Shown: positions 1 through 64,000 of the stretch, one piece after another
Numbering within the stretch: the first letter of the stretch is position 1
Layout of the letters: every line of letters starts with the position of its first letter
NCBI RefSeq assembly: GCF_029278565.1
Contig: NZ_CP119559.1
Coordinates: forward strand, 1,240,001-1,304,000
Direction of reading: 5' to 3'
From: Haloarcula halophila
GTDB taxonomy: Archaea > Halobacteriota > Halobacteria > Halobacteriales > Haloarculaceae
Length of the DNA stretch: 64,000 bases
Position numbers and translations under genes: made by a program
Notes under the pieces: model-generated
Seen by the model: only the letters and a program-made list of their open reading frames with translations
What the model was told of the DNA's origin: nothing
Database searches by the model: none

Positions 1-1227
1 CGTCGCGAGGGGACCGTATTCACCGGTGAATGCCTCGTCGACGGTGAGCCCGAGCCGCCGTTGGCGACACGACGCTGCGTCCAGCACCGCAGCGAGTGGG
101 GCCTGACTCTCGTCGGCGACGGTCCCTATCGCCGTCTCGACGGCTTCCCCGCGATCGATCCGTCGGCCGAGTGCCTGGAGTGCCGACGGGAGAGCGGACT
201 CGACCGCGACGACGTGCTTTCGAACCGTAACGACCGGACGGTAGGCGACGACGAGCGCTGTCCCCATCCCGGACCCGAGCACGGCTACAGGGACACCCCA
301 CACTGGGAGCAGTGCAGTTCCGAGGGCGAGACAGCCCCCGCCGACCGTGAGACCGGCCAGGAGGCCACGCCACGGACTGTCGGGGACCTCGGGATGACTC
401 CGAGGGACCGTAACCGGTGGGAACGCGACAGGCCGTTTGGCGAGAAGCCAGGCACCGGCGACGACGAGTCCCAACGGGAGGACGACGACGTAGACGGCGA
501 CCAGAGACGAGCCGGTGACCGGAATCCCTGCCATCCCAGCGGCCGGGACGAGCGCGACGAGCGCGAGCGGGAGCAAGACGCCGAACGCGTACAGCGCCGT
601 CGTCGGGACCCGGAGGGCAGCGGCGAAGGAGGCCATCTCCTCGCGCGTGCCATCGAGTAACAGCCGTCGCGTCGTTGCGAGGATCTCGCTCCGTTCGTCG
701 GCAGGGGCTCCGGCGGCACGCTCGACACCGGTAAGTGCACGTTCCAGCGCCGGGAACGTCTCCCCCCACTCGTCGGCGAACGTCCGAAGGCCGCTGTGAG
801 GGGAGTCACGCGCCCGCTGGTGGTGGGTCGCAAGGCTCTCGGCGAGCAGTCCCGATCCCGTCCGGCTCGCGAACGCCGCCGCCCGTTCGGTTGTCGGCCA
901 CAGTTCGACCGCGAGGACGAGCCTGGTAACGAGCGAGGGCGCGGTACCGAGCGCACGGATACGTCGCGCCTGTGCCGCCAGTTCGATGCCGTACCGGCCA
1001 CCGATCAGAGCGAAGCCGGCCAGCGAGATGAGGGTGATCCCACCCACACGGCTCCCGAAGAGGACGACCACCGCGATGCCACCGCCGGAGAGTACCGCCG
1101 TGATCACGTAACTCACCACCAGGATCGCTTCGGGAGTCGTCTCGATGTCCAGAAGCCGACAGGCACGACGGTATGACTCGGGGACCGACACCGAGAGCGC
1201 CCATATGGACGGAGACGCGCCGCTCAC
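1..1227 (-). CDS. TadC/FlaJ-like type II secretion system F-family membrane protein (3' end outside window)
   Basis: This is the inner-membrane platform protein of a Tad-like or archaeal type IV pilus system and would pair with the ATPase encoded just upstream. Translation on the minus strand stays open for 409 codons from a GTG at 1227 to the window edge, so the C-terminus is missing. I see hydrophobic segments near residues 37-80, two more around residues 205-255, and a further pair around 285-325. They are separated by cytoplasmic stretches rich in Arg and Glu, the pattern of T2SSF domains. The GTG overlaps the TGA of the ATPase gene (GTGA), which implies translational coupling. The family assignment rests on topology and operon context rather than on a diagnostic motif. 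Confidence 0.8.
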   Translation of the reverse strand, partial: MSGASPSIWALSVSVPESYRRACRLLDIETTPEAILVVSYVITAVLSGGGIAVVVLFGSRVGGITLISLAGFALIGGRYGIELAAQARRIRALGTAPSLVTRLVLAVELWPTTERAAAFASRTGSGLLAESLATHHQRARDSPHSGLRTFADEWGETFPALERALTGVERAAGAPADERSEILATTRRLLLDGTREEMASFAAALRVPTTALYAFGVLLPLALVALVPAAGMAGIPVTGSSLVAVYVVVLPLGLVVAGAWLLAKRPVAFPPVTVPRSHPEVPDSPWRGLLAGLTVGGGCLALGTALLPVWGVPVAVLGSGMGTALVVAYRPVVTVRKHVVAVESALPSALQALGRRIDRGEAVETAIGTVADESQAPLAAVLDAASCRQRRLGLTVDEAFTGEYGPLAT

Positions 1228-3080
1228 AGCTGTTGCTCCCGGCTGAGGTTCGCAGTGTCTGTATGGCTGCCGCCACCATCCCGAATCGTTTCCGAGCGAG
1301 TCGCGACTACGGACCGTATCTCGCTGTAGGATTCGGGCGGTCGTGCAAGTGTGTCGAGCAACCGGCTGTTTCCCCGATCGAGAACGCCGGTCGGCTCCGT
1401 CGTGTCACCGTCCCGGGCGAACAGTGGTTCGAACACGACACCGTGCTCCCGGTCCCGGACCTCGTCGACACGCTGGACGAACCGATCGCCGGTCGCGTCT
1501 GACTGTCCCAGCGTCACGACCAGATCAGTGACAGCGAAGGACTGCTCGGGAACGCCGAGATCGGTCACCAGGCGCTCTCTGACGGCCTGTGGCCCACCAC
1601 CGTGGATCGTGCCCAGAACAGCGTCGTCTCCGTCACCGACACGCATCGCCTCATAGAGCACCGCAGCCTCTTCACCCCGGACCTCGCCGACGACCAGCGA
1701 GCCGTCGCCGAGTCGGAGCGCCGTTCTGAGTGCTTCGGCCGGGTCGACAGCCGGACCGTCTGACGTCGTCGTCCGCAGTGCCTGGACGTCCCTGCCGTCG
1801 TCCTGGAGCTGTTCGACCGGGAGCTCCGGCGTGTCTTCGATGAGGACTGTCCGGACCGAACGGGGAAGTTCCCACAGCAACGCCCCCAGCGTGGTCGTCT
1901 TGCCAGCACCACGCGGGCCCGCGACCAGACACGCGCCGCCACGCTCGACGACGACCGACAGCAGCCCCGCAACGGAAGCTGGCATGGTTCCGTTGGCGAC
2001 GAGATCTGCGAGCCGCCAGAGTTCACGATCGTGGGCCCGGAAGGCGAACGCAGACCCGTCACTGACCGGGTCGGCGACACCAGCGACGCGGATCCGTCGG
2101 CTGTTGACGCTCGTCGTGGCGTCGAGCGTGGGACTTGCCCGGGAGAACGCCCGGCCGCTCGACCGGCGGAACTGCGAGGCCAGTGCCCGGACACCCTCGA
2201 CAGAGAGCCTGACGTTGGTCTCCATCGTCTCGCCGTCGACGCGGACCCGGAGCCGCGTCTGGGCGGCCGGGGCGGTCACGAAGACGTCCGAGACGCGCGG
2301 GTCGACGAAGAAGTCCTGTAAGATGCCTACCCCCTCGGTGTGTTTGGCCAGTACGGAGCCGACAGTCGCGGCTGTGGCCCCGTCTTCAGCGACGGCACTC
2401 GCGGCCTGATACGGTGTCAGCGTGTCACCGGTTCCCGAACGCGCGAGGCGGCCGTAGGCCTCCGAGAGGAGTTCGGTCGTCGCAGGTTCGAACCGTGACT
2501 CACGCGGTTCTAGGTGGTAGCGATCCATCTCACCGCTGCGTTCGTACTGCCGAACGACCGCCTCCGTCTCGGTCCGCCACCGATCGACGAGTACCGCGTC
2601 GCCTGGCGGTGTCTCGGCGACCCGCGCGTCGCTAACTGTCGGTCCGACGTAGGCGCTCAGGGCGGTCTCGTAGTCGTTCGACCGCTCGCTCGCGACGGCG
2701 AGCCCCGTCTCTGCCGCCATGGTCGCGACTGGGCCGGCCCGCCCGACCGCTTCCTCGGCTGCTGCCAGGGGATCGGTCCGTGCCCGGTCGGCCAGTCGCT
2801 CGTCGATCGTGGCGACACGGGCCGCGAACCGACCGGCGGCACACAGCAGTGCTGCCGATCCGTCGAGGTAAGCCCGTTCTAGTCCGCAGTCGCTCGTGAC
2901 GACTCGGTCGATCGAGCGGGCGCTCGACGCCTCGACGACGGTCGCCCGGCAGGCGTGTTCGGCGGCCAGGTCGCCCCCACCCGGACAGTCGCCTGCGTCG
3001 ACCCGAAGCAACGAACCGTCGACTGTCGTCCGACAGCGACAGTCGGGCTCGTCGGTCGAACCCAGTAGCAGGTCACGCAT
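1224..3080 (-). CDS. Type II/IV secretion system ATPase (Tad/pilus assembly, PilB/FlaI-like)
   Basis: Predicted secretion ATPase that powers assembly or retraction of a type IV pilus-like filament at the cytoplasmic membrane. The 618-residue product has a Walker A motif GPRGAGKTT around residue 394, an Asp box (VLIEDTPELP) and a later GTIHGGG stretch typical of the His box of the VirB11/GspE superfamily. The N-terminus carries four Cys (a CRC pair, then DCPGG and HAC) that could bind a metal; this is inference. I chose the ATG at 3080, which overlaps the end of the upstream gene as ATGCGTGA; an in-frame start at 3101 would add seven residues. It sits between a single-pass protein and the TadC-like platform in one tightly overlapping operon. 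Confidence 0.9.
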   Translation of the reverse strand: MRDLLLGSTDEPDCRCRTTVDGSLLRVDAGDCPGGGDLAAEHACRATVVEASSARSIDRVVTSDCGLERAYLDGSAALLCAAGRFAARVATIDERLADRARTDPLAAAEEAVGRAGPVATMAAETGLAVASERSNDYETALSAYVGPTVSDARVAETPPGDAVLVDRWRTETEAVVRQYERSGEMDRYHLEPRESRFEPATTELLSEAYGRLARSGTGDTLTPYQAASAVAEDGATAATVGSVLAKHTEGVGILQDFFVDPRVSDVFVTAPAAQTRLRVRVDGETMETNVRLSVEGVRALASQFRRSSGRAFSRASPTLDATTSVNSRRIRVAGVADPVSDGSAFAFRAHDRELWRLADLVANGTMPASVAGLLSVVVERGGACLVAGPRGAGKTTTLGALLWELPRSVRTVLIEDTPELPVEQLQDDGRDVQALRTTTSDGPAVDPAEALRTALRLGDGSLVVGEVRGEEAAVLYEAMRVGDGDDAVLGTIHGGGPQAVRERLVTDLGVPEQSFAVTDLVVTLGQSDATGDRFVQRVDEVRDREHGVVFEPLFARDGDTTEPTGVLDRGNSRLLDTLARPPESYSEIRSVVATRSETIRDGGGSHTDTANLSREQQL

Positions 3081-3549
3081 GGTCCACCGTGGCCCCGGCA
3101 TCCGATTTAAATCGCCGGACGGTCACCACCATCCGTCCGTCGTCGAGTCGGTAACCGAACACGAGGCGATGTGTTCCGGCGCCCCGAAGTGTGAGGTCGG
3201 TTCCCGTCGTCCGGAGGGGGAGGCCGACGAGCCGTCGTCGCGTCTGACCGCGGTCACCGACGCGCCAGGTCGCGACAGTCGCGTTGCTGTCGGTGGTGAT
3301 CGACAGGGAGCGGATCCTGCTCCGGGTGAACGATCGGTGTGGGAGCCGGACGTCGACTCGCAGTTGCGCACCGGGACCGACGGCCGGATCGTCGCGCTCG
3401 ACCATCGCTTGGAGCCGCGTCGACAGCGTATCGAGTTGGCGAGCAACGGTCGCGTCGGCGTGGTCGGCCCGGACAGTTCTGATACCCGGCATACTCGCGC
3501 CGATCAGTGCCGCCGCGATCACGACCGCGAGGACCAGCCGGACGATCAC
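3073..3549 (-). CDS. Single-pass membrane protein of the pilus operon (DUF7311-like)
   Basis: A 158-residue protein with an N-terminal hydrophobic segment (MIVRLVLAVVIAAALIGAS) and an extracytoplasmic-looking remainder rich in Arg and Thr. The layout suggests a minor pilin-like or periplasm-facing component, but there is no clear class III prepilin cleavage motif, so that role is inference. It starts with GTG at 3549, overlapping the TGA of the coiled-coil gene upstream, and its end overlaps the ATPase start. I recall this arrangement (coiled-coil protein, this protein, ATPase, TadC) as a recurrent haloarchaeal gene order. The exact function is unknown. Confidence 0.75.
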   Translation of the reverse strand: MIVRLVLAVVIAAALIGASMPGIRTVRADHADATVARQLDTLSTRLQAMVERDDPAVGPGAQLRVDVRLPHRSFTRSRIRSLSITTDSNATVATWRVGDRGQTRRRLVGLPLRTTGTDLTLRGAGTHRLVFGYRLDDGRMVVTVRRFKSDAGATVDHA

Positions 3550-4166
3550 AGCAGCGACCGGATGCGAGCCAACACGCCGGCCCGAGTTTGGTCCTCGCCG
3601 GAGCGATGCGATCCGCCGGTCCGCCCGGACTCGTCACCGACTGTCCTGGGTGGTCTGACTCCATCGGCGTCCTGGCCTGTGCCGTCCTGCGGTGTCCCTG
3701 TCTGATCCACGTCGGCCAGTCCGTCGATCTGATCGCGGTTCGGAGCCGGGGACTGCTCGCGGTGTTCGCTGGACCGACCGCCCTCGGCGCGGCGTGACCG
3801 TTGCTGTATCGCCGGCCGATCCTGTACTGTCGATCCGGTGGCATCCGGTTGTGGATCTGGCTCCCGTGGCGCCTGCCGGGATTCGAGACGGTCTTCGAGT
3901 CGGTCGACGGCTGCCAGCGCGGCGTCGGCACGCTGTTCGACGTCCTCGTTGACCGATTTGACCGAGCCGACGTAGCCACGGAGTGCCTGGGTCGCGGCCT
4001 CCAGCTCGGTCACTCGCTCGTCCAGCAGGGCCAATCGGTCTTCGACGTCGGCGACTCTGGGTTCTAGCTCCGCGACGGCCTCGGCGTCGGGCAGCGTCTT
4101 TTCGCCTTCGGTCATCGCTCGCTCGACGGCACTGACCCGTTCTGACAGTGTCTCGCTGTCTGCCAT
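3546..4166 (-). CDS. Coiled-coil protein, first gene of the Tad-like operon (DUF7310-like)
   Basis: A 206-residue acidic protein. The first about 110 residues are heptad-like (repeated Leu/Val/Ala with Glu and Arg), predicting a coiled coil; the rest is hydrophilic and disordered-looking, ending in a basic tail (LARIRSLL). There is no membrane segment. I start it at the ATG at 4166 because a TATA-like element lies about 26 bp upstream (4188-4197 on the minus strand), which fits a leaderless mRNA; the reading frame stays open further upstream with no support. It leads a four-gene operon with GTGA-type overlaps. A scaffold or polar-organiser role for the secretion system is speculation. Confidence 0.75.
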   Translation of the reverse strand: MADSETLSERVSAVERAMTEGEKTLPDAEAVAELEPRVADVEDRLALLDERVTELEAATQALRGYVGSVKSVNEDVEQRADAALAAVDRLEDRLESRQAPREPDPQPDATGSTVQDRPAIQQRSRRAEGGRSSEHREQSPAPNRDQIDGLADVDQTGTPQDGTGQDADGVRPPRTVGDESGRTGGSHRSGEDQTRAGVLARIRSLL

Positions 4167-4187
4167 GTCCGCGGTTGGCCCCGTGTT

Positions 4188-4197
4188 GGTATTTGAA
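4188..4197 (-). promoter_or_regulatory. TATA-like element of the pilus operon
   Basis: Minus-strand TTCAAATACC is centred about 26 bp upstream of the ATG at 4166, the normal archaeal distance for a leaderless transcript. It lies in the only AT-enriched patch between this operon and divergent mre11. Confidence 0.5.
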
Positions 4198-4284
4198 CCC
4201 TCGTCCGAGTGACCGCGGCGACGGTGACCACTTTCACCGTGGTCGCAACACCTCTTTAGGCGGGGACGGCATACGCACGGACGA

Positions 4285-5559
4285 ATGACACGGGTGATAC
4301 ACACGGGCGACACCCACCTGGGGTACCAGCAGTACCACGTCCCCGAGCGTCGCCGGGACTTCCTGGCGGCGTTCCGGCAGGTCGTCGACGACGCCATCGA
4401 GGACGGGGTCGACGCCGTCGTCCACGCCGGAGACCTGTTCCACGACCGTCGTCCCTCCCTGACCGACATCATGGGGACGCTCTCGGTTCTCGAAGAACTC
4501 GACGACGCCGATATCCCGTTTCTCGCCGTCGTGGGAAACCACGAGGCAAAGCGGGACGCACAGTGGCTCGACCTCTACGAGTCGCTGGGGCTCGCGACCC
4601 GCTTGGACGACGAGCCGACCGTGGTCGGCGATACGGCGTTCTACGGGCTCGATTTCGTCCCGCGGTCCCAGCGTGACTCCCTGTCCTACGAGTTCGCCCC
4701 CCACGACGCCGACCACGCCGCGCTCGTCACCCACGGGCTGTTCCAGCCCTTCGACTACGGCGACTGGGACGCCGAGGTCGTCCTGAACGAGTCCTCGGTG
4801 GCGTTCGACGCGCTTCTCTTGGGAGACAACCACGCACCCGCCAAACAGGCGGTCGCCGACGCCTGGGTCACCTACTGCGGATCGACCGAGCGCGCGAGCG
4901 CGAGCGAACGCGAGGACCGGGGGTACAACATCGTCACCTTCGACGGGGAGGTCCGGATCACCCGACGCGGGCTCGACACCCGGGAGTTCGTCTACGTCGA
5001 CGTCGACCTCGGGCCCGAAGAGGGGATCGACCGCGTGCGGAGCCAGGTCGGCCAGTACGACGTCGCGGACGCGGTCGTCATCGTGAGCATCGACGGCGAC
5101 GGTGACCCCATCGCCCCGGCCAGCGTCGAGGAGTTCGCCCTCGATGCGGGTGCGCTGGTCGCCCGCGTCACGGACCACCGGGAGCTGGCGGCCGACACCG
5201 ACGAGACGGACGTGAGCTTCGCGGACCCGGACGACGCCGTCGCCGAACGGGTCCGGGAACTGGGGCTGAGCGAGGCCGCCCGCGACATCGACGAAACCAT
5301 CCGGGCCTCGAAGGTGGCCGACGCGAACGTCACGTCGACGGTCGAACAGCGGGTCCGTGAACTGATCGAGGACGACCCCGAGGCGCTGACTGCCGACGAC
5401 GGGCCGAACGCGGCTGCGTCCGAGTCGACCGACGGGAGCGGACCGGAACAGCGCCGACCGGACGAATCGAGCGCGGACGGGTCCACGACTGGCGGTTCGC
5501 CGGCGGACGCCGAGACACGGGACGGCGAGGACCAGTCGAGCATGGAGGAGTTTATCTGA
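4285..5559 (+). CDS. mre11: DNA double-strand break repair nuclease Mre11
   Basis: Nuclease subunit of the Mre11-Rad50 complex that processes DNA ends. The calcineurin-like phosphodiesterase core occupies roughly residues 1-260: HTGDTHLG (D9, H11), [19 protein letters not shown] and VTHG are all present. The fifth motif reads LLLGDNHAP where many relatives have GHxH. The C-terminal third is acidic and low-complexity, ending SMEEFI. Length (424 aa) is normal for the family. rad50 begins 13 bp downstream, so the two are co-transcribed. The start is the first ATG, about 25 bp after an AT-rich element in the 4250 region. Confidence 0.97.
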
Positions 5560-5572
5560 TGGAGGGGAAGCG

Positions 5573-8242
5573 ATGAAGTTCCAGCGCGTCCGGCTGGAGA
5601 ACTTCAAATGCTACGACGACGCCGACCTGCGGTTAGCCCCCGGTGTCACCGTCATCCACGGACTCAACGGCAGCGGGAAGTCCTCGCTGCTTGAGGGGTG
5701 TTTCTTCGCCCTCTACGGCGCGAGAGCGATCGACGAGACCCTCGGGGACGTGGTCACGCTGGGCGCCGACGACTGCACCGTCGATCTCTGGTTCACCCAC
5801 GCCGGCGAGGAGTACCATCTGACCCGCCGGGTCCGGGCGACCGGCGAGCGGGCGACGACCGCCAAGTGTGTCCTGGAAACGCCCACAGGAACCTTCGAGG
5901 GGGCGCGTGACGTGCGCGCTCGGATCACCGAACTCCTCCGGATGGACAGCGAGGCGTTCGTCAACTGCGCGTACGTCCGGCAGGGCGAGGTGAACAAGCT
6001 CATCAACGCCACTGCGAGCGACCGCCAGGACATGCTCGACGACCTCCTGCAACTCGGGAAACTGGAGACGTACCGCGAACGGGCCAGCGACGCCCGCGTG
6101 GGGGTCAAGCGTGTCCGAAATGGAAAACAAGAGCGGCTCGAACAACTGGACGAACAGATCGACGAGAAGGAGTCACAGGACCTCCACGAGCGACTCAACG
6201 GGCTAGAGACGGAACTCAACGAGGTCCAGTCCGACATCGAGCGCATCGAGGACCAACAGTCGACCGCCGAACAGACCCGCGATCAGGCCGAGTCCGTCCT
6301 CGACGAGTACGAGGAGAAACAGACCGAACTGGCGGAACTGACCGAGGACATCGACTCCCTGGAGACGACGATCACCGAGGCCGAGAGCGAACGGGAGCAG
6401 CTCAAAGACGAGCTCTCGGAGCGCAAGAGTGACCGCGACTCACTGCGGGCTGATCTCGACGAGCAGGTCACCGAGACCGAACTCGACAGCGCCGACCGGG
6501 ACGCCGTCACGGCCCGGATCGACGAGTTGGACGAACGGGGGGAGGAATTGCGATCCCGCATCGAGAGCCAGAAGGTCGAAGCACAGAAACACAGCGGCGA
6601 GGCAGAGAGCCTGACCGAACAGGCCGAGGACCTGGCCTCGCGTGTGGAGACGAAGCGCCAGAGCGCCGCGGAACTGGAGTCGGAACTGGCCGACACACGC
6701 GAGACCATCGCCGAGCGACGCGAGAAACTCTCGGAGATCGACGACGAGATCGAGTCGGTCGAGGCGACCTTCGAGGCCGCCGAGATCGACCGGGACGGGG
6801 TCGACGCCCACCGGGAGTCGGTCGCTACGGAACTGGCGGAGACCCGCCAGCGGGTGACCGAACTGGAGACGCGACTGGAGAACGAGCGGTCCTCGCTCGC
6901 CGAGGCCGAGGCGCTGCTGGAGGAGGGGAAATGTCCCGAGTGTGGCCAGGACGTCACGGGGTCACCGCACGTCGAGTCCATCGAGGACGACCGCGAGCGG
7001 ATCGCCGACCTCGAAGCCGACCTGGCCGACGCTCGGGAGACGGTCGAGCGCCTAGAAGACGACCTCGAAGCGGCCGAGGAGTTGGCCGAGGCCGCCGACC
7101 GACTGGCACGGCTCCGCGACAACCGCTCGACGGTCGTCCAGTTGATCGAGGAGAAGGAGTCGGGGTTGGACGACGACGAGGAACGCGTCGACGAACTCCG
7201 AGCGGACGCCGACGAGTTGGAGGCCGAGGCCGACGCGAAACGCGAGGCCGCCGAGGCGGCACGGGAACGGGCCGCGGAGTGCCGGTCGACGATCGGCGAG
7301 TGCAACCAGGAACACCAGACAGTCAAGGAGTCGATCGCACAGTTAGAGGGGGTACTGGAGCTACTGGACGGGATCGAGAACTGTGAGAACGACATCGAGC
7401 AACTCCGTAGCCGGCGGGCACAGCTCGCCGAGGTCAACGACGAGCGCCGCGAGCGCCTGGCCGAGAAACGCGAACGGAAACAGGAACTGGCCGAGGCAGT
7501 CGACGAGTCACGGGTCGAGGAGGCCCGCTCGGAGAAAGAGCGGGCCGAGGCGTACGTGGAGAAGGCCGAGGCGAAACTGGCGGAGTTGCGCGAACGCCGG
7601 GACGACCTCCAGAGCGCCATCGGCGGCGTCCGCTCCGAGCTTGACGAACTGGAGTCGCTGCGCGAGCGACGGGCATCGCTGGCCGGGACCCTCGACCGCC
7701 TGGAGCAGTTGTACGACGAAGCCGAACAGCTCCAGGAGATGTACGGGACGCTGCGGGCACAACTCCGCCAGCGAAACGTCGAGACGCTCGAACGGATGCT
7801 CAACGAGACCTTCGAGTTGGTCTACCAGAACGACTCGTACTCCCACATCGAACTCGACGGGGAGTACGAACTGACCGTCTACCAGAAGGACGGCGACCCG
7901 CTGGAGCCCGAACAGCTCTCGGGGGGCGAACGCGCGCTGTTCAACCTCAGTCTGCGGTGTGCGATCTACCGGCTGCTCGCGGAGGGGATCGAGGGGTCGG
8001 CACCGATGCCGCCGCTGATCCTCGACGAGCCGACGGTGTTCCTGGACTCGGGCCACGTCACCCGGTTGCTCGACCTGATCGAGTACATGCGTGACGAGGT
8101 CGGCGTCGAACAGATCCTCGTGGTCAGCCACGACGACGAACTCGTCGGGGCCGCCGACGATCTGGTCCGGGTGGAGAAAGACGCGACCACGAACCGCTCG
8201 CGTGTCGAACGGGTCGAGGCGACCGTCGCCGAGTTGGTCTAA
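5573..8242 (+). CDS. rad50: DNA double-strand break repair ATPase Rad50
   Basis: SMC-like ATPase partner of Mre11. Walker A is GLNGSGKS (residues 30-37). A long Glu/Arg-rich coiled coil runs from about 150 to 750, interrupted by the zinc hook CPEC at 454-457, which dimerises Rad50. The ABC signature LSGGE is at 782-786, followed by Walker B LILDEP (D818, E819) and a His switch region (VVSHDDE). Length 889 aa is typical. It lies 13 bp after mre11, and its stop codon overlaps that of the convergent gene on the minus strand by 4 bp. Confidence 0.98.
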
Positions 8243-8664
8243 CGGGCGTCGAGGGCAGCCAGGGCGTCGGCCGTCGTCTCGGTCGCGTCGTAGCCCCGCT
8301 GGCCGGCGACCGACGCCTCCGTGACCAGCCCGGCCGCGCGGAACTCCCCGAGCAGGCCGTGGAGGTCGCTCTCACAGAGATCGTAGCTGCCCAGCAGATC
8401 CGTCACCGCGAGCGGCCCGCGGGCGTCGAGTTCCACGAGCAGCCCCAGCGAGCGGTCGTCGTGGGCTGCCGTGAGAAGTCGACGGACCGGATCTGACACC
8501 GCCGCCGCGGCGGTCTCCAGCGGCGACTCGCCCTCGACGGGTTCGAGTCGGTCGTTGGGGACGTGCGTTCGCTCGCCGGTCTCGGGGTCTCTGACCAGAC
8601 TCGCGTCGCTGGACCGTTTGAGCAGCAGATAGCGCGTGCCCGACTCGTCGCGGACGGTTCGCAT
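8239..8664 (-). CDS. Haloarchaeal winged-helix-like protein (DUF7346-like)
   Basis: A 141-residue acidic protein. The N-terminal 45 residues look like a small beta domain ([16 protein letters not shown]). The C-terminal half (about 70-141) is helical with spacing resembling a winged helix: a [10 protein letters not shown] helix, [23 protein letters not shown], then AAGLVTEA. I infer DNA-binding regulator-like function, but no ligand site is visible. The start is the ATG at 8664; the open frame extends to 8763 only through Arg/Thr-rich antisense-looking sequence. It converges on rad50 with overlapping stops, a conserved haloarchaeal neighbourhood. Confidence 0.75.
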
Positions 8665-8689
8665 ACGGGGCTGTAGCCGGGGTCGACGG

Positions 8690-9118
8690 TTAGCCGTTGC
8701 GTTCGATCGGCTCCGTGTCGGGCGACGCCGACTCGTCACTGTCGTCGTCCGTGTCCTCGTCACCGTCGTCGTCCTCGCGGTCGTTCATGAACTGACGATA
8801 GCGGAAGTACCCGTAGGCAAAGGCGATAGCGCCGACGAGAAACACCTGGACGCCGCGGTCCGTCTGCCCCTCGAAGTAGATGATCATCGGGCCGACCGAC
8901 AGCCCGAACAGCGCGACGTTGAACACGACGACGAGTTTCCAGAACAACCCGGAGATCTCGCTGGCGGAGCCGTCCCGCGGCGGCTCCGGTGCTGACGGTG
9001 CTTCGGGGATTGACGGCCCGAGACTGTCGGGGTCGAACTCCTCGGGTTCGTGGACGCTCTTCTCGTTGACGACACTCGGGCCGGAATCCGAGTCGTCCTC
9101 GTCGGGGGGCAGGACCAC
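8690..9118 (-). CDS. Two-pass membrane protein of unknown function (DUF7322-like)
   Basis: A 142-residue protein with highly acidic ends (about 50 residues N-terminal, about 30 C-terminal) around two hydrophobic segments: FWKLVVVFNVALFGLSVG near residue 58 and VQVFLVGAIAFAYGYFRY near 90. The short loop between them ends in YFEGQTDRG. It starts with GTG at 9118, with a T-rich element (about 9141-9150) at the leaderless distance upstream. It lies 25 bp before the regulator-like gene at 8664 on the same strand and may be co-transcribed with it. Function cannot be read from the sequence. Confidence 0.8.
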   Translation of the reverse strand: MVLPPDEDDSDSGPSVVNEKSVHEPEEFDPDSLGPSIPEAPSAPEPPRDGSASEISGLFWKLVVVFNVALFGLSVGPMIIYFEGQTDRGVQVFLVGAIAFAYGYFRYRQFMNDREDDDGDEDTDDDSDESASPDTEPIERNG

Positions 9119-9203
9119 GACCGTGCTACGGGAGCCCAGCGAAAAAGCGTTCCCGGTCTGTCGCGGCCGCTGGGCGGTCGGACACCGCGGGCTCCGACGC
9201 GCT

Positions 9204-9395
9204 TCAGTTGATCTCGTCCAGTGGCATCGTCACGTCCGACTGGAGCCACGCGAGCGGGTTCTGGGCGTCGTAGAACACTGTCCCGTTGTCCACCTCGTAG
9301 GTCTCCGTCGTCTGGATCGCGTCCGGGAGCGCCGGCTCCGAACGCAGTTGCTCCGACCGGTCCGCCTCGCCGTCTGGGGATGCGTGGTGCGACAT
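9204..9395 (-). CDS. Small conserved haloarchaeal protein divergent from polB (DUF7331-like)
   Basis: A 63-residue soluble acidic protein. The conserved-looking core is TYEVDNGTVFYDAQNPLAW followed by LQSDVTMPL. There is no membrane segment and no Cys. The in-frame ORF opens much further upstream, through polB antisense; I place the start at the ATG at 9395 because a TATA-like AGTATATG element (9428-9435, minus strand) sits about 35 bp upstream. It shares a 100 bp divergent spacer with DNA polymerase B. A link to replication would be guilt by association only. Confidence 0.7.
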   Translation of the reverse strand: MSHHASPDGEADRSEQLRSEPALPDAIQTTETYEVDNGTVFYDAQNPLAWLQSDVTMPLDEIN

Positions 9396-9420
9396 GGGAC
9401 TTCGTCGTCCGGTATGACAC

Positions 9421-9437
9421 AGCATAACATATACTTT
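9421..9437. promoter_or_regulatory. Shared divergent TATA region, polB and 63-aa gene
   Basis: The AT-rich core CATAACATATACT lies in an otherwise GC-rich spacer. Read on the plus strand it lies about 65 bp before polB; read on the minus strand it lies about 35 bp before the small gene. No other TATA candidate is visible for either gene, so one element or two overlapping elements probably serve both directions. Confidence 0.5.
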
Positions 9438-9494
9438 CTGCCCACGACAATTTCGACCGCCGGTGTTTTCATCGGGCACCTCGAAGGACGGCCA

Positions 9495-12296
9495 ATGAGT
9501 GACGAGAGTCAGCGAGCCCTCGGGGATTTCACGGGAGGGAGCGCCAGCGACGACCGGCCGGCCGACGAGGCGGCAGCAGTCGCCGGAAACGACGACAGCC
9601 ACGCGACCGTCGTCGACATCGACGAGCAGCAGTTCCCGGCCGTCGAGGAGACTGTCGAGTTCGTCGTGACCCAGGTCGACTACACCGTCGAGGGACGGGG
9701 CGACGACGAGTTCCCCGTCGTCCACGTCTTTGGCCGGACCGACGACAACGAGGCCGTCCACGCCGAGATCTACGAGTTCAAGCCGTACTTCTACGCGCCC
9801 GCGTCGTCGGTCTCGCCCGACCAACTCCGCCAGTACGACCGCATCACCGGCTGGGAGGAGACCGACGCCGACGGCGAGCCCTACGAGTCGATCCGGGGCG
9901 AACGACTGGTCAAGATCTTCGGACAGACCCCACGGGACGTGGGCCAGATGCGGGACGATTTCGACCACTACGAGGCGGACATCCTCTTCCCCAACCGCCT
10001 GCTCATCGACAAGGACATCACCAGCGGCGTCCGCGTGCCGGCCCGCGAGAGCGAGGACGGGAGCCTGACGGTCCACCACAGCGAGGTCGACCCCGTCGAG
10101 GCCAGTGCCGATCCGCGAGTCAACACCTTCGACATCGAGGTCGACGACCGCTCGGGCTTTCCGGAAGACGGCGAGGAGCCGATCGTCTGTCTCACCTCAC
10201 ACGACTCCTACGACGACGAGTACATCCTCTGGCTGTATCAGTCGCCCGAAGGCGTCGACGGCCCCGAAGCGCTGGCCGGCTACGACCCGATCGGCGACGA
10301 CGACCTCGACGTCGACGTCAGGATCTTCGAACGGGAGGAGGCGATGCTGGAGGCGTTCGTCGACTACATCGTCGGGACCGATCCCGACGTGCTGACGGGG
10401 TGGAACTTCGACGACTTCGACGCACCGTACCTGCTGGACCGGCTCGATGAACTCCGGAGTTTCGACCACGACTACGACCTCGACATCGACCGCCTCTCGC
10501 GGGTCGACGAGGTCTGGCGCAGCGACTGGCAGGGGCCCGACATCAAGGGACGAGTCGTCTTCGACCTCCTGTATGCCTACAAGCGCACGCAGTTCACCGA
10601 ACTGGAGTCCTACCGGCTGGACGCCGTCGGCGAGCAGGAACTCGGCGTCGGCAAGGAACGGTACGCCGGCGACATCGGCGATCTCTGGGAGGACGACCCC
10701 GAGCGCCTGCTGGAGTACAACCTCCGTGACGTGGAGCTCTGTGTCGAACTCGACCGCGAACAGGACATCGTGGATTTCTGGGACGAGGTCCGGACGTTCG
10801 TCGGCTGTAAGCTCGAAGACGCGACCACCCCCGGCGACGCCGTCGACATGTACGTCCTCCACAAACTCCACGGTGAGTTCGCACTGCCCTCGAAAGGCCA
10901 GCAGGAGAGCGAGGACTACGAGGGAGGAGCGGTCTTCGACCCGATCACCGGCGTCCGGGAGAACGTCACGGTGCTGGACCTGAAATCGCTGTACCCGATG
11001 TGTATGGTGACGACCAACGCCAGCCCGGAGACGAAAGTCGATCCCGAGCGCTACGACGGCGAGACCTACCGCGCACCCAACGGGACCCACTTCCGGAAGG
11101 AGCCGGACGGCGTCATCCGGGAGATGGTCGACGAACTCCTGACGGAACGGGAAGAGAAGAAGGAGCGGCGGAACTCGTTCGATCCCGACAATCCGGAGTA
11201 CGAGCGCTTAGACCGCCAACAAGCGGCAGTGAAGGTGATCATGAATAGTTTGTACGGCGTGTTGGGATGGGACCGGTTCCGCCTGTACGACAAGGAGATG
11301 GGCGCAGCCGTCACCGCTACGGGTCGGGACGTGATCGACTACACCGACGAAGTCGTCGCAGGCGAGGGGTACGAGGTCGTATACGGGGACACCGACTCCG
11401 TCATGTTACAGCTGGGGGATGTTTCGGCCGAGGATATCGATAGCAGCGTCGAGATCACCGACGCGATGCGGGAGAAACATCCCGAGATGGACGAACCGGA
11501 GTTAGAGACGATCGCGGCGACGATCCAGAAAGGCTTCGAGCTAGAGGAGACGATCAACGCCTCCTACGACGACTTCGCCAGCGACCGGCTAAACGCCGAC
11601 GACCACCGCTTCCAGATCGAGTTCGAGAAACTCTACCGGCGGTTCTTCCAGGCGGGCAAAAAGAAACGCTACGCCGGCCACATCGTCTGGAAGGAGGGCA
11701 AGGACGTTGACGACATCGACATCACGGGCTTCGAGTACCAGCGGTCGGACATCGCGCCGATCACCAAGCGGGTCCAGAAGGAGGTCATCGACCGGATCGT
11801 CCACGGCGAGGACGCCGAGTCGATCAAGGAGTACGTCGGCGAGGTGATCGAGGACTACCAGGCCGGGAACGTCGACCTCGACGACGTGGGCATCCCCGGT
11901 GGCATCGGGAAGAAACTGGACAACTACGACACCGACACGGCACAGGTCAGGGGTGCGAAGTACGCCAACCTCCTGTTGGGGACGAACTTCCAGAGCGGGT
12001 CGAAACCGAAGCGTCTCTACCTGGATCGGGTCCACTCGGACTTCTTCGAGCGTATCGAGGCCGAGCAGGGGCTGGACCCGGCACAGGACCCGCTGTACGG
12101 GGAGTTCCGCCGGGACCCCGACGTGATCTGTTTCGAGTACGCCGACCAGATCCCCGAGGAGTTCGAGGTCGACTGGGACAAGATGCTCGACAAGACGCTG
12201 AAAGGGCCGATCGCCCGGATCCTCGAAGCCCTGGACATCTCCTGGGAGGAGGTCAAGAGCGGCCAGGAACAGACCGGGCTCGGCCAGTTCATGTAG
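9495..12296 (+). CDS. polB: Family-B replicative DNA polymerase
   Basis: Replicative DNA polymerase with 3'-5' proofreading, 933 aa from the ATG at 9495. Exonuclease motifs are present: Exo I NTFDIEVD (near residue 212), Exo II GWNFDDFDAPYLL, and Exo III YNLRDVELC. Polymerase motifs A (DLKSLYP, 495-501), B (KVIMNSLYG, about 580) and C (YGDTDSV, 630-636) are intact. The last 10 residues (EQTGLGQFM) resemble a PCNA-interaction tail (QTGLGQF). There is no intein at motifs A, B or C, the sites often occupied in haloarchaeal homologues. The reading frame is open upstream to 8880, but that part is antisense to the two small minus-strand genes. Confidence 0.97.
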   Translation: MSDESQRALGDFTGGSASDDRPADEAAAVAGNDDSHATVVDIDEQQFPAVEETVEFVVTQVDYTVEGRGDDEFPVVHVFGRTDDNEAVHAEIYEFKPYFYAPASSVSPDQLRQYDRITGWEETDADGEPYESIRGERLVKIFGQTPRDVGQMRDDFDHYEADILFPNRLLIDKDITSGVRVPARESEDGSLTVHHSEVDPVEASADPRVNTFDIEVDDRSGFPEDGEEPIVCLTSHDSYDDEYILWLYQSPEGVDGPEALAGYDPIGDDDLDVDVRIFEREEAMLEAFVDYIVGTDPDVLTGWNFDDFDAPYLLDRLDELRSFDHDYDLDIDRLSRVDEVWRSDWQGPDIKGRVVFDLLYAYKRTQFTELESYRLDAVGEQELGVGKERYAGDIGDLWEDDPERLLEYNLRDVELCVELDREQDIVDFWDEVRTFVGCKLEDATTPGDAVDMYVLHKLHGEFALPSKGQQESEDYEGGAVFDPITGVRENVTVLDLKSLYPMCMVTTNASPETKVDPERYDGETYRAPNGTHFRKEPDGVIREMVDELLTEREEKKERRNSFDPDNPEYERLDRQQAAVKVIMNSLYGVLGWDRFRLYDKEMGAAVTATGRDVIDYTDEVVAGEGYEVVYGDTDSVMLQLGDVSAEDIDSSVEITDAMREKHPEMDEPELETIAATIQKGFELEETINASYDDFASDRLNADDHRFQIEFEKLYRRFFQAGKKKRYAGHIVWKEGKDVDDIDITGFEYQRSDIAPITKRVQKEVIDRIVHGEDAESIKEYVGEVIEDYQAGNVDLDDVGIPGGIGKKLDNYDTDTAQVRGAKYANLLLGTNFQSGSKPKRLYLDRVHSDFFERIEAEQGLDPAQDPLYGEFRRDPDVICFEYADQIPEEFEVDWDKMLDKTLKGPIARILEALDISWEEVKSGQEQTGLGQFM

Positions 12297-12309
12297 CTCC
12301 GGTCAGAGC

Positions 12310-12320
12310 GATTATAACGG
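12310..12320 (+). promoter_or_regulatory. TATA box for the DUF4166 gene
   Basis: GATTATAACGG lies 22-32 bp upstream of the ATG at 12342, which predicts a leaderless transcript independent of polB, whose stop is only 45 bp upstream. Confidence 0.55.
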
Positions 12321-12341
12321 CGGCTGACGACGGGACCGTAG

Positions 12342-13058
12342 ATGGTCGAACTCGACGACGAGACCCCCCGAGTGGGCGGTACCGACGGCCGGTCGATCTA
12401 CGAGCGGGCGCTGGGTGAGGAGTTCACGGCGCTGCACCCGAAGATCCAGGAGCGGTTCGGGTTCACGAGCGCCGACGGCGTGGCCTGTATCGGCCGCGGG
12501 ACGATGGAGTACGTCCGAAACGGCGGGCCACACCTGCTGCCGTTCCTGTGGTTCGGTGCGACACACAACACGATGTTCCCCGAGCAGAACACCGCGGTCC
12601 CGTTCACGATCCGGAACTACGCCTACGAGGACGCGTTCGGACGGGAGACGGTGACGTGGCTGCGGCGGTTCGATATGCCCCGGCGCCGGCGGTTCGACGC
12701 CGCGATGATCTACAGCGAAGAGCGGGAGCGGATCGTCGATTACCTCGGGACGCGTCACCATCTCGCGGTCGACATCGACCTGGCCGTAAGCGACCGGGGC
12801 GGCATCGAGATCACGACCGGGCCACAGCGGTTGTACGCAGTCGGGACCTGCGTGCCGTTGCCGCTGGCGCTCTCCGCACAGGCGACCGTCCACGAGTGGT
12901 ACGACGACGAGACCGAACAGTTCCGCATCGCCGTGACCGTGACGAACCCGCTGGTCGGACTCGTCTTCGAGTACCGCGGCTCGTTCGAGGTCGAGTGGAT
13001 CGACTGCGAAGCGGTGCCGGACGCCGTGCGGCCGGTGTCACCGACCGCCGGCGAGTGA
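12342..13058 (+). CDS. DUF4166 domain-containing protein
   Basis: A 238-residue soluble protein matching the DUF4166 pattern: an N-terminal LGEEFTALHPKIQERFGF, then GRGTMEYVRNGGPHLLPF, a central TVTWLRRF strand and a beta-rich C-terminal half ending in an acidic tail. The family is often encoded beside saccharopine-dehydrogenase-like or SDR enzymes in bacteria; no such partner is next door here. The biochemical role is unknown. It has its own promoter and ends 158 bp before the suf operon. Confidence 0.8.
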   Translation: MVELDDETPRVGGTDGRSIYERALGEEFTALHPKIQERFGFTSADGVACIGRGTMEYVRNGGPHLLPFLWFGATHNTMFPEQNTAVPFTIRNYAYEDAFGRETVTWLRRFDMPRRRRFDAAMIYSEERERIVDYLGTRHHLAVDIDLAVSDRGGIEITTGPQRLYAVGTCVPLPLALSAQATVHEWYDDETEQFRIAVTVTNPLVGLVFEYRGSFEVEWIDCEAVPDAVRPVSPTAGE

Positions 13059-13121
13059 CCGCTCCGGGTCCGACCGGCCGACGGCCGTGATTCCGGACCG
13101 ACCGAACGGGATTTCCCATAT

Positions 13122-13144
13122 CCGAATATCGCTTTTCGATTCGG
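13122..13144. promoter_or_regulatory. Inverted repeat upstream of sufCBD
   Basis: CCGAAT (13122-13127) and ATTCGG (13139-13144) form a perfect 6 bp dyad with an 11 bp spacer. It lies 25 bp upstream of a TATA-like CTATTATCAG (13169-13178) and about 75 bp before the sufC start. The position fits a regulator site for an iron- or redox-responsive factor; no specific regulator is inferred. Confidence 0.4.
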
Positions 13145-13216
13145 AAAACGAAGCGTAGAAACTCGAAACTATTATCAGCGTCACGCCCTACATTTCGGTT
13201 GACCTAAGAGACCACC

Positions 13217-14143
13217 ATGGCAGTACTCGAAATCAACAATCTCCACGCTGAAGTCGCAGAAGAGGGCGGTGAAACGATCCTTCGCGGTGTCGACCTCGAA
13301 GTCGAGTCGGGCGAGATCCACGCGCTGATGGGACCCAACGGCTCGGGGAAATCGACAACGGCGAAGATCATCGCCGGCCACCCGGCCTACGAGGTCACCG
13401 ACGGCGAGGTACTGCTTCACCTCGAGGACGACGAGTTCGGCGACGAGGTCGACATCCCCGACGACCTGCGTACCTGGGAACTGCTCGATCTGGAACCCAA
13501 CGAGCGGGCCGCACTGGGCATCTTCCTGGGCTTCCAGTACCCCGCGGAGATCGAAGGCGTCACGATGGTGAACTTCCTGCGAACGGCACTCAACGCCAAA
13601 CTCGAAGAACGCGAGGAACTCTTCGAGGACGAGGACGAAGCGGAAGCCGAGTCCGAGGACACCAACGAGGACGCCGCGGGCTACGACACCTCGCCGATGG
13701 AGGGCAACGTCGAAGAGGGCGAGATCGGCGTCGCCGAGTTCCAGGAGATCCTCCAGGAGAAGATGGAGCAACTGGACATGGACGAGAAGTTCGCCTCCCG
13801 CTATCTCAACGCCGGCTTCTCCGGCGGGGAGAAGAAGCAGAACGAGGTCCTCCAGGCCGCGATCCTCGAACCGTCGATCGCCGTCCTCGACGAGATCGAC
13901 TCCGGGCTGGACATCGACCGTCTGCAGGACGTCTCCAACGGGATCAACGCACTCCGTGACGAGCAGGGCGCGGGGATCCTCCAGATCACCCACTACCAGC
14001 GCATCCTCGACTACGTCGAGCCCGACCACGTCCACGTGATGCTCGACGGCAAGATCGCAAAGAGCGGCGGCGCGGAGCTGGCCGAGAAGCTCGAAGACGA
14101 GGGCTACGACTGGGTCCGCGAGGAAGTTTACGAGGCCGCGTAA
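13217..14143 (+). CDS. sufC: Fe-S cluster assembly ATPase SufC
   Basis: ABC-type ATPase of the SUF scaffold complex SufBC2D, which assembles Fe-S clusters in the cytoplasm. Walker A is GPNGSGKS (39-46); the signature SGGEKK starts at residue 202 and is followed by [10 protein letters not shown] (Walker B, D-loop), with the SUF-typical KKQNE after the signature. At 308 aa it is longer than the usual about 250, because an acidic insert (about residues 132-172, rich in Glu/Asp) splits the helical region. sufB follows 31 bp downstream and sufD 2 bp after that. Confidence 0.97.
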
Positions 14144-14174
14144 CGCCCATCAGTCTACACCACCAAATCAACAT

Positions 14175-15605
14175 ATGAGTTCAGATCAAGACCATCTCAA
14201 AGAGACCGACACCGAAGCCCGTTTCGAGTTCAAGAAGGAGGAGAAGGCCGCCTTCGAGACCGAGAAGGGGCTGACCGAGGAGACCGTCCGGGTCATCTCG
14301 GAAGACAAGGACGAGCCCGAGTGGATGCTCCAGCGGCGTCTGCGCGCGCTCGAACAGTTCCAGGAGATGCCGATGCCGACCGGCTGGCCGGGCGCACCGG
14401 ACCTCTCGGAGGTCGACATCGACCACATCGTCCCTTACATCCGGCCCGACATCGAGACACGCGGCGGCGCCGAGAACTGGGAGGATCTCCCCGAGGAGAT
14501 CCAGGACACCTTCGACAAACTGGGCATCCCCGAAGCCGAGAAGAACGCCCTCTCGGGCGTGGGCGCTCAGTACGAGTCGGAGATCGTCTACCAGAACATG
14601 CAGGAACAGTGGGAGGAGAAAGGCGTCATCTTCTGTGACATGGACAAGGCCGTCCAGGAGCACGAAGAACTCGTCAAAGAACACTTCATGACGAAGTGTG
14701 TCCCCCCGAGCGACAACAAGTTCGCCGCGCTCCACGGGGCCGTCTGGTCCGGTGGCTCCTTCGTCTACATCCCGGAGGACACCACGGTCAACATGCCCGT
14801 CCAGGCGTACTTCCGGATGAACAGCGAGGGGATGGGCCAGTTCGAGCACACGCTCATCATCGCCGAGGACAACTCCGAGGTCCACTACATCGAGGGCTGT
14901 TCGGCCCCGAAATACTCGGCGTTCAACCTCCACAGCGGCGGCGTCGAGGTCTTCGTCGGCGAGGACGCCCACGTCCAGTACTCCACAGTGCAAAACTGGT
15001 CGAAGAACACCTACAACCTCAACACCAAACGCGCCATCTGCGAGGCCGACGGGACGATGGAGTGGGTCTCGGGCTCGATGGGCTCGAAGGCCACGATGCT
15101 CTACCCGTCGACGGTCCTCAAGGGGCCGGGGGCGACGGACAACCACATCACCATCGCCTTCGCGGGCGAGGGCCAGGACATCGACACCGGCGCGAAGGTC
15201 TACCACAACGCGCCCGACACCAAATCGACGATCGAGTCCAAGTCCATCAGCAAGGACGGCGGCCGGACGAACTACCGCGGACTGGTCCACATCGCCGACG
15301 GCGCCGAGGGTTCCTCGACGTCCGTCGAGTGTGACGCGCTGATGTTCGACAACGAGTCCACCTCGGACACGATGCCGTACATGGAGATCCAGGAGTCGGA
15401 CGTCGACGTCGCCCACGAGGCGACCGTCGGCAAGATCGGCGACGAGGACGTCTTCTACCTCCAGTCCCGCGGACTGGACGACGACGACGCGAAACAGATG
15501 ATCGTCGCCGGCTTCATCGAGCCGATCACGGAGGAGCTCCCGATCGAGTACGCCGTCGAACTGAACCGCCTCATCGAACTGGAGATGGAGGGTTCGCTCG
15601 GATAA
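14175..15605 (+). CDS. sufB: Fe-S cluster assembly protein SufB
   Basis: Scaffold subunit on which the nascent Fe-S cluster forms, 476 aa, normal length. SufB hallmarks are visible: MTKCVPPSDNKFAALHGA, HYIEGCSAPKYS (cluster-associated Cys), VQNWSKNTYNLNTKR, and a right-handed beta-helix stretch through MEWVSGSMGSKATMLYPS. The C-terminal Glu-Arg helix region ends LIELEMEGSLG. It is second in the sufCBD operon. No cysteine desulfurase (SufS) or SufU is in the window, so sulfur supply must be encoded elsewhere. Confidence 0.97.
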   Translation: MSSDQDHLKETDTEARFEFKKEEKAAFETEKGLTEETVRVISEDKDEPEWMLQRRLRALEQFQEMPMPTGWPGAPDLSEVDIDHIVPYIRPDIETRGGAENWEDLPEEIQDTFDKLGIPEAEKNALSGVGAQYESEIVYQNMQEQWEEKGVIFCDMDKAVQEHEELVKEHFMTKCVPPSDNKFAALHGAVWSGGSFVYIPEDTTVNMPVQAYFRMNSEGMGQFEHTLIIAEDNSEVHYIEGCSAPKYSAFNLHSGGVEVFVGEDAHVQYSTVQNWSKNTYNLNTKRAICEADGTMEWVSGSMGSKATMLYPSTVLKGPGATDNHITIAFAGEGQDIDTGAKVYHNAPDTKSTIESKSISKDGGRTNYRGLVHIADGAEGSSTSVECDALMFDNESTSDTMPYMEIQESDVDVAHEATVGKIGDEDVFYLQSRGLDDDDAKQMIVAGFIEPITEELPIEYAVELNRLIELEMEGSLG

Positions 15606-15607
15606 CA

Positions 15608-16840
15608 ATGAGCACGCAGGTACACGCGACACTGACAGCGGAGCAAGTCGAGCAGATCTCGGCCGATCTGGACGAGCCGGAGTGGCTGCTGGAGACGCGG
15701 CTGGAAGCGTTCGAGGCGCTCGAAGAGCTGGAGATGCCCGACGTCATCCAGACGCCGGGCCGCAAGTGGACGAACCTCGACGCCTTAGACTACGAGACGC
15801 TGGTCGACCCGCTGGAGTACGCACAGGACAAGGACCGGGTCGACGCCGAGGGCGTCGATGTCCTCTCGTGGTCCGAGGCGCTCGACGAACACGGCGACCT
15901 GATCGAAGACCACTTCGGTAGCGTCGTCGATCCACAGCGAGACTACCTCACGGCGCTGTCGACGGCGCTGTTCTCGGCCGGGACCGTCGTCTACGTCCCC
16001 GAGGGCGTCGACGCCGAGGACGTGAAGATCCGGACGACGATGAACAGCCGGTCGCTGTTCAACTACACGCTCGTCGTCGCCGAAGACTCCTCGTCGGTGA
16101 CGATCCTGGAGCGCCAGACCACCGGCGAGGACGCCTCGGATGGAAGCGGTGAAACCGCGCGCGAACGGTACTACTCCGGCGTCGTCGAGGCCGTCACGGG
16201 AGAGAACGCCTACGTCCAGTACGGCACGCTCCAGAACCTCTCGGAGGAGACCTACAACTACCAGGTCAAGCGCGGCCACGCCGACACCTACAGTACCGTC
16301 GACTGGATCGACGGCAACATCGGCTCCCGGCTGACCAAGAGCAACGTCGAGACGCGCCTGCTGGGCGACTCCAGCGAGTCCCAGATCGTCGGGGCCTTCT
16401 TCGGCCACGACGACCAGCACTTCGACATCGCGAGCCGAGTCTGGCACGAGGCCGAACACACCGTCGCCGACCTCGTGACCCGCGGCGTGCTGGACGACCA
16501 GGCCCGCTCGGTCTACGAGGGCGTCCAAGACGTCGGCACCGAGGCCTGGGACACCTCCTCCTACCAGCGTGAGAACACGCTGATGCTGAGCGACGAGTCC
16601 GAGGCCGACGCCTCGCCGAAACTCATCATCAACAACCACGACACCGAGGCCTCCCACTCCGCAACGGTCGGGCAGGTCGACGAGGAGGACATGTTCTACA
16701 TGACCTCCCGCGGTGTCGACCCCGAGCGCGCGAAGAACATGCTCGTGGAAGGGTTCTTCGTCCCCGTCCTCGACGAGGTCGCGGTCGACGAACTCCGCGA
16801 CGACTTGGACGACCTGATCGTCCAGCGCCTCACCGAGTAA
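15608..16840 (+). CDS. sufD: Fe-S cluster assembly protein SufD
   Basis: Paralogue of SufB that completes the SufBC2D scaffold; 410 aa. It has the shared beta-helix core (VQYGTLQNLSEETYNYQVK, WIDGNIGSRLTKSN) and the C-terminal HSATVGQVDEEDMFYMTSRG region, with a conserved His. The start ATG is 2 bp after the sufB stop, so translation is coupled. A T-tract terminator follows the stop codon at 16859-16864. Confidence 0.96.
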   Translation: MSTQVHATLTAEQVEQISADLDEPEWLLETRLEAFEALEELEMPDVIQTPGRKWTNLDALDYETLVDPLEYAQDKDRVDAEGVDVLSWSEALDEHGDLIEDHFGSVVDPQRDYLTALSTALFSAGTVVYVPEGVDAEDVKIRTTMNSRSLFNYTLVVAEDSSSVTILERQTTGEDASDGSGETARERYYSGVVEAVTGENAYVQYGTLQNLSEETYNYQVKRGHADTYSTVDWIDGNIGSRLTKSNVETRLLGDSSESQIVGAFFGHDDQHFDIASRVWHEAEHTVADLVTRGVLDDQARSVYEGVQDVGTEAWDTSSYQRENTLMLSDESEADASPKLIINNHDTEASHSATVGQVDEEDMFYMTSRGVDPERAKNMLVEGFFVPVLDEVAVDELRDDLDDLIVQRLTE

Positions 16841-16846
16841 CCCGAC

Positions 16847-16864
16847 CCGCGATCGCGGTTTTTT
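16847..16864 (+). terminator. Palindrome plus T-tract after sufD
   Basis: CCGCGATCGCGG (16847-16858), a perfect 12 bp palindrome, is followed directly by six T (16859-16864), just after the sufD stop. Oligo-T downstream of a GC-rich block is the usual archaeal termination signal; the palindrome may add a short hairpin. Confidence 0.65.
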
Positions 16865-16967
16865 ATCGCCGTCGTTCGACCAGCGGCCGCTCGACTGGGG
16901 AGAGCGGCCGTTCCGCGGTCCGTTAGGGTACCCCCTTATTCACGTTCGGTCCCACGTCTCGGACGCG

Positions 16968-17273
16968 ATGAGCGAATCCAACTACGCGCTCCAGGCACGG
17001 TTCGAAGCGAAGCCCGACAAGACCGAGGAAGTCGCCGAGTTCCTCGAATCCGCGCTCCCACAGGCCGAGGCCGAGGAGGGAACGACGACGTGGTTCGCGC
17101 TCCGACTCGACGAGACGACCTTCGGCATCTTCGATACGTTCCCCGACGAGGACGGTCGGCAGGCACACCTCGACGGCGAGATCGCGGCCGAACTGATGGA
17201 GCGGGCCGACGAACTGTTCGTCGAGGGGCCACAGATCGACGAGATCGAAGTCCTCGCCGCGAAACACGCCTGA
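16968..17273 (+). CDS. Antibiotic biosynthesis monooxygenase (ABM)-family small protein
   Basis: A 101-residue dimeric alpha-beta barrel protein of the ABM/YgiN type: an opening strand YALQARFEAKPDKTEEVAEFL, then TTTWFALRLDETTFGIFDTF and a DEDGRQAHLDGEIAAEL helix containing the conserved His. Family members oxidise quinols or small aromatics, or act in stress defence; the substrate here is unknown. A TATA-like CCTTATTCAC (about 16933-16942) lies about 27 bp upstream, implying a leaderless mRNA. It stands alone between the suf operon and a GNAT-like gene. Confidence 0.8.
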   Translation: MSESNYALQARFEAKPDKTEEVAEFLESALPQAEAEEGTTTWFALRLDETTFGIFDTFPDEDGRQAHLDGEIAAELMERADELFVEGPQIDEIEVLAAKHA

Positions 17274-17339
17274 CCTTCGGGGACCGCCGGAGACTGCGTG
17301 ACCACAACGACGATATCCGTGTCGCGTGTCCCCGGACGT

Positions 17340-17846
17340 ATGCCCTTCGAGACGCCGGACTTGCTGGACCCGTCCGAACGCGTTCCCGACCGACTGGAAC
17401 GGGAGCAGTTCCTGCTCCGTCCGCTGACGCCCGACGACGCCGGTCTCGACTACGACGCGGTGACCGAGAGCGGCGAGCGGTTACACGGGACGTTCGGATC
17501 GGACGACGAGTGGCCGACGGGACTCTCGGAGACGCAAAACCGGGTCGACGTCTGCTGGCACTACAAGGAACACCAGCGGCGGGACGCGTTCACCTACGGG
17601 GTGTTCGACACCGAGGGAACGGTCGAACTGGGCTGTCTGTACGTGCAACCGACGACGGTGACCGAGTACGACGCGGCGGTATACTACTGGGTTTCCGACG
17701 CGGCGATCGACCGTGGACTTGCGGCAGCGATCGAAACGGCATCCAGAGAGTGGATCGCGAGGGCGTGGCCGTTCGAGCGTGTCGCCTATCCCGGTCGGGA
17801 CGTCCCCTGGGCGGAGTGGCCGCCCGCGGGAACCGACGGGCAGTAG
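17340..17846 (+). CDS. GNAT-like protein lacking a clear acetyl-CoA loop
   Basis: A 168-residue protein whose opening (LEREQFLLRPLTPDDAGLDY) matches the first strand and helix of GNAT acetyltransferases, followed by RDAFTYGVFD and ELGCLYVQPT strands. The usual R/QxxGxG/A pyrophosphate-binding loop is not visible; the corresponding region reads VSDAAIDRGLAAAIETA. It may be an atypical acetyltransferase or a non-catalytic fold member. I start at the ATG at 17340 because CGATATCC (17311-17318) sits at the leaderless TATA distance; a GTG at 17298 would add 14 residues. Confidence 0.65.
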   Translation: MPFETPDLLDPSERVPDRLEREQFLLRPLTPDDAGLDYDAVTESGERLHGTFGSDDEWPTGLSETQNRVDVCWHYKEHQRRDAFTYGVFDTEGTVELGCLYVQPTTVTEYDAAVYYWVSDAAIDRGLAAAIETASREWIARAWPFERVAYPGRDVPWAEWPPAGTDGQ

Positions 17847-17858
17847 TGACGCGGCGGC

Positions 17859-19493
17859 TCAGTCCCAGTCGGACTTGTCGCCGTGGAGCCAGACGTAGTC
17901 GTAGGGGTCCAGCAGGAACGTGACGCCGCCGTCCTCGACGTGGTAGCCGCCCGGGCCGAGTTCCGTCGTGGTGTCGGCGTCGGGGACCTCCCACTGAAGA
18001 ACCGACTCACGGTAGTCGCCGGCGAAGTTGTGTGCGAAGATGTAGGCGTGGTCGTCGGTATCGATCCGGTGGACCATCACGTCCTTGTGGCCCGTCTCGG
18101 CGATGTGGAAGTCGCCGTCGGTGATCGCGGGGTGTTCCTGGCGCGTCTCGACGATTCGCTGGACCTGTGAGAGCAGCGAGTCGGGGTCGCCTTGTTGCTC
18201 GGCGACGTTGATCTGCTCGTAGCTGAACTCGTTGCCGACCATCGGCGGGTTGTAACAGTCCTCGCGGTCGGCCGTCGAGAAGCCGCCGTTCTCGCTGTCG
18301 TCCCACTGCATCGGCGTGCGGACCGACTCCCGCTCTTCGAGCCAGAGATCCGACCCCATCCCGATCTCGTCGCCAGAGAGGATCACCGGCGTGCCGGGGT
18401 ACGAGAACAGGAGGCTGTGGGCCATCGCGATGCGGTCGTGGTCGCCGTCCAGGAGGTCCGCCAACCGAAGCCGGTGCCCACGGCCGAAGATCCAGGAAGA
18501 GCCGTCCTCGGGTCCGAAGTACTCCCGGGCGTGTTCGAGCGCCTCCTGTGGCAGTTTCAGGAGGTTCCACTCGTCGTGGTTACGGAGGAAGTTCGCCCAC
18601 TGTCCCACGTGGGAGATGTCCGGGAGGATCTCGTCCGCCCGGTGGAGCGGCCAGGTGTCTCTGACCCCCAGTCCGTAGACCATGTGGGCGTTCAGGACGA
18701 AGTTGAACATCAGGTCGAAGGCGTTGCCGTCGGCGAAGTAGTAGTCCAGTTCGTCGGGCTGGTCGTCGGCCTCGGCCAGCAGGACGGCGTGGTCCTTCTC
18801 GGCCCGGACGACGTCTTTCATCTCCTCGAAGATCCAGACGCCTTCCGTCGTAGCGTTGTGGCCTTTCGCCTGGAGCATCGGGTGGGCAGCGTCGATCCGG
18901 AAGCCGTCTGCCCCCTGATCGAGCCAGAACCGCAGGACATCGTACATCTCGTCGCGGACCGCCGGGTTCGCGACGTTGAGGTCGGGCTGGTGGTGGTAGA
19001 ACTGGTGAAAGTAGTGTTTGCCGGCGGTCTCGTCGTAGGTCCAGACGCCGTCCTCGTACTCGGGGAAGATGTTGACGGTGTCGTATGCGTCGTCGACGTG
19101 GCTGGTCCAGAGGTAGTAGTCGTGATACTTCGACTCGGGGTCCTCGCGGGCCTTCTGGAACCACTCGTGATCCGTGGAGGTGTGGTTGAAGACGAGGTCG
19201 GTCAGGACCTTGATGTCTCGCTCGTGGGCCTTCTCGGCGAACTCGCGGAAGTCCGCCAGTGACCCCAATCGGTCGTCGACGTCGCGGTACCCGGCCACGT
19301 CGTAGCCGTTGTCACGGAGCGGGCTGGGGTAGAACGGGCGCAGCCACAGACAATCGACGCCCAGTTCGTCGATATACTCCAGTTTCTCGATGAGCCCCTG
19401 AAAGTCACCCCAGCCGTCGCCGTCGCTGTCGTTGAACGTCTTCACGTCGAGCGTGTAGATCACGGCGTCTTCGTGCCAGCCTGGGTCGGTCAT
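17859..19493 (-). CDS. GH13 trehalose synthase / alpha-amylase family protein
   Basis: Retaining glycoside hydrolase family 13 enzyme of 544 aa, closest in layout to trehalose synthase (maltose-trehalose isomerisation) or oligo-1,6-glucosidase. The catalytic triad is visible: nucleophile D201 in GFRIDAAHP, acid/base E241 in LLAEADDQP, and D307 in RNHDEWNL. GH13 region I is DLVFNHTS. A C-terminal beta domain follows. No signal peptide is seen, so it acts in the cytoplasm. I start at the ATG at 19493 (MTDPGWHEDAVIYTLDVKTF); upstream in-frame codons look non-coding. Substrate preference cannot be decided here. Confidence 0.88.
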   Translation of the reverse strand: MTDPGWHEDAVIYTLDVKTFNDSDGDGWGDFQGLIEKLEYIDELGVDCLWLRPFYPSPLRDNGYDVAGYRDVDDRLGSLADFREFAEKAHERDIKVLTDLVFNHTSTDHEWFQKAREDPESKYHDYYLWTSHVDDAYDTVNIFPEYEDGVWTYDETAGKHYFHQFYHHQPDLNVANPAVRDEMYDVLRFWLDQGADGFRIDAAHPMLQAKGHNATTEGVWIFEEMKDVVRAEKDHAVLLAEADDQPDELDYYFADGNAFDLMFNFVLNAHMVYGLGVRDTWPLHRADEILPDISHVGQWANFLRNHDEWNLLKLPQEALEHAREYFGPEDGSSWIFGRGHRLRLADLLDGDHDRIAMAHSLLFSYPGTPVILSGDEIGMGSDLWLEERESVRTPMQWDDSENGGFSTADREDCYNPPMVGNEFSYEQINVAEQQGDPDSLLSQVQRIVETRQEHPAITDGDFHIAETGHKDVMVHRIDTDDHAYIFAHNFAGDYRESVLQWEVPDADTTTELGPGGYHVEDGGVTFLLDPYDYVWLHGDKSDWD

Positions 19494-19676
19494 CTCTTGG
19501 CCTACACCACCGTTGCCCGGATAGTGAGCGTTTCGACTCGGTCGGTATGAGTGCTCCATCGGTTCGGGGCATCCAGCCGCCGAGTCCCCACAACCAATCA
19601 CACGAGATCGAGCGAGCGGCCTGTTCGACGGTGACAGTCGAACCACGACCCCGTAAACCGAATCCGACAGGGAACG

Positions 19677-19752
19677 GCTTAAGTCGACGCCCACCCGAGA
19701 GGCGAACATGACTGTTTCGGCACGTGACTACTGGCCGGAGGGATCGCCGTGA
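19677..19752 (+). promoter_or_regulatory. TATA-like element and leader of the ferritin-like/DtxR operon
   Basis: GCTTAAGT (19677-19684) is centred about 27 bp before an ATG at 19708. A strong Shine-Dalgarno GGAGG (19737-19741) then lies 7 bp before the GTG at 19749. The pattern predicts a leaderless upstream ORF followed by SD-driven initiation of the operon. Confidence 0.45.
19708..19752 (+). CDS. Possible 14-codon leader peptide
   Basis: An ATG placed where a leaderless transcript would begin opens a 14-residue ORF (MTVSARDYWPEGSP). Its TGA stop (19750-19752) overlaps the GTG start (19749-19751) of the ferritin-like gene as GTGA. The geometry suggests coupling or attenuation-type control. 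Coding status is inferred from position only; a stretch this short has no statistical support. Confidence 0.35.
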   Translation: MTVSARDYWPEGSP

Positions 19753-20231
19753 GCCTCCAGGCACCGATCGCCTCGGACCACCAGCTCACCCGGCTCCTCC
19801 AGATCGGCGTGGTCCTCGAGGAAGTCGTCGAGGCACGCTCGCACAAGCACGCCCAGGCCAGCGACGAACCGCTCGATCCGGCGGTCGCCGAGTTGCTGGA
19901 CCACGCCGTCGCCGAGTCGGCCGACCACCGCCAACGTCTCGAACGCCTCGTCGAGGAACTGAACGCCGACACTGTTCCGTTCGACGACATCGAGACGCTC
20001 GTCGAGGCCCAGTACGAGACCGACGAGGAGTTCGACGGCATCCTCTACGACCAGTTGTGCAACGAAGAGACCGCCTACAAGTTCTACGACGATCTGATCG
20101 AGGCGATCGAGACCTCCGAAGTGGAGTTTAGCATCGACCGAGAGCGGCTGTTGACAGTACTCAAAGAGATCCGCGAGGAAGAGGCCGAGGGCGTCGAAGA
20201 CGTGACAGAGTTGATGGAGGACCACGGATGA
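19749..20231 (+). CDS. Ferritin-like helical-bundle protein
   Basis: A 160-residue, almost entirely helical acidic protein, plausibly a four-helix ferritin/rubrerythrin-like bundle: Glu/His-rich helices such as VVLEEVVEARSHKHAQAS, LLDHAVAESADHRQRLERL, and LYDQLCNEETAYKFYDDLIEAI. Exact ExxH diiron motifs are not clear, so iron binding is an inference helped by context. It starts at GTG 19749 behind a good GGAGG. Its stop overlaps the start of a DtxR-family metalloregulator (ATGA), so the two form one unit, likely for metal homeostasis or oxidative defence. Confidence 0.65.
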   Translation: MSLQAPIASDHQLTRLLQIGVVLEEVVEARSHKHAQASDEPLDPAVAELLDHAVAESADHRQRLERLVEELNADTVPFDDIETLVEAQYETDEEFDGILYDQLCNEETAYKFYDDLIEAIETSEVEFSIDRERLLTVLKEIREEEAEGVEDVTELMEDHG

Positions 20232-20662
20232 ACACCCAAGCTCAGTACCTGAAAGCGATCTACCTTGTCCAGGACCAGTCCGACGGTCCAGCATCGACCG
20301 GCGACGTCGCCGACCTACTCGACGTGAGTCCCGCCAGCGCAAACGAGATGATCGGGAAACTCGAAGACCGGGGCCTCCTGGAGCACGAGAAGTACAAGGG
20401 AGTCGACCTTACCGACAAAGGGATCAAACAGGCCAGGGACGCGCTCCAGAACTACTGTATCATCGAACGGTTCCTCGTCGAGGTGCTCGAAGTCGAGGAG
20501 TTCAGGACCGAGGCAAAGCAACTGGAGGGAGTCATCGACGAGACGGTCGCCGAACGCCTCGATACGATCATCGATCGGGAACCCCAGTGTCCCGACTGTT
20601 TCAGCGCGGAGGAGGACGTCTGTGGCCTGCTGGAGACGGAAGCCGAGGTCATCAGCGACTGA
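20228..20662 (+). CDS. DtxR/SirR-family metal-dependent transcriptional regulator
   Basis: A 144-residue regulator with an N-terminal winged helix (QYLKAIYLVQDQ, then TGDVADLLDVSPASANEMIGKL as recognition region, and LLEHEKYKGVDLTDKG as wing) and a helical metal-binding/dimerisation domain (NYCIIERFLVEVL, a typical DtxR stretch). The C-terminus carries CPDC and a further Cys 8 residues on (CPDCFSAEEDVC), which could bind metal. It lacks the SH3-like third domain of DtxR itself. The ATGA overlap with the ferritin-like gene suggests co-regulation, perhaps autoregulation. Confidence 0.88.
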   Translation: MNTQAQYLKAIYLVQDQSDGPASTGDVADLLDVSPASANEMIGKLEDRGLLEHEKYKGVDLTDKGIKQARDALQNYCIIERFLVEVLEVEEFRTEAKQLEGVIDETVAERLDTIIDREPQCPDCFSAEEDVCGLLETEAEVISD

Positions 20663-20713
20663 CTCGAAGCGTTCAAGTGCGTTCCGGGGATTGTTTCTCC
20701 TGGCGAGCGGCGA

Positions 20714-20817
20714 AGTCCCGTGGTGTAGTGGCCAATCATAAGGGCCTTTGGAGACGGTCGGTCTCGACCGGGCGTCGAAGACAGCCCTTGACGGCGGTTC
20801 GAATCCGCCCGGGACTA
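20714..20817 (+). tRNA. tRNA-Gln (anticodon TTG) with 31-nt intron
   Basis: The acceptor stem AGTCCCG (20714-20720) pairs with CGGGACT (20810-20816), with discriminator A at 20817. The anticodon stem AGGGC (20741-20745) pairs with GCCCT (20784-20788); the loop reads C-T-TTG-G then, across the intron, A. The T arm GGCGG / TTCGAAT / CCGCC spans 20793-20809. An intron of 31 nt (20752-20782) interrupts between positions 37 and 38 and can fold as GGTCG/CGACC, as expected for a bulge-helix-bulge splice substrate. No CCA is encoded. Confidence 0.93.
20752..20782 (+). other. tRNA-Gln intron at position 37/38
   Basis: Removing these 31 nt restores a seven-base anticodon loop (20746-20751 plus 20783). 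The intron contains an internal hairpin GGTCG-GTCT-CGACC. Short introns at this site in tRNA-Gln are known from haloarchaea, removed by the archaeal splicing endonuclease. Confidence 0.85.
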
Positions 20818-21049
20818 TTCTGTGGCGAACGGTCCAGGAAGCGAAAGCATCGTCCGCGGATGCGAACCTTCCGGGGGGTGATCAACGAGTCGTGTTCCGG
20901 TCCGATGCCCGTTGACTCACACCGGTGACCACGGAGCCACCACCCAGTCGATCCGGTCGCCGCTGTCGGCGTCTCGCGTCGTCGAATACGGTTTTCACCG
21001 TTTGGGAACGAAAGTCGGGTTTTTGTTCGGTCCGGATAGATGATCAACT

Positions 21050-21244
21050 ATGCCACAGCTACAGACAGTAATCGACGGTGGGCTAGTGCCGGCACATCTC
21101 ACGACCGGACTCCTCGCCGGGGACATCCTCATCGGTGTCGGTGTCGCGCTGGTGCTGTTTGGCCTGTATTACTGGTTAGTGCTCAAACCAGCACGCCGGG
21201 ACAGTTCGGGACGGTCACCGGGGCTCAACGATACCAGCGACTAG
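21050..21244 (+). CDS. Small single-pass membrane protein
   Basis: A 64-residue protein with one clear membrane segment (DILIGVGVALVLFGLYYWLVL, about residues 25-45) followed by a positive KPARR stretch and a Ser/Asp tail, giving an N-out, C-in prediction. No family is recognised. Its TAG stop is made by the tetranucleotide CTAG (21241-21244), which also forms the stop of the convergent acetyltransferase gene on the other strand. A T-rich stretch about 25-40 bp upstream could be its promoter. Confidence 0.6.
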   Translation: MPQLQTVIDGGLVPAHLTTGLLAGDILIGVGVALVLFGLYYWLVLKPARRDSSGRSPGLNDTSD

Positions 21245-21969
21245 AGGTACGCTGCGTCCCACCGAAGCGGTCGCCGGACGTTCCCACAGTTATCACATTC
21301 GATGCGTCCCATCGAGTCCATCGCGTTGGCAAGTGTCTTGCAGTTGCTACAGAAGTAGCCGTATTTGTCGTCGTCCTCCTCGTCGGTAAAGACGACGTGG
21401 AAAGGAGCGATCGAACCACGTTCGTGGGCGTCGTGGTCCACGTAGACAGTCCGGTTACTCTCGTCGTCGATCGGTTCACGGCCCTGCTGTTCGGCCTCGG
21501 AGTAGATGTTTTCGACGTACGTTCGGCCGTCGATCTCGACCTGCTCGGTGCCGACGTGTGCGAACCCACGCTCCGTGTAGAACGTATTGCCCTCGACGTT
21601 GTCCTCGAGGACACGGCCGCGGAGGTGGGCGGCGCCACGGTCTTCTAGGTGGGTCCGAGTGGCATCGAACAGCGTCGAAGCGAGTCCTTCGCCACGGTGT
21701 GCTGGGTCAACGTGAATCCACAGGAGCGTGCCGGTGTCCTCGGCCGAGAGGACACTCTCGGAGAAGCTCACGACCTGTTCGTCTCGTTCGACGACAAGCA
21801 GGAGACGGTCCTCGTCAGCCAACGTCTCGGCGAGCCGCTGTTCGTCATACCACTCCTCGATGGCGCTGTTGATCGCCTGTGGCCCTAGCGAATAGGACGC
21901 CTGGAGCGAGCGCCGTGCGACATCCCTGATTGCCGGCCCGTCCGCGGGTTCCGCTGGTCGGATATCCAT
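21241..21969 (-). CDS. GNAT acetyltransferase with C-terminal zinc-ribbon domain (DUF5816-like)
   Basis: A two-domain protein, 242 aa. Residues 1-155 form a GNAT acetyltransferase: IRPAEPADGPAIRDVAR, LLWIHVDPAHRGEGLASTLF with the RGEGLA acetyl-CoA loop, and NTFYTERGFAHVG. Residues about 160-242 carry a small domain with CSNC and CDNC pairs (about 25 residues apart), a zinc ribbon. The substrate is unknown; the ribbon may recruit a protein or nucleic acid target. A TATA-like CGTTTATG about 27 bp upstream of the ATG predicts a leaderless mRNA. Confidence 0.85.
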   Translation of the reverse strand: MDIRPAEPADGPAIRDVARRSLQASYSLGPQAINSAIEEWYDEQRLAETLADEDRLLLVVERDEQVVSFSESVLSAEDTGTLLWIHVDPAHRGEGLASTLFDATRTHLEDRGAAHLRGRVLEDNVEGNTFYTERGFAHVGTEQVEIDGRTYVENIYSEAEQQGREPIDDESNRTVYVDHDAHERGSIAPFHVVFTDEEDDDKYGYFCSNCKTLANAMDSMGRIECDNCGNVRRPLRWDAAYL

Positions 21970-22402
21970 ATGTCAACCGTCGGCACGAATGGACATAAAC
22001 GTACAGCCCACCAGCCGGGAATCTGTGACGAGTGCCCGTACACTAGTACGTCAACAAATTCATTATACAATCCAATTTACGTCCGGAAAAGTCTTATATA
22101 TCTGCACAAAGATGGACTAATCAGCGATGGAGGTGAACAGATAGCGACACAGTTTCCGCCGACCCGTTACCGAGCCAGAGGTTGTTCTGTACCGCCTGTC
22201 CGTCCGACTTGTCGAGCTGGGTACCACTGCTCGCTCAACCATCGTGCGTTTCGGTACCCAGGCTGTTCTGTCCCGTTACCGCTGTATTGACCGGCAGCAC
22301 TCTCTGTCGCCGGAAGCCAAGAGTCTGTCGTAACGCTAAAGAGTCGAACGTGCCTTTCTAGTTATAAGATGAATACGAGAATCTGTCGGCGGAGGTGGTT
22401 CT
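21970..22402. other. AT-rich spacer with three related 12-bp repeats
   Basis: 433 bp without a convincing gene. Roughly 22045-22120 is far more AT-rich than the surroundings and contains CTTATATATC (22091-22100), a good TATA box with no matching start downstream. A 12 bp word AGG-[TC]-[TG]-GTTCTGT occurs at 22179, 22260 and 22393, each one mismatch from the first. An ORF of 106 codons (21970-22290) covers part of the spacer, but its composition is not haloarchaeal and I do not call it. The spacer may hold a decayed element or an unannotated RNA. Confidence 0.4.
22359..22368 (+). promoter_or_regulatory. TATA box of the HD hydrolase gene
   Basis: TAGTTATAAG lies about 40 bp upstream of the GTG at 22403, with GGAGGTG (22391-22397) as Shine-Dalgarno, giving a short leader of about 10-15 nt. 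Confidence 0.55.
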
Positions 22403-23119
22403 GTGGGCGTCGAAATTAGGGAGTCACCAGTCTCGGACGAGGAGTTCGAAGCGATGCGGGTTTTCGTCCACGACTACCTGGCTGCTAGTGTCGAGAACGA
22501 AGACGAGGGCGGCCGGATGCGATGGTACCCCTGGCACTCGGCGGAGTACCGGTTCAATCACATCCTCAACGTCGTCGACCTGTCGACGAAGATCGCCCGT
22601 AAAGAGGGTGCAAACGTCGACGTGACACGCGTCGCTGCCCTGTTTCACGACATCGCGAAACTGGAAGCAGACCAAGACGTTCACGCCGAAGCCGGGGCAC
22701 GTATCGCTCGTGAGTACCTCCGTGCACACGGGGACTACCCCGAGTCCTTCGTCGAAGAGGTGTGTTCGGCCATCGCCGACCACTCGTACCAGGGTGATCT
22801 GGCCGATCTCCCGTTGGAGACCCAGTGTCTCATCGAGGCCGACGTCCTCGATAAGGTCGGTGCCAACGGAACGGCACTCATGCTGTTACGGATGGGCTAC
22901 GAGTCCCGGACACACATGGACGCAGCCGAGATGGTCGACCGCGTGATCGAGCGAGGCTACGACGCACGCGAACGTGTCGAGAGTGATACCGCCGAATCGA
23001 TCGCTCACAAGCGACTCAAACGGACCCGCTGGTTCCAGGAGTGGCTCGAAATGGAGGTCTCGGAGATGGCCGCCGACGACCCCATCGACGACGTGGCGAC
23101 CGGAATGCGTGACTCATAG
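22403..23119 (+). CDS. HD-domain metal-dependent phosphohydrolase
   Basis: Predicted phosphohydrolase of the HD superfamily, 238 aa. The metal ligands are in order: H in YRFNHILNVV, the HD pair in ALFHDIAKLE, H in AIADHSYQG, and D in LIEADVLDKVGANG. This arrangement matches the YedJ-like group of soluble HD hydrolases, which act on nucleotides or small phosphates; the substrate is not known. It starts at GTG 22403 behind a good SD. The stop overlaps the convergent LysE gene stop by 6 bp. Confidence 0.85.
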   Translation: MGVEIRESPVSDEEFEAMRVFVHDYLAASVENEDEGGRMRWYPWHSAEYRFNHILNVVDLSTKIARKEGANVDVTRVAALFHDIAKLEADQDVHAEAGARIAREYLRAHGDYPESFVEEVCSAIADHSYQGDLADLPLETQCLIEADVLDKVGANGTALMLLRMGYESRTHMDAAEMVDRVIERGYDARERVESDTAESIAHKRLKRTRWFQEWLEMEVSEMAADDPIDDVATGMRDS

Positions 23120-23812
23120 CGCTTCGAACAGGAACAGGACCCCGGACGACGCGAGCACGAGCGCACTGGCCCACGCGACGATCGGAGCGAGCCGTTCGAC
23201 GCGTCGCCGAGCGGCGACGATCGCCGCCGGGAACCCCGTTATCCAGACTACGATCCCGCCGAAAAACCCCGCGAGCAACACCGGATGACCCGTCTGGACC
23301 ACCAACAGTCCACCCAGGTCCGCTCCGACGAACGGGAGATACGAGAGGACGTCGACGCTCCCCGTCTCTAGCAATCCGATGCCGACGGTGAGCCAGAACG
23401 CGACCTGGTAGGGGTTTGTCAACGCCAGGACCAGCGCCTTCCGGAACCCCTGGCTCTCCTCGTCGACGTCGGCCTCGGCGGTCGAGAGTGCGTTGGCCTC
23501 CCCGACAGCACCGTAGGCGAACCAGAGCATCAGGAGCCCGCCGCCGGCGATCATCACACGACGGAGTCCCGGCGTGTTCGTCACGACGGTTGCAGCACCC
23601 AGCACGGCCAGGACGAAGAAACACGCGTCGGCCGTCATCGCACCGAGACCGGCGGTGAACCCGGCACGCCAGCCACGGACCGCGCTCTCCTCGGCGATCA
23701 CGGCGTTCATCGGTCCGGGCGGGGCCGCCAACGCGAGACCGAAGAGTACACCGCCGATAGCTGTCGGAACGAGCGTGACGAGAGAGAGTACCGGGACGGT
23801 CCAGAGATGCAT
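23114..23812 (-). CDS. LysE/RhtB-family amino-acid exporter
   Basis: A six-segment membrane protein, 232 aa. The family motif is near the N-terminus (LAAPPGPMNAVIAEES, then GWRAGFTAGLGAMTAD), as in LysE/RhtB exporters of amino acids. Hydrophobic segments follow at about 47-70, 80-100, 125-150, 160-185 and 205-230, and FRKALVLALTNPYQVAFW carries the conserved NP. The substrate is unknown. It is a single gene, convergent with the HD hydrolase and tandem with the coiled-coil gene 37 bp upstream. Confidence 0.85.
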   Translation of the reverse strand: MHLWTVPVLSLVTLVPTAIGGVLFGLALAAPPGPMNAVIAEESAVRGWRAGFTAGLGAMTADACFFVLAVLGAATVVTNTPGLRRVMIAGGGLLMLWFAYGAVGEANALSTAEADVDEESQGFRKALVLALTNPYQVAFWLTVGIGLLETGSVDVLSYLPFVGADLGGLLVVQTGHPVLLAGFFGGIVVWITGFPAAIVAARRRVERLAPIVAWASALVLASSGVLFLFEAL

Positions 23813-23849
23813 CTATAGTCCGGAAAATCGAGAGAGAATCAGTCGCAGA

Positions 23850-24740
23850 TTACAGCTTGCCGGCCTTCTGCAGCTTCATCAGGTCCTCGGTGTCGAGGGT
23901 CTCGCCTTCCTTGAACTTCTGGTAGATCTCCTCGGCCTCCTCCTTGGCGGCCTCCTGCTTTTCTTCGCGGGCGGAGCGTTCCTGCTTTTCCTCTTTCTTG
24001 TCCAGTTCGCGCAGGCGCTTCTGGACGCGGACGAAGTCCTCGTGGTGTTGGTCGGCCGCTTCCTGGGCCTCGACGAACTCCTCGTGTTTCTCGTCGGCCT
24101 CGTCACGGATCTCGTCGGCCTCGCGGTAGGCCTCGATCATCTCGTTGTGGTGTTTCTGGGCCTCGTCGGCCAGTTCCGTGACCTTCTGGTGGTGCTTCGA
24201 CGCCTCCGAGCGGACCTCTTCGGCCTCTTCCTTGAGCTCTTCGAGATCGTCGGTCTGATCGAGTTTCTCCGTCTTCTCCTGGAGCTTCTCGCGTTTCTCC
24301 TCGATCTTCTCGATCAGCTCTTTCTCGTCCTCGGAGGAGAGCACCTCGGTCTGTTGCTTGAATTCGAGATCTTCGATCTCGTCTTTGAGCTCGTCGACCG
24401 ACTTGCCCTCGTCGAGTTCCAGATCGTTCTTGAGGCTGTCGACCTTGTCGAACAGCTCGTTGGCCTTCGCGTTGAGCTCGTTGCGCTTGTCCTTGTGCTC
24501 TTGGACCTGCTCGTTGAGCTCGTCGCGGTTCTCGCGGTGCTCCTGAGCCTCGTCGACCTTCTCGCGCGTCTTCGCGTTCAGGTCGTCGCGGCTGGAGGCC
24601 CGCTCGGAGGCCATCTGGTTCAGCTCGTTGCGTCGGTCGCGGAGCTGGCCGGCGAGTTTGATGAGCTCGCCTTTCGATTTGTTTTCGAGATCCTCTTCAG
24701 TTACTGTGACGTTTTTCGATTCGTCTATCGAGTCTGCCAT
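23850..24740 (-). CDS. Long alpha-helical coiled-coil protein (DUF7121-like)
   Basis: A 296-residue highly charged protein, nearly all Glu, Lys, Arg, Asp, Gln and Leu with heptad periodicity from about residue 17 to 265. It is predicted to be a long antiparallel or dimeric coiled coil. Short C-terminal helices (EEIYQKFKEGETLDTEDLMKLQK) resemble a terminal hook. It has no membrane segment, Walker motif or Cys pair. Lys content is unusually high for a haloarchaeon. The leader is long (about 130 nt if the TATA at 24897-24907 is used) and starts with a hairpin. The function is unknown; structural, or RNA-related by analogy with archaeal coiled-coil proteins, is speculative. Confidence 0.8.
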   Translation of the reverse strand: MADSIDESKNVTVTEEDLENKSKGELIKLAGQLRDRRNELNQMASERASSRDDLNAKTREKVDEAQEHRENRDELNEQVQEHKDKRNELNAKANELFDKVDSLKNDLELDEGKSVDELKDEIEDLEFKQQTEVLSSEDEKELIEKIEEKREKLQEKTEKLDQTDDLEELKEEAEEVRSEASKHHQKVTELADEAQKHHNEMIEAYREADEIRDEADEKHEEFVEAQEAADQHHEDFVRVQKRLRELDKKEEKQERSAREEKQEAAKEEAEEIYQKFKEGETLDTEDLMKLQKAGKL

Positions 24741-24853
24741 TGTTGAAACCTCTATGCCATCACCGCTTCCGGATAGCCAGTCGATCCGCTAGTGAGGGGC
24801 TGACGCCAATAACAAGGGTTCCCTCTCATGTTGGGCGGAAAGCGATACTGCCT

Positions 24854-24869
24854 GAACGCGGAAGCGTTC
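24854..24869. promoter_or_regulatory. Hairpin with GGAA loop near the 5' end of the coiled-coil mRNA
   Basis: GAACGC-GGAA-GCGTTC is a perfect 6 bp stem with a 4-nt loop; on the + strand the stem extends past one T-T mismatch by a further CC/GG. It lies just downstream of the predicted start site of the minus-strand transcript (about 24872), so it would cap the leader, where the loop reads TTCC. Alternatively it is a dyad operator. Confidence 0.4.
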
Positions 24870-24981
24870 TGGTAACTGAACATACCAGGGGGAGTTGTTT
24901 AAATATTCCGGTGGAACCGATACCGTGGTTTCGCCTCACACACCCGAGAACGGCCGAGTGAACGATTGACACAGGTACGGA

Positions 24982-24993
24982 ACAATATATAAA
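24982..24993 (+). promoter_or_regulatory. TATA box upstream of the small Cys-protein/DUF371/nth group
   Basis: CAATATATAAAG is the strongest TATA-like sequence in the 25 kb region. It predicts transcription from about 25010-25015 and a leader of about 55 nt before the ATG at 25068. Confidence 0.6.
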
Positions 24994-25067
24994 GCTCAGT
25001 AGATCCACTTTCACTTTCACTCCGGGGATGGCTCGCATTAACATCGGTGGCCATCCTACTTCGGGAT

Positions 25068-25241
25068 ATGCTGGACGAACTCGACGACCTCCGAACGCCG
25101 ACTTGTGAGGACGAGACGTGTAGCCGGCGGTTAGACGAACCGGCACTCGTCTTCGAGACCGAGCACGGCCGCCGGGCTGCCTACGAGTGCTCGTGTGGAG
25201 CGGTGACAGTGACCGTTCTCAGCTCCGAGTCCGCGCGCTGA
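25068..25241 (+). CDS. Small Cys-rich putative zinc-binding protein
   Basis: 57 residues from ATG 25068 (a GTG at 25047 would add seven). It contains four Cys in two pairs: CEDETC near the start and CSCG near residue 47. A glutamate-rich N-terminus comes first and LVFETEHGRRAAYE lies between, giving a compact zinc-finger-like layout. Similar mini-proteins are common in haloarchaea and mostly uncharacterised. It is the first gene after a strong TATA box and is followed 25 bp later by the DUF371 gene, so likely co-transcribed. Confidence 0.65.
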   Translation: MLDELDDLRTPTCEDETCSRRLDEPALVFETEHGRRAAYECSCGAVTVTVLSSESAR

Positions 25242-25266
25242 AGTGCGTCGCCGCTCCAGCGAGCGT

Positions 25267-25680
25267 ATGGAAGAAGTCGTCCACGCCCACGGGCACGACA
25301 ACGTCAGCGGCGAGCACGCCAGTACCCTCGAAGTGACGAGCGACGACTTTCTCACACCCGCCGGGGACTGTATCCTGGGCGTCGAGGCCGACCGCGTCCC
25401 CGAGGCGTTCGACGACGAGTTCGTCGACGCCTGCCAGGACGGGGACGCGACGATCACCGCGACGATCGAGGTCGACGGCCACGAGACCACCATTACGGGC
25501 ACGGGCCACCCCGATCTCACCTTCGAGAGCGACCGGAGCCACGTCCTCCGAACCAGCGACTACGTCGACGACCGGACCGTGATGGTCGGCGCGGACGCCG
25601 CGGCCGGCGACGTCGACCGGGACCTCGTGGACGCGCTCTCGGCCGGTGCCGACCTCACGCTGACGTTGCGTGTCGACTGA
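25267..25680 (+). CDS. DUF371 family protein
   Basis: A 137-residue acidic protein matching archaeal DUF371: an opening EEVVHAHGHDNVSGEHASTLEVTSDD with the conserved His residues, then LTPAGDCILGVEADR, and a central DGHETTITGTGHP strand pair. The family is restricted to archaea and has no assigned biochemical role. The start is the ATG at 25267; a further 8 upstream codons are open but Arg-rich. A T5 stretch at about 25718 separates it from nth. Confidence 0.8.
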   Translation: MEEVVHAHGHDNVSGEHASTLEVTSDDFLTPAGDCILGVEADRVPEAFDDEFVDACQDGDATITATIEVDGHETTITGTGHPDLTFESDRSHVLRTSDYVDDRTVMVGADAAAGDVDRDLVDALSAGADLTLTLRVD

Positions 25681-25748
25681 GCGGAACGGACGGTGCGGCG
25701 GGGATCGCCGAAGCCGGTGTTTTTGATCGTCGGGTCCAAGCGTCCGAT

Positions 25749-26552
25749 ATGGGAGATCCCGAACCGGAGCGCAACATCAGCGGCGGGGAAACGGGCGGCG
25801 GCGAGGAACACGCCTTCGACCCCGGCACCGCCGGTACCCGTGCCGAGGCGGTCGTCGACGCGCTCGGCGGGCTGTACTGGCAGAAGAGCTACGGCGGTCG
25901 GGACGGCTTCGAGTGTCTCGTCCGGACGATCCTCAGTCAGAACACCAGCGACAAGGCGAGCCAGCCGGCCCACGACGCGCTCGTCGACCGGTACGGCGGC
26001 GGCGACCTCGTGGCGGCGCTGGCCGAGGCCGACCAGCAGGAGCTGGCCGAGACGATCTCGGCGGCCGGGCTGTACAACCAGAAGTCGGAACGGATCATCG
26101 CCATCGCCGAAGGGGTTCGCGAGGAGTACGGCGGCGAGACGGGGTTCGACACGTTCGTGAAGGACGGCGAGCCAAGCGAGGTCAGGGATCGACTGCTCGC
26201 GTTCAACGGTGTCGGCCCGAAGACGGCCGACTGCGTGTTGCTGTTCGCCGGCGGCCGCGGCGGCGTCTTCCCCGTCGACACCCACGTCCACCGGATCGCC
26301 CGCCGGATGGGACTGGCACCGGCCGACGCCGACCACGAGGAAGTCCGCGAGCACCTCGAAGCGGCCGTTCCGGCCGAGAAATGTGGCTTCGGCCACACCG
26401 CGATGATCCAGTTCGGCAGAGAGTACTGCAGCGCACGGAAGCCCGCCTGTCTGGACGATCCGGACGCGTGTCCGCTGGCCGACCACTGCGATCAGATCGG
26501 CGTCTATCCGGCCAGCGGCGAGGTCGTCGACCCGGCCGAGGCGAGCGACTGA
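25749..26552 (+). CDS. nth: Endonuclease III (DNA glycosylase/AP lyase)
   Basis: Base-excision repair enzyme that removes oxidised pyrimidines and cleaves AP sites. The helix-hairpin-helix motif is FNGVGPKTADCVL with the catalytic Lys; the catalytic Asp is in PVDTHVHR. The C-terminal [4Fe-4S] loop has four Cys in the spacing C-x6-C-x6-C-x5-C, where the second gap is normally x2. An acidic 30-residue N-terminal extension precedes the fold; total 267 aa. The start ATG at 25749 follows a T-rich element by about 25 bp. It converges on the aldo/keto reductase gene, 18 bp apart. Confidence 0.95.
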   Translation: MGDPEPERNISGGETGGGEEHAFDPGTAGTRAEAVVDALGGLYWQKSYGGRDGFECLVRTILSQNTSDKASQPAHDALVDRYGGGDLVAALAEADQQELAETISAAGLYNQKSERIIAIAEGVREEYGGETGFDTFVKDGEPSEVRDRLLAFNGVGPKTADCVLLFAGGRGGVFPVDTHVHRIARRMGLAPADADHEEVREHLEAAVPAEKCGFGHTAMIQFGREYCSARKPACLDDPDACPLADHCDQIGVYPASGEVVDPAEASD

Positions 26553-26570
26553 GCGGCGGTACAGCGCCGG

Positions 26571-27605
26571 TTACGACGTTCGGTGACCCCAGCGGCGACC
26601 GTCGCCGGCGTAGCGGGCCGAGACGATCCGGTTGAACTGGTCGTCCGAGAGCGAGACGTCGACCGCGCCGACGTTCTCGTCGAGTTGGTCGACCGTGCGC
26701 GCGCCGACGATGGGGACGCAGGTGAAATCGGGCTGTTCGATGAGCCACCGGAGTGCGACCTGTGCCGGCGTGGCGTCGAGTTCGTCCGCGACCGCGCGGA
26801 GTTCCTCCAGGACGTGCCAGCCACGCTCGGAGAGGTAGTAGTCCTCGAAGGAGTCGTAGATGTCACCGCGCGCACCTTCGGGTCCCTCGAACTTCGTCGG
26901 GTCGTCGGGGTCGGCGCGTTCGTACTTCCCGGTGAGGAAGCCACCAGCGAGCGGCGAGTACGGACAGACTGCGATCTCCTGGTCGGCACACACGTCGAGG
27001 TACTCTTTCACGTCGTCCCGGTAGCCGGCGTGGAACAGCGGCTGTGTGACCTCGAACCGTTCGAGGCCCTCGACCTCGGACTTCCAGAGGGCCTTCGTCA
27101 GTTGCCAGGCGGCCATCGTCGACGCACCCAGGTAGTTGACCGTCCCCTCGCGGACGAGGTCGTTGAGCGTCCGCAACGTCTCCTCGATGTCGCTGTTCTC
27201 GTCCCAGCGGTGGATGTAGTAGAGGTCCAGATAGTCAGTGCCGAGGCGGTCGAGGGTTCCTTCGACCTGTTCGCGGATGTGTTTCCGGCCCAGTCCGGAG
27301 TCGTTCGGTCCGGGCTCGCCCCAGCCGTCGAACGGGAAGTACACCTTCGAGGCGATGACGAAGTCCGACCGGTCGTACTCTTCGAGCCACTCCCCGATGT
27401 ACTCCTCGCTACGGCCGTTGGGTGTGCCGTAGACGTTCGCCGTGTCGATGAAGTTGATCCCCCGCTCCCAGGCTGCGTCCAGCAGTTCGTGGGCCTGCTC
27501 GCGGTCCGTCTCGACGACACCGCCGGTCTCGCGTCCGAACCGCCAGGTACCGAAACAGAGTTCCGAGACTGTCGTTCCCGTCGAACCGAGTCGTGTGTAC
27601 TCCAT
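26571..27605 (-). CDS. Aldo/keto reductase
   Basis: NADPH-dependent oxidoreductase with an 8-stranded barrel, 344 aa. The opening MEYTRLGSTGTTVSELCFG is typical of the AKR/Kvbeta-like group. The catalytic Asp-Tyr-Lys-His set can be followed in FIDTANVYG (D, Y), VIASKVYF (K) and YYIHRWDENS (H). The C-terminal cofactor segment is FTCVPIVGARTVDQLDENVG. The native substrate is unknown. I use the ATG at 27605; the nine codons upstream are not supported. The dsbB gene lies 40 bp upstream on the same strand. Confidence 0.92.
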   Translation of the reverse strand: MEYTRLGSTGTTVSELCFGTWRFGRETGGVVETDREQAHELLDAAWERGINFIDTANVYGTPNGRSEEYIGEWLEEYDRSDFVIASKVYFPFDGWGEPGPNDSGLGRKHIREQVEGTLDRLGTDYLDLYYIHRWDENSDIEETLRTLNDLVREGTVNYLGASTMAAWQLTKALWKSEVEGLERFEVTQPLFHAGYRDDVKEYLDVCADQEIAVCPYSPLAGGFLTGKYERADPDDPTKFEGPEGARGDIYDSFEDYYLSERGWHVLEELRAVADELDATPAQVALRWLIEQPDFTCVPIVGARTVDQLDENVGAVDVSLSDDQFNRIVSARYAGDGRRWGHRTS

Positions 27606-27645
27606 ATTCGGGCCGACGCCCGGTCGACGCAAAACCGTTGTGCCC

Positions 27646-28068
27646 TCACCGGCGGGTCCGCCACGAGGCGACGGCGACGATCCCGGTCACCAACAGGAAC
27701 GCCAGCAGCGAGAGGTTGGGGATCGTCAGTAGCCCGAACAGCCGATACTGGACGGTCGCACAGCTGACGACACCGACCGAACACGTCGTCTGTGTCACCT
27801 GGAGCCAGGAGTGATAGGCGGCCAGAGCCAGGCCGAACACCGACAGCGGGAGGACGGTCCGAGCGACACCGGATCGCTCCTCGATGGCTGCGACACCGAC
27901 CACGACGACCAGCGGATACATGAGGATGCGCTGGTACCAGCAGAGCCGACAGGGTGTCAGTCCGAGTCCGAGCGAGAGAAAGAGGCTGCCGGCCGTGGCG
28001 ACGGCGGCGACCACCGTCGCGGCACCCAACAGCGGCCGCGGGGAGCGGACGGATCTGGCGCGGGACAT
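27646..28068 (-). CDS. dsbB: Disulfide bond formation protein DsbB
   Basis: Membrane quinone-linked oxidase that regenerates the thiol oxidant for extracytoplasmic disulfides. It has four membrane segments in 140 aa. The first active-site pair is in PCRLCWYQR (CxxC, with the quinone-binding Arg), and the second pair is in TTCSVGVVSC. The N-terminal Arg-rich tail is cytoplasmic. The start is the ATG at 28068, with a T-rich element (about 28092-28100) at TATA distance on the minus strand. No dsbA-like thioredoxin is in the window. Confidence 0.93.
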   Translation of the reverse strand: MSRARSVRSPRPLLGAATVVAAVATAGSLFLSLGLGLTPCRLCWYQRILMYPLVVVVGVAAIEERSGVARTVLPLSVFGLALAAYHSWLQVTQTTCSVGVVSCATVQYRLFGLLTIPNLSLLAFLLVTGIVAVASWRTRR

Positions 28069-28150
28069 ACCGGTGCTGTCGTCGGACGAGACAAAAGCGT
28101 TCCCGGTCCCGCGGCGCCACAGCGAAGGGACCTGACACCGATATCGGGGT

Positions 28151-28633
28151 ATGCACATCACACAGGAAGTCGTCCAGGAGGAGTCCGAGTGGGTCCGCGA
28201 GCGCGCGCCGGTGGTAGTCCCGCTGGTCAACGAGACCCGCTCCCGGCTGGGCGATCAGTTCGAAGTCGACGTGTCACCGGTCTCGGTCGAGGCCTACGAC
28301 GACTGTATCGGGGCGGTGTTTTCCGACGGCGACCGCGCGGTCAACGTCGCGACGCTGGTCCGACTGCTCCGGAGGCTCGACGTCGACGGCGACTATCCGG
28401 GGTTCGTGGTCGACGAACTGCTGGGCCGGGAACTGGCCGCGATGATCGCCGGCGGGCAACCGCTCAGACTGCTGGCCGAAGCGACGTTCCACGTCGCGGA
28501 CGTCCACGTCCACGGGGACGAGACCGACGGGGCCGGCGTCGACGACCTCGATGCGGCCCTGGCGGCTGGCACACAGACCAGGCTCCCCGGGTGGCCCTGG
28601 CGCGAAGGGGCGAGCCCGTTCACCGTCGAGTGA
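28151..28633 (+). CDS. Haloarchaeal protein of unknown function
   Basis: A 160-residue acidic soluble protein. The N-terminal half is mixed alpha-beta (EVDVSPVSVEAYDDCIGAVF), and the middle has a helical LVRLLRRLDVDGDYPGFVV region. The C-terminal third contains VADVHVHGDET and a WPWREG end. I recognise no motif. It has its own ATG at 28151, leaves a 17 bp-wide T-rich zone at its 3' end (CTTTTTTG, 28643-28650) and is followed by the ATP-grasp-like gene in the same direction. Confidence 0.7.
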   Translation: MHITQEVVQEESEWVRERAPVVVPLVNETRSRLGDQFEVDVSPVSVEAYDDCIGAVFSDGDRAVNVATLVRLLRRLDVDGDYPGFVVDELLGRELAAMIAGGQPLRLLAEATFHVADVHVHGDETDGAGVDDLDAALAAGTQTRLPGWPWREGASPFTVE

Positions 28634-28642
28634 CCGTCCAAC

Positions 28643-28650
28643 TTTTTTGT
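28643..28650 (+). terminator. T-tract between the unknown gene and the ATP-grasp-like gene
   Basis: CTTTTTTG follows the stop at 28633 by about 10 bp. It could terminate the first transcript; because it also lies about 25 bp before the next ATG (28673), it may double as the next gene's promoter element. Confidence 0.4.
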
Positions 28651-28672
28651 CGCCCCCCTTCGACCGCCCGAT

Positions 28673-29395
28673 ATGGATACGATCGGGTTCATCTGCGAGC
28701 GTACCCACCCGGTTTTCTGGCCGGTCGCAGAGCGCCTCGCAGCGCGGGGGTTCGACGTGGTGTTCTTCGATCCGGGGGAGCGGGTCACTCACGCCGAGAT
28801 CGGCGATCTGGCTGCGCTGGTCAACGAGACGGTCAGACCCGAGTCGTTCGCCGCGCTCCACTACGCCGACCGGGTCGGGGTGCCGACGTGGAACGGCTTC
28901 GTCCCGACGACCGCACTCTCCTGTCGGCTCGTCGCGTTCAACGCCTTGGAGGCGGTTGGCTGTCGGATTCCCGCGATCACCTTCGAGAAGCCGGCTGGCG
29001 ACTCCGTTGCGCGGGAACGATACAGCTGGACCGGGCAGCCGACACTCGGTGGTCCGGGGGACTTCTATCAGGAGCGTGTCCGGACGGACCCGATTGACTA
29101 CAAGTACTACGCCGTCGACGACGGCCGCGAGACCCACGTCCGCGTGCTGACCACCCGGTCGAAGCTGACCGGACAGACGGACCTCGTCAGCGAGGGCGAC
29201 GTCGACATCACGCTCGCGGCACAGGTCCGTGAACTGCTCGACCGGTTCGAGGCCCGTGCACTGGGCGTCGATTTCGTCCGCGGCGAGGACGGCTTCTACG
29301 CCGTCGACGTCGATCCCGCACCGAGCTTCACCGGGACCGGGATGGAACGTCGGATCGCGGACTCGGTCGCCTCGCTGACGACGATCGGGGCCTGA
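28673..29395 (+). CDS. ATP-grasp-like protein of unknown specificity
   Basis: A 240-residue protein with the layout of a small ATP-grasp enzyme. The N-terminal Rossmann-like part is TIGFICERTHPVFWPVAERL and GFDVVFFDPGE. A central lid carries YKYYAVDDGRETHVRVL. The closing DFVRGEDGFYAVDVDPAPSF resembles the metal-binding D-x-N/D-x-x-P end of RimK/carboxylate-amine ligases. The Lys residues and Mg ligands are fewer than in classic members, so activity is uncertain. The ligase substrate cannot be named. It lies between an unknown gene and proS. Confidence 0.65.
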   Translation: MDTIGFICERTHPVFWPVAERLAARGFDVVFFDPGERVTHAEIGDLAALVNETVRPESFAALHYADRVGVPTWNGFVPTTALSCRLVAFNALEAVGCRIPAITFEKPAGDSVARERYSWTGQPTLGGPGDFYQERVRTDPIDYKYYAVDDGRETHVRVLTTRSKLTGQTDLVSEGDVDITLAAQVRELLDRFEARALGVDFVRGEDGFYAVDVDPAPSFTGTGMERRIADSVASLTTIGA

Positions 29396-29479
29396 GTAGC
29401 CCGGCGGGTTCCCGACGGTCGTGGTTGTCACGGGCGCTTGCGAGCAGGGTCTTTCAGTGTGGCCGGCGGGAAGCGTAGT

Positions 29480-29490
29480 GGGTTTATCCC
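29480..29490 (+). promoter_or_regulatory. TATA-like element of proS
   Basis: GGGTTTATCCC lies about 27 bp upstream of the ATG at 29511, consistent with a leaderless transcript and supporting that start over the longer reading frame from 29421. Confidence 0.5.
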
Positions 29491-29510
29491 CCCCGTGTCA
29501 GAGTAGGAGT

Positions 29511-30965
29511 ATGAGCGGCGAGCAGGAACTCGGGATCACCGAGTCCAAGGAGCACGCGACCGGCGAGTGGTACGCCGAAGTTGTACAGAAGGCCGGCCTG
29601 GCGGACTACGCACCGATGGGCGGGTTCATCGTCACACGGCCCCGCGGGTACGCGATCTGGGAGCACATCCAGGACCACCTCGACGGCTGGTTCAAGGACA
29701 CCGGCGTCGACAACGCCTACTTCCCGCTTTTCATCCCCGAGAGCTACCTAGAGAAGGAGAAAGACGTCGTCGAGGGGTTCGACCCCGAAGTGGCCTGGGT
29801 GACCCACGGCGGCCACGACGAACTCGAAGAGCGACTGGCCGTGCGCCCGACCAGCGAGTCCATCATCGCGCCCTTCATGGCTCAGTGGACCCGCTCGCAC
29901 CGAGACCTCCCGATGCGACTCAACCAGTGGTGTTCGGTCGTCCGGTGGGAGGCCACCGAGACGAAACCGTTCTTCCGCACGAAGGAGTTCCTCTGGCAGG
30001 AGGGCCACACCGCCCACGCCGAGGCGGACGGCGCGTGGGATGAGACGATGACCCGACTGGACCAGTACGCGCGCCTCTACGAGGATGTGATGGCGATGCC
30101 GCCGCTGAAAGGTCGCAAGCCCGAACACGACAAGTTCCCCGGTGCCCACACGACCACGACCATCGAGACGCTGATGCCCGACGGCAAGTCGGTCCAGGCC
30201 GCGACCTCACACTACCTGGGGACCTCCTTCGCGGAGGCGTTCGACATCACCTACGCCGACGAGGACGAGGAGGACAACGTCGCACACACGACCTCGTGGG
30301 GCATCTCCTGGCGCGCGATGGGCGCGCTCATCATGACTCACTCCGACGACCAGGGGCTCGTGCTCCCGCCCGCCGTCGCCCCCACGCAGGTCGTCGTCGT
30401 CCCCATCTGGCAGGAGGACACCAAAGACGACGTGATCGAGTACGCCGCCGACCTGGCCGCCGAACTGGAGGCGGGCGGCGTCCGCGTCGACCTCGACGAC
30501 CGCGAACACCGCAATCCCGGCTTCAAGTACAACGAACACGAACTCAACGGCGTCCCCCTCCGGATCGAGGTCGGCCCCCACGAGGTCGACGACGAGGAGG
30601 CGACGCTGGTCCACCGCCCCGACGGCGACCAGGAGACCGTCGACCGCGAGGGGATCGCCGAGACCACCCAGGACCATCTGGATACGGTCCACGCGAAACT
30701 GTACGCGAGCGCCGAGGAGACGCTCGACGGCGAGATCCGCGAGGCCGAATCCCGCGAGGAGATCCTCGGGACCATCGGCCAGCACGGCGGCTACGTCAAG
30801 GCCGGCTGGTGTGGTGACGAGGCCTGTGAGGAGCCGATCAAGGACGCCATCGCCGCCGAGATCGTGATGGTCCCCCTCGACCGGGACGAGGAACCGATCC
30901 ACGACGAGTGTGCGATCTGTGGTGAACCGAGCGAAGAGACGGCGTACTTCGCGAAGTCTTACTGA
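29511..30965 (+). CDS. proS: Prolyl-tRNA synthetase, archaeal/eukaryotic type
   Basis: Charges tRNA-Pro with proline in the cytoplasm. 484 aa. Class II core motifs are seen: motif 1 around PRGYAIWEHIQ, motif 2 VRPTSESIIAPF, LRLNQWCSVVRWE-like LNQWCSVVRWEATETKPFFR, and motif 3 region TTSWGISWRAMG. The anticodon-binding domain follows (PTQVVVVPIWQED). The C-terminal zinc domain has CGDEAC and CAIC and ends YFAKSY, the archaeal-type signature. Length and layout match archaeal ProS without the bacterial editing insert. Confidence 0.97.
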   Translation: MSGEQELGITESKEHATGEWYAEVVQKAGLADYAPMGGFIVTRPRGYAIWEHIQDHLDGWFKDTGVDNAYFPLFIPESYLEKEKDVVEGFDPEVAWVTHGGHDELEERLAVRPTSESIIAPFMAQWTRSHRDLPMRLNQWCSVVRWEATETKPFFRTKEFLWQEGHTAHAEADGAWDETMTRLDQYARLYEDVMAMPPLKGRKPEHDKFPGAHTTTTIETLMPDGKSVQAATSHYLGTSFAEAFDITYADEDEEDNVAHTTSWGISWRAMGALIMTHSDDQGLVLPPAVAPTQVVVVPIWQEDTKDDVIEYAADLAAELEAGGVRVDLDDREHRNPGFKYNEHELNGVPLRIEVGPHEVDDEEATLVHRPDGDQETVDREGIAETTQDHLDTVHAKLYASAEETLDGEIREAESREEILGTIGQHGGYVKAGWCGDEACEEPIKDAIAAEIVMVPLDRDEEPIHDECAICGEPSEETAYFAKSY

Positions 30966-31126
30966 CCTCACTGCTTCGAGACAGAGGGTCCCGATCGCTT
31001 CCCTCGCTCCCGCGGAAACGCGGGGAGACACGGCCGGAACCGTGCGAGAACTGAGAGAGTCGGTCCGCGAGAGACAGCGGGTGTCGTAACAGAGCGGCGC
31101 TCGTCATCTACCGCCAGCTTCCCGGC

Positions 31127-32014
31127 CTATTCCATATCGAATCCCTCGTACGAAAGCTCGGCAACGTAGACCTCACCGTCGTAGCGAACCAACCATACTC
31201 CCCGGTACTCGTTTTGCGTAATCGCGTCTCGTTGTCGGAACCGCTCCAACACCGCTGTAAACGCCTCGTCCCGATCGGTGTTCGCGTAGTAGGTGTCGTT
31301 GATAGCTTCCGTGACGACCGAGCGCTCGGCGTCTGAGAGCCCTGAGAGCGTGAAGACGTATTCGGACCGGAGCTGCTGGGCGTACGCCCCGGTGGTATTG
31401 GCGACGACAGTTGCAGTGTACTCACGGGTCGGGAGGGTGACCGAATCAGTCTCCGTGACGACGATGGGATACGTTTCACCCTCATACCGAACCGCCTCGG
31501 TATCGGCAGCCAGCAGGGTGGATTGATTACGTTCGGTCGCAGTGTACGTTCCATCGAAATAGTAGTCGGGACCCGGCTTTTTCGCGACGGTCACCGGAGG
31601 CAACACCTGGCTGAGTACCGTTCGGTCGCGGGCCGAGAGATTCTCGTAACCGACAGTCGCGCTGTCCTGGGCAGTCCCGTTGTAGTCGATGCCGAGTCTG
31701 TGGAACGTCCCCGGCTGTCGGTCGACAACTGACGACGAGACGTTGTAGTATCGCCCCTCGCTCCTGAATGGTAACCCCGGGGCAACCAGCGGCTCCCGGC
31801 TCCGGGCTGTCGCTGAGCCGTTTTCGATCGCAGCTCGAACCACCGCACCGTGTTCCACTGGTTCGTCAGCCGTCTCGGGCACTGTGCGACTCGCTTCCTG
31901 GGCGATCCCGCCGTCGGTCGCCGCTTCCATATCGAATGAGCCTGCGGCCGAACACCCCGCTAACAAGAGGAGGACTACCAAACCGCCAACCGCGAGGACG
32001 TTCCGTCGAACCAT
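31127..32014 (-). CDS. Secreted lipoprotein of unknown function
   Basis: 295 aa with a type II signal: charged N-terminus, hydrophobic core and lipobox LLAGCSA, so Cys21 is likely lipid-modified and the protein anchored outside. The mature part is beta-rich and Thr/Asn-rich with several NxS/T sequons. Two similar-looking YYN/TYYANTD regions suggest repeated structure, but I cannot prove duplication. Function is not apparent. A perfect 6 bp inverted repeat (GAGTCT/AGACTC) lies just upstream of the start. Confidence 0.75.
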   Translation of the reverse strand: MVRRNVLAVGGLVVLLLLAGCSAAGSFDMEAATDGGIAQEASRTVPETADEPVEHGAVVRAAIENGSATARSREPLVAPGLPFRSEGRYYNVSSSVVDRQPGTFHRLGIDYNGTAQDSATVGYENLSARDRTVLSQVLPPVTVAKKPGPDYYFDGTYTATERNQSTLLAADTEAVRYEGETYPIVVTETDSVTLPTREYTATVVANTTGAYAQQLRSEYVFTLSGLSDAERSVVTEAINDTYYANTDRDEAFTAVLERFRQRDAITQNEYRGVWLVRYDGEVYVAELSYEGFDME

Positions 32015-32040
32015 ATCGGGCGGTGTGCGGGGACGAAAGA

Positions 32041-32058
32041 GAGTCTTTGGGCAGACTC
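32041..32058. promoter_or_regulatory. Inverted repeat upstream of the lipoprotein gene
   Basis: GAGTCT (32041-32046) and AGACTC (32053-32058) flank TTGGGC. The dyad sits 27-44 bp upstream of the lipoprotein ATG (32014, minus strand), which is where a TATA/BRE would lie, so it could be an operator. Confidence 0.35.
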
Positions 32059-32306
32059 AAACAGCCCTTTGGGTGTCTCGAACGAGGGACAGTCACGAAT
32101 TGAGCGGCCGTCTACCGGCCTGGAGCCGCCCGCAACGGTCGAATGCTGAGATCAATCGCTGATTCTTTCCCAGTGTTCAGTGCCGATCTCGTCGGAATAC
32201 GGCGGGAAAAGCGAGCCGATTGACGGAACTCACGACGGATGCCGCCACGGTCCTGACAGCGCCACAGCACGTCGCGAGGACACCTGACGATGAAAAAGGT
32301 GGTATG

Positions 32307-32320
32307 GAGTGAACACTCAC
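32307..32320. promoter_or_regulatory. TetR operator-like dyad upstream of the TetR gene
   Basis: GAGTG-AA-CACTC lies in GAGTGAACACTCAC, ending 8 bp before the regulator's ATG. A near-identical dyad stands before the following gene at 32962-32975. The sharing suggests one protein, most simply the TetR product, binds both. Confidence 0.55.
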
Positions 32321-32328
32321 CTAGTCGT

Positions 32329-32916
32329 ATGACCGACTCAGTACCGGCCGATGCCGAGGCCGAAATCGCGCAGGCGGTACGGGCCGCGCTCGCCGAACAC
32401 GGCTATGCACGACTGACGACCGCGAAGATCGCCGCGGAGTATCCAAAGAGCGAGGCCGGACTGTACTATCACTTCGACTCGAAAGACGGGATGATCGCGG
32501 CGTTTCTGGAGTTCGCCGCGGGCCAGTTGGGCGAGGAACTGGCCGACATCGACACCGACGACCCGGAGACCCGACTTCGAGCGGCCTGTGAGTCCCTCTT
32601 TCGCTTACCGGGCGAGGAAGGCGCAGGCGTCCACGTCGCGGTGATGGAACTGCTCTCGCACGCGCCCCACAACGAGACGCTACGGGGGCCACTGCAGACA
32701 CTGGAGTCGGCGACGCTGGAGACGCTGACGGAGATCGTCGCCGACGGTATCGAACAGGGAACGTTCCGGCCGGTCGACCCCGAAGCGACCGCGGCGTTCC
32801 TCCTGGCCGCGGCCGACGGATCGACGGGGTTCCACGTCGCACTGGGGATGGACGTCGGCGCGGACCTCCGGGCGGGATGGGAAGCCTACGTCGACGGTCT
32901 CGTGGCGGACACGTGA
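32329..32916 (+). CDS. TetR/AcrR-family transcriptional regulator
   Basis: A 195-residue repressor with an N-terminal helix-turn-helix (YARLTTAKIAAEYPKSEAGLYYHFDSK, recognition helix ending YYHF) and a ligand-binding helical domain (residues about 60-195). The acidic linker is typical of haloarchaea. The start ATG at 32329 lies 8 bp after a dyad GAGTG-AA-CACTC, so repression of its own promoter is probable. A second dyad of the same type precedes the membrane-protein gene downstream, so the likely regulon is these two genes. The effector is unknown. Confidence 0.88.
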   Translation: MTDSVPADAEAEIAQAVRAALAEHGYARLTTAKIAAEYPKSEAGLYYHFDSKDGMIAAFLEFAAGQLGEELADIDTDDPETRLRAACESLFRLPGEEGAGVHVAVMELLSHAPHNETLRGPLQTLESATLETLTEIVADGIEQGTFRPVDPEATAAFLLAAADGSTGFHVALGMDVGADLRAGWEAYVDGLVADT

Positions 32917-32961
32917 GCCGAGACGGCGGAGAGCAGGACAACTCCGTGATTCGGGAGACGA

Positions 32962-32975
32962 GTGAGTGTTCGCTC
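32962..32975. promoter_or_regulatory. Second TetR operator-like dyad, before the DUF2306-like gene
   Basis: GTGAGTGTTCGCTC matches the reverse complement of the first site, GTGAGTGTTCACTC, at 13 of 14 positions. It lies just upstream of a TATA-like TTATTA (32983-32988), so a bound repressor would block BRE/TFB access. Confidence 0.5.
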
Positions 32976-33033
32976 AACAGAGTTATTACCCTGCTCACAC
33001 AACCGGCGAACCGATGCTCGGAACGACTATCCA

Positions 33034-33696
33034 ATGACACTGGTAGAAGCCCTGACGCTCGGTACCCACGTCGTCGCCGGGTTCGTCGCGCTGGGCGGCG
33101 GGCTCGGCGCGTTCGTCACTGCCAAGGGTGGCCGTCGGCACCGGCAGTCCGGGATGGCCTACGTCTACGCCATGGCAGTCGTCTCCGGAACGTCGCTGGC
33201 GCTGTACGCCCTCGACCCGACGTCGTTCCGACTGTTCCTCTCGTTGGTCGCGGTTTTCAGCTTCTACTTCGCGTTCTCGGGCTATCGGGTCCTCTCGCGC
33301 AAGCGGCCGACGGACGCGCCCGAGCGGACGGACTGGGTCGCACTGGGGCTGTTCGGTGCCGCGAGCGTCGGGCTCCTGATCGTCGGGACCCTGTGGTATC
33401 TCGACGGAAACGGGTTCGCGACCGTGATTCTGGTCTTCGGTGGACTGGGAGCGACCTTTGCCGTCGGTGACGTGCGGTCGTTCAGAACGTCCCCCGAACC
33501 CGGCGAGTGGGTCGGCCAAAACGTCATCCGGATGGGTGCCGGCTACATCGCCGCTGTCTCCGCGTTCTCGGCCGTGAACGTCCTCGTTCTCCCGGCCGTC
33601 GTCCGCTGGCTCTGGCCGACCGTCCTCGGGACGCCACTACTGGTATATCTGGGCCGGAGGTACAGACGACGGTTCGGGCCAGCAGCGTCCCAGTAG
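33034..33696 (+). CDS. DUF2306-like multi-pass membrane protein
   Basis: A 220-residue polytopic protein with about six hydrophobic segments: near 3-25, 40-60, 62-80, 98-120, 125-140 and 165-190. A conserved-looking early region is TLGTHVVAGFVALGGGLGAF with a His, and RRHRQSGMAYVYAM carries a second His, the pattern of DUF2306 proteins with haem-like His spacing (inference). The start ATG at 33034 was chosen because the open frame upstream overlaps the operator. It appears to be the TetR target gene. Confidence 0.72.
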   Translation: MTLVEALTLGTHVVAGFVALGGGLGAFVTAKGGRRHRQSGMAYVYAMAVVSGTSLALYALDPTSFRLFLSLVAVFSFYFAFSGYRVLSRKRPTDAPERTDWVALGLFGAASVGLLIVGTLWYLDGNGFATVILVFGGLGATFAVGDVRSFRTSPEPGEWVGQNVIRMGAGYIAAVSAFSAVNVLVLPAVVRWLWPTVLGTPLLVYLGRRYRRRFGPAASQ

Positions 33697-33943
33697 CCCG
33701 GAAGAATGTGGGGTAGGGAGCGTGTGACCTTCTCCATGCCCCCAGGGAGTAATCCCCGCTGGTACCACATAAAGTGCCGTCAGACCAGGGTCATACAAAC
33801 GGAAGACGGCGGACAGATTTCCGCGAAGAAATCAATATATCAACATTTGACAGGGCCGGTCGAGCAACGCCACCCTCACCGAACGACGTCTCGGAACTGT
33901 AATGGACGACAATTTTAAACCCGGCCCCATGGTATCGCCAGGC
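33697..33943. other. Spacer upstream of the CBS gene
   Basis: 247 bp. It contains a dyad GATTTC-CGCGAA-GAAATC (33816-33833) followed by a TATA-like CAATATATC (33834-33842), and ATTTTAAAC (33911-33919) about 28 bp before the ATG at 33944. Two candidate promoters therefore exist. No other feature is visible. Confidence 0.5.
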
Positions 33944-34360
33944 ATGGACGATATCTTTGTCGGCCGACTGATGTCCTCACCTGTAACGACCGTCGCTGCC
34001 GATGCGTCCGCGGAATCGGTTGCCGAACAGTTGTTAGACGAAGGGATCAGTTCCGTCGTCGTCGTCGACGACGAGAACCGGATCGAAGGGATCCTCACCT
34101 CGACGGACTTCGTCCGCATCGCTGCGCAAGGCGGGCGGCCCAGTGCGGTCACGGTCGCCGACCACATGACGACCGATGTCGTCACGACGTCGGTAAACGA
34201 ATCCATCGAACGGGTCGCCGACCTGATGATCGAGGAGGGGATCCACCACGTTCCGGTCGTCGACGACACCGAGGGCGTCGTCGGAATCATCACAACGACC
34301 GATCTCACTGCCTACCTCTCCGGCATCGAAGAGCCCTCCCCCGCCCGTGTCGCGAACTGA
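33944..34360 (+). CDS. Tandem CBS-domain protein
   Basis: A 138-residue protein made of two CBS motifs (about 5-65 and 72-130), each with the pattern of alternating strands and a DGISSVVVVD / EGIHHVPVVDD core and a G-[IV]-[IL]-T-[ST]-TD ending. Such stand-alone CBS pairs bind adenine nucleotides and often regulate partner enzymes. Nothing else in the protein gives a partner. I start at the ATG at 33944 because ATTTTAAAC lies at TATA distance; in-frame ATGs at 33929 and 33902 would lengthen it. Confidence 0.8.
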   Translation: MDDIFVGRLMSSPVTTVAADASAESVAEQLLDEGISSVVVVDDENRIEGILTSTDFVRIAAQGGRPSAVTVADHMTTDVVTTSVNESIERVADLMIEEGIHHVPVVDDTEGVVGIITTTDLTAYLSGIEEPSPARVAN

Positions 34361-34429
34361 GACGAACTCGGTCCGCTGTCCCGGTCCACGCGCCGATCGG
34401 TCGTGACGGAGTGACCATCCTTATTTTTC

Positions 34430-34491
34430 GTGTATAATATAAATGTCCTAATGTGGGATTTAAGAACACTTATACCTTGAGGGACACCCTC
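34430..34491 (+). promoter_or_regulatory. AT-rich promoter region of gltB
   Basis: There are two TATA candidates, GTATAATATAAAT (about 34432-34444) and CACTTATACC (about 34467-34476), followed by a dyad GAGGG-ACA-CCCTC (34479-34491). The second TATA predicts a start near 34500, leaving a leader of about 25 nt. The dyad sits at the start site and could be an operator or a short leader hairpin. Confidence 0.5.
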
Positions 34492-34522
34492 TTGTGCTCG
34501 TTTTCCAGAGACCTATGCACAT

Positions 34523-37500
34523 ATGGTTGAGCGACCTACGGGTGAGTCTGCGAGTGAGGCCGGGCTCGCAGACCCCACAGACGCGCGGTCGAACTGCGGC
34601 GTTGGGGTAGTGATGGACCTCGACGGCGGCAGTGACCACTGGGTAGTATCGGACGGACTAGATCTTCTGGAGAACCTCGAACATCGAGGGACGACAGGGG
34701 CCGAGACGAACACCGGAGACGGGGCCGGAATCATGTTGCAGACGCCACACGACTTTTTCGCCGACGAGGTCGACGCCGATCTCCCCGCACCCGGCGAGTA
34801 CGCCGTCGGGACGCTGTTTCTGCCGAAAGACGAGGACGAAGCGGCCGATCTGAAAGGGCTCGTCGAGTCGGAACTGGCCGCCGAAGGGCTGTCGGTCGTC
34901 GAGTGGCGGTCCGTCCCGACCGACAACGACGGCCTGGGCCAGACGGCACTGGACTCCGAACCCGAGATCGTCCAGTGTTTCGTCACCTCCGAGACGGGGG
35001 CCACCGGCTCCGAGTTCGACAACCAACTGTACGTCGGCCGACGCGCGCTGGAAACCACCGTCGAATCCGAGGAGCCAGCGGGCCACGAACGGTTCTACGT
35101 CGTCTCGCTGGCGACGGACGTCGTCGTCTACAAGGGCCTGCTGACCGCCGAACAGCTCCCGGACTACTATCCGGACCTCACCGACGAACGGCTCGAATCG
35201 ACGTTCGCGATGGTCCACGCCCGGTTCTCGACGAACACGCTGGGCGCGTGGCACCTCGCACACCCCTACCGCCGGATCATCCACAACGGCGAGTTCAACA
35301 CCATCCAGGGCAACATCAACTGGATGCGCGCCCGCGAGACCGACATCGCGAGCGACACCTTCGAGGGCGATCTAGAGACGATCAAGCCGATCATCGACGA
35401 CCCCGAGCAGTCCGACACGGCGAGCGTCGACAACGCGCTCGAACTGCTCCTGCAGGGGGGCCGTGATCTCCCCCACGCGCTCCGGATGCTCATTCCCGAG
35501 GCCTGGCGCGGCGAGATGAACAACGTCTCCGGCGACCGGCGTGACTTCTATGACTACCACGCGTCGCTGGTCGAGCCCTGGGACGGCCCCGCACTCGTCG
35601 CCGCGACCGACGGCGACCGTATCGGTGCCGTACTCGACCGCAACGGACTCCGTCCCTGCCGGTACGACGTGTTGAAAGACAACACGCTCGTGATGTCCTC
35701 GGAAGCCGGCGCGCTGGACCACGACACGGGCGATATCAGCGAACGCGGCCGTCTCCAGCCCGGCCAGTGTTTCCTCGCAGACCCCGAGCAGGGGCGCGTC
35801 ATCCCGGACGCCGAAGTGTTCGACGAGATCACCGACGAGAAGTACGGCGAGTGGGTCGACCAGGAGCAGGTCGACATCGAGGAGATCGCCGACCGCGACG
35901 ACAACACGCCACAGGATGCGGTCGGCGGCCTGCGGAGCCACCAGGCGATGTACGGGTACACCTACGACGAGGTCGACCACCTCATCGAACCGATGGCCGA
36001 GAAGGGGAAAGACCCCGTCGGCTCGATGGGCGACGACACGCCGTTGTCGGTACTCTCGCAGTTCAACCGCCCGCTGTTTACCTACTTCAAACAGCTGTTC
36101 GCACAGGTGACCAACCCGCCGCTTGACTACATCCGGGAGGAACTGGTCACCTCCATGGAGTCGCGGCTGGGCTTCCAACGCAACCTGCTCGACGAGAGCA
36201 AGGAACACGCCCGCCAGCTCGTCGTCGACTCGCCGATCCTCACCGACGAGGAGACGCAGGCGATCAAGGAGATCGACGAGAACGGGATGTCGACGAAGGT
36301 CCTGGACATGACCTACGAGCCCGGGACTGACTTAGAGACCGCTGTCGAGGAACTCCGGGCGGCTGCCGACTCGGCGGCCGAGGACCACGACATCCTCGTC
36401 CTCTCGGACCGAGCGGCCGGCGACGACCGGGTCCCGATCCCGTCGCTGCTGGCGGTCGGTGGCATCCACCACCACCTCGTCCGCAACGGGCTGCGAAACC
36501 ACGTCGGCCTCGTCGTCGAGTCCGGCGATCCGCGTGCGGTCCACCACTTCGCGACGCTGATCGGCTACGGCGCGGGCGCGGTCAACCCCTACCTGGCCTA
36601 CCAGACCATCGAAGACCTGGTCGCCGGCCCGGACGGCGCGGACTTAGCGGATGCGATCGACGCGTACGTCGGTGCCGTCGAGGACGGCCTCCTGAAGACG
36701 ATGGCTAAGATGGGCATCTCGACGGTGGAGTCCTACCAGGGCGCTCAGATCTTCGAGGCCGTCGGGCTCTCCTCGGATTTCATCGCGGAGTACTTCGAGG
36801 GGACGACCTGCCGGACGGAGGGGATCGGCGTCGGGGACATCGAGGAGGATCTCCTCCAGCGTCACGACGTGGCCTGGAGCGAGGACGAACCCGATATGCC
36901 CCGACAGGGCGAGTACGAGTTCCGTTCCAACGGCATCCACCACCAGTGGAATCCCGATACAGTCGGGAAGATCCAGCAAGCCGTCCGCACCGGCGACTAC
37001 GATATCTACAAGGAGTTCGCCGGGCTCATCAACGAGCAAAACGAGCAGCTCCAGACGCTGCGCGGGCTGCTGGAACTGGATTCGGATCGTGAGTCCGTCC
37101 CGATCGAGGCCGTCGAGCCCGTCGAAGACATCGTCACGCGCTTCGAGACGGCGGCGATGTCGCTTGGCTCGCTCTCTCCGGAGATGCACGAGAACAACGC
37201 CATCGCGATGAACCGCCTCGGGGCCAACGCCAACACCGGCGAGGGCGGCGAACCACCCGAGCGGTTCGGCACCGAGAAGGAGTGTACGACCAAGCAGGTC
37301 GCCTCCGGGCGCTTCGGCGTGACCTCCGATTACCTCGCCTCGGCCGATGAACTCCAGATCAAGATGGCACAGGGCTCGAAGCCCGGCGAAGGGGGCCATC
37401 TCCCCGGGATGAAGGTCAACGAGATGATCGCCCACGTCCGGTACGCGACGCCGGGTGTCGGGCTCATCTCGCCGCCGCCGCTGCACGACATCTACTCCAT

Positions 37501-39070
37501 CGAGGACCTCAAACAGCTCATCCACGACCTGAAAGCGAGCAACCCGGAGGCCGACATCAACGTCAAACTGGTCGCCGAAGACGGCATCGGTACCATCGCG
37601 GCCGGCGTCGCGAAGGCCAACGCCGACGTGGTCCACATCTCGGGCCACGACGGCGGGACCGGCGCCTCGCCGAAGACCTCCATCAAGAACGCCGGGCTCC
37701 CCTGGGAACTGGGTGTCGCGGAGGCCAACCAGATGCTCCGGGCGACCGGGCTGCGCTCCCGGATCAAGATCACTACCGACGGCGGGATGAAGACCGGCCG
37801 CGACGTCGCCGTCGCCGCCCTGCTCGGCGCCGAGGGCTACACCTTCGGGACCGCCTCGATGGTCACATCGGGCTGTGTGATGGCCCGCCAGTGCCACGAG
37901 AACACCTGTCCGGTCGGCGTCGCCACCCAGAACGAGAAACTCCGCGACCGGTTCCCCGGCGAGCCACAGCACGTCATCAACTACATGACCTTCGTCGCCC
38001 AGGAACTCCGGGAACTGATGGCCGAACTGGGCTTCGAGTCGATCGACGAGATGATCGGGCGCGCGAGCGTCCTCCAGATGCGCGACGACGTCGAACAGCC
38101 CAAAGCACGGAAGCTGGACCTCTCGTCGGTGATCGCCGAACCCGCCGGCGACGACGGTCGCTACAAGCAACAGGAGCAGACCCACGACGTCGACGAGCAA
38201 CTGGACTGGGACCTGATCGAAGCCGCCGAACCGGCAATCGAGAACGGCGAACCGGTCGCCATCGACACCGGGATCGACAACGTCGACCGCGCCGTCGGCG
38301 CGACCCTCTCGAACCGCATCTCCCGGGAGTACGGCAAACAGGGCCTACCGGACGACACCGTCCGGGTCGACATGGACGGGACCGCCGGCCAGTCCTTCGG
38401 TGCGTTCCTCGCGAAGGGCGTCACCATGGAACTGACCGGGACCGCGAACGACTACGTCGGCAAGGGCCTCTCAGGCGGGAAACTCGTCGTCAACACGCCC
38501 GAGGAAGCCACCTACGCGGCCGACGAGAACATCGTCATCGGCAACGTCGCCCTCTACGGCGCGACCCGGGGCGAGATCTACGTCAACGGGCGGGCCGGCG
38601 AACGCTTCGCCGTCCGCAACTCCGGGGTCAAAGGCGTCGTCGAGGGCGTCGGCGACCACGGCTGTGAGTACATGACCGGCGGCGCTATCGTCGTCCTGGG
38701 CGATACGGGGAAGAACTTCGCGGCCGGGATGTCCGGCGGCGTCGCCTACGTCTACGACCCCGACGGTACCTTCGCCGAACAGGCGAACACCGGCATGGTA
38801 ACCATCATGGACGAGTTGGAGGGGAAAGATCGCCAGATGATCACCCGACTGGTCGAGAACCACGCCGCATACACCGACTCCGAGCGGGCGGCGGAACTGC
38901 TCGATGACTGGGATACTGTCGTCGAGAACTTCACCAAGGTGATGCCCGACGCCTACGCCGAGGTGATCTCCGACCGCGAGCGCGACGACGTGCGCAACGA
39001 GCCGCCGGCCTCGGCCACCGCGGCCGCCGACGCCTCGGAGACCGACTTCGCGGCCTCGACCGACGACTGA
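34523..39070 (+). CDS. gltB: Glutamate synthase large subunit
   Basis: Makes glutamate from glutamine and 2-oxoglutarate; 1515 aa. The class II glutaminase domain has its catalytic Cys at residue 25 (SNCGVGVVMD), behind a 24-residue propeptide. The central and FMN-binding synthase domains include PGVGLISPPPLHDIYSIEDL and GGMKTGRDVAVAALLGA. The [3Fe-4S] cluster Cys are C1118, C1124 and C1129 (SGCVMARQCHENTCPVG). The C-terminal part is the GXGXG beta-helix (VGKGLSGGKLVVN and later repeats). No gltD small subunit lies nearby, so it may use ferredoxin or a distant partner. Confidence 0.97.
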   Translation: MVERPTGESASEAGLADPTDARSNCGVGVVMDLDGGSDHWVVSDGLDLLENLEHRGTTGAETNTGDGAGIMLQTPHDFFADEVDADLPAPGEYAVGTLFLPKDEDEAADLKGLVESELAAEGLSVVEWRSVPTDNDGLGQTALDSEPEIVQCFVTSETGATGSEFDNQLYVGRRALETTVESEEPAGHERFYVVSLATDVVVYKGLLTAEQLPDYYPDLTDERLESTFAMVHARFSTNTLGAWHLAHPYRRIIHNGEFNTIQGNINWMRARETDIASDTFEGDLETIKPIIDDPEQSDTASVDNALELLLQGGRDLPHALRMLIPEAWRGEMNNVSGDRRDFYDYHASLVEPWDGPALVAATDGDRIGAVLDRNGLRPCRYDVLKDNTLVMSSEAGALDHDTGDISERGRLQPGQCFLADPEQGRVIPDAEVFDEITDEKYGEWVDQEQVDIEEIADRDDNTPQDAVGGLRSHQAMYGYTYDEVDHLIEPMAEKGKDPVGSMGDDTPLSVLSQFNRPLFTYFKQLFAQVTNPPLDYIREELVTSMESRLGFQRNLLDESKEHARQLVVDSPILTDEETQAIKEIDENGMSTKVLDMTYEPGTDLETAVEELRAAADSAAEDHDILVLSDRAAGDDRVPIPSLLAVGGIHHHLVRNGLRNHVGLVVESGDPRAVHHFATLIGYGAGAVNPYLAYQTIEDLVAGPDGADLADAIDAYVGAVEDGLLKTMAKMGISTVESYQGAQIFEAVGLSSDFIAEYFEGTTCRTEGIGVGDIEEDLLQRHDVAWSEDEPDMPRQGEYEFRSNGIHHQWNPDTVGKIQQAVRTGDYDIYKEFAGLINEQNEQLQTLRGLLELDSDRESVPIEAVEPVEDIVTRFETAAMSLGSLSPEMHENNAIAMNRLGANANTGEGGEPPERFGTEKECTTKQVASGRFGVTSDYLASADELQIKMAQGSKPGEGGHLPGMKVNEMIAHVRYATPGVGLISPPPLHDIYSIEDLKQLIHDLKASNPEADINVKLVAEDGIGTIAAGVAKANADVVHISGHDGGTGASPKTSIKNAGLPWELGVAEANQMLRATGLRSRIKITTDGGMKTGRDVAVAALLGAEGYTFGTASMVTSGCVMARQCHENTCPVGVATQNEKLRDRFPGEPQHVINYMTFVAQELRELMAELGFESIDEMIGRASVLQMRDDVEQPKARKLDLSSVIAEPAGDDGRYKQQEQTHDVDEQLDWDLIEAAEPAIENGEPVAIDTGIDNVDRAVGATLSNRISREYGKQGLPDDTVRVDMDGTAGQSFGAFLAKGVTMELTGTANDYVGKGLSGGKLVVNTPEEATYAADENIVIGNVALYGATRGEIYVNGRAGERFAVRNSGVKGVVEGVGDHGCEYMTGGAIVVLGDTGKNFAAGMSGGVAYVYDPDGTFAEQANTGMVTIMDELEGKDRQMITRLVENHAAYTDSERAAELLDDWDTVVENFTKVMPDAYAEVISDRERDDVRNEPPASATAAADASETDFAASTDD

Positions 39071-39166
39071 GCGACTGGCGTTCGTCGAACAGTCGGACGG
39101 TGATCGCCGCCGATCGGTCCGAGACTGACCCCATTCGTTTTCTTCCGCCCGTCCGATAGCCGAGAT

Positions 39167-40150
39167 ATGGAGACCGCGCTGATTATCGGGGGGACACGGT
39201 TCATCGGGCGATACACCGTCGAGGAGTTCCGGGACGCCGGCTACGACGTCACGACGTTCAACCGGGGCCGCCACGACGACCCCTTCGCCGACGACGACAG
39301 CGTCTCGCAGGTGACCGGCGATCGGCGCGAGCGCGACGCGCTCGAACGCGCCCACGAGACCGTCGACCCCGATGTCGTCGTCGACTGTGTCGCGTACTTC
39401 CCGGCGGACGTCCGGACAGCGACGGACGTGTTCGCCGACAGCACGTACGTCTACGTCTCAAGCGGCGCGGCCTACGGCGTCGATCGGACGCCGAAACGGG
39501 AGGGGGAGACGCCGCTTACGGATTGCTCGCCCGAACAGGCGATGACCGACAGCACCGAGACATACGGCCCACGAAAGGCCGAAGGCGACCGTGTGGTGTT
39601 CGCGGCGGCCGAGGCGGGCGTCCGTGCGATGAGCGTCCGACCGACCGTGGTCTACGGCCCACACGACTACACCGAGCGGTTCGCGTACTGGATCGACCGC
39701 GTCGACAGTTACGATCGGATCGTCGTCCCCCAGGACGGGCTGAGCCTCTGGCAGATGGTCTACGTCGAAGATGTCGCCAGTGCCCTGCGAACCGTCGCCG
39801 AGGAGGGGACCGCAGGCGAGGCCTACAACGTCGGCGACGAACACGCCCCGACGCTCGCCGAGTGGATCGACCTGCTGGTCGAGACCTGTGCGACCGACGT
39901 GGAGACGGTCGGGGCAAGCGCTCGCGAACTCGCGACCGAAGGGATCGAGCCGACCGACTTCCCGATCTACCGGCGGCCGCCGCATCTCCTGTCGACCGCG
40001 AAGCTCCGGGGGCTGGGATGGTCCGCGACGGACCACGCGACCGCGCTCGACCGGACCGTCGCCGAACACCGAGCGAGCGGCCGGACGGGGCGGGACCACG
40101 GGCCGGACCGGACCGTCGAACGGTCCCTCATCGAGCGGTTGGACGAGTGA
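39167..40150 (+). CDS. NAD-dependent epimerase/dehydratase (extended SDR)
   Basis: A 327-residue short-chain dehydrogenase of the extended, atypical type. The dinucleotide motif is IGGTRFIG at the N-terminus; the catalytic YxxxK is YGPRKAEGD, and the active-site Ser region is VYVSSGAAYG. The substrate-binding half ends around PTDFPIYRRPPHLL. The substrate, probably a nucleotide sugar or related, is unresolved. It is an isolated gene between gltB (96 bp) and the convergent TrmB regulator, which stops 1 bp after its own stop. Confidence 0.88.
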   Translation: METALIIGGTRFIGRYTVEEFRDAGYDVTTFNRGRHDDPFADDDSVSQVTGDRRERDALERAHETVDPDVVVDCVAYFPADVRTATDVFADSTYVYVSSGAAYGVDRTPKREGETPLTDCSPEQAMTDSTETYGPRKAEGDRVVFAAAEAGVRAMSVRPTVVYGPHDYTERFAYWIDRVDSYDRIVVPQDGLSLWQMVYVEDVASALRTVAEEGTAGEAYNVGDEHAPTLAEWIDLLVETCATDVETVGASARELATEGIEPTDFPIYRRPPHLLSTAKLRGLGWSATDHATALDRTVAEHRASGRTGRDHGPDRTVERSLIERLDE

Positions 40151-40151
40151 G

Positions 40152-41246
40152 CTACGCCGGCCGGAGCGTCGTCTGTTTGGTCTCGTACTCCTCTAGGAAG
40201 GCGTCGATCCCGCCGACGGAGACGCGCCGATCGCCGGTGTCGACGACCAGCGAGTTCTCGAAGCCGAAGTCGCTGTCGGGCGGATCGAGCAGGTTCTGTC
40301 GCACGTCGACGACCTCGCCCACGATGGTCTCGAAGGGGTCGTCGGTCCCGGTCGGACGGGCGTACAACTCCGCGGTCAGTCGCTGGCCGGCACGCCGATG
40401 CAGCGTCGCCGCGAGGACGCTGTGCCTGAACATCCGCGAGGTCAGCGGTAGCTCCGGCGGCCGCGTGACCGCGACTGTCTCGCCGATCGGCCAGTAGTTC
40501 CCCAGATACGACCCGACCAACACCGCCGCGATCGCCTCCTGGGAGAAGGTGATCGCCCGCGTCTCGTCGTGGTCCCAACTGAGCATCGTCGCCGGCGAGA
40601 CGAACCCCCGTTGCTGGTCGATCGACAGCAGTGAAGGCGCACCGCCGAGACCGATCCGGACGACGGTCGCGACACCGTCGAGATCGAGCGACGACGGCGA
40701 GTCATCGGGTTCGTCCCCCGACGATCGATCGTTCGGCGAGAGGGTCAACAGGACCAACACACCGCGTTCGCGGGCCCGTCGGAGGCTCTCTCTGACCTCC
40801 GGCAGACGCCGGGACGGGATCTGCAAGACGACCTCGTGTTCGGCGGCGTCGATGTACTGTTCGAGCCGTTTGACGATCGTCGAGCGGGACTTGACGACCT
40901 CGAAGGAGTTGTCGTCGTCGGCCCGTTGCTCGTACCGCGCGGTCACTGCCGACTCGACCGTATCGAGTTCACTCCGGAGTGCACCGAACGCCTCTGCGGG
41001 GTCGACCGCCCGGATGCGCGTCGGCGTCCGGTGGTCCTCGACGCTGACGAACCCCTCGGTCGCCAACCGGTCGCAGATATCGTAGACGTAACTCGTCGAG
41101 ACGCCGGCCGCGTCAGCGATGGTACTCGCCGTCGCGGACCCGCGCTCGACGACCGCGAGGTACGTCTCCGCCTCCGTCTCGGAGAGGCCGTAATGCTGGA
41201 GTGTCTCCCGGAGGGTCGCTGTATCCATACGCTCGTGGTCGCTCAT
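40152..41246 (-). CDS. TrmB-family sugar-responsive transcriptional regulator
   Basis: A 364-residue regulator. The N-terminal winged helix is LSETEAETYLAVVERGSATASTIADAAGVS and VYDICDRLATEGFV. A helical linker (about 80-115) and a C-terminal sugar-binding TrmB domain with the VLLTLSPNDR region follow. TrmB proteins repress or activate sugar-uptake and glycolysis genes in response to sugars. It stands 71 bp downstream of the GH3 glucosidase on the same strand, with its own TATA (about 41288-41296). I use the ATG at 41246; another lies at 41228 and a GTG at 41252. Confidence 0.87.
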   Translation of the reverse strand: MSDHERMDTATLRETLQHYGLSETEAETYLAVVERGSATASTIADAAGVSTSYVYDICDRLATEGFVSVEDHRTPTRIRAVDPAEAFGALRSELDTVESAVTARYEQRADDDNSFEVVKSRSTIVKRLEQYIDAAEHEVVLQIPSRRLPEVRESLRRARERGVLVLLTLSPNDRSSGDEPDDSPSSLDLDGVATVVRIGLGGAPSLLSIDQQRGFVSPATMLSWDHDETRAITFSQEAIAAVLVGSYLGNYWPIGETVAVTRPPELPLTSRMFRHSVLAATLHRRAGQRLTAELYARPTGTDDPFETIVGEVVDVRQNLLDPPDSDFGFENSLVVDTGDRRVSVGGIDAFLEEYETKQTTLRPA

Positions 41247-41287
41247 CGTCACTCTCGCACCGGAATAGCGACACGTTCACCGAGCGG

Positions 41288-41296
41288 AAATATAAG
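41288..41296 (-). promoter_or_regulatory. TATA box of the TrmB gene
   Basis: Minus-strand CTTATATTT lies about 45 bp upstream of the ATG at 41246, in the gap after the GH3 gene's stop codon. It indicates the regulator can be transcribed separately. Confidence 0.5.
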
Positions 41297-41317
41297 TGTG
41301 GGTGGGAAGGGCGCCGA

Positions 41318-43846
41318 TCAGGACGAGCGGCGTGCCTCTTTCAGCAGGTCGACGACGTCTTCCATCGTCGGGTCCTGGCTCCGAGCGGTCGAGGATTGTG
41401 CGTCCGCACTGCCGGGTACCGGATCGGGATCGGTGATGCTCGCCGTGTTCTGTACGGTAAGGGTCGTCGTCGGTCCGCCCTGTCCGACCGTGAGTTCGTA
41501 CTCGCCGGCTTCGACGACCTTCGGACCGAGCGCCAGCACGTCACCGGGGACCACTTCCAGCGCACGCAGGTCGGCAGTGACCTCGACGGTCGTCCGTTCG
41601 CCGGCGTCGAGCGACACCCGTTCGTACCCCAGTAGTCGGCGGATCGGCTGGAGGACCGACCCGTACGACTGGGTGTTGTACAGTTCGACGACGTGCTCGC
41701 CGGCCATCTCGCCCGAGTTCCGAACCTCGACCGTGACTGTGACTTCCGATCTGTTGGCCGGGTTGCCCACGGTCGGCGGTGTCACCGAGACCGACTCGTA
41801 GGTGAAGTCGGTGTAGGAGAGCCCGTGACCGAACTCGAACATCGGGGTGTTGTCGGTCGCACCGGTCGAGGTCGGGTCGTAGCGGTTGTACTGGACCGGT
41901 GCCGTTCCGACGTTTTCGGGCCAACTGAACGCGAGCTTTCCGGACGGGTTGTACTCGCCCACGAGGGTATCTGCGATCGCCGGGCCGCCGTCGCTCCCGG
42001 GCTGGCCGGCAAACAGCGCCGCGTCGAGTTTCGAGAACGTCTCCGGGGAGCCACGCGGGCTGCCGGCAAGGAAGACGCCGACGACCTGGGTCGAGTCGTC
42101 GACGGCCGAAACGACGGTATCGAGGAGGTCCTGCTGTGCCTCGTCGAGGACGAGTTCGTCGCGGTCACCGAAGCCCTCGTTGTGGGTCCCCTCACCGAGG
42201 ACGACGACGACAGCGTCGGCGTCCGGTGCCGCGTCCTCGACCCGCTGGCGCTGGCTCTCCGTGAAGTCGAAGTTCCCGTTTTCGTCGGTCTGCTGGTCGG
42301 GTCCGTCACCCTGGCCGGCCCACCAGCCGGTGTTGTCGTAGGCGGTCGGGACGTGGGTGAGGTTCGCGACCCGGTCCCGGAGCGCGTCGGTCAGTAGGTT
42401 CTGTCTCGGGTACGGGCCGCCGGCACTGGCGCCCTGCCAGCCGAGCGTCCAGCCACCGTGTTGCATCAGTGCCCGGGTGTTGTTGCCGTTGCTGTCGACG
42501 CCCGGTCCGGTCAGTAACACGTCGTCCTGGCTCGATATGGGGAGCGCCCCGTCGTCGTTTTTCAGCAGGACGAGGGACTCCCTGGCCAGTTGTTCGGCAG
42601 TGTCGGCCGCGCCGCCGAGCCGTTGGCCGATGCGTGACTCGTCGACTGTCGGCTGGTCGAACAGCCCGAGGTCCACCTTCAGTTCCAGGATGCGACGGAC
42701 CGCTTCGTCGATGCGGTCCATCTGAATCTCGCCGTCCTCGACGAGGCTCACGACGGTGTCGACGTACTGGACCGGGCCGGGTGCCGAACCCCCGTTACCG
42801 ATCATGTACATGTCGACGCCGGCGTTGATCGCCTCCTTTGTCGCGGTCCGGAAGTCCGGCGCGTAGTCGTGGTTGGTTATCATCCGGTTGAGGTCGTCCC
42901 AATCGGAGACGACCACGCCCTCGAAGCCGTAGTGGTCCCGGAGCATCCGCGTCAGCAGCCAGTGGGAGGCGTGGGCGGGCTTGCCGTTGACCGCTCCGCT
43001 GTTTACCATCACCGTCCCGGGTTCGGATTCGAGTGCGTCGCGGTAGGGCGGCATGACGTTCGTCCGGAGATCACGCAGCGACGTGTCGACCGGCGCCCGG
43101 TCGTTGCCGTTGTTGGGCGTCGAGTACGCGGCGAAGTGTTTGACACAGGCGGTCAGCCGGTCGTCGTCCTCCAGTGCGTCCGCCCGAACCCGCGAGATGT
43201 CGCCAGTGAGTTTCGGGTCCTCGCTGATCCCCTCGAAGAACCGGCCCCAGCGTGGGTCCCGCTGGAGGTCCGTCGTCGGCGCGAACGTCCAGTGTGCCCC
43301 CATCGAGGCCGTCGCGTCGCTGGTGTGGCGTTCGGCCTCGGCGATCAGGTCGGGGTCTCGGGTCGCGCCCATGTTCATCCGCTGTGGGAACGCCGTCGCG
43401 CCCTCCAGTAGGACGTTTCCGTGGGTCGCGTCGACGCCGTAGAGGAACGGGATCCCGTGGTCGGAGTTGTTCAGATTGTACTCCTGGAGGTCGTTGACCC
43501 CCTCGACGACGTCCGACGCCTGGAAGGAGGGGGGTTCGGCCCCGCCCGAGAGGATCGAGCCGACGCCGAGGTCGCTGAAGTACTCGCCGACGGTGTCGAC
43601 CCCGAAATTGTCGGGAACGTTCGACTCGCTTGGCTCGGGTTCGAAGGAACTGATCGCGACCTGTGTCATCTGGGCCGCCTTCTGTTCGAGCGTCAACTCG
43701 TCGATGATCGCGTCCACGTCAGTCTGTGCCGCCGCAGTCCCGGTGCCGGCGACGACTACCCCCGTCGCCGCACCGGTCGCCTTCATGAACGTCCGACGGG
43801 ACGTCTCCCCGAGCGTCCCCTCGGTCGTGTCGTTGTGATGTGCCAT
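41318..43846 (-). CDS. Tat-exported GH3 beta-glucosidase
   Basis: A glycoside hydrolase family 3 enzyme of 842 aa that releases glucose from beta-glucosides or oligosaccharides outside the cell. The N-terminus has a twin-arginine signal (SRRTFMKATGAATGVVVAG). The (beta/alpha)8 domain contains the nucleophile D315 in VVSDWDDL. A second domain follows (LLKNDDGALPIS, GTHNEGFGDRDEL), and an immunoglobulin-like Fn3 end is FEFGHGLSYTDF onward. The C-terminus is Ser/Asp-rich. The next gene downstream is a TrmB regulator. Confidence 0.93.
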   Translation of the reverse strand: MAHHNDTTEGTLGETSRRTFMKATGAATGVVVAGTGTAAAQTDVDAIIDELTLEQKAAQMTQVAISSFEPEPSESNVPDNFGVDTVGEYFSDLGVGSILSGGAEPPSFQASDVVEGVNDLQEYNLNNSDHGIPFLYGVDATHGNVLLEGATAFPQRMNMGATRDPDLIAEAERHTSDATASMGAHWTFAPTTDLQRDPRWGRFFEGISEDPKLTGDISRVRADALEDDDRLTACVKHFAAYSTPNNGNDRAPVDTSLRDLRTNVMPPYRDALESEPGTVMVNSGAVNGKPAHASHWLLTRMLRDHYGFEGVVVSDWDDLNRMITNHDYAPDFRTATKEAINAGVDMYMIGNGGSAPGPVQYVDTVVSLVEDGEIQMDRIDEAVRRILELKVDLGLFDQPTVDESRIGQRLGGAADTAEQLARESLVLLKNDDGALPISSQDDVLLTGPGVDSNGNNTRALMQHGGWTLGWQGASAGGPYPRQNLLTDALRDRVANLTHVPTAYDNTGWWAGQGDGPDQQTDENGNFDFTESQRQRVEDAAPDADAVVVVLGEGTHNEGFGDRDELVLDEAQQDLLDTVVSAVDDSTQVVGVFLAGSPRGSPETFSKLDAALFAGQPGSDGGPAIADTLVGEYNPSGKLAFSWPENVGTAPVQYNRYDPTSTGATDNTPMFEFGHGLSYTDFTYESVSVTPPTVGNPANRSEVTVTVEVRNSGEMAGEHVVELYNTQSYGSVLQPIRRLLGYERVSLDAGERTTVEVTADLRALEVVPGDVLALGPKVVEAGEYELTVGQGGPTTTLTVQNTASITDPDPVPGSADAQSSTARSQDPTMEDVVDLLKEARRSS

Positions 43847-43865
43847 CGCGTTCCACCCCAATCAG

Positions 43866-43920
43866 TGATTATAATTATCGTTTTGGGAAAATCTTCGTGA
43901 GGAGACGTTCCAAACGTTTG
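43866..43920. promoter_or_regulatory. Divergent promoter region of GH3 gene and egsA with palindrome
   Basis: GATTATAATTATC (about 43868-43880) is a TATA element about 25 bp from the GH3 start, minus strand. The 10 bp palindrome CAAACGTTTG occupies 43911-43920, between it and a TATA-like GAATTATCC (about 43938-43946) for egsA. The palindrome is a candidate operator, possibly for TrmB or another sugar regulator. Confidence 0.45.
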
Positions 43921-44007
43921 TTTCCGACTCGTCTGAATCGAATTATCCGCGAGATGGGATCGACAGGAGGACAAACCGTTTTCCCACCGCGGGGACGAGA
44001 GGCAGGT

Positions 44008-45066
44008 ATGTTCGACAAGCGCACCTGGATTCGGCTCCCGCGCAACGTCGTGGTCGGCCACGGCGTCCTGGGGGAGACGATCGACGCAGTCGAGGAACTC
44101 CACCTCGCGGGCCGACCGCTGGTCGTCTCCAGCCCGACACCCCACGACGTGGCCGGCGAGCGCGTCGTCGAGCAGTTCGCCGACCAGGGGTACGATCCGG
44201 CCGAGATCGTCATCGACGAGGCGAGTTTCGGCGCCGTCGAGACGGTCATCGACTACGCGGAGTCCGTCGAAGCCGGCTTCCTGCTGGGCGTCGGTGGCGG
44301 GAAGGCCATCGACATCACGAAGATGGCCGCAGACGACCTCGGCCTGGGCTTCGTCTCGGTGCCGACCGCGGCCAGTCACGACGGGATCGTCTCGGGCCGG
44401 GGATCGGTTCCGGAAGGCGACACGCGCCACAGCGTCGCCGCCGAGCCCCCGCTGGCGGTCGTCGCCGACACGACGGTGCTGGCCGAAGCCCCCTGGCGGT
44501 TGACGACAGCCGGCTGTGCAGACATCATCTCGAACTACACGGCCGTCCGGGACTGGGAACTGGCCCAGCGGTTACAGAACGTCGAGTACTCGGAGTACGC
44601 TGGCGCGCTGGCTCGCATGACCGCTGAGATGCTCGTCGAGAGCGCGGGCTCGGTCAAACGCGGTCTGGAGGAGTCGGCCTGGATCGTTGTGAAGGCACTG
44701 GTCTCTTCGGGGGTCGCGATGTCGATCGCCGGCTCCTCCCGGCCCGCGTCCGGGGCCGAACACCTCTTCTCGCACCAACTGGACCGGCTCGTCCCGGACG
44801 CCGCACTGCACGGCCACCAGGTCGGCGTCGGCTCGATCATCACGGCGTACCTCCAGGACGGCGAGAAGGGGATGTGGCGCAATATCCGCGACGCGCTGGC
44901 ACAGATCGGTGCCCCGACGACCGCCGAGGAACTGGGGATCGACGACGGGACGGTCGTCGACGCGTTGACGACCGCCCACGAGATCCGCGACCGCTACACG
45001 ATCCTGGGCAACGGGATGAGCGAGGAAGCCGCGATCGAGGCCGCGACGGTCACGGGCGTCATCTGA
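44008..45066 (+). CDS. egsA: sn-Glycerol-1-phosphate dehydrogenase
   Basis: Makes sn-glycerol-1-phosphate from dihydroxyacetone phosphate, the first step that sets archaeal lipid stereochemistry. 352 aa of the iron-dependent alcohol dehydrogenase fold. The NAD(P)-binding GVGGGKAIDITK and VPTAASHDGIVSGRGS are diagnostic of G1PDH, and Zn ligands lie in GAEHLFSHQLD and HGHQVGVGS. I start at ATG 44008 (MFDKRTWIRLP); the longer open frame upstream is not supported. It ends one base before the convergent Nudix-like stop. Confidence 0.96.
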   Translation: MFDKRTWIRLPRNVVVGHGVLGETIDAVEELHLAGRPLVVSSPTPHDVAGERVVEQFADQGYDPAEIVIDEASFGAVETVIDYAESVEAGFLLGVGGGKAIDITKMAADDLGLGFVSVPTAASHDGIVSGRGSVPEGDTRHSVAAEPPLAVVADTTVLAEAPWRLTTAGCADIISNYTAVRDWELAQRLQNVEYSEYAGALARMTAEMLVESAGSVKRGLEESAWIVVKALVSSGVAMSIAGSSRPASGAEHLFSHQLDRLVPDAALHGHQVGVGSIITAYLQDGEKGMWRNIRDALAQIGAPTTAEELGIDDGTVVDALTTAHEIRDRYTILGNGMSEEAAIEAATVTGVI

Positions 45067-45546
45067 TCACAGCGGTGCGTCGACGGTATGGGTCGGCTCC
45101 CACCGGTGGTTCTCCGGAGCAGCATCCGGATCGGCCGCGTCGGCCGCGTAGACGACAGAGAGCCGATAGACGGCATCCGATCCGGGTTCGTCCTCGTGTC
45201 TGATCCCGCGGATCGTCGCCTCGACGGCCTCACGCGGGCGACAGTCGATTCCGGCCTGCCCGCGTGCGATCCGTCGGGCCGCCGCATCGATCGGCTCGCC
45301 CGGGTCGGTCTCCCCGCACGGGAGCCCCATCCCGTCGTCGCCCGGCCGCACCAGTACCTCGCCCGCGTTGTTGGTGATTGCGACCCGGACCTGGAACACA
45401 CCCTCCAGAGATCGGTCGATCGCCGCCCGGTACCGATCGCCCGTCGTCACCACCGTCTCCTGGTTGATTCGCGGCGACTGCTCCCCCGCTGTGAGGCGGT
45501 CCAGCCGCTCCTGGACCTGCTCCCGTGCCCGGTCTACCCCCTCCAT
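45067..45546 (-). CDS. Nudix-fold protein with degenerate Nudix box
   Basis: 159 aa. The Nudix fold is visible: strands VRVAITNNAGEVLVRPG and the MGLPCGETDPGE loop. But the box reads G(x5)E(x7) and then R-I-A-R-G-Q-A-G-I, where active enzymes have R-E-U-x-E-E-x-G-U. All three Glu of the metal site are replaced by Ile, Gly and Gln, so hydrolysis is doubtful and a ligand-sensing role is possible. I start at ATG 45546, leaderless, because a TATA-like GATTTATG sits 27 bp upstream; an ATG inside that element (45573) would add 9 residues. Confidence 0.78.
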   Translation of the reverse strand: MEGVDRAREQVQERLDRLTAGEQSPRINQETVVTTGDRYRAAIDRSLEGVFQVRVAITNNAGEVLVRPGDDGMGLPCGETDPGEPIDAAARRIARGQAGIDCRPREAVEATIRGIRHEDEPGSDAVYRLSVVYAADAADPDAAPENHRWEPTHTVDAPL

Positions 45547-45604
45547 GTGCCCGACGTGCGACCGCGCCGACATAAATCCGGCACGTCGTTTTCACGGGCA
45601 GAAA

Positions 45605-47407
45605 CTACGACTCGTCGGCGTCGACGTGCTCGTCGAGAAAGTCGACGACGCGGCTGTAGGCCTCGATACGGTTCTCGCGCTTGCTGATCCCGTGACCCTC
45701 GTCGTCGAAGACGAGCTTCTCGACCGGGACGCCCTGCTCGCGTGCGTGCTCGGCGATCTGTTCGGCCTCCCCGACCGGGACACGGGGGTCGTTCGCTCCG
45801 TGGAGGACGAACAGCGGTGCCGCGATCCGGTCGACGTTGTTGATCGGCGAGATGGATTCGAGGAACTCGCGGTCCTCCGCAAGCGAGCCGTACTCGGCCT
45901 CTCGCAGCGAGCGCCGCCAGTCGCCGGTGTTCTCCAGGAAGGTGACGAAGTTGGCGATGCCGACCACGTCGACGCCGGCCGCCCACAGGTCGGGGTACTC
46001 CGTCAGCGCCGAGAGGACCATGAACCCGCCGTAGGAGCCACCCATGGCGACGATACGGTCGGGGTCGACCGCCGGCCGGTCGTGGAGCCACTCGACGCCC
46101 GCCCGGAGGTCCCGCACCGAGTCCAGGCGCTTCTCGACGTCGTCCAGGTGGGTGTAAGCCTTGCCGTAGCCCGTCGACCCGCGGACGTTTGGCTCGAAGA
46201 CGGCGTAGCCCCGCGAGAGGAAATATTGGGTCAGCCCCGAAAACGAGGGGCGGCGCTGACTCTCGGGACCGCCGTGGATGTCGACGATCACCGGCGTCTC
46301 GCCCGCTGGAGGGTCCGCTGGCAGCGAGAACAGCGCCGGAATCTCGCGGCCGTCGAACGACTCGAAGCGGACGACCTCGGGTTCGATAAACGTCTCGGGC
46401 GGAATGCCGGCCGTCGAGGCCCGTGTCCAGCGCTCGCTCTCGCCCGTCTCGGTCTCGACGACGAAGACGTTCGTGTTCTGTCGCCGGCCGGTGACGCCGA
46501 GGGCGAACCGCTCGGCGTCGGGCCCCCAGGAGACGCCGCCGGCGAGCCCGCCCGGAAGGTCCGGCGCCGGGAACTCCTCGATAGCCGTCGGGCCGGTCAG
46601 TTCGCCGACGGTGAGTTCGGTGTACCCATCGACGTTGCGCGAGTAGACGAGCCGGCCCGACTCCCGGTCCAGCGCCACGCCGTCGATGTTCCACTCGCCG
46701 CCGTCCCGGACCGTCTCCAGCGTGCCGTCCAGTCGGAGCCGCGCCAGCGAGAGCGTATCGCTGCCCTCGTCGGTAACGAGGTAGAGCGCCTCACCGTCGG
46801 GTCCCCAGGAGACGCTCGTATATCGGACCGAGCCCTCGTGTGGGGTGAGGTGGTCCAACTCGCCGCTGTCGACGTCGAGGACGGAGACGTCCTGGTCGAA
46901 ACTGGAGTGGGCCTCGCTGACGACCAGTTTCTCGCCGTCGGGCGACCACCCGCCGACCGAGAACCAGCCGTCGCCCTCGTAGACGAGTTCGGCGTCGCCT
47001 TCTCGCTCCTGGACGTAGACGTCGAAGACCGCCTCGTCGCGGCGGTTCGAGGCGAACGCGAACCGGTCGCCGTCGGGGTGCCAGCCCCCCCAGCGGTGTT
47101 TGGCGTCCGGCCGCTCGGTCAGGTTCGTCACCCGGCCGTCCTCGTCGAGTCGATACAGTTGCAGTCGCTCGTTGCCGCCCCGGTCCATCCCGAAGACCAG
47201 TTCCGGCCTGGTCGGCGAGTAGTCGACGAAACTCACCGGCTCGTCGGCGAAGGTCCGCTGGTCGGGCCAGCCACACGGCTCGTCGAGGGTCCAGACCTGG
47301 GCGACGCCCGTCGTGTCCATCAGGAACGAGAGCTGTCCGTCCGGGCCGAGCGACGCGCCGTAGGCGCTGTGGACATTCAGATAGCGTTCGAGGTCGTACT
47401 CGTACAC
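45605..47407 (-). CDS. S9-family prolyl oligopeptidase / acylaminoacyl peptidase
   Basis: A 600-residue two-domain serine peptidase. Residues about 1-345 form a beta-propeller with TolB/WD-like blades (WSPDGEKLVVSEAHSS, WGPDGEALYLVTDEG). Residues about 350-600 form an alpha/beta hydrolase with the triad S458 in MGGSYGGFMV, D in LHGANDPRVP and H in DDEGHGISKRE. Substrates are likely short peptides, acting in the cytoplasm (no signal peptide). It starts at GTG 47407, reading VYEYDLERYLNV after the start. It is divergent from the glycosyltransferase gene and 58 bp upstream of the Nudix-like gene. Confidence 0.9.
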   Translation of the reverse strand: MYEYDLERYLNVHSAYGASLGPDGQLSFLMDTTGVAQVWTLDEPCGWPDQRTFADEPVSFVDYSPTRPELVFGMDRGGNERLQLYRLDEDGRVTNLTERPDAKHRWGGWHPDGDRFAFASNRRDEAVFDVYVQEREGDAELVYEGDGWFSVGGWSPDGEKLVVSEAHSSFDQDVSVLDVDSGELDHLTPHEGSVRYTSVSWGPDGEALYLVTDEGSDTLSLARLRLDGTLETVRDGGEWNIDGVALDRESGRLVYSRNVDGYTELTVGELTGPTAIEEFPAPDLPGGLAGGVSWGPDAERFALGVTGRRQNTNVFVVETETGESERWTRASTAGIPPETFIEPEVVRFESFDGREIPALFSLPADPPAGETPVIVDIHGGPESQRRPSFSGLTQYFLSRGYAVFEPNVRGSTGYGKAYTHLDDVEKRLDSVRDLRAGVEWLHDRPAVDPDRIVAMGGSYGGFMVLSALTEYPDLWAAGVDVVGIANFVTFLENTGDWRRSLREAEYGSLAEDREFLESISPINNVDRIAAPLFVLHGANDPRVPVGEAEQIAEHAREQGVPVEKLVFDDEGHGISKRENRIEAYSRVVDFLDEHVDADES

Positions 47408-47488
47408 GGCGGAATCGAGGCGTCCGACGGCAAAAACGCTTTGTGGCGAACGGGTGGCTTTTTCACCGCCCCCCGTGTGCCGACGGGT

Positions 47489-48544
47489 ATGCGTGTCGCG
47501 GTCGTCGCCATGGAGACGCCCCACCACCGTGACACCGAGGGACGACGCCGGCTGGAACGGCTCGCGACCCACCTGGCCGACGCCGGCCACGAGGTCACCG
47601 TCTTCTGTGCGCAGTGGTGGGACGGACAGAACAGCCGCTTCGAGCCCGAAGACGTCGCCTACCGTGCGGTCACCGCCACTCCGACCGAGCCCTCGTTCTG
47701 TCTCAGGCTCCCGGCACTGCTCGCGGGCCACAACCCGGACGTGATCCACGCACTCTCACACCCGCCGGGGATCGCGCTCGCGGCCGGGTTCGGCGGGACA
47801 CTCGCCAGAGCGCCCGTCGCCGTCGACTGGTTCGGCGACGAGCCGCTACCCCGCTCCCGGACAACAGGACTGGCACTGCGGTGGGCCGACCGGGTCACCG
47901 TCCCGGCGCAGATGCAACGGACCCACCTCCGGGAACGTGGCTACGACGGCGCGACGGGGATCGTCCCCGAGAGCATCGACATGTCGACGGTCCGGGAGAC
48001 GGAGCCGGCCGAGGACATCGACGTGGTCTACGCCCACCCGCTGGACGAGAGCGCGAACGTCGAGTCGCTCCTGCTGGGACTCGCCGAGCTACGCGACCGG
48101 GACTGGTCGGCGACCGTCGTCGGCGACGGCCCCGAGCGGGCGACCTACGAGCAGGAGGTTTCGGACCTCCGGATCGACGACCGCGTGACCTTCGTCGGCG
48201 AGTGTGACCGCGAGCGCCGGGTCTCGATCTACAAGGGCGCACACACGTTCGTCCAGACCGCCGTCCGCGAGCAGTTCGCCACCGAGTTGCTGTGGGCGAT
48301 GGCCTGTGGCTGTCTCGGGATCGTCGAGTACCAGGCCGAATCGAGCGCCCACGAACTGGTCGAGCAGCGCGAGCGGGCCTTCCGGGTGACCAACCCTCAG
48401 GAGATCGCCGACACCATCGTCGAGTCGGCCGACCACGAGCGCCGGGACATCGACGACTCCTTCGCCGAGTTCGACCACGACGCCGTCCGGGGCAGATACG
48501 AGGCCATCTACGACGAACTCGTCGCCGAACACGGTCTCTGGTGA
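47489..48544 (+). CDS. GT4-like glycosyltransferase
   Basis: A 351-residue GT-B fold enzyme. The N-terminal acceptor domain opens MRVAVVAMETPHHRDTEGRR and continues with HLADAGHEVTVF; HNPDVIHALSHPPGIAL follows. The donor domain has IDVVYAHPLDES, VGDGPERATYEQE, VTFVGECDRERRVSIYKGAHTFV and a C-terminal Glu pair region (TAVREQFATELLWAMACG), typical of GT4. Substrate and product are unknown. The in-frame open stretch back to 45368 is antisense to the S9 gene and is not part of this protein. The XPB-like gene starts 44 bp downstream. Confidence 0.87.
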   Translation: MRVAVVAMETPHHRDTEGRRRLERLATHLADAGHEVTVFCAQWWDGQNSRFEPEDVAYRAVTATPTEPSFCLRLPALLAGHNPDVIHALSHPPGIALAAGFGGTLARAPVAVDWFGDEPLPRSRTTGLALRWADRVTVPAQMQRTHLRERGYDGATGIVPESIDMSTVRETEPAEDIDVVYAHPLDESANVESLLLGLAELRDRDWSATVVGDGPERATYEQEVSDLRIDDRVTFVGECDRERRVSIYKGAHTFVQTAVREQFATELLWAMACGCLGIVEYQAESSAHELVEQRERAFRVTNPQEIADTIVESADHERRDIDDSFAEFDHDAVRGRYEAIYDELVAEHGLW

Positions 48545-48588
48545 GGCGCAACGAAACCCGTTTCCCCCTCCCGCCGCTACCGGAGACA

Positions 48589-50478
48589 ATGACCGCCGAC
48601 GAGACGCAGGCACCGGACCCGGCCGACGAGACAGCGGGAGACGCGGCGTCGGACGACGACCCAGAAATCGAACTGGACGCGGTCTACGACGCCATCGACG
48701 CAGTCGGCCGTCCACACCTGACGGCGACTGAGCTTTCCCGGAAGACCGACCTGACGCCCGACGAGGCTCGCGAGGCACTGGAGACCCTCGCGGCCGAGGG
48801 CGACATCCAGCGCCAGGACGTGGCCGACATCGATTCGGTGTGGTATCCGGCCGACCTCGCCGAGGTGACCGACCGCGAGCGGGTCGTCCTGTTCCCCGAT
48901 CGGCGCGAGATCGTCGTCGAACACCCCCACCAGTTCACGCGGGCACAGCTCTCGCAGTTCGCCCGTCTGCAGGACACCAACCGCTCGGGCGGGTACGTCT
49001 ACGAACTCCGCGAGGAGGACATCTGGGCGGCCCCACACGAGTCCCTGGACGACCTCCTCGCGACGATGCGGGACGTACTGGGCGAGCGCTCGCCCCACCT
49101 CGAAGAGTGGGTGACCAGCCAGTGGGAACGGGCCCGGAAGTTCCGGCTCTACACCCACGAGGACGGCTACGTCGTCCTGGAAGCCGAGAACGACGATCTG
49201 ATGGGGAACGTCGCCCGGCAGAAACTCGACGACGACCACCTCCGGGCACCCATCTCGGATTCGGAGTCGTGGGTCAACGCCGACGCGACCGCCGCAGTCA
49301 AACGGACCCTCTACGAGGCCGGGTATCCCGTCAGGGACGACCGCGAACTGGAGACCGGCGACGCCCTGGAGATGGAGCTTCGCCTGCGGCTCCGGGACTA
49401 CCAGGCCGACTGGGTCGAGCGCTTTACCGACCAGGGATCGGGCGTGTTCGTCGGGCCGCCGGGCTCGGGTAAGACCGTCGCCGCGATGGGTGCGATGGCG
49501 GCCATCGGCGGCGAGACGCTGATCCTGGTTCCGTCGCGGGAACTCGCGACACAGTGGCGGGACGAACTGGTCCGACACACGACGTTGACCGACGACGACA
49601 TCGGCGAGTACCACGGCGGTACCAAGGAGATCAAGCCGGTGACCGTCGCTACCTACCGGACCGCCGGGATGGACCGCCACCGGAAGCTGTTCGACCAGCG
49701 CAAGTGGGGACTGATCGTCTACGACGAGGTCCACCACGTCCCCAGCCCGATCCACCGCCGCAGCGCGGACCTCCAGACGAAACACCGCCTCGGCCTGACC
49801 GCGACGCCGACCCGCGAGAGCGACGACGAGGAGGAGATCTTCACCCTCGTCGGCCCGCCGATCGGCACCGACTGGGGGAAACTGTTCGACGAGGGCTACG
49901 TCGCCGAACCCGAAGTCGAGATCCGTCTGGTCCCGTGGGGCAGCGACACCGAGCGCAGCGAGTACGCCACCACCTCTGGCCACGGGCGTCGGCAGGCCGC
50001 CGCCGGGAACACTGGGAAAATCGAGGAGATCCAGTACACGCTCGAACAGCACCCGGCCGCGAAGGCGCTGGTCTTCGTCGAGTACCTGGACCAGGGCGAG
50101 GCGATCAGCGAGGCCATCGACGTTCCCTTTATCAGCGGTGAGATGCCCCACGCGCGCCGCGAGAAGTTGTTCGACGAGTTCCGCCGCAGCGAGCGTGACA
50201 CGCTGTTGGTCTCGCGTGTCGGCGACGAGGGGATCGACCTGCCGGACGCCGAACTCGCCATCGTCGCCTCCGGGCTCGGGGGGTCGCGCCGCCAGGGCGC
50301 ACAGCGGGCCGGGCGGACGATGCGGCCGGCCGGCGACGCCCGGATGGTCGTGCTGGCGACCCGCGGGACGACCGAGGAGGACTTCGTCCGCCGACAGATG
50401 CGACATCTCGCCTCGAAGGGGATCAGGGTCAACGAGACCGAATCCGAGGTCGTCGAGACGCCCGTCGACGGGGAGTGA
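48589..50478 (+). CDS. XPB/Rad25-like DNA helicase (superfamily 2)
   Basis: A 629-residue SF2 helicase. An N-terminal acidic region with a possible winged helix (about 30-90, LTATELSRKTDLTPDEAR) is followed by a damage-recognition-like domain. Walker A is GPPGSGKT (K295); the Walker B box is DEVHHV (379-384), and TATPTRES is motif III. The helicase C lobe shows VSRVGDEGIDLPDAE and QRAGRTMRP (motif VI). XPB-family proteins unwind DNA in repair or transcription. Start ATG 48589; the longer open frame upstream overlaps the glycosyltransferase gene. Confidence 0.9.
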   Translation: MTADETQAPDPADETAGDAASDDDPEIELDAVYDAIDAVGRPHLTATELSRKTDLTPDEAREALETLAAEGDIQRQDVADIDSVWYPADLAEVTDRERVVLFPDRREIVVEHPHQFTRAQLSQFARLQDTNRSGGYVYELREEDIWAAPHESLDDLLATMRDVLGERSPHLEEWVTSQWERARKFRLYTHEDGYVVLEAENDDLMGNVARQKLDDDHLRAPISDSESWVNADATAAVKRTLYEAGYPVRDDRELETGDALEMELRLRLRDYQADWVERFTDQGSGVFVGPPGSGKTVAAMGAMAAIGGETLILVPSRELATQWRDELVRHTTLTDDDIGEYHGGTKEIKPVTVATYRTAGMDRHRKLFDQRKWGLIVYDEVHHVPSPIHRRSADLQTKHRLGLTATPTRESDDEEEIFTLVGPPIGTDWGKLFDEGYVAEPEVEIRLVPWGSDTERSEYATTSGHGRRQAAAGNTGKIEEIQYTLEQHPAAKALVFVEYLDQGEAISEAIDVPFISGEMPHARREKLFDEFRRSERDTLLVSRVGDEGIDLPDAELAIVASGLGGSRRQGAQRAGRTMRPAGDARMVVLATRGTTEEDFVRRQMRHLASKGIRVNETESEVVETPVDGE

Positions 50479-50495
50479 TCGGGGGCGCGGCCCAG

Positions 50496-52934
50496 TTAGT
50501 CGTCGTCGAACCGGCTCGGGTCCGCGGCCGCCTGGACGACGTTGACCGCGGCGACGTTCTCGGGGACGTCGTGGACCCGGACGATGTCGGCCCCGCGCTC
50601 GGCGGCCAGCGTCGTCCCGGCGATCGTCGCCTCCAGACAGTCGCCGGCCTCCTCGCCGACCAGGCTGAACAGCGACTTGTGGGAGTGGCCGACCAGGATC
50701 GGACAGCCCAGCGCCTGGAACTCGTCGAGTCGGTCAAGCAACTCGAAGCTCTCGGCGGCGGACTTCCCGAAGCCGACGCCGGGATCGACGATGATCTGCT
50801 CGCGGTCCAGTCCGGCCTTCTCGGCCAGCAGGACCCGCTCGGTCAGGGCGTCAATGCAGTCCGTGACGACGTCGTCGTAGTGGATGTCGCTGTCGGGGTC
50901 GACCGGGACCTCGATGGAGTGCATCACGACGACTGGGACGTCGTACTCGGCGGCGACCAACCGCATCTCGGGGTCTTCCAGCCCGGAGACGTCGTTGAGG
51001 ATGTCCGCGCCGGCGTCTAAGGCCGCCCGGGCGACGGCGGCCTTCCGGGTGTCGACCGAGAGCGCCACGTCGTGGTCGGCGAGGGCTTCGACGACCGGGA
51101 CGACCCGCTCGCGTTCCGCCTCGACCGGGACCACGTCGGCGCCGGGCCGGGTCGACTCCCCGCCGATGTCGAGGATGTCGACGCCGGCCTCGATCATCCC
51201 CTCGGCACGGGAAACGGCGTCCTCGACGGCGTTGTACTCGCCGCCGTCGTGGAACGAGTCCGGCGTGATGTTGAGGATGCCCATGACGGCGGTCCCGTCC
51301 GACCAGGGGTAGTCGCCGTCCTCGGCCGGCTGTTGGATGTCCAGCGCCGCCCGGAGTTCGTCGGCGAACGTCGAGAGGCCGTACGGTTGGCCGTCGAGTT
51401 TGTCGGCCAGGCGCTTGAACTGGGCCATCGTCGCCATCATGACGATATCGACGTTCTCCTCGTCCTGGTTGTTCAGCCCCGAGATCGCACACTCCCCGCC
51501 CAGCGAGAGCAGTTCTTCCTTGAGATACTGGCCCTGGCGGGGCTGGACGCGGGTCCGCAGGACGCGGTGAACGCCCTTCCCGCGCATCCGCCAGGCACCG
51601 GCCTCGGTGACGTGAGCGTCTTCGAGCGTCCGGCGAGCCTCCGGGATCGAGTCGACGCGTTTCGGGACCATCGGTCGCGCCCACCGGGTTCGGGCCTCCC
51701 GGACCGCGTACAGCGATCCGGTGACCAGTACCGCGTCGTCGGGGTCGGCCGCGTCGAGTGCCATCCCGACAGCGCCGGCGACGTCCGATCGGGTTTCGAC
51801 GGTCGCGTCCGTCGTCGTCCGGAGTGCTTCGGCGACCACGTCCGAGGCTTCCGCCCGGTCGACGTTGGGATGGCAGGCGACGGCGTGGTCGAACGCCGGC
51901 AGCGCCTGTGCGATCCGCTCGTGGTCCTTGTCGACCATCGCACCGACGACGACGTGGAGGTCGTCGTAGTCGAAGGTTCCGAGTGTCTCGGTGACCCGCT
52001 CAACGCCGCCGGGGTTGTGCGCGCCGTCGAGGACGACCAGCGGGTCCTCGCCCATCACCTCGAAGCGGCCGGGCCAGTGGGCGTTCCGTAACCCGCGTTC
52101 CAGATCGGTCGGCGAAACGTCGGCGACCTGGCGACACAGCGTCGCCGCGACGCCGGCGTTGGTCGCCTGGTGTGCCCCCAGCAGAGGGAGGCGGGTCTCG
52201 ACCCGCCAGTCGGGGCCCTCGACGGTGACGGCACCTTCCAGTCCCTCGCGGCCGCGGTAGGTCACGGTCACGTCCGCGTCACCGTCGCCGACGGTCACCA
52301 CGTCCCCGGCGACCTCCCGGACGGCTGCCAGCGCGTCGCCGGTCGTCGCGGTGACCAGCGGGGCGTCGTCGGGGGCGACGTGGGCCTTGTCCGTCGCGAT
52401 CTCGGTGACGGTATCCCCGAGGATGTGGGTGTGTTCGAGCGTCACCGAAGTGACGGTACTAGCGATGGGATCGACGACGCTGGTGGCGTCGTACTTGCCG
52501 CCGATCCCGACCTCTAGGACGGCGACATCGACGTCCTGGCGGTCGAACTCCCAGAGTGCCAGCGCCGTCAGCGTCTCGAAGAAGGTCGGCGACTCGCCGA
52601 CTGCGCCTTGTGCTGTGAGGTGCGGTTCGGCCGTCTCGACGAACTCCACGAGCGCGCTCTCGGGGATCTTCCGTCCGTTGGTGCGGATGCGTTCGCGGAC
52701 GTCGTCGAGGTGGGGCGAGGTGTAGAGGCCGACGTCCAGTCCGGCCTCCCGCAGGGTTCGCTCGACCATGCGGGCGGTCGACCCCTTCCCGTTCGACCCG
52801 GCGATCTGGATACAGTCCAGCCCCTCGTGGGGGTTTCCGAGCGACGACAGCAGGTCCCCCGTGGCGTCGGTTCCGGGTCGGGAGGCGAACCGGCGCAACT
52901 CGAAGAGGAAGTTCGCGGCCTCGTGGAACTCCAT
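50496..52934 (-). CDS. folCP: Bifunctional FolC-FolP: folylpolyglutamate/dihydrofolate synthase + dihydropteroate synthase
   Basis: Fused folate enzyme, 812 aa. Residues about 1-425 are FolC/Mur-ligase-like: P-loop IAGSNGKGST (near 45-54), VLEVGIGGKYDAT, LEHTHILGDT, and the WPGRFEV/VLDGAHNPGG region. Residues about 430-545 hold a small domain like the N-terminal part of long-form DHPS (LKEELLSLGGECAISG, MATMAQFKRLADKL). Residues about 550-812 are DHPS proper: VMGILNITPDSFHDGG, DIGGESTRPGA, VDPGVGFGKSA, VGHSHKSLFS. Fusions of this kind are known in haloarchaea. It converges on the helicase gene. Confidence 0.95.
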   Translation of the reverse strand: MEFHEAANFLFELRRFASRPGTDATGDLLSSLGNPHEGLDCIQIAGSNGKGSTARMVERTLREAGLDVGLYTSPHLDDVRERIRTNGRKIPESALVEFVETAEPHLTAQGAVGESPTFFETLTALALWEFDRQDVDVAVLEVGIGGKYDATSVVDPIASTVTSVTLEHTHILGDTVTEIATDKAHVAPDDAPLVTATTGDALAAVREVAGDVVTVGDGDADVTVTYRGREGLEGAVTVEGPDWRVETRLPLLGAHQATNAGVAATLCRQVADVSPTDLERGLRNAHWPGRFEVMGEDPLVVLDGAHNPGGVERVTETLGTFDYDDLHVVVGAMVDKDHERIAQALPAFDHAVACHPNVDRAEASDVVAEALRTTTDATVETRSDVAGAVGMALDAADPDDAVLVTGSLYAVREARTRWARPMVPKRVDSIPEARRTLEDAHVTEAGAWRMRGKGVHRVLRTRVQPRQGQYLKEELLSLGGECAISGLNNQDEENVDIVMMATMAQFKRLADKLDGQPYGLSTFADELRAALDIQQPAEDGDYPWSDGTAVMGILNITPDSFHDGGEYNAVEDAVSRAEGMIEAGVDILDIGGESTRPGADVVPVEAERERVVPVVEALADHDVALSVDTRKAAVARAALDAGADILNDVSGLEDPEMRLVAAEYDVPVVVMHSIEVPVDPDSDIHYDDVVTDCIDALTERVLLAEKAGLDREQIIVDPGVGFGKSAAESFELLDRLDEFQALGCPILVGHSHKSLFSLVGEEAGDCLEATIAGTTLAAERGADIVRVHDVPENVAAVNVVQAAADPSRFDDD

Positions 52935-52974
52935 GCTCGCGGTAATCACGTCGTCGCGCTTTAGCCTGTCGGAC

Positions 52975-53778
52975 CTACGACTCCCGCTGGAGCCACCGGA
53001 CGACCACACCGCTCAGCGCGACGAAGGCCACGCCCAGCAGCGGCGCCCGGTCGAGGCTCCCGTTCGCTCCCGGAGGCGGGGAGCTGTCCGGGGACGACTC
53101 GTCATCGGAGCGAGAGTCGGCCTCGGCTGTCCGCTCGTCGTCGGTCGGCTCACCCTCGGCGGCGTTCGGGTCGTCGACCGACTCGTGCGGTGCGCTCTCA
53201 CTCGACTCGTCGTGTTCGGCCACGGCAGCGTTCGAGTCGTCGGCCGACACTCCGGCGTCGCGCTCTTCGGTCGCCGTCTCCCCGACGGCAGTGTCGAACT
53301 CGGTCGGCTCCGTGCCACCGATCTCGTCGACGCCAGTGACGTCCTCGCCGGGGACATCGTCGGGACTCCGGACGCGCTCGGCGCTCGTGTGCCGGCCTTC
53401 GGTTGCCGTGAGGTCCGCCGGAGGGGGCGTCTCCCCCCAGGCGGGGCGCTCGGCTCCGTCGTCGACCGACTGCTCGCCCGTGCGGTTCCGGCGCCGGTAC
53501 CACCACAGACTCACCGTCGCCACCCCGACACCGACGAGGGCGACGCCAGCGGCGAGCAGCCCGTATTCGCCGACCAGCGATCGAATATGGCCGGTTTCTG
53601 TCCGCCCGGCCGCCGGATCGACCTCGTCGGCGCTCGTGTCGGTGCCACCGGGGAACGGCGTCACTCGCTTCGAGTCGGGATCGAACTCCGCGGGCACCTC
53701 GACCCCGGGAACCACCCTCGCCGCCCGCCTGACCACGTCCGTGTCGACGTCGATGCGGACGACCGTGTAATCGCTCAT
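52975..53778 (-). CDS. Acidic two-segment membrane protein of unknown function
   Basis: 267 aa. The N-terminal 70 residues are soluble (MSDYTVVRIDVDTDVVRRAARVV), followed by a hydrophobic segment (LLAAGVALVGVGVATVSLWWY, about 72-95). A long Asp/Glu/Ser/Thr-rich disordered region follows to about 240, and a second hydrophobic segment ends the protein (APLLGVAFVALSGVVVRWL). The shape suggests a membrane anchor with an acidic stalk. I recognise no domain. The start is the ATG at 53778; a longer frame to 53805 is unsupported. Same strand as folCP, 40 bp upstream of it. Confidence 0.7.
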   Translation of the reverse strand: MSDYTVVRIDVDTDVVRRAARVVPGVEVPAEFDPDSKRVTPFPGGTDTSADEVDPAAGRTETGHIRSLVGEYGLLAAGVALVGVGVATVSLWWYRRRNRTGEQSVDDGAERPAWGETPPPADLTATEGRHTSAERVRSPDDVPGEDVTGVDEIGGTEPTEFDTAVGETATEERDAGVSADDSNAAVAEHDESSESAPHESVDDPNAAEGEPTDDERTAEADSRSDDESSPDSSPPPGANGSLDRAPLLGVAFVALSGVVVRWLQRES

Positions 53779-53901
53779 ATGTCCGTCTTGGACCCCGGGG
53801 AGCAAAAACAGCGGTGGCTCGACAGCCGGACCAGTGATGCCGGCGGCGACACGGTCACTCGAACCGGTGATCGAGCGGGACGGCTCGTTCGTCGCCGGCG
53901 A

Positions 53902-54501
53902 CTACCGCTCCGTCTCTCGGCCCCGTTCTCCGGCCTCCAGCCCCGTCACCGTCTCGTCGGTGCCGCCATCTCCGTCGGCTTCCGCGACGGCCCGCTCGTC
54001 GACGACGGCACGTGCCGAGGGTGCGTCCCGATCCGCCGTCTCCTCGTCGAGGAGCGAGCGGAGACGCGCTTCGAGTTGTGCCTCGCTCAGTTCCCCCTCG
54101 ACGTACTGGCGTGTGAGTTCCTCGCGGCGCTCCTCGACGGTCGGTTCGGGCGGTTCGAACCGGTCGGCGAGTCCCAGCGCGGACAGCGGCGGGAGGAGCC
54201 GCTCCAGTCGGCTCAGTCCGTCGGCGACCCGCTGGCTCTTCGGTAGGGAGGCCCGGCTGGCCAGTTCAGCCACCAGCGCTACGACGAGAACGATATCGAG
54301 TCCCGCAAGCAGGAACGTTCCGAGGATGAACGCCGGGAGCGTCGGGAGGAGGGGGCCGCCGCTGACGAGCGTCGTGAGCGTGGTGACGACGCCGGCGACG
54401 GCGACTCCGACAGTTCCCAGCGTCGTCAGGACGACACCGGCGAACAACAGCCAGTGGCGGTTCTCGGAGAGCCAGGTCACACCGTCACTAGTCGGAGTCA
54501 C
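53902..54501 (-). CDS. Membrane protein with C-terminal SHOCT-like segment
   Basis: 199 aa. There are two strong membrane segments (WLLFAGVVLTTLGTVGVAVAGVV, about 17-40, and PAFILGTFLLAGLDIVLVVALVA, about 55-80). The C-terminal 100 residues are soluble and include RREELTRQYVEGELSEAQLEARL (about 125-147), the short amphipathic helix of SHOCT domains, and then an acidic tail. SHOCT segments often mediate oligomerisation. Function is unknown. It starts with GTG at 54501. It lies in the same direction between the acidic membrane protein (downstream) and purNH (upstream on the strand is antisense-free). Confidence 0.72.
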   Translation of the reverse strand: MTPTSDGVTWLSENRHWLLFAGVVLTTLGTVGVAVAGVVTTLTTLVSGGPLLPTLPAFILGTFLLAGLDIVLVVALVAELASRASLPKSQRVADGLSRLERLLPPLSALGLADRFEPPEPTVEERREELTRQYVEGELSEAQLEARLRSLLDEETADRDAPSARAVVDERAVAEADGDGGTDETVTGLEAGERGRETER

Positions 54502-54586
54502 GTCAAATGGCTTGCGTCACCGTGCCGACGACACGGGAAGCGACGGTCACGGGGACGACGGTCACGGGGAGACGCGGTCGCCGTTC

Positions 54587-56200
54587 TCAGTCGTGACGGA
54601 ACGACCGCTGGCCGGTGAACACCATCGCCATGTCGTGTTCGTCCGCGGCCTCGATGACCGAATCGTCGTTGTTCGAGCCACCGGGTTGGATGACGGCCTC
54701 GATCCCCGCCTCCGCGGCTTCCTCGATACCGTCCGGGAACGGGAAGAAGGCGTCCGATGCCATCACGGCACCCTCGGCGTCTTTCCCCTCGGCGTGCTCG
54801 TCGGCTTTCATCGCGGCCAGGCGGACGGCGTCGACCCGGGAGACCTGCCCCATGCCGATGCCGACCGTCTCCGTCCCTCTGGCGAAGAGGATGCCGTTGG
54901 ACTTGACGTGTTTGAGCGTGTGCCAGGCGAACAGCATCGACTCGATCTGGTCGTCGGTGGGTTCACGCTCCGTGACGACCTCCAGGTCCGCTGCCGAGAG
55001 GTGTTGGGTGTCCCGTTCCTGGACGAGTCGGCCACCGACGAGGGGTTTCTCGGTGAGCGTGTCCGTGACCTCGAAGTTGTCGGATCGGCCGGACTCGTCC
55101 GTCGGGCCGCTCACGGGGCTCACGTCCAGCACGCGGAGGTTCTCCTTCCGGAAGAGGACGTCCAGTGCGGCGTCGGTGTACCCGGGAGCGACGACGACCT
55201 CTTTGAACGAGTCGATGATCCGTTCGGCGGTGTCGGCGTCACACTCGCGGTTCAGCGCGACGATGCCGCCGAAGGCGCTCATCGGGTCCGTCGAGAGCGC
55301 GTCGGTGTAGGCTTCCGAGAGCGTGTCGGCGGTGGCACAGCCGGCCGGGTTGGTGTGTTTGATGACCGCCGCCGCGGGCTCCTCGAACTCCTTGATGAGG
55401 TTCAGCGCGCCGTCGGCGTCGTTGTAGTTGTTGTACGACAGCCCCTTCGCGCCCTCGTTGAGCTGGTCGGCGTGGACGACACTGGCCTCCGAGACGGTGG
55501 TGTCGGCGTACAGCGCGGCGTCCTGGTGGGGGTTCTCCCCGTAGCGCAGGTCGGCGGCGCGGTCGTCGGAGACGATCCGGCGAGCCGGGAACTCCCCGCC
55601 CTCGTCGCCCTCGACGGTGACGGTGCCGTCGTCCTCGACGGTGACGCGGTCCTGGGCGAACCACTTGATCGCCCGCGGGTAGGCGGTGAACTCGCCCTCG
55701 TAGAGGACCCGCTCTTTCAGAGAGGCTTCGTCGTCGCCCTCGAAGACGGGGATCGGCTCCTGGGTGACGATGGGGCCGCCGTCGACCGTCTCGTCGACGA
55801 CGTGGACCGTACAGCCCGAGACTTTCACGCCCGATTCGAGTACCTGCTCGTGAGCGTCGGCTCCCGGGAAGTTCGGCAGGAGCGACGGGTGGACGTTCAA
55901 CGTCGTCGGTGTCCCGTCCAGAAACGTCTCGCCGAGGATGCGCATGTAACCGTCCAGGGCGACGAGGTCGAAGTCGTACTTCGAGAGCGCGTCAAGGACG
56001 CGCCGTTCGTGGGCTTCGCGGGTCTCCTCGGAGTCGTGCTCGACGACCTCCGTCGGGAGACCGCGTTCGGCAGCGGCTTCGAGGACCGGGGCGTCGCCGT
56101 CGTTGGTCACTACGACAGCGAACTCCGCCCCGCCCGGAGCGCGGTCGGCGATGTTCAGCAGGTTTCGGCCACGGTTGCTGGCCATACCGGCGAGTTTCAT
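54587..56200 (-). CDS. purNH: PurN-PurH fusion: GAR transformylase + AICAR transformylase
   Basis: A bifunctional purine enzyme, 537 aa, with two formyltransferase steps. Residues about 1-190 form the PurN domain: LAGMASNRGRNLLNI, NVHPSLLPNFPG and VDETVDGGPIV. Residues about 205-537 form the AICAR transformylase part of PurH: DLRYGENPHQDAALY, IKHTNPAGCATA, MSAFGGIVALNREC, KHVKSNGIL and QPGGSNNDDSVIE. The IMP cyclohydrolase half of bacterial PurH is absent, so that step must be done by another protein such as PurO. The start is the ATG at 56200. Confidence 0.95.
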   Translation of the reverse strand: MKLAGMASNRGRNLLNIADRAPGGAEFAVVVTNDGDAPVLEAAAERGLPTEVVEHDSEETREAHERRVLDALSKYDFDLVALDGYMRILGETFLDGTPTTLNVHPSLLPNFPGADAHEQVLESGVKVSGCTVHVVDETVDGGPIVTQEPIPVFEGDDEASLKERVLYEGEFTAYPRAIKWFAQDRVTVEDDGTVTVEGDEGGEFPARRIVSDDRAADLRYGENPHQDAALYADTTVSEASVVHADQLNEGAKGLSYNNYNDADGALNLIKEFEEPAAAVIKHTNPAGCATADTLSEAYTDALSTDPMSAFGGIVALNRECDADTAERIIDSFKEVVVAPGYTDAALDVLFRKENLRVLDVSPVSGPTDESGRSDNFEVTDTLTEKPLVGGRLVQERDTQHLSAADLEVVTEREPTDDQIESMLFAWHTLKHVKSNGILFARGTETVGIGMGQVSRVDAVRLAAMKADEHAEGKDAEGAVMASDAFFPFPDGIEEAAEAGIEAVIQPGGSNNDDSVIEAADEHDMAMVFTGQRSFRHD

Positions 56201-56328
56201 ATCTGAGTGGCTGCGGGGAGCGCGCAAAGTAGTTGCGAAACGAGCGTTGGACGGACCGAGACAGTGAGCCGAGCGCCGGCACGGTTCCGTGTCGGTGTCC
56301 CTTTGTAGCCGGCCCCGTAGCCTCGGGT

Positions 56329-56877
56329 ATGGCGAACGGACGGAGCCAGTTGGCGGGCGCTGTCGCAGCCGTCGGTGGCCTCCTCTGGACGGGCTGGGCT
56401 GGCGCGGCACACGTCTTGGGTGAGACACCGACCCCGCTGGTCGGTGCCATCGTCGTTTCGACAGTCGGCGTCGTCGCCGGCTGTTACGCCGTCGAGGAGT
56501 TCTACGGCCAGCGCATGAAACGACCCGGGACGGCCGGCGCCTGGCTGGGTGGCCTCTCCGGCCTCGTCTTCGCGGTCGGACAGGGACTCCGGCTCGCGAC
56601 CGGCGGCGGCGACGGCGTGTTGGCCGTCGGCGTGCTTGGCCTGTCCGTAGGGTCGCTGTTGGTGGCAACTGGCCTGGTTCGGACCCGAATCCAGCCCCCG
56701 TGGCTGGGCGTTCTGCTCGCGCTCGGCACGATCGGCTTTCTCCTGTACGAGGCGATCCCGGCCGCGGCCGCCCTCTACGGGATCGCCTGGATCGCGCTCG
56801 GTCAGGACTTCTACCGCTACGACCCACCCGACGGCCGCTTCGGCGAGTCGACCGACGACTACGGCTGGCTCTCCTGA
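56329..56877 (+). CDS. Multi-pass membrane protein of unknown function
   Basis: 182 aa, very hydrophobic, with about five predicted segments (about 8-28, 40-58, 72-92, 98-118, 130-152) and a short polar C-terminus (DPPDGRFGESTDDYGWLS). There are no Cys pairs and no recognisable transport motif. The start is the ATG at 56329. It is divergent from purNH and 60 bp upstream of the eIF2B-like gene. Function unknown. Confidence 0.75.
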   Translation: MANGRSQLAGAVAAVGGLLWTGWAGAAHVLGETPTPLVGAIVVSTVGVVAGCYAVEEFYGQRMKRPGTAGAWLGGLSGLVFAVGQGLRLATGGGDGVLAVGVLGLSVGSLLVATGLVRTRIQPPWLGVLLALGTIGFLLYEAIPAAAALYGIAWIALGQDFYRYDPPDGRFGESTDDYGWLS

Positions 56878-56937
56878 TCGGGTCGGGACCGACGCTATCT
56901 GGGAACAGCTATACGGTCTGCGATCACAGCATCCGTC

Positions 56938-57789
56938 ATGATCGACCAGACAGTTCGAGAGATAGAGGAGATGGATACACAGAGCGCTTCGATCGTGGCC
57001 GTCAAGGCCGCGAACGCACTGCTCGACCTCACCGAGCGAGAGGCCCACAGCGTCGAGGAGTTCCAGCGAACGCTCGAACGCAACAGCGGCGCCCTCCAGC
57101 GGGCGAACCGCTCGCACGCACCGCTGTATACGACCCAACAGCGGATCGTCGAATCGGTGGCCGAGGCGGACCCGACCACGGTTGCGGAGGCCAAGGCAGT
57201 CCTGGAGAGCGTCGTCGAAGACGTCGTCACCGAACTCGAATCCAGTAAGGCCGCCGCGGCCGACCGGGGGGCCGAGCTGATCGAAGACGGCGATGTCCTG
57301 CTGACACACGGGAGCTCCTCGACCGTGTTGGCGACGCTGGAACGGGCACTCGAAAACGGCACGCAGTTCGACCTGTACGTCACGGAGACACGGCCGCGCT
57401 ATCTCGGTCGGCGGACGGCACGGCAGTTGAGTGATCGCGACGGCGTCGACGTGACGCTCGTCGTCGACGGTGCCGCCGGGCACGCGCTGCGGGAGTGTGA
57501 CCGGGTCCTCGTCGGGATGAACTGTCTGATCGACGATCGGCTGTACAACCGGATCGGGACCTACCCGATCGTCGCCACGGCCGCCGACCAGGACGTGTCC
57601 GTCACCGTCGTGGCCTCCTCCTCGAAGTTCATCGGCAGCGGATTCACCTTCCAGAACACGTACCGCTCGCCCTCCGAGGTCACGCTCGAACCGCCCGAGG
57701 GGTTCGACGTACTGAACCCGGGCTACGACGAGGTCCCGACGCGCCTGCTCGATATCGTCGTCACCGAGGACGCGATACTGGAGTTCTGA
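56938..57789 (+). CDS. eIF2B-alpha/ribose-1,5-bisphosphate-isomerase-like protein without catalytic residues
   Basis: 283 aa in the eIF2B alpha/beta/delta and MtnA superfamily: a helical N-terminal domain (about 1-110) and a Rossmann-like C-terminal part. In related isomerases the THC Cys and a GAD Asp are catalytic; here these regions read LLTHGSSS and LVGMNCLIDD, so both are missing. The NRIGTYPIV and SSKFIGSGF segments fit the fold. This suggests a non-enzymatic, regulator-like member. It is transcribed with its neighbours in the plus direction; the PrsW-like gene follows after 56 bp. Confidence 0.82.
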   Translation: MIDQTVREIEEMDTQSASIVAVKAANALLDLTEREAHSVEEFQRTLERNSGALQRANRSHAPLYTTQQRIVESVAEADPTTVAEAKAVLESVVEDVVTELESSKAAAADRGAELIEDGDVLLTHGSSSTVLATLERALENGTQFDLYVTETRPRYLGRRTARQLSDRDGVDVTLVVDGAAGHALRECDRVLVGMNCLIDDRLYNRIGTYPIVATAADQDVSVTVVASSSKFIGSGFTFQNTYRSPSEVTLEPPEGFDVLNPGYDEVPTRLLDIVVTEDAILEF

Positions 57790-57845
57790 GCCGTGGGACC
57801 GCCCTCGCCGAAACGCTGAGGTGCCAGGCTCGTGACCACCCTGGT

Positions 57846-58805
57846 GTGACAGACGACCAGACCGACCCCGTCAAGGCGGCGCTGTCCGGCTCGATAGACC
57901 TCTACGACATCGCCTCGTGGGACGTACGGTCACCACTCGATCGGGTATCGGTGTCGTTGTACGGCCTCTTACACGCCTCCCGGCGATGGCTGTTGATCGC
58001 CGTCGGCGTCCTCCTCTTTTTCGCCCAGTTGGCCGCGACAGTGTTGCTGGTCGTTCGCCGGCCCTCGGTCGGCGTCCTGGCGACGCTGTCGGCGCTGCCG
58101 GCCCTCGCGATCGTCGGCTATCTCTGGTACGACGATCCGACGATCCGCGAGCCGATCGAACCCCTGGCGATCACCTTCGTCCTGGCGATCGTCTTCGCCA
58201 GTATCGCCGCCCTGTTCAACACGCTGTTGCAGCCGTTGTTCAGGCTCGTCCCGGTCGTCGGGATGGCGCTGTTTTTCTTCGTCGTCGTCGGCCCGATCGA
58301 GGAGACGGTCAAGTGGCTCGGGATCAGAGTCGGCGCGTTCGACACCATCGACGCCGTCGTCGACGGCGTGGTGTACGGCGCAGTCGCCGGCCTCGGGTTC
58401 GCGACCATCGAGAACCTGCTGTATATCTCCCAGGGCTACCTCCAGGCCACCTCGACACAGACCGCGGAACCGGTGCTGGCGGCAGTCCAGACGGCGACGA
58501 GTCGCGCGTTCGTCGGCCCGGGCCACGTCCTCTACTCCTCGTTTGCCGGCTACTACCTCGGGCTCGCGAAGTTCAACCCCGAGAACAAAGGGCCAATCGT
58601 CGTGAAGGGCATCCTCATCGCCGCACTCGTCCACGCCATCTACAACACGTCTGTGACATACCTCCCCAGGATCGTCCCTTGGAACCTCCTGACGTTCGTC
58701 GGTTTCGTCGTCGTCTTCGACGCCGTCGTGGGCTACGCGCTCTACCGGAAACTCTCCCGGTACAAACACCACTACCACGAGACCGAGGCCGCGGGCGACC
58801 CGTAA
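57846..58805 (+). CDS. PrsW-family intramembrane metalloprotease
   Basis: 319 aa, a multi-pass membrane protein with about eight hydrophobic segments. The PrsW motifs are in order: an EE pair with K in GPIEETVKWLG, then FATIENLLYI, a His in FVGPGHVLYSS, and HAIYN near the end. PrsW proteases cleave anti-sigma or regulatory membrane proteins in bacteria; archaeal substrates are unknown. It starts with GTG at 57846. The N-terminal 45 residues are soluble. purB follows 37 bp downstream. Confidence 0.87.
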   Translation: MTDDQTDPVKAALSGSIDLYDIASWDVRSPLDRVSVSLYGLLHASRRWLLIAVGVLLFFAQLAATVLLVVRRPSVGVLATLSALPALAIVGYLWYDDPTIREPIEPLAITFVLAIVFASIAALFNTLLQPLFRLVPVVGMALFFFVVVGPIEETVKWLGIRVGAFDTIDAVVDGVVYGAVAGLGFATIENLLYISQGYLQATSTQTAEPVLAAVQTATSRAFVGPGHVLYSSFAGYYLGLAKFNPENKGPIVVKGILIAALVHAIYNTSVTYLPRIVPWNLLTFVGFVVVFDAVVGYALYRKLSRYKHHYHETEAAGDP

Positions 58806-58842
58806 CGACACGCTTTTTCGCGCCTCTCGCGTCCCCTCTCGC

Positions 58843-60225
58843 ATGACCGAGAGAGGGCCACTCACCGCCGTATCGCCGCTCGATGGCCGGTACGCCCGCT
58901 ACACCGAACCGCTCGTCCCGTACGCCAGCGAGCGGGCGCTGATGCGCGCCCGCGTCCAGGTCGAAGTCGAGTACCTGCTCGCGCTCGCGGACCTCGACGC
59001 GACACCGTTGACGGTCGGCACCGAGCAACGCACGACGTTGCGGGCGCTGTACGAGGAGTTCGACGACGAGGACGCGAACGTCGTCAAGCAACTGGAGACG
59101 GAGGGGTACGGCGAGTACAGCGCGACGAACCACGACGTGAAGGCGATCGAGTACTTCGTCCGCCTTGGGATGCCCGACGGCCTCGACGCCGACCACTGGA
59201 TCCACTTCGGGCTGACCAGCGAGGACGTCAACAACCTCGCCCACCGGCTGCTCGTCAAACTGGCCGTCGCCGACGTGTTGGTCCCGGAACTGCGCGAGAT
59301 CAGAGACACCCTCGTCGAGATGACCCACAGCTACGGCGACGTACCGATGCTCGCCCGCACGCACGGCCAGCCCGCGACGCCGACGACCTTCGGCAAGGAG
59401 ATGGCCGTCTACGCCTCCCGGCTCGGGAAAGCGATCGGTCGGATCGAGCGGGCCGCCGAGGATCTCTCGGGGAAACTCGCCGGTGCCTCCGGGACCTACG
59501 CCGCCCACCACGCCGCCTACCCGGACGTGGACTGGCCGGCGTTCTCGCGGGCGTTCGTCGCGGACCTCGGCCTGGACCACGAACCGCTGACCACGCAAGT
59601 CAACCCCTGTGACGACCTCCAGACCGTCTTCGACGCCCTCCGTGGCGCGAACAACGTTCTGCTTGACATGGACCTGGACATGTGGCTCTACGTCTCGGAC
59701 CGCTATCTCGGCCAGGAGGCCGTCGAGGGCGAGACGGGCTCCTCGACGATGCCACACAAGGTCAACCCCATCGACTTCGAGAACAGCGAAGGGAACCTCT
59801 CGAAGGCCAACTCCGATCTGACCTTCCTGGGCGACTACGTCACCAGTTCCCGCCTCCAGCGTGACCTCTCGGACTCGACGGTCAAACGGAACGTCGGCGC
59901 CGCCTTCGCGCACTGTCTGGTCGGCTACAGCAAGTGCCAGAACGGGCTGGCGAAGGTCGTCCCCAACGAGCAGGTGATGCGCACGGAGCTAGCGGAGACA
60001 CCGGAGATCATCGGCGAGGCCGTCCAGACGATCCTCCGCCGAGAAGGGTTCGCGGACGCCTACGAGCAGGTCAAGGAGGCGACCCGCGGCCAGCAGGTCA
60101 CGATGGCGGACTTCCAGGCGATGATCGACGACCTGGACGTGAGCGAGGACGTGCGAGCGGAGCTTTCGGCGCTGACGCCGACGGGGTATACCGGAATCGC
60201 CGAGCAACTCGCCGACGACGCCTGA
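58843..60225 (+). CDS. purB: Adenylosuccinate lyase
   Basis: Catalyses two steps of purine synthesis: SAICAR to AICAR, and adenylosuccinate to AMP. 460 aa. Fumarase/aspartase superfamily signature GSSTMPHKVNP with the flexible-loop Ser, and TSEDVNNLAH, ARTHGQPATPTTFGKEM and the opening AVSPLDGRYA are all present. The C-terminal helical bundle has the expected length. Its product AICAR is the substrate of PurNH encoded 3 kb away. Start ATG 58843. Confidence 0.97.
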   Translation: MTERGPLTAVSPLDGRYARYTEPLVPYASERALMRARVQVEVEYLLALADLDATPLTVGTEQRTTLRALYEEFDDEDANVVKQLETEGYGEYSATNHDVKAIEYFVRLGMPDGLDADHWIHFGLTSEDVNNLAHRLLVKLAVADVLVPELREIRDTLVEMTHSYGDVPMLARTHGQPATPTTFGKEMAVYASRLGKAIGRIERAAEDLSGKLAGASGTYAAHHAAYPDVDWPAFSRAFVADLGLDHEPLTTQVNPCDDLQTVFDALRGANNVLLDMDLDMWLYVSDRYLGQEAVEGETGSSTMPHKVNPIDFENSEGNLSKANSDLTFLGDYVTSSRLQRDLSDSTVKRNVGAAFAHCLVGYSKCQNGLAKVVPNEQVMRTELAETPEIIGEAVQTILRREGFADAYEQVKEATRGQQVTMADFQAMIDDLDVSEDVRAELSALTPTGYTGIAEQLADDA

Positions 60226-60287
60226 TCGGTACCTCCCCAGGACGTGATCGGAACGCTCACCACAGGCCAGTCCAACCCTGGTGGTAG

Positions 60288-61598
60288 ATGGTCCTCGGCA
60301 CCGACACCCGCGTCCTCACGCTGGCGTTCGCCCGGATGGCCGACGCGCTGGGGAACTCGTTTCTCATCATCGTCCTCCCGCTGTACATCGCCAGCGGGCA
60401 GGTGACGCTGACCGGAATCGTCGGGAGCGAACTCTTCGGGTTCGTCCTCCGGGAGGAGACGCTGATCGGACTCGTGCTCTCGCTGTTTGGCCTGTTGAAC
60501 AGTTTCGGACAGCCCTTTACCGGTCGGCTCTCCGATCGGACGGGCCGACGGCGAGCGTTCGTGCTGACGGGACTGGTGCTGTTTGCGATCGGCAGCGCCG
60601 CCTACCCGTTCCTGTCGAGTTACTGGGCCGTCCTGGGTGCGCGCGCGTTCCAGGGGATCGGCGCCGCCTTCACGATCCCGGCGACGATCGCGTTGGTCAA
60701 CGACTACGCCGAGAGCGACAGCGAGCGCGGGGGGAACTTCGGCGTGTTCAACACCTTCCGGCTGATCGGGTTCGGCTTCGGCCCGATCGTCGCCGGCATC
60801 GTCATCACCGGTGGACTCGCTGCCGAGGGCGTCGTCGTCTACGACCTGTTCGGGACCGCGCTCTCGGGGTTCAACGCGGCGTTTGCCGTCGCCGTCGGCG
60901 GTGCCCTGCTCAGTTTCGTGCTCGTCGCGGTGCTCATCAGCGACCCGCCCGTCGCCGCCGACGCGGCGAGCAAGGACCTCTCGATCGCCGTCATGGACCC
61001 CGACGGACGGGGACTGGACTCGGTGTTCGTCCTCGGGATCGGCACGTTCCTGATGGCGACGACGATCGCGCTGTTTGCCACGCTAGAAGGCCCGATCCGG
61101 ATGCGTCTCGACGAGTCGACGTTCATGTTCAGCGTCCAGTTCGCCGCCGTCGTCATCGCCAACGTCCTCCTGCAGGTCCCGATCGGCCGGGCCAGCGACC
61201 GGATCGGCCGGCGGCCGTTCGTCGTCGCCGGCTTCGTCGTCCTCGTGCCGGCGGTGTTCGCACAGGGCGTGGTCACGGACCCGTGGCTGATGCTGGCCGC
61301 GCGGTTCGTCCAGGGGATCGCCGTCGCGCTGGTGTTCGCGCCGTCGCTGGCGCTGGCCGGCGACCTGGCGGGCGAGCGCGGGTCGGGGACCACCCTCTCG
61401 GTGCTGACGATGGCGTTCGGGCTCGGGGTGGCTGTCGGTCCGCTGGCCTCCGGGGTCCTGTTCAACCTCGGTGGGTTCTCGACGCCCTTTACCGTCGGTG
61501 CCGTCCTCGCGCTGGTGGCGCTGGTCCTGACCTACACCCAGGTGAGCGAGACGCTCACCGAGGCCGACGGGCGCGTGGAGCCGAACCCACAGGACTGA
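60288..61598 (+). CDS. Major facilitator superfamily transporter
   Basis: 436 aa with about 12 membrane segments arranged in two halves. The MFS loop 2-3 motif GRLSDRTGRRRAFVL is conserved, with a matching GRASDRIGRRPFVV in the second half, confirming the pseudo-two-fold repeat. An N-terminal VLTLAFARMADALGNSFLI starts the protein, and a short cytoplasmic tail ends it. Substrate unknown; drug- or sugar-type MFS. Start ATG 60288. It converges on the M20 peptidase gene. Confidence 0.88.
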   Translation: MVLGTDTRVLTLAFARMADALGNSFLIIVLPLYIASGQVTLTGIVGSELFGFVLREETLIGLVLSLFGLLNSFGQPFTGRLSDRTGRRRAFVLTGLVLFAIGSAAYPFLSSYWAVLGARAFQGIGAAFTIPATIALVNDYAESDSERGGNFGVFNTFRLIGFGFGPIVAGIVITGGLAAEGVVVYDLFGTALSGFNAAFAVAVGGALLSFVLVAVLISDPPVAADAASKDLSIAVMDPDGRGLDSVFVLGIGTFLMATTIALFATLEGPIRMRLDESTFMFSVQFAAVVIANVLLQVPIGRASDRIGRRPFVVAGFVVLVPAVFAQGVVTDPWLMLAARFVQGIAVALVFAPSLALAGDLAGERGSGTTLSVLTMAFGLGVAVGPLASGVLFNLGGFSTPFTVGAVLALVALVLTYTQVSETLTEADGRVEPNPQD

Positions 61599-61614
61599 CC
61601 GGAACGCGACGGAT

Positions 61615-62805
61615 CTACAGGAGCCGTTCGGCGGTCTCACGGACCGCCCGCGCCGCGGTCCGGACCGCCGAGAGCCGGACGTACTCGCGGTTCGAGTGTG
61701 CGACCGCGCCGGCGTCGTCGCTCAACTCGCCCGGACCGAAGACGACCGTCGGCCCCCGCTGGGCGAAGTAGGAGGCTTCGGTCGCGGCGCCGAAGGGCCG
61801 GACATCACCGCCGCTGGCCTCGCTGAGTGTGCGAACCAGCGGGTCCGTCTCGTCGGTGGCGAAAGCCTCCGGAAACGGCGTGTCGGGTCTGATCAACTCC
61901 ACGGAGAGCGCCATCCCGTCGGGCAACCACTGGCCGAGATGGTCGGCGAGGTCCGAACAGAACTGGTCGCTCGTCTCGGGCGGGACGCTCCGACGGTCGA
62001 ACGTGATCGTACACTCGGCCGGTACCTGGTTGGTCGCCTCGCCGCCCTCGATCATCGAGGCTGTCAGGATCGGCCGCCCCAGGACGTCGTGATCGGCGGG
62101 ACCGCGCTGCTCGTCGTAGCTCTCCATCGCCTGGAGCACGGGCGCGGCCGCTCGGATCGCGTTCCGCCCGCTGCCCGGGTCCGCCGCGTGGGCGCTCTCG
62201 CCGTGGATGGTGACGGTCCCCTCGAACTGGCCGCGGGCGGCGGTACAGACGTCCAGCCCGGTCGGTTCGCCGACGATGAACCCGTCGGCGTCGACCGTCT
62301 CGGCGAGGTGCGCCCCGCCGGTCTGTGTCGTCTCCTCGTCGATCGAGACCGCGAGCGTCACCCGCCCGTCGCCGGGGGCGACAGTGAGAAACGCCTCCAG
62401 CAGCGCAGCGAGCGGCCCCTTCGCGTCACACGCGCCGCGACCACAGACCACGTCGCCGGTATCTCGCGGTTCCCGCTGGTCACCGCTCGACTGTTCCGAG
62501 GCGGGGGGTCCCTCGTCCCCTTCGCCGCCGCTGCCGTCGACGGTCTCGTCGGGTCCGGGTGGCTCCGTGCGACGTTCGTAAGGGAGGTGGGGTGGGACGG
62601 TGTCGATGTGGGTGTTGAGCACGAGGTGGGTTCCCGCTCCCTTCCCGCGGGTCGCGACGACGTTACCCAACTCGTCGACGGTCGGGTCGACGCCGGCCTC
62701 CGTCAGCGTCTCGACGAGCAGTTCACGCATCGCATCGACGTCCTCGTGAGAGGGCGTCTCGACGGCCGCCCGGTGGAAGCTGTCGAGGTCGAACTCCCGT
62801 GTCAT
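61615..62805 (-). CDS. M20-family peptidase, probable succinyl-diaminopimelate desuccinylase
   Basis: 396 aa zinc hydrolase of the ArgE/DapE/ACY1 family. The metal ligands are visible: H in LNTHIDTVPP, D in GRGACDAKGPLAALL, EE in SIDEETTQTGG, E in VGEPTGLDV, and H in AHSNREYV. An acidic low-complexity insert of about 40 residues separates the first two ligands. Its ATG overlaps the lysA stop (ATGA), so the two form an operon; that context favours DapE, N-succinyl-diaminopimelate desuccinylation in lysine synthesis, although acetylated substrates are possible. Confidence 0.85.
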   Translation of the reverse strand: MTREFDLDSFHRAAVETPSHEDVDAMRELLVETLTEAGVDPTVDELGNVVATRGKGAGTHLVLNTHIDTVPPHLPYERRTEPPGPDETVDGSGGEGDEGPPASEQSSGDQREPRDTGDVVCGRGACDAKGPLAALLEAFLTVAPGDGRVTLAVSIDEETTQTGGAHLAETVDADGFIVGEPTGLDVCTAARGQFEGTVTIHGESAHAADPGSGRNAIRAAAPVLQAMESYDEQRGPADHDVLGRPILTASMIEGGEATNQVPAECTITFDRRSVPPETSDQFCSDLADHLGQWLPDGMALSVELIRPDTPFPEAFATDETDPLVRTLSEASGGDVRPFGAATEASYFAQRGPTVVFGPGELSDDAGAVAHSNREYVRLSAVRTAARAVRETAERLL

Positions 62806-64000
62806 CGTTCGACCCGCGTCACGTCCGACAGCGTCTCCCGCTCCCGGACGACTCGCGTCTCGTCGCCCTCGATGGCGACCTCCGCGGGCCGGGGCTGGGA
62901 GTGGAACTGGTTCGCCAGTTCGTAGCCGTACGCGCCGGCGTTACCGATCGCCAGCAGGTCCTCCCGTTCGGGCCGGGCGACCGGCCGGTCCGTACAGAAC
63001 ACGTCGGCACTCGTACAGCACGGCCCGCCCACGGAGACAGGGTCGGCGTCCCGACCCGGCGCTGAGACGTTTCGGATCGGGTGGTAGGAGCCGAACATGG
63101 CCGGGCGGATCAGCGTCGCCAGGGAGGCGTCGACCCCCACGACGGTCGCCGCCGGCGTCTCCTTGATCGTGTTGACCGCGGTGAGGATCAGTTCGGCGTC
63201 GGCGACGACGTACCGTCCCGGTTCGAGTTTGATCTGCGCGTCGAGGTCACCCACCGCATCCCGGACCTTCTCGCCGACGACATCCATGTCGAGTGGCTCC
63301 TCGTCCTCGCGGTAGGGGACGCCAAAGCCCCCGCCGAAGTCGACGAACTCCAGGTCGTGGGACCGCTCGACGGTCCGCCCCATCTCGGCGACCTTCGCGA
63401 TGGCACGGCAGTGGTCGTCCAAGTCGTCGTGGAGGACGCCGCTGCCGGCGTGGGCGTGGATACCGACGAGGTCGAACCGGTCGTCGAGTTCCGCTGCGAG
63501 ATCGGGGACCTCGTCGTAGGGAATCCCGAACTTCGCGTCCTTGCCCGTCGCCACCTTCTCGTGGTGACCGGTACCGATACCGGGGTTGATCCGGATGGCG
63601 ACGCGGCCGTCGTATCCCCGGGCTTCGAGGCGGTCGAAGGTATCCCGCGCGCCCCCGGTGATCGTCAGTCCCGGGTGGTCGGCCGCCAGGTCGACGGCGT
63701 AATCGAGGTCGTGGTCCGGGGGGTTGACGGCGGTGTACTGGAGCGTGTCGGGATCGGCACCGGCGTCGATCGCTCGCTGGAGTTCCCCCCAGGCGGCACA
63801 CTCGATGTCCGCGCCCGTCTCCAGCAGCGTCGACAGCACCGCCCGCCCGGTGTGGGCCTTGGCGGCGTACATCACGTGGGCGTCGGGGAACGCCGCGGCG
63901 AACCGTTCGTAGTTCTCCGCGACGCGGTCGAGGTCGACGACGTACAGCGGCGTCCCGTGCTCGGCAGCGAGTCGGGACAGTCGGTCGTGATCCCAGTCCG
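62802..64000 (-). CDS. lysA: Diaminopimelate decarboxylase (N-terminus outside window)
   Basis: PLP-dependent decarboxylase that makes lysine from meso-diaminopimelate. The minus-strand frame stays open to the window edge (399 codons seen); the start is beyond 64000. The visible N-terminus reads on to MYAAKAHT, whose Lys forms the PLP Schiff base. The barrel has INPGIGTGHHEKV and FGIPYDEVP, followed by IHAHAGSG and the FDFGGGFGVPY-like FVDFGGGFGVPY. The C-terminal CTSADVFC carries the active-site Cys, followed by NAGAYGYE. The downstream gene overlaps by four bases and encodes the M20 enzyme. Confidence 0.96.
   Translation of the reverse strand, partial: DWDHDRLSRLAAEHGTPLYVVDLDRVAENYERFAAAFPDAHVMYAAKAHTGRAVLSTLLETGADIECAAWGELQRAIDAGADPDTLQYTAVNPPDHDLDYAVDLAADHPGLTITGGARDTFDRLEARGYDGRVAIRINPGIGTGHHEKVATGKDAKFGIPYDEVPDLAAELDDRFDLVGIHAHAGSGVLHDDLDDHCRAIAKVAEMGRTVERSHDLEFVDFGGGFGVPYREDEEPLDMDVVGEKVRDAVGDLDAQIKLEPGRYVVADAELILTAVNTIKETPAATVVGVDASLATLIRPAMFGSYHPIRNVSAPGRDADPVSVGGPCCTSADVFCTDRPVARPEREDLLAIGNAGAYGYELANQFHSQPRPAEVAIEGDETRVVRERETLSDVTRVER

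Follow-up and report, generated by a model that had tools for sequence, protein, structure and literature searches.

A leaderless-type mini-ORF overlapping a ferritin-like gene in haloarchaea, and its probable role in ribosome delivery

Architecture of the locus

The window, a stretch of 64,000 nucleotides of haloarchaeal DNA, carries on its plus strand a ferritin-like gene and a metal-dependent regulator gene, both preceded by a very short ORF. A BRE/TATA-like promoter element (ACAGGGAACGGCTTAAGT) lies at 19667..19684. It includes the TATA-like sequence GCTTAAGT (19677-19684), whose TTAAGT core (19679-19684) starts 29 nt before the ATG at 19708. This position, approximately 29 nt before a start codon, is that of the promoter of a leaderless transcript; in the available text of PMC4983044, leaderless is defined as a transcription start site 0-5 nt before the start codon. 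The ATG opens a leaderless-type mini-ORF of 14 codons (MTVSARDYWPEGSP; 19708..19752), which reads ATG ACT GTT TCG GCA CGT GAC TAC TGG CCG GAG GGA TCG CCG TGA, with the stop codon at 19750-19752. The Shine-Dalgarno (SD) motif GGAGGGA is located within the mini-ORF at 19737..19743, and its GGAGG part (19737-19741) is 7 bases ahead of the GTG at 19749. This GTG is the start codon of the ferritin-like gene, and it shares the sequence GTGA (19749..19752) with the stop codon of the mini-ORF. The original prediction, made from this DNA, consisted of these same elements: the TATA-like sequence, the 14-codon ORF, the overlap and the GGAGG at 7 bases. All of them were borne out when the sequence was read directly. 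A start of the ferritin-like gene elsewhere was ruled out, since the frame is interrupted by a stop codon at 19725-19727, and since in an alignment of 14 relatives the GTG coincides with the conserved MSL/MSV N-terminus.

The ferritin-like gene (19749..20231) encodes a protein of 160 amino acids, assigned to the Dps/bacterioferritin fold from a structural model. By sequence it is barely recognisable, with a match to Pfam Ferritin at an E value of 0.09, below the cut-off. The AlphaFold2 model (pLDDT 89.2) shows a ferritin bundle. In the Foldseek search with this model the best match was thioferritin (2vzb; TMq 0.77, E 1.3e-3), Dps-like proteins were weaker, and no match was found at E<=1e-3. 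As far as the model can be relied on, the main gene product has the four-helix ferritin fold.

The ferritin-like ORF is joined by an ATGA overlap at 20228 to the gene of a DtxR-family regulator (20228..20662), which has both iron-dependent repressor domains (Pfam PF01325, 1.5e-17; PF02742, 6.9e-11). A published primer flanks HVO_0863 of H. volcanii (PMC6801745, as given in the available text). Among 251 loci it has an exact match in only one, L095, where it spans the ATG of the upstream ORF. HVO_0863 is named TroR in the available part of PMC11349517. Because of this match, together with the gene order, the regulator is probably the TroR orthologue, and the mini-ORF would then front what is probably troR. 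The name HVO_0862 did not occur among the literature matches listed.

In addition, several features were observed around the operon. Approximately 3 kb upstream is an ORF at 15608-16840, which we take to be sufD and which served as the sufD query; a sufD-like ORF is close by in many relatives, and the upstream DNA examined contained a match to it for 103 of 200 loci. Between this ORF and the operon are two small ORFs and a divergent alpha-amylase gene (17859-19490; Pfam 1.7e-88). Directly after the operon, at 20715-20817, a tRNA-like sequence with a probable intron was noticed by eye (it ends with GTTCGAATCCGCCCGGGACT); ARAGORN found no tRNA anywhere in the window, this segment included.

Two start states of the ferritin-like gene

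The ferritin-like homologue is present in 54/60 relatives and in 375/392 genomes of the order. The upstream DNA was read for 230 loci, of which 150 came from genome searches and the others were the best 80 of 292 named relatives; they collapse to 200 distinct upstream regions. Two layouts were defined. In the U layout, an upstream ATG is at leaderless spacing and the ORF that it opens (uORF) ends in an overlap of exactly four bases with the main start. In the L layout, the ATG of the ferritin-like gene itself is at leaderless spacing. A scan based on TATA spacing classified the 200 distinct loci as 135 U, 40 L, 6 "other" and 19 "none", and none of the 200 had both layouts. Five of the "none" loci, which have looser promoters, were reassigned to U by eye, giving 140 U loci and 14 with neither layout. 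It should be mentioned that near relatives are over-represented in the sample (the U clade is favoured by the best 80 of 292), so that the proportions of the classes are not population frequencies.

The TATA core starts at -29 from the uORF ATG in 108 of the 140 U loci, and at -29 from the main ATG in 37 of the 40 L loci. The logo of the U loci (n = 140) has aGGGAA at -39..-34 and TTAAGT at -29..-24 from the uORF ATG; that of the L loci (n = 40) has TTAAGT equally far ahead of the main ATG, and the two logos superimpose upstream of the ATG. The main start codon, in turn, is GTG in 105 and ATG in 35 of the U loci, and ATG in 40/40 L loci. Duplex energies were calculated with a sequence that we take to be the anti-SD: the median ahead of the main start was -10.25 kcal/mol in the U loci (n = 140) versus -3.45 kcal/mol in the L loci (n = 40), whereas it was -2.95 ahead of the uORF ATG and -6.2 for shuffled U sequence. 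The energy was -6 or lower in 95% of the 140 U loci; in other words, an SD generally lies inside the upstream ORF. Because the U and L promoters superimpose, and because the start codon and the SD swap between the states, the mini-ORF, judged by these comparisons, takes over the predicted leaderless start, and the main gene switches to a start of the SD type.

The U layout was found in 68/73 loci of group f1 (8/9 of the named Haloarculaceae), in 18/18 of f4 and in 27/27 of the named Haloferacaceae, and also in f12 (4/6), f5 (4/5) and f17 (2/6). The L layout was found in 23/24 loci of f7 and in all those sampled from f3, f6, f8 and f10 (8/8). A quick single-gene tree of 200 proteins contains at least seven changes between U and L, and its basal branches mix the two states. 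Some L loci are nested in U clades: L125 of Halovenus, together with L153, and L041. This suggests reversion or transfer at these loci. Loss of the ATG or of the overlap in close relatives, which the original prediction had regarded as counting against it, was not found among the 29 distinct loci of g1, the genus group of the window. By eye, the uORF might derive from a duplicated 5' end of the gene itself, as seen from GCGTCTCGAGCG in L genes and GCGTATCGAGCG in Halorubrum uORFs.

Two small sets of loci deviate from both layouts. In six Halocatena-like loci of the 200 (L032, L063, L083, L086, L160 and L174), the leaderless-spaced ATG is kept and the overlap is lost: five of the six mini-ORFs stop 29 nt past the main start, and that of L083 stops short. 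This means that the coupling can be lost. In L049, L213, L217 and L216, no TATA was detected and the ferritin-like gene follows the end of an upstream gene (a sufD match). Three of these, the f14 loci L049, L213 and L217, keep an ORF that ends in the NTGA overlap; this ORF was computed for L049 and read by eye for L213 and L217.

The DtxR-like gene starts within 120 nt downstream of the ferritin-like gene in 191/200 loci, and in the remaining nine the DtxR-like match is roughly 121-218 nt downstream, according to coordinates read by eye. The four-base ATGA junction between these two genes is present in 64 U loci and in some loci of the other classes.

The layout is rare in the genome. The same scan over 1.2 Mb of the same genome returned 3 of 1,007 predicted genes, one of them with an SD-like motif, and in the window it returned 2 of 46 genes, namely the studied locus with its SD and a 7-codon case without one. 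The layout together with an SD is therefore found in 2/1,053 sampled genes, the studied locus included. An earlier and stricter pass gave 0/317 (400 kb) and 1/46 (window). The background of the layout is about 0.3% per gene. Although an isolated case could be due to chance, a chance origin is ruled out by the conservation among relatives. The other three genome hits precede, by eye, the beginnings of a TFB-type factor, a membrane protein and a secreted-type protein. Near 12674 (+) of L279 (G000:C1, about 952,674), a leaderless-spaced ORF of 16 codons (MNHTFSGYSDPSVRNQ) has an ATGA overlap with a frame similar to TFB (transcription factor B). It has no SD-like motif and is a possible second case.

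Frame and peptide of the mini-ORF

The distance from the uORF to the gene takes 12 values between 23 and 56 nt in the 140 U loci, and every one of them is in the frame of the four-base overlap. Because there are 12 values, any tree requires at least 11 changes of length; for the single-gene tree, parsimony gives 47, a figure that would be inflated by tree error. A leaderless-spaced upstream ATG whose ORF ends outside the overlap is seen only in the six Halocatena-like loci. Two points call for caution. Ser2 of the main protein is encoded by AGY in 134/135 strict U loci, which supplies the TGA in the +1 frame for free, so that being in the right frame is enough to produce the overlap. In 116/140 loci, one alternative frame is also free of stops; stop-free stretches this short are common, and openness of the ORF by itself therefore proves little.

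The peptide, on the other hand, drifts nearly neutrally, with at most weak constraint. In 48 sister pairs, with the ATG and the last four codons excluded, the changes by codon position were 90/101/89. The codons with a single change comprised 43 synonymous and 74 non-synonymous ones, that is, 43/117 against 34.2 synonymous expected. The GC content by codon position is flat (0.68/0.64/0.65). The architecture is thus conserved and the peptide divergent, as in the mycobacterial type of coupled small ORF, which points to selection for the frame rather than for the peptide. According to the original prediction, coupling would be favoured if relatives kept the ATG and the NTGA overlap while the peptide varied, and attenuation if the peptide was conserved; the overlap is present in the window and in 140 of the 200 distinct loci, with a near-neutral peptide, and this outcome supports coupling.

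There is one exception to this drift. The motif G[TC]ATCG occurs within the uORF of 50/140 U loci, mostly in frame and at codons 3-7. Its form GTATCG was found 34 times in frame and 3 times in the other frames, and shuffling led to an expectation of 0.7 in all. The motif is also present in 6/6 Halocatena-like loci, versus 3/40 L loci and 2/140 when the DNA upstream of the TATA was searched. GTA is the commonest valine codon of the uORFs (57/116), and GTA and GCA codons are unusual. The in-frame motif is not accounted for by pure delivery of ribosomes. The motif may be a signal read as codons, a site in the RNA or DNA that stays in frame because indels come in threes, or a remnant of the gene's own 5' end.

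Proposed mechanism and relation to known systems

The arrangement makes it probable that a translated leaderless mini-cistron delivers ribosomes to the ferritin-like gene and the regulator by termination-reinitiation. RNA polymerase would start at the A of ATG 19708 or directly beside it, as the promoter spacing suggests. A ribosome would then initiate on the 5'-terminal AUG, translate the 14 codons and terminate at the UGA (19750-19752). The SD motif GGAGGGA would help it to reinitiate on the ferritin-like gene at the overlapping GUG, and the second overlap, ATGA at 20228, would hand ribosomes to the DtxR/TroR-type regulator. The peptide of the mini-ORF would be a by-product, and the first real gene of the operon would seem to depend on the mini-ORF.

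This model is consistent with work on H. volcanii, as far as the available portions of the reports go. At the 5'-UTR tested, initiation did not make use of an SD (PMC3986360). All nine adjacent or overlapping gene pairs tested, most of them with overlaps, were strictly coupled, with no de novo initiation at the downstream SD; when the SD was removed, reinitiation fell by roughly 20-80% in six of the seven cases and rose in the remaining one (PMC6728339). Short ORFs that "deliver" ribosomes are described in a review (PMC12548453). Because the Haloferax SD seems not to support de novo initiation and the pairs are coupled, an SD-led first gene should need a ribosome that terminates upstream. An SD that apparently cannot start translation alone would be puzzling before a first gene, and the mini-cistron would supply the missing termination.

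The 5'-terminal AUG might instead be a landing site for ribosomes or a protector of the mRNA, which raises the ribosome concentration at the SD and makes translation of the uORF to its stop unnecessary. Changing the 5'-uAUG of E. coli ptrB to AUC left less than 8% of expression, and a start-stop version restored 40%, according to the available text of PMC4965119; the Halocatena-like loci, with an ATG and no overlap, point in the same direction. This reading is nevertheless unlikely, as it leaves unexplained why all 12 distances are in the overlap frame, and it has to reckon with the lack of de novo SD use at the Haloferax 5'-UTR mentioned above. That same result weighs against an ordinary 5'-UTR of 41 nt in which the SD drives de novo initiation at the GTG and the ATG is merely start-site sequence. 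Most U loci do have a strong SD ahead of the main start. However, the uORF frame is conserved, and the SD-to-start region is slightly less accessible than in shuffled sequence (0.31 versus 0.39 unpaired), with lower values than the shuffles in 52 of the 70 loci tested out of 140 (five shuffles each). An ordinary 5'-UTR is therefore very improbable. The difference from the shuffles, taken over the same 70/140 loci, is also too small for masking of the SD by structure to act as a strong gate.

A nascent peptide or its codons (GTA/GCA-TCG) could pause the ribosome and tune the operon. The in-frame bias of GTATCG and the occurrence of the motif in every Halocatena-like locus are in favour of such attenuation or arrest. 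However, 90 of the 140 U loci are without the motif, the peptide is otherwise near neutral and the uORF lengths vary widely, so that a conserved peptide or regulatory codon run was not found beyond the partial exception of the motif. No Rfam match at the gathering score was obtained in the window, a result on which a riboswitch was also rejected. A conserved attenuator peptide is disfavoured, and we consider attenuation or arrest quite unlikely. A functional microprotein might explain why the ORF is retained so deeply across relatives; with neither conservation of the peptide nor a coding-type GC pattern by codon position, it is hardly credible.

Termination-reinitiation at the mini-ORF leads to a further speculation, that the mini-ORF serves as a translational gauge of iron or Fe-S clusters via ABCE1. 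ABCE1 is the archaeal and eukaryotic recycling factor with essential Fe-S clusters, and its loss lets unrecycled ribosomes reinitiate, according to the available text of a source concerned mostly with yeast (PMC8153317). Loss of the clusters would lead to more reinitiation and a higher output of the operon, and replete cells would recycle and keep the output low. The output would track ABCE1, because the operon would be reached only by ribosomes not recycled at the stop of the mini-ORF. If this were true, the leaderless-plus-overlap front end would turn a general step of translation into a metal response. Four-base overlaps are common in prokaryotic genomes, and the effect might be unspecific; we regard the gauge as a long shot.

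In any case, one orthologous gene in two natural states, leaderless or with mini-ORF and SD, amounts to a natural experiment. It informs the evolution of start modes and the question of the shortest upstream ORF that supports reinitiation. The literature was searched, and the mini-ORF was not named among the matches listed.

Several known systems resemble the mini-ORF in part; the comparison follows the available text of each report. The H. volcanii study of small ORFs before normal haloarchaeal genes (Babski et al. 2016, PMC4983044) searched only 5'-UTRs of 150-250 nt, in 97 transcripts, 16 of which had ORFs; the 41-nt spacing at the studied locus falls outside that range. The E. coli uORFs with a 5'-terminal AUG before an SD-led gene (Beck et al. 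2016, PMC4965119) share this start, but their effects vary and are partly exerted without uORF translation, and the NTGA overlap is not a defining feature. The overlapping pairs of H. volcanii (Huber et al. 2019, PMC6728339) share the four-base overlap and the SD inside the upstream ORF. Those pairs are annotated genes, and the survey was based on proteins that have homologue sets, whereas the upstream partner here is an ORF of 8-18 codons that appears to replace the leaderless start of the first gene. The mycobacterial coupled leaderless small ORFs (Shell et al. 2015, PMC4633059) share the RTGA overlap, the kept architecture and the diverged peptide. They are bacterial and were found by RNA-seq and Ribo-seq, whereas the mini-ORF is archaeal and comes from comparison of genomes only. 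Unlike the mycobacterial case, it extends over many genera and alternates with a state in which the same gene is itself directly leaderless.
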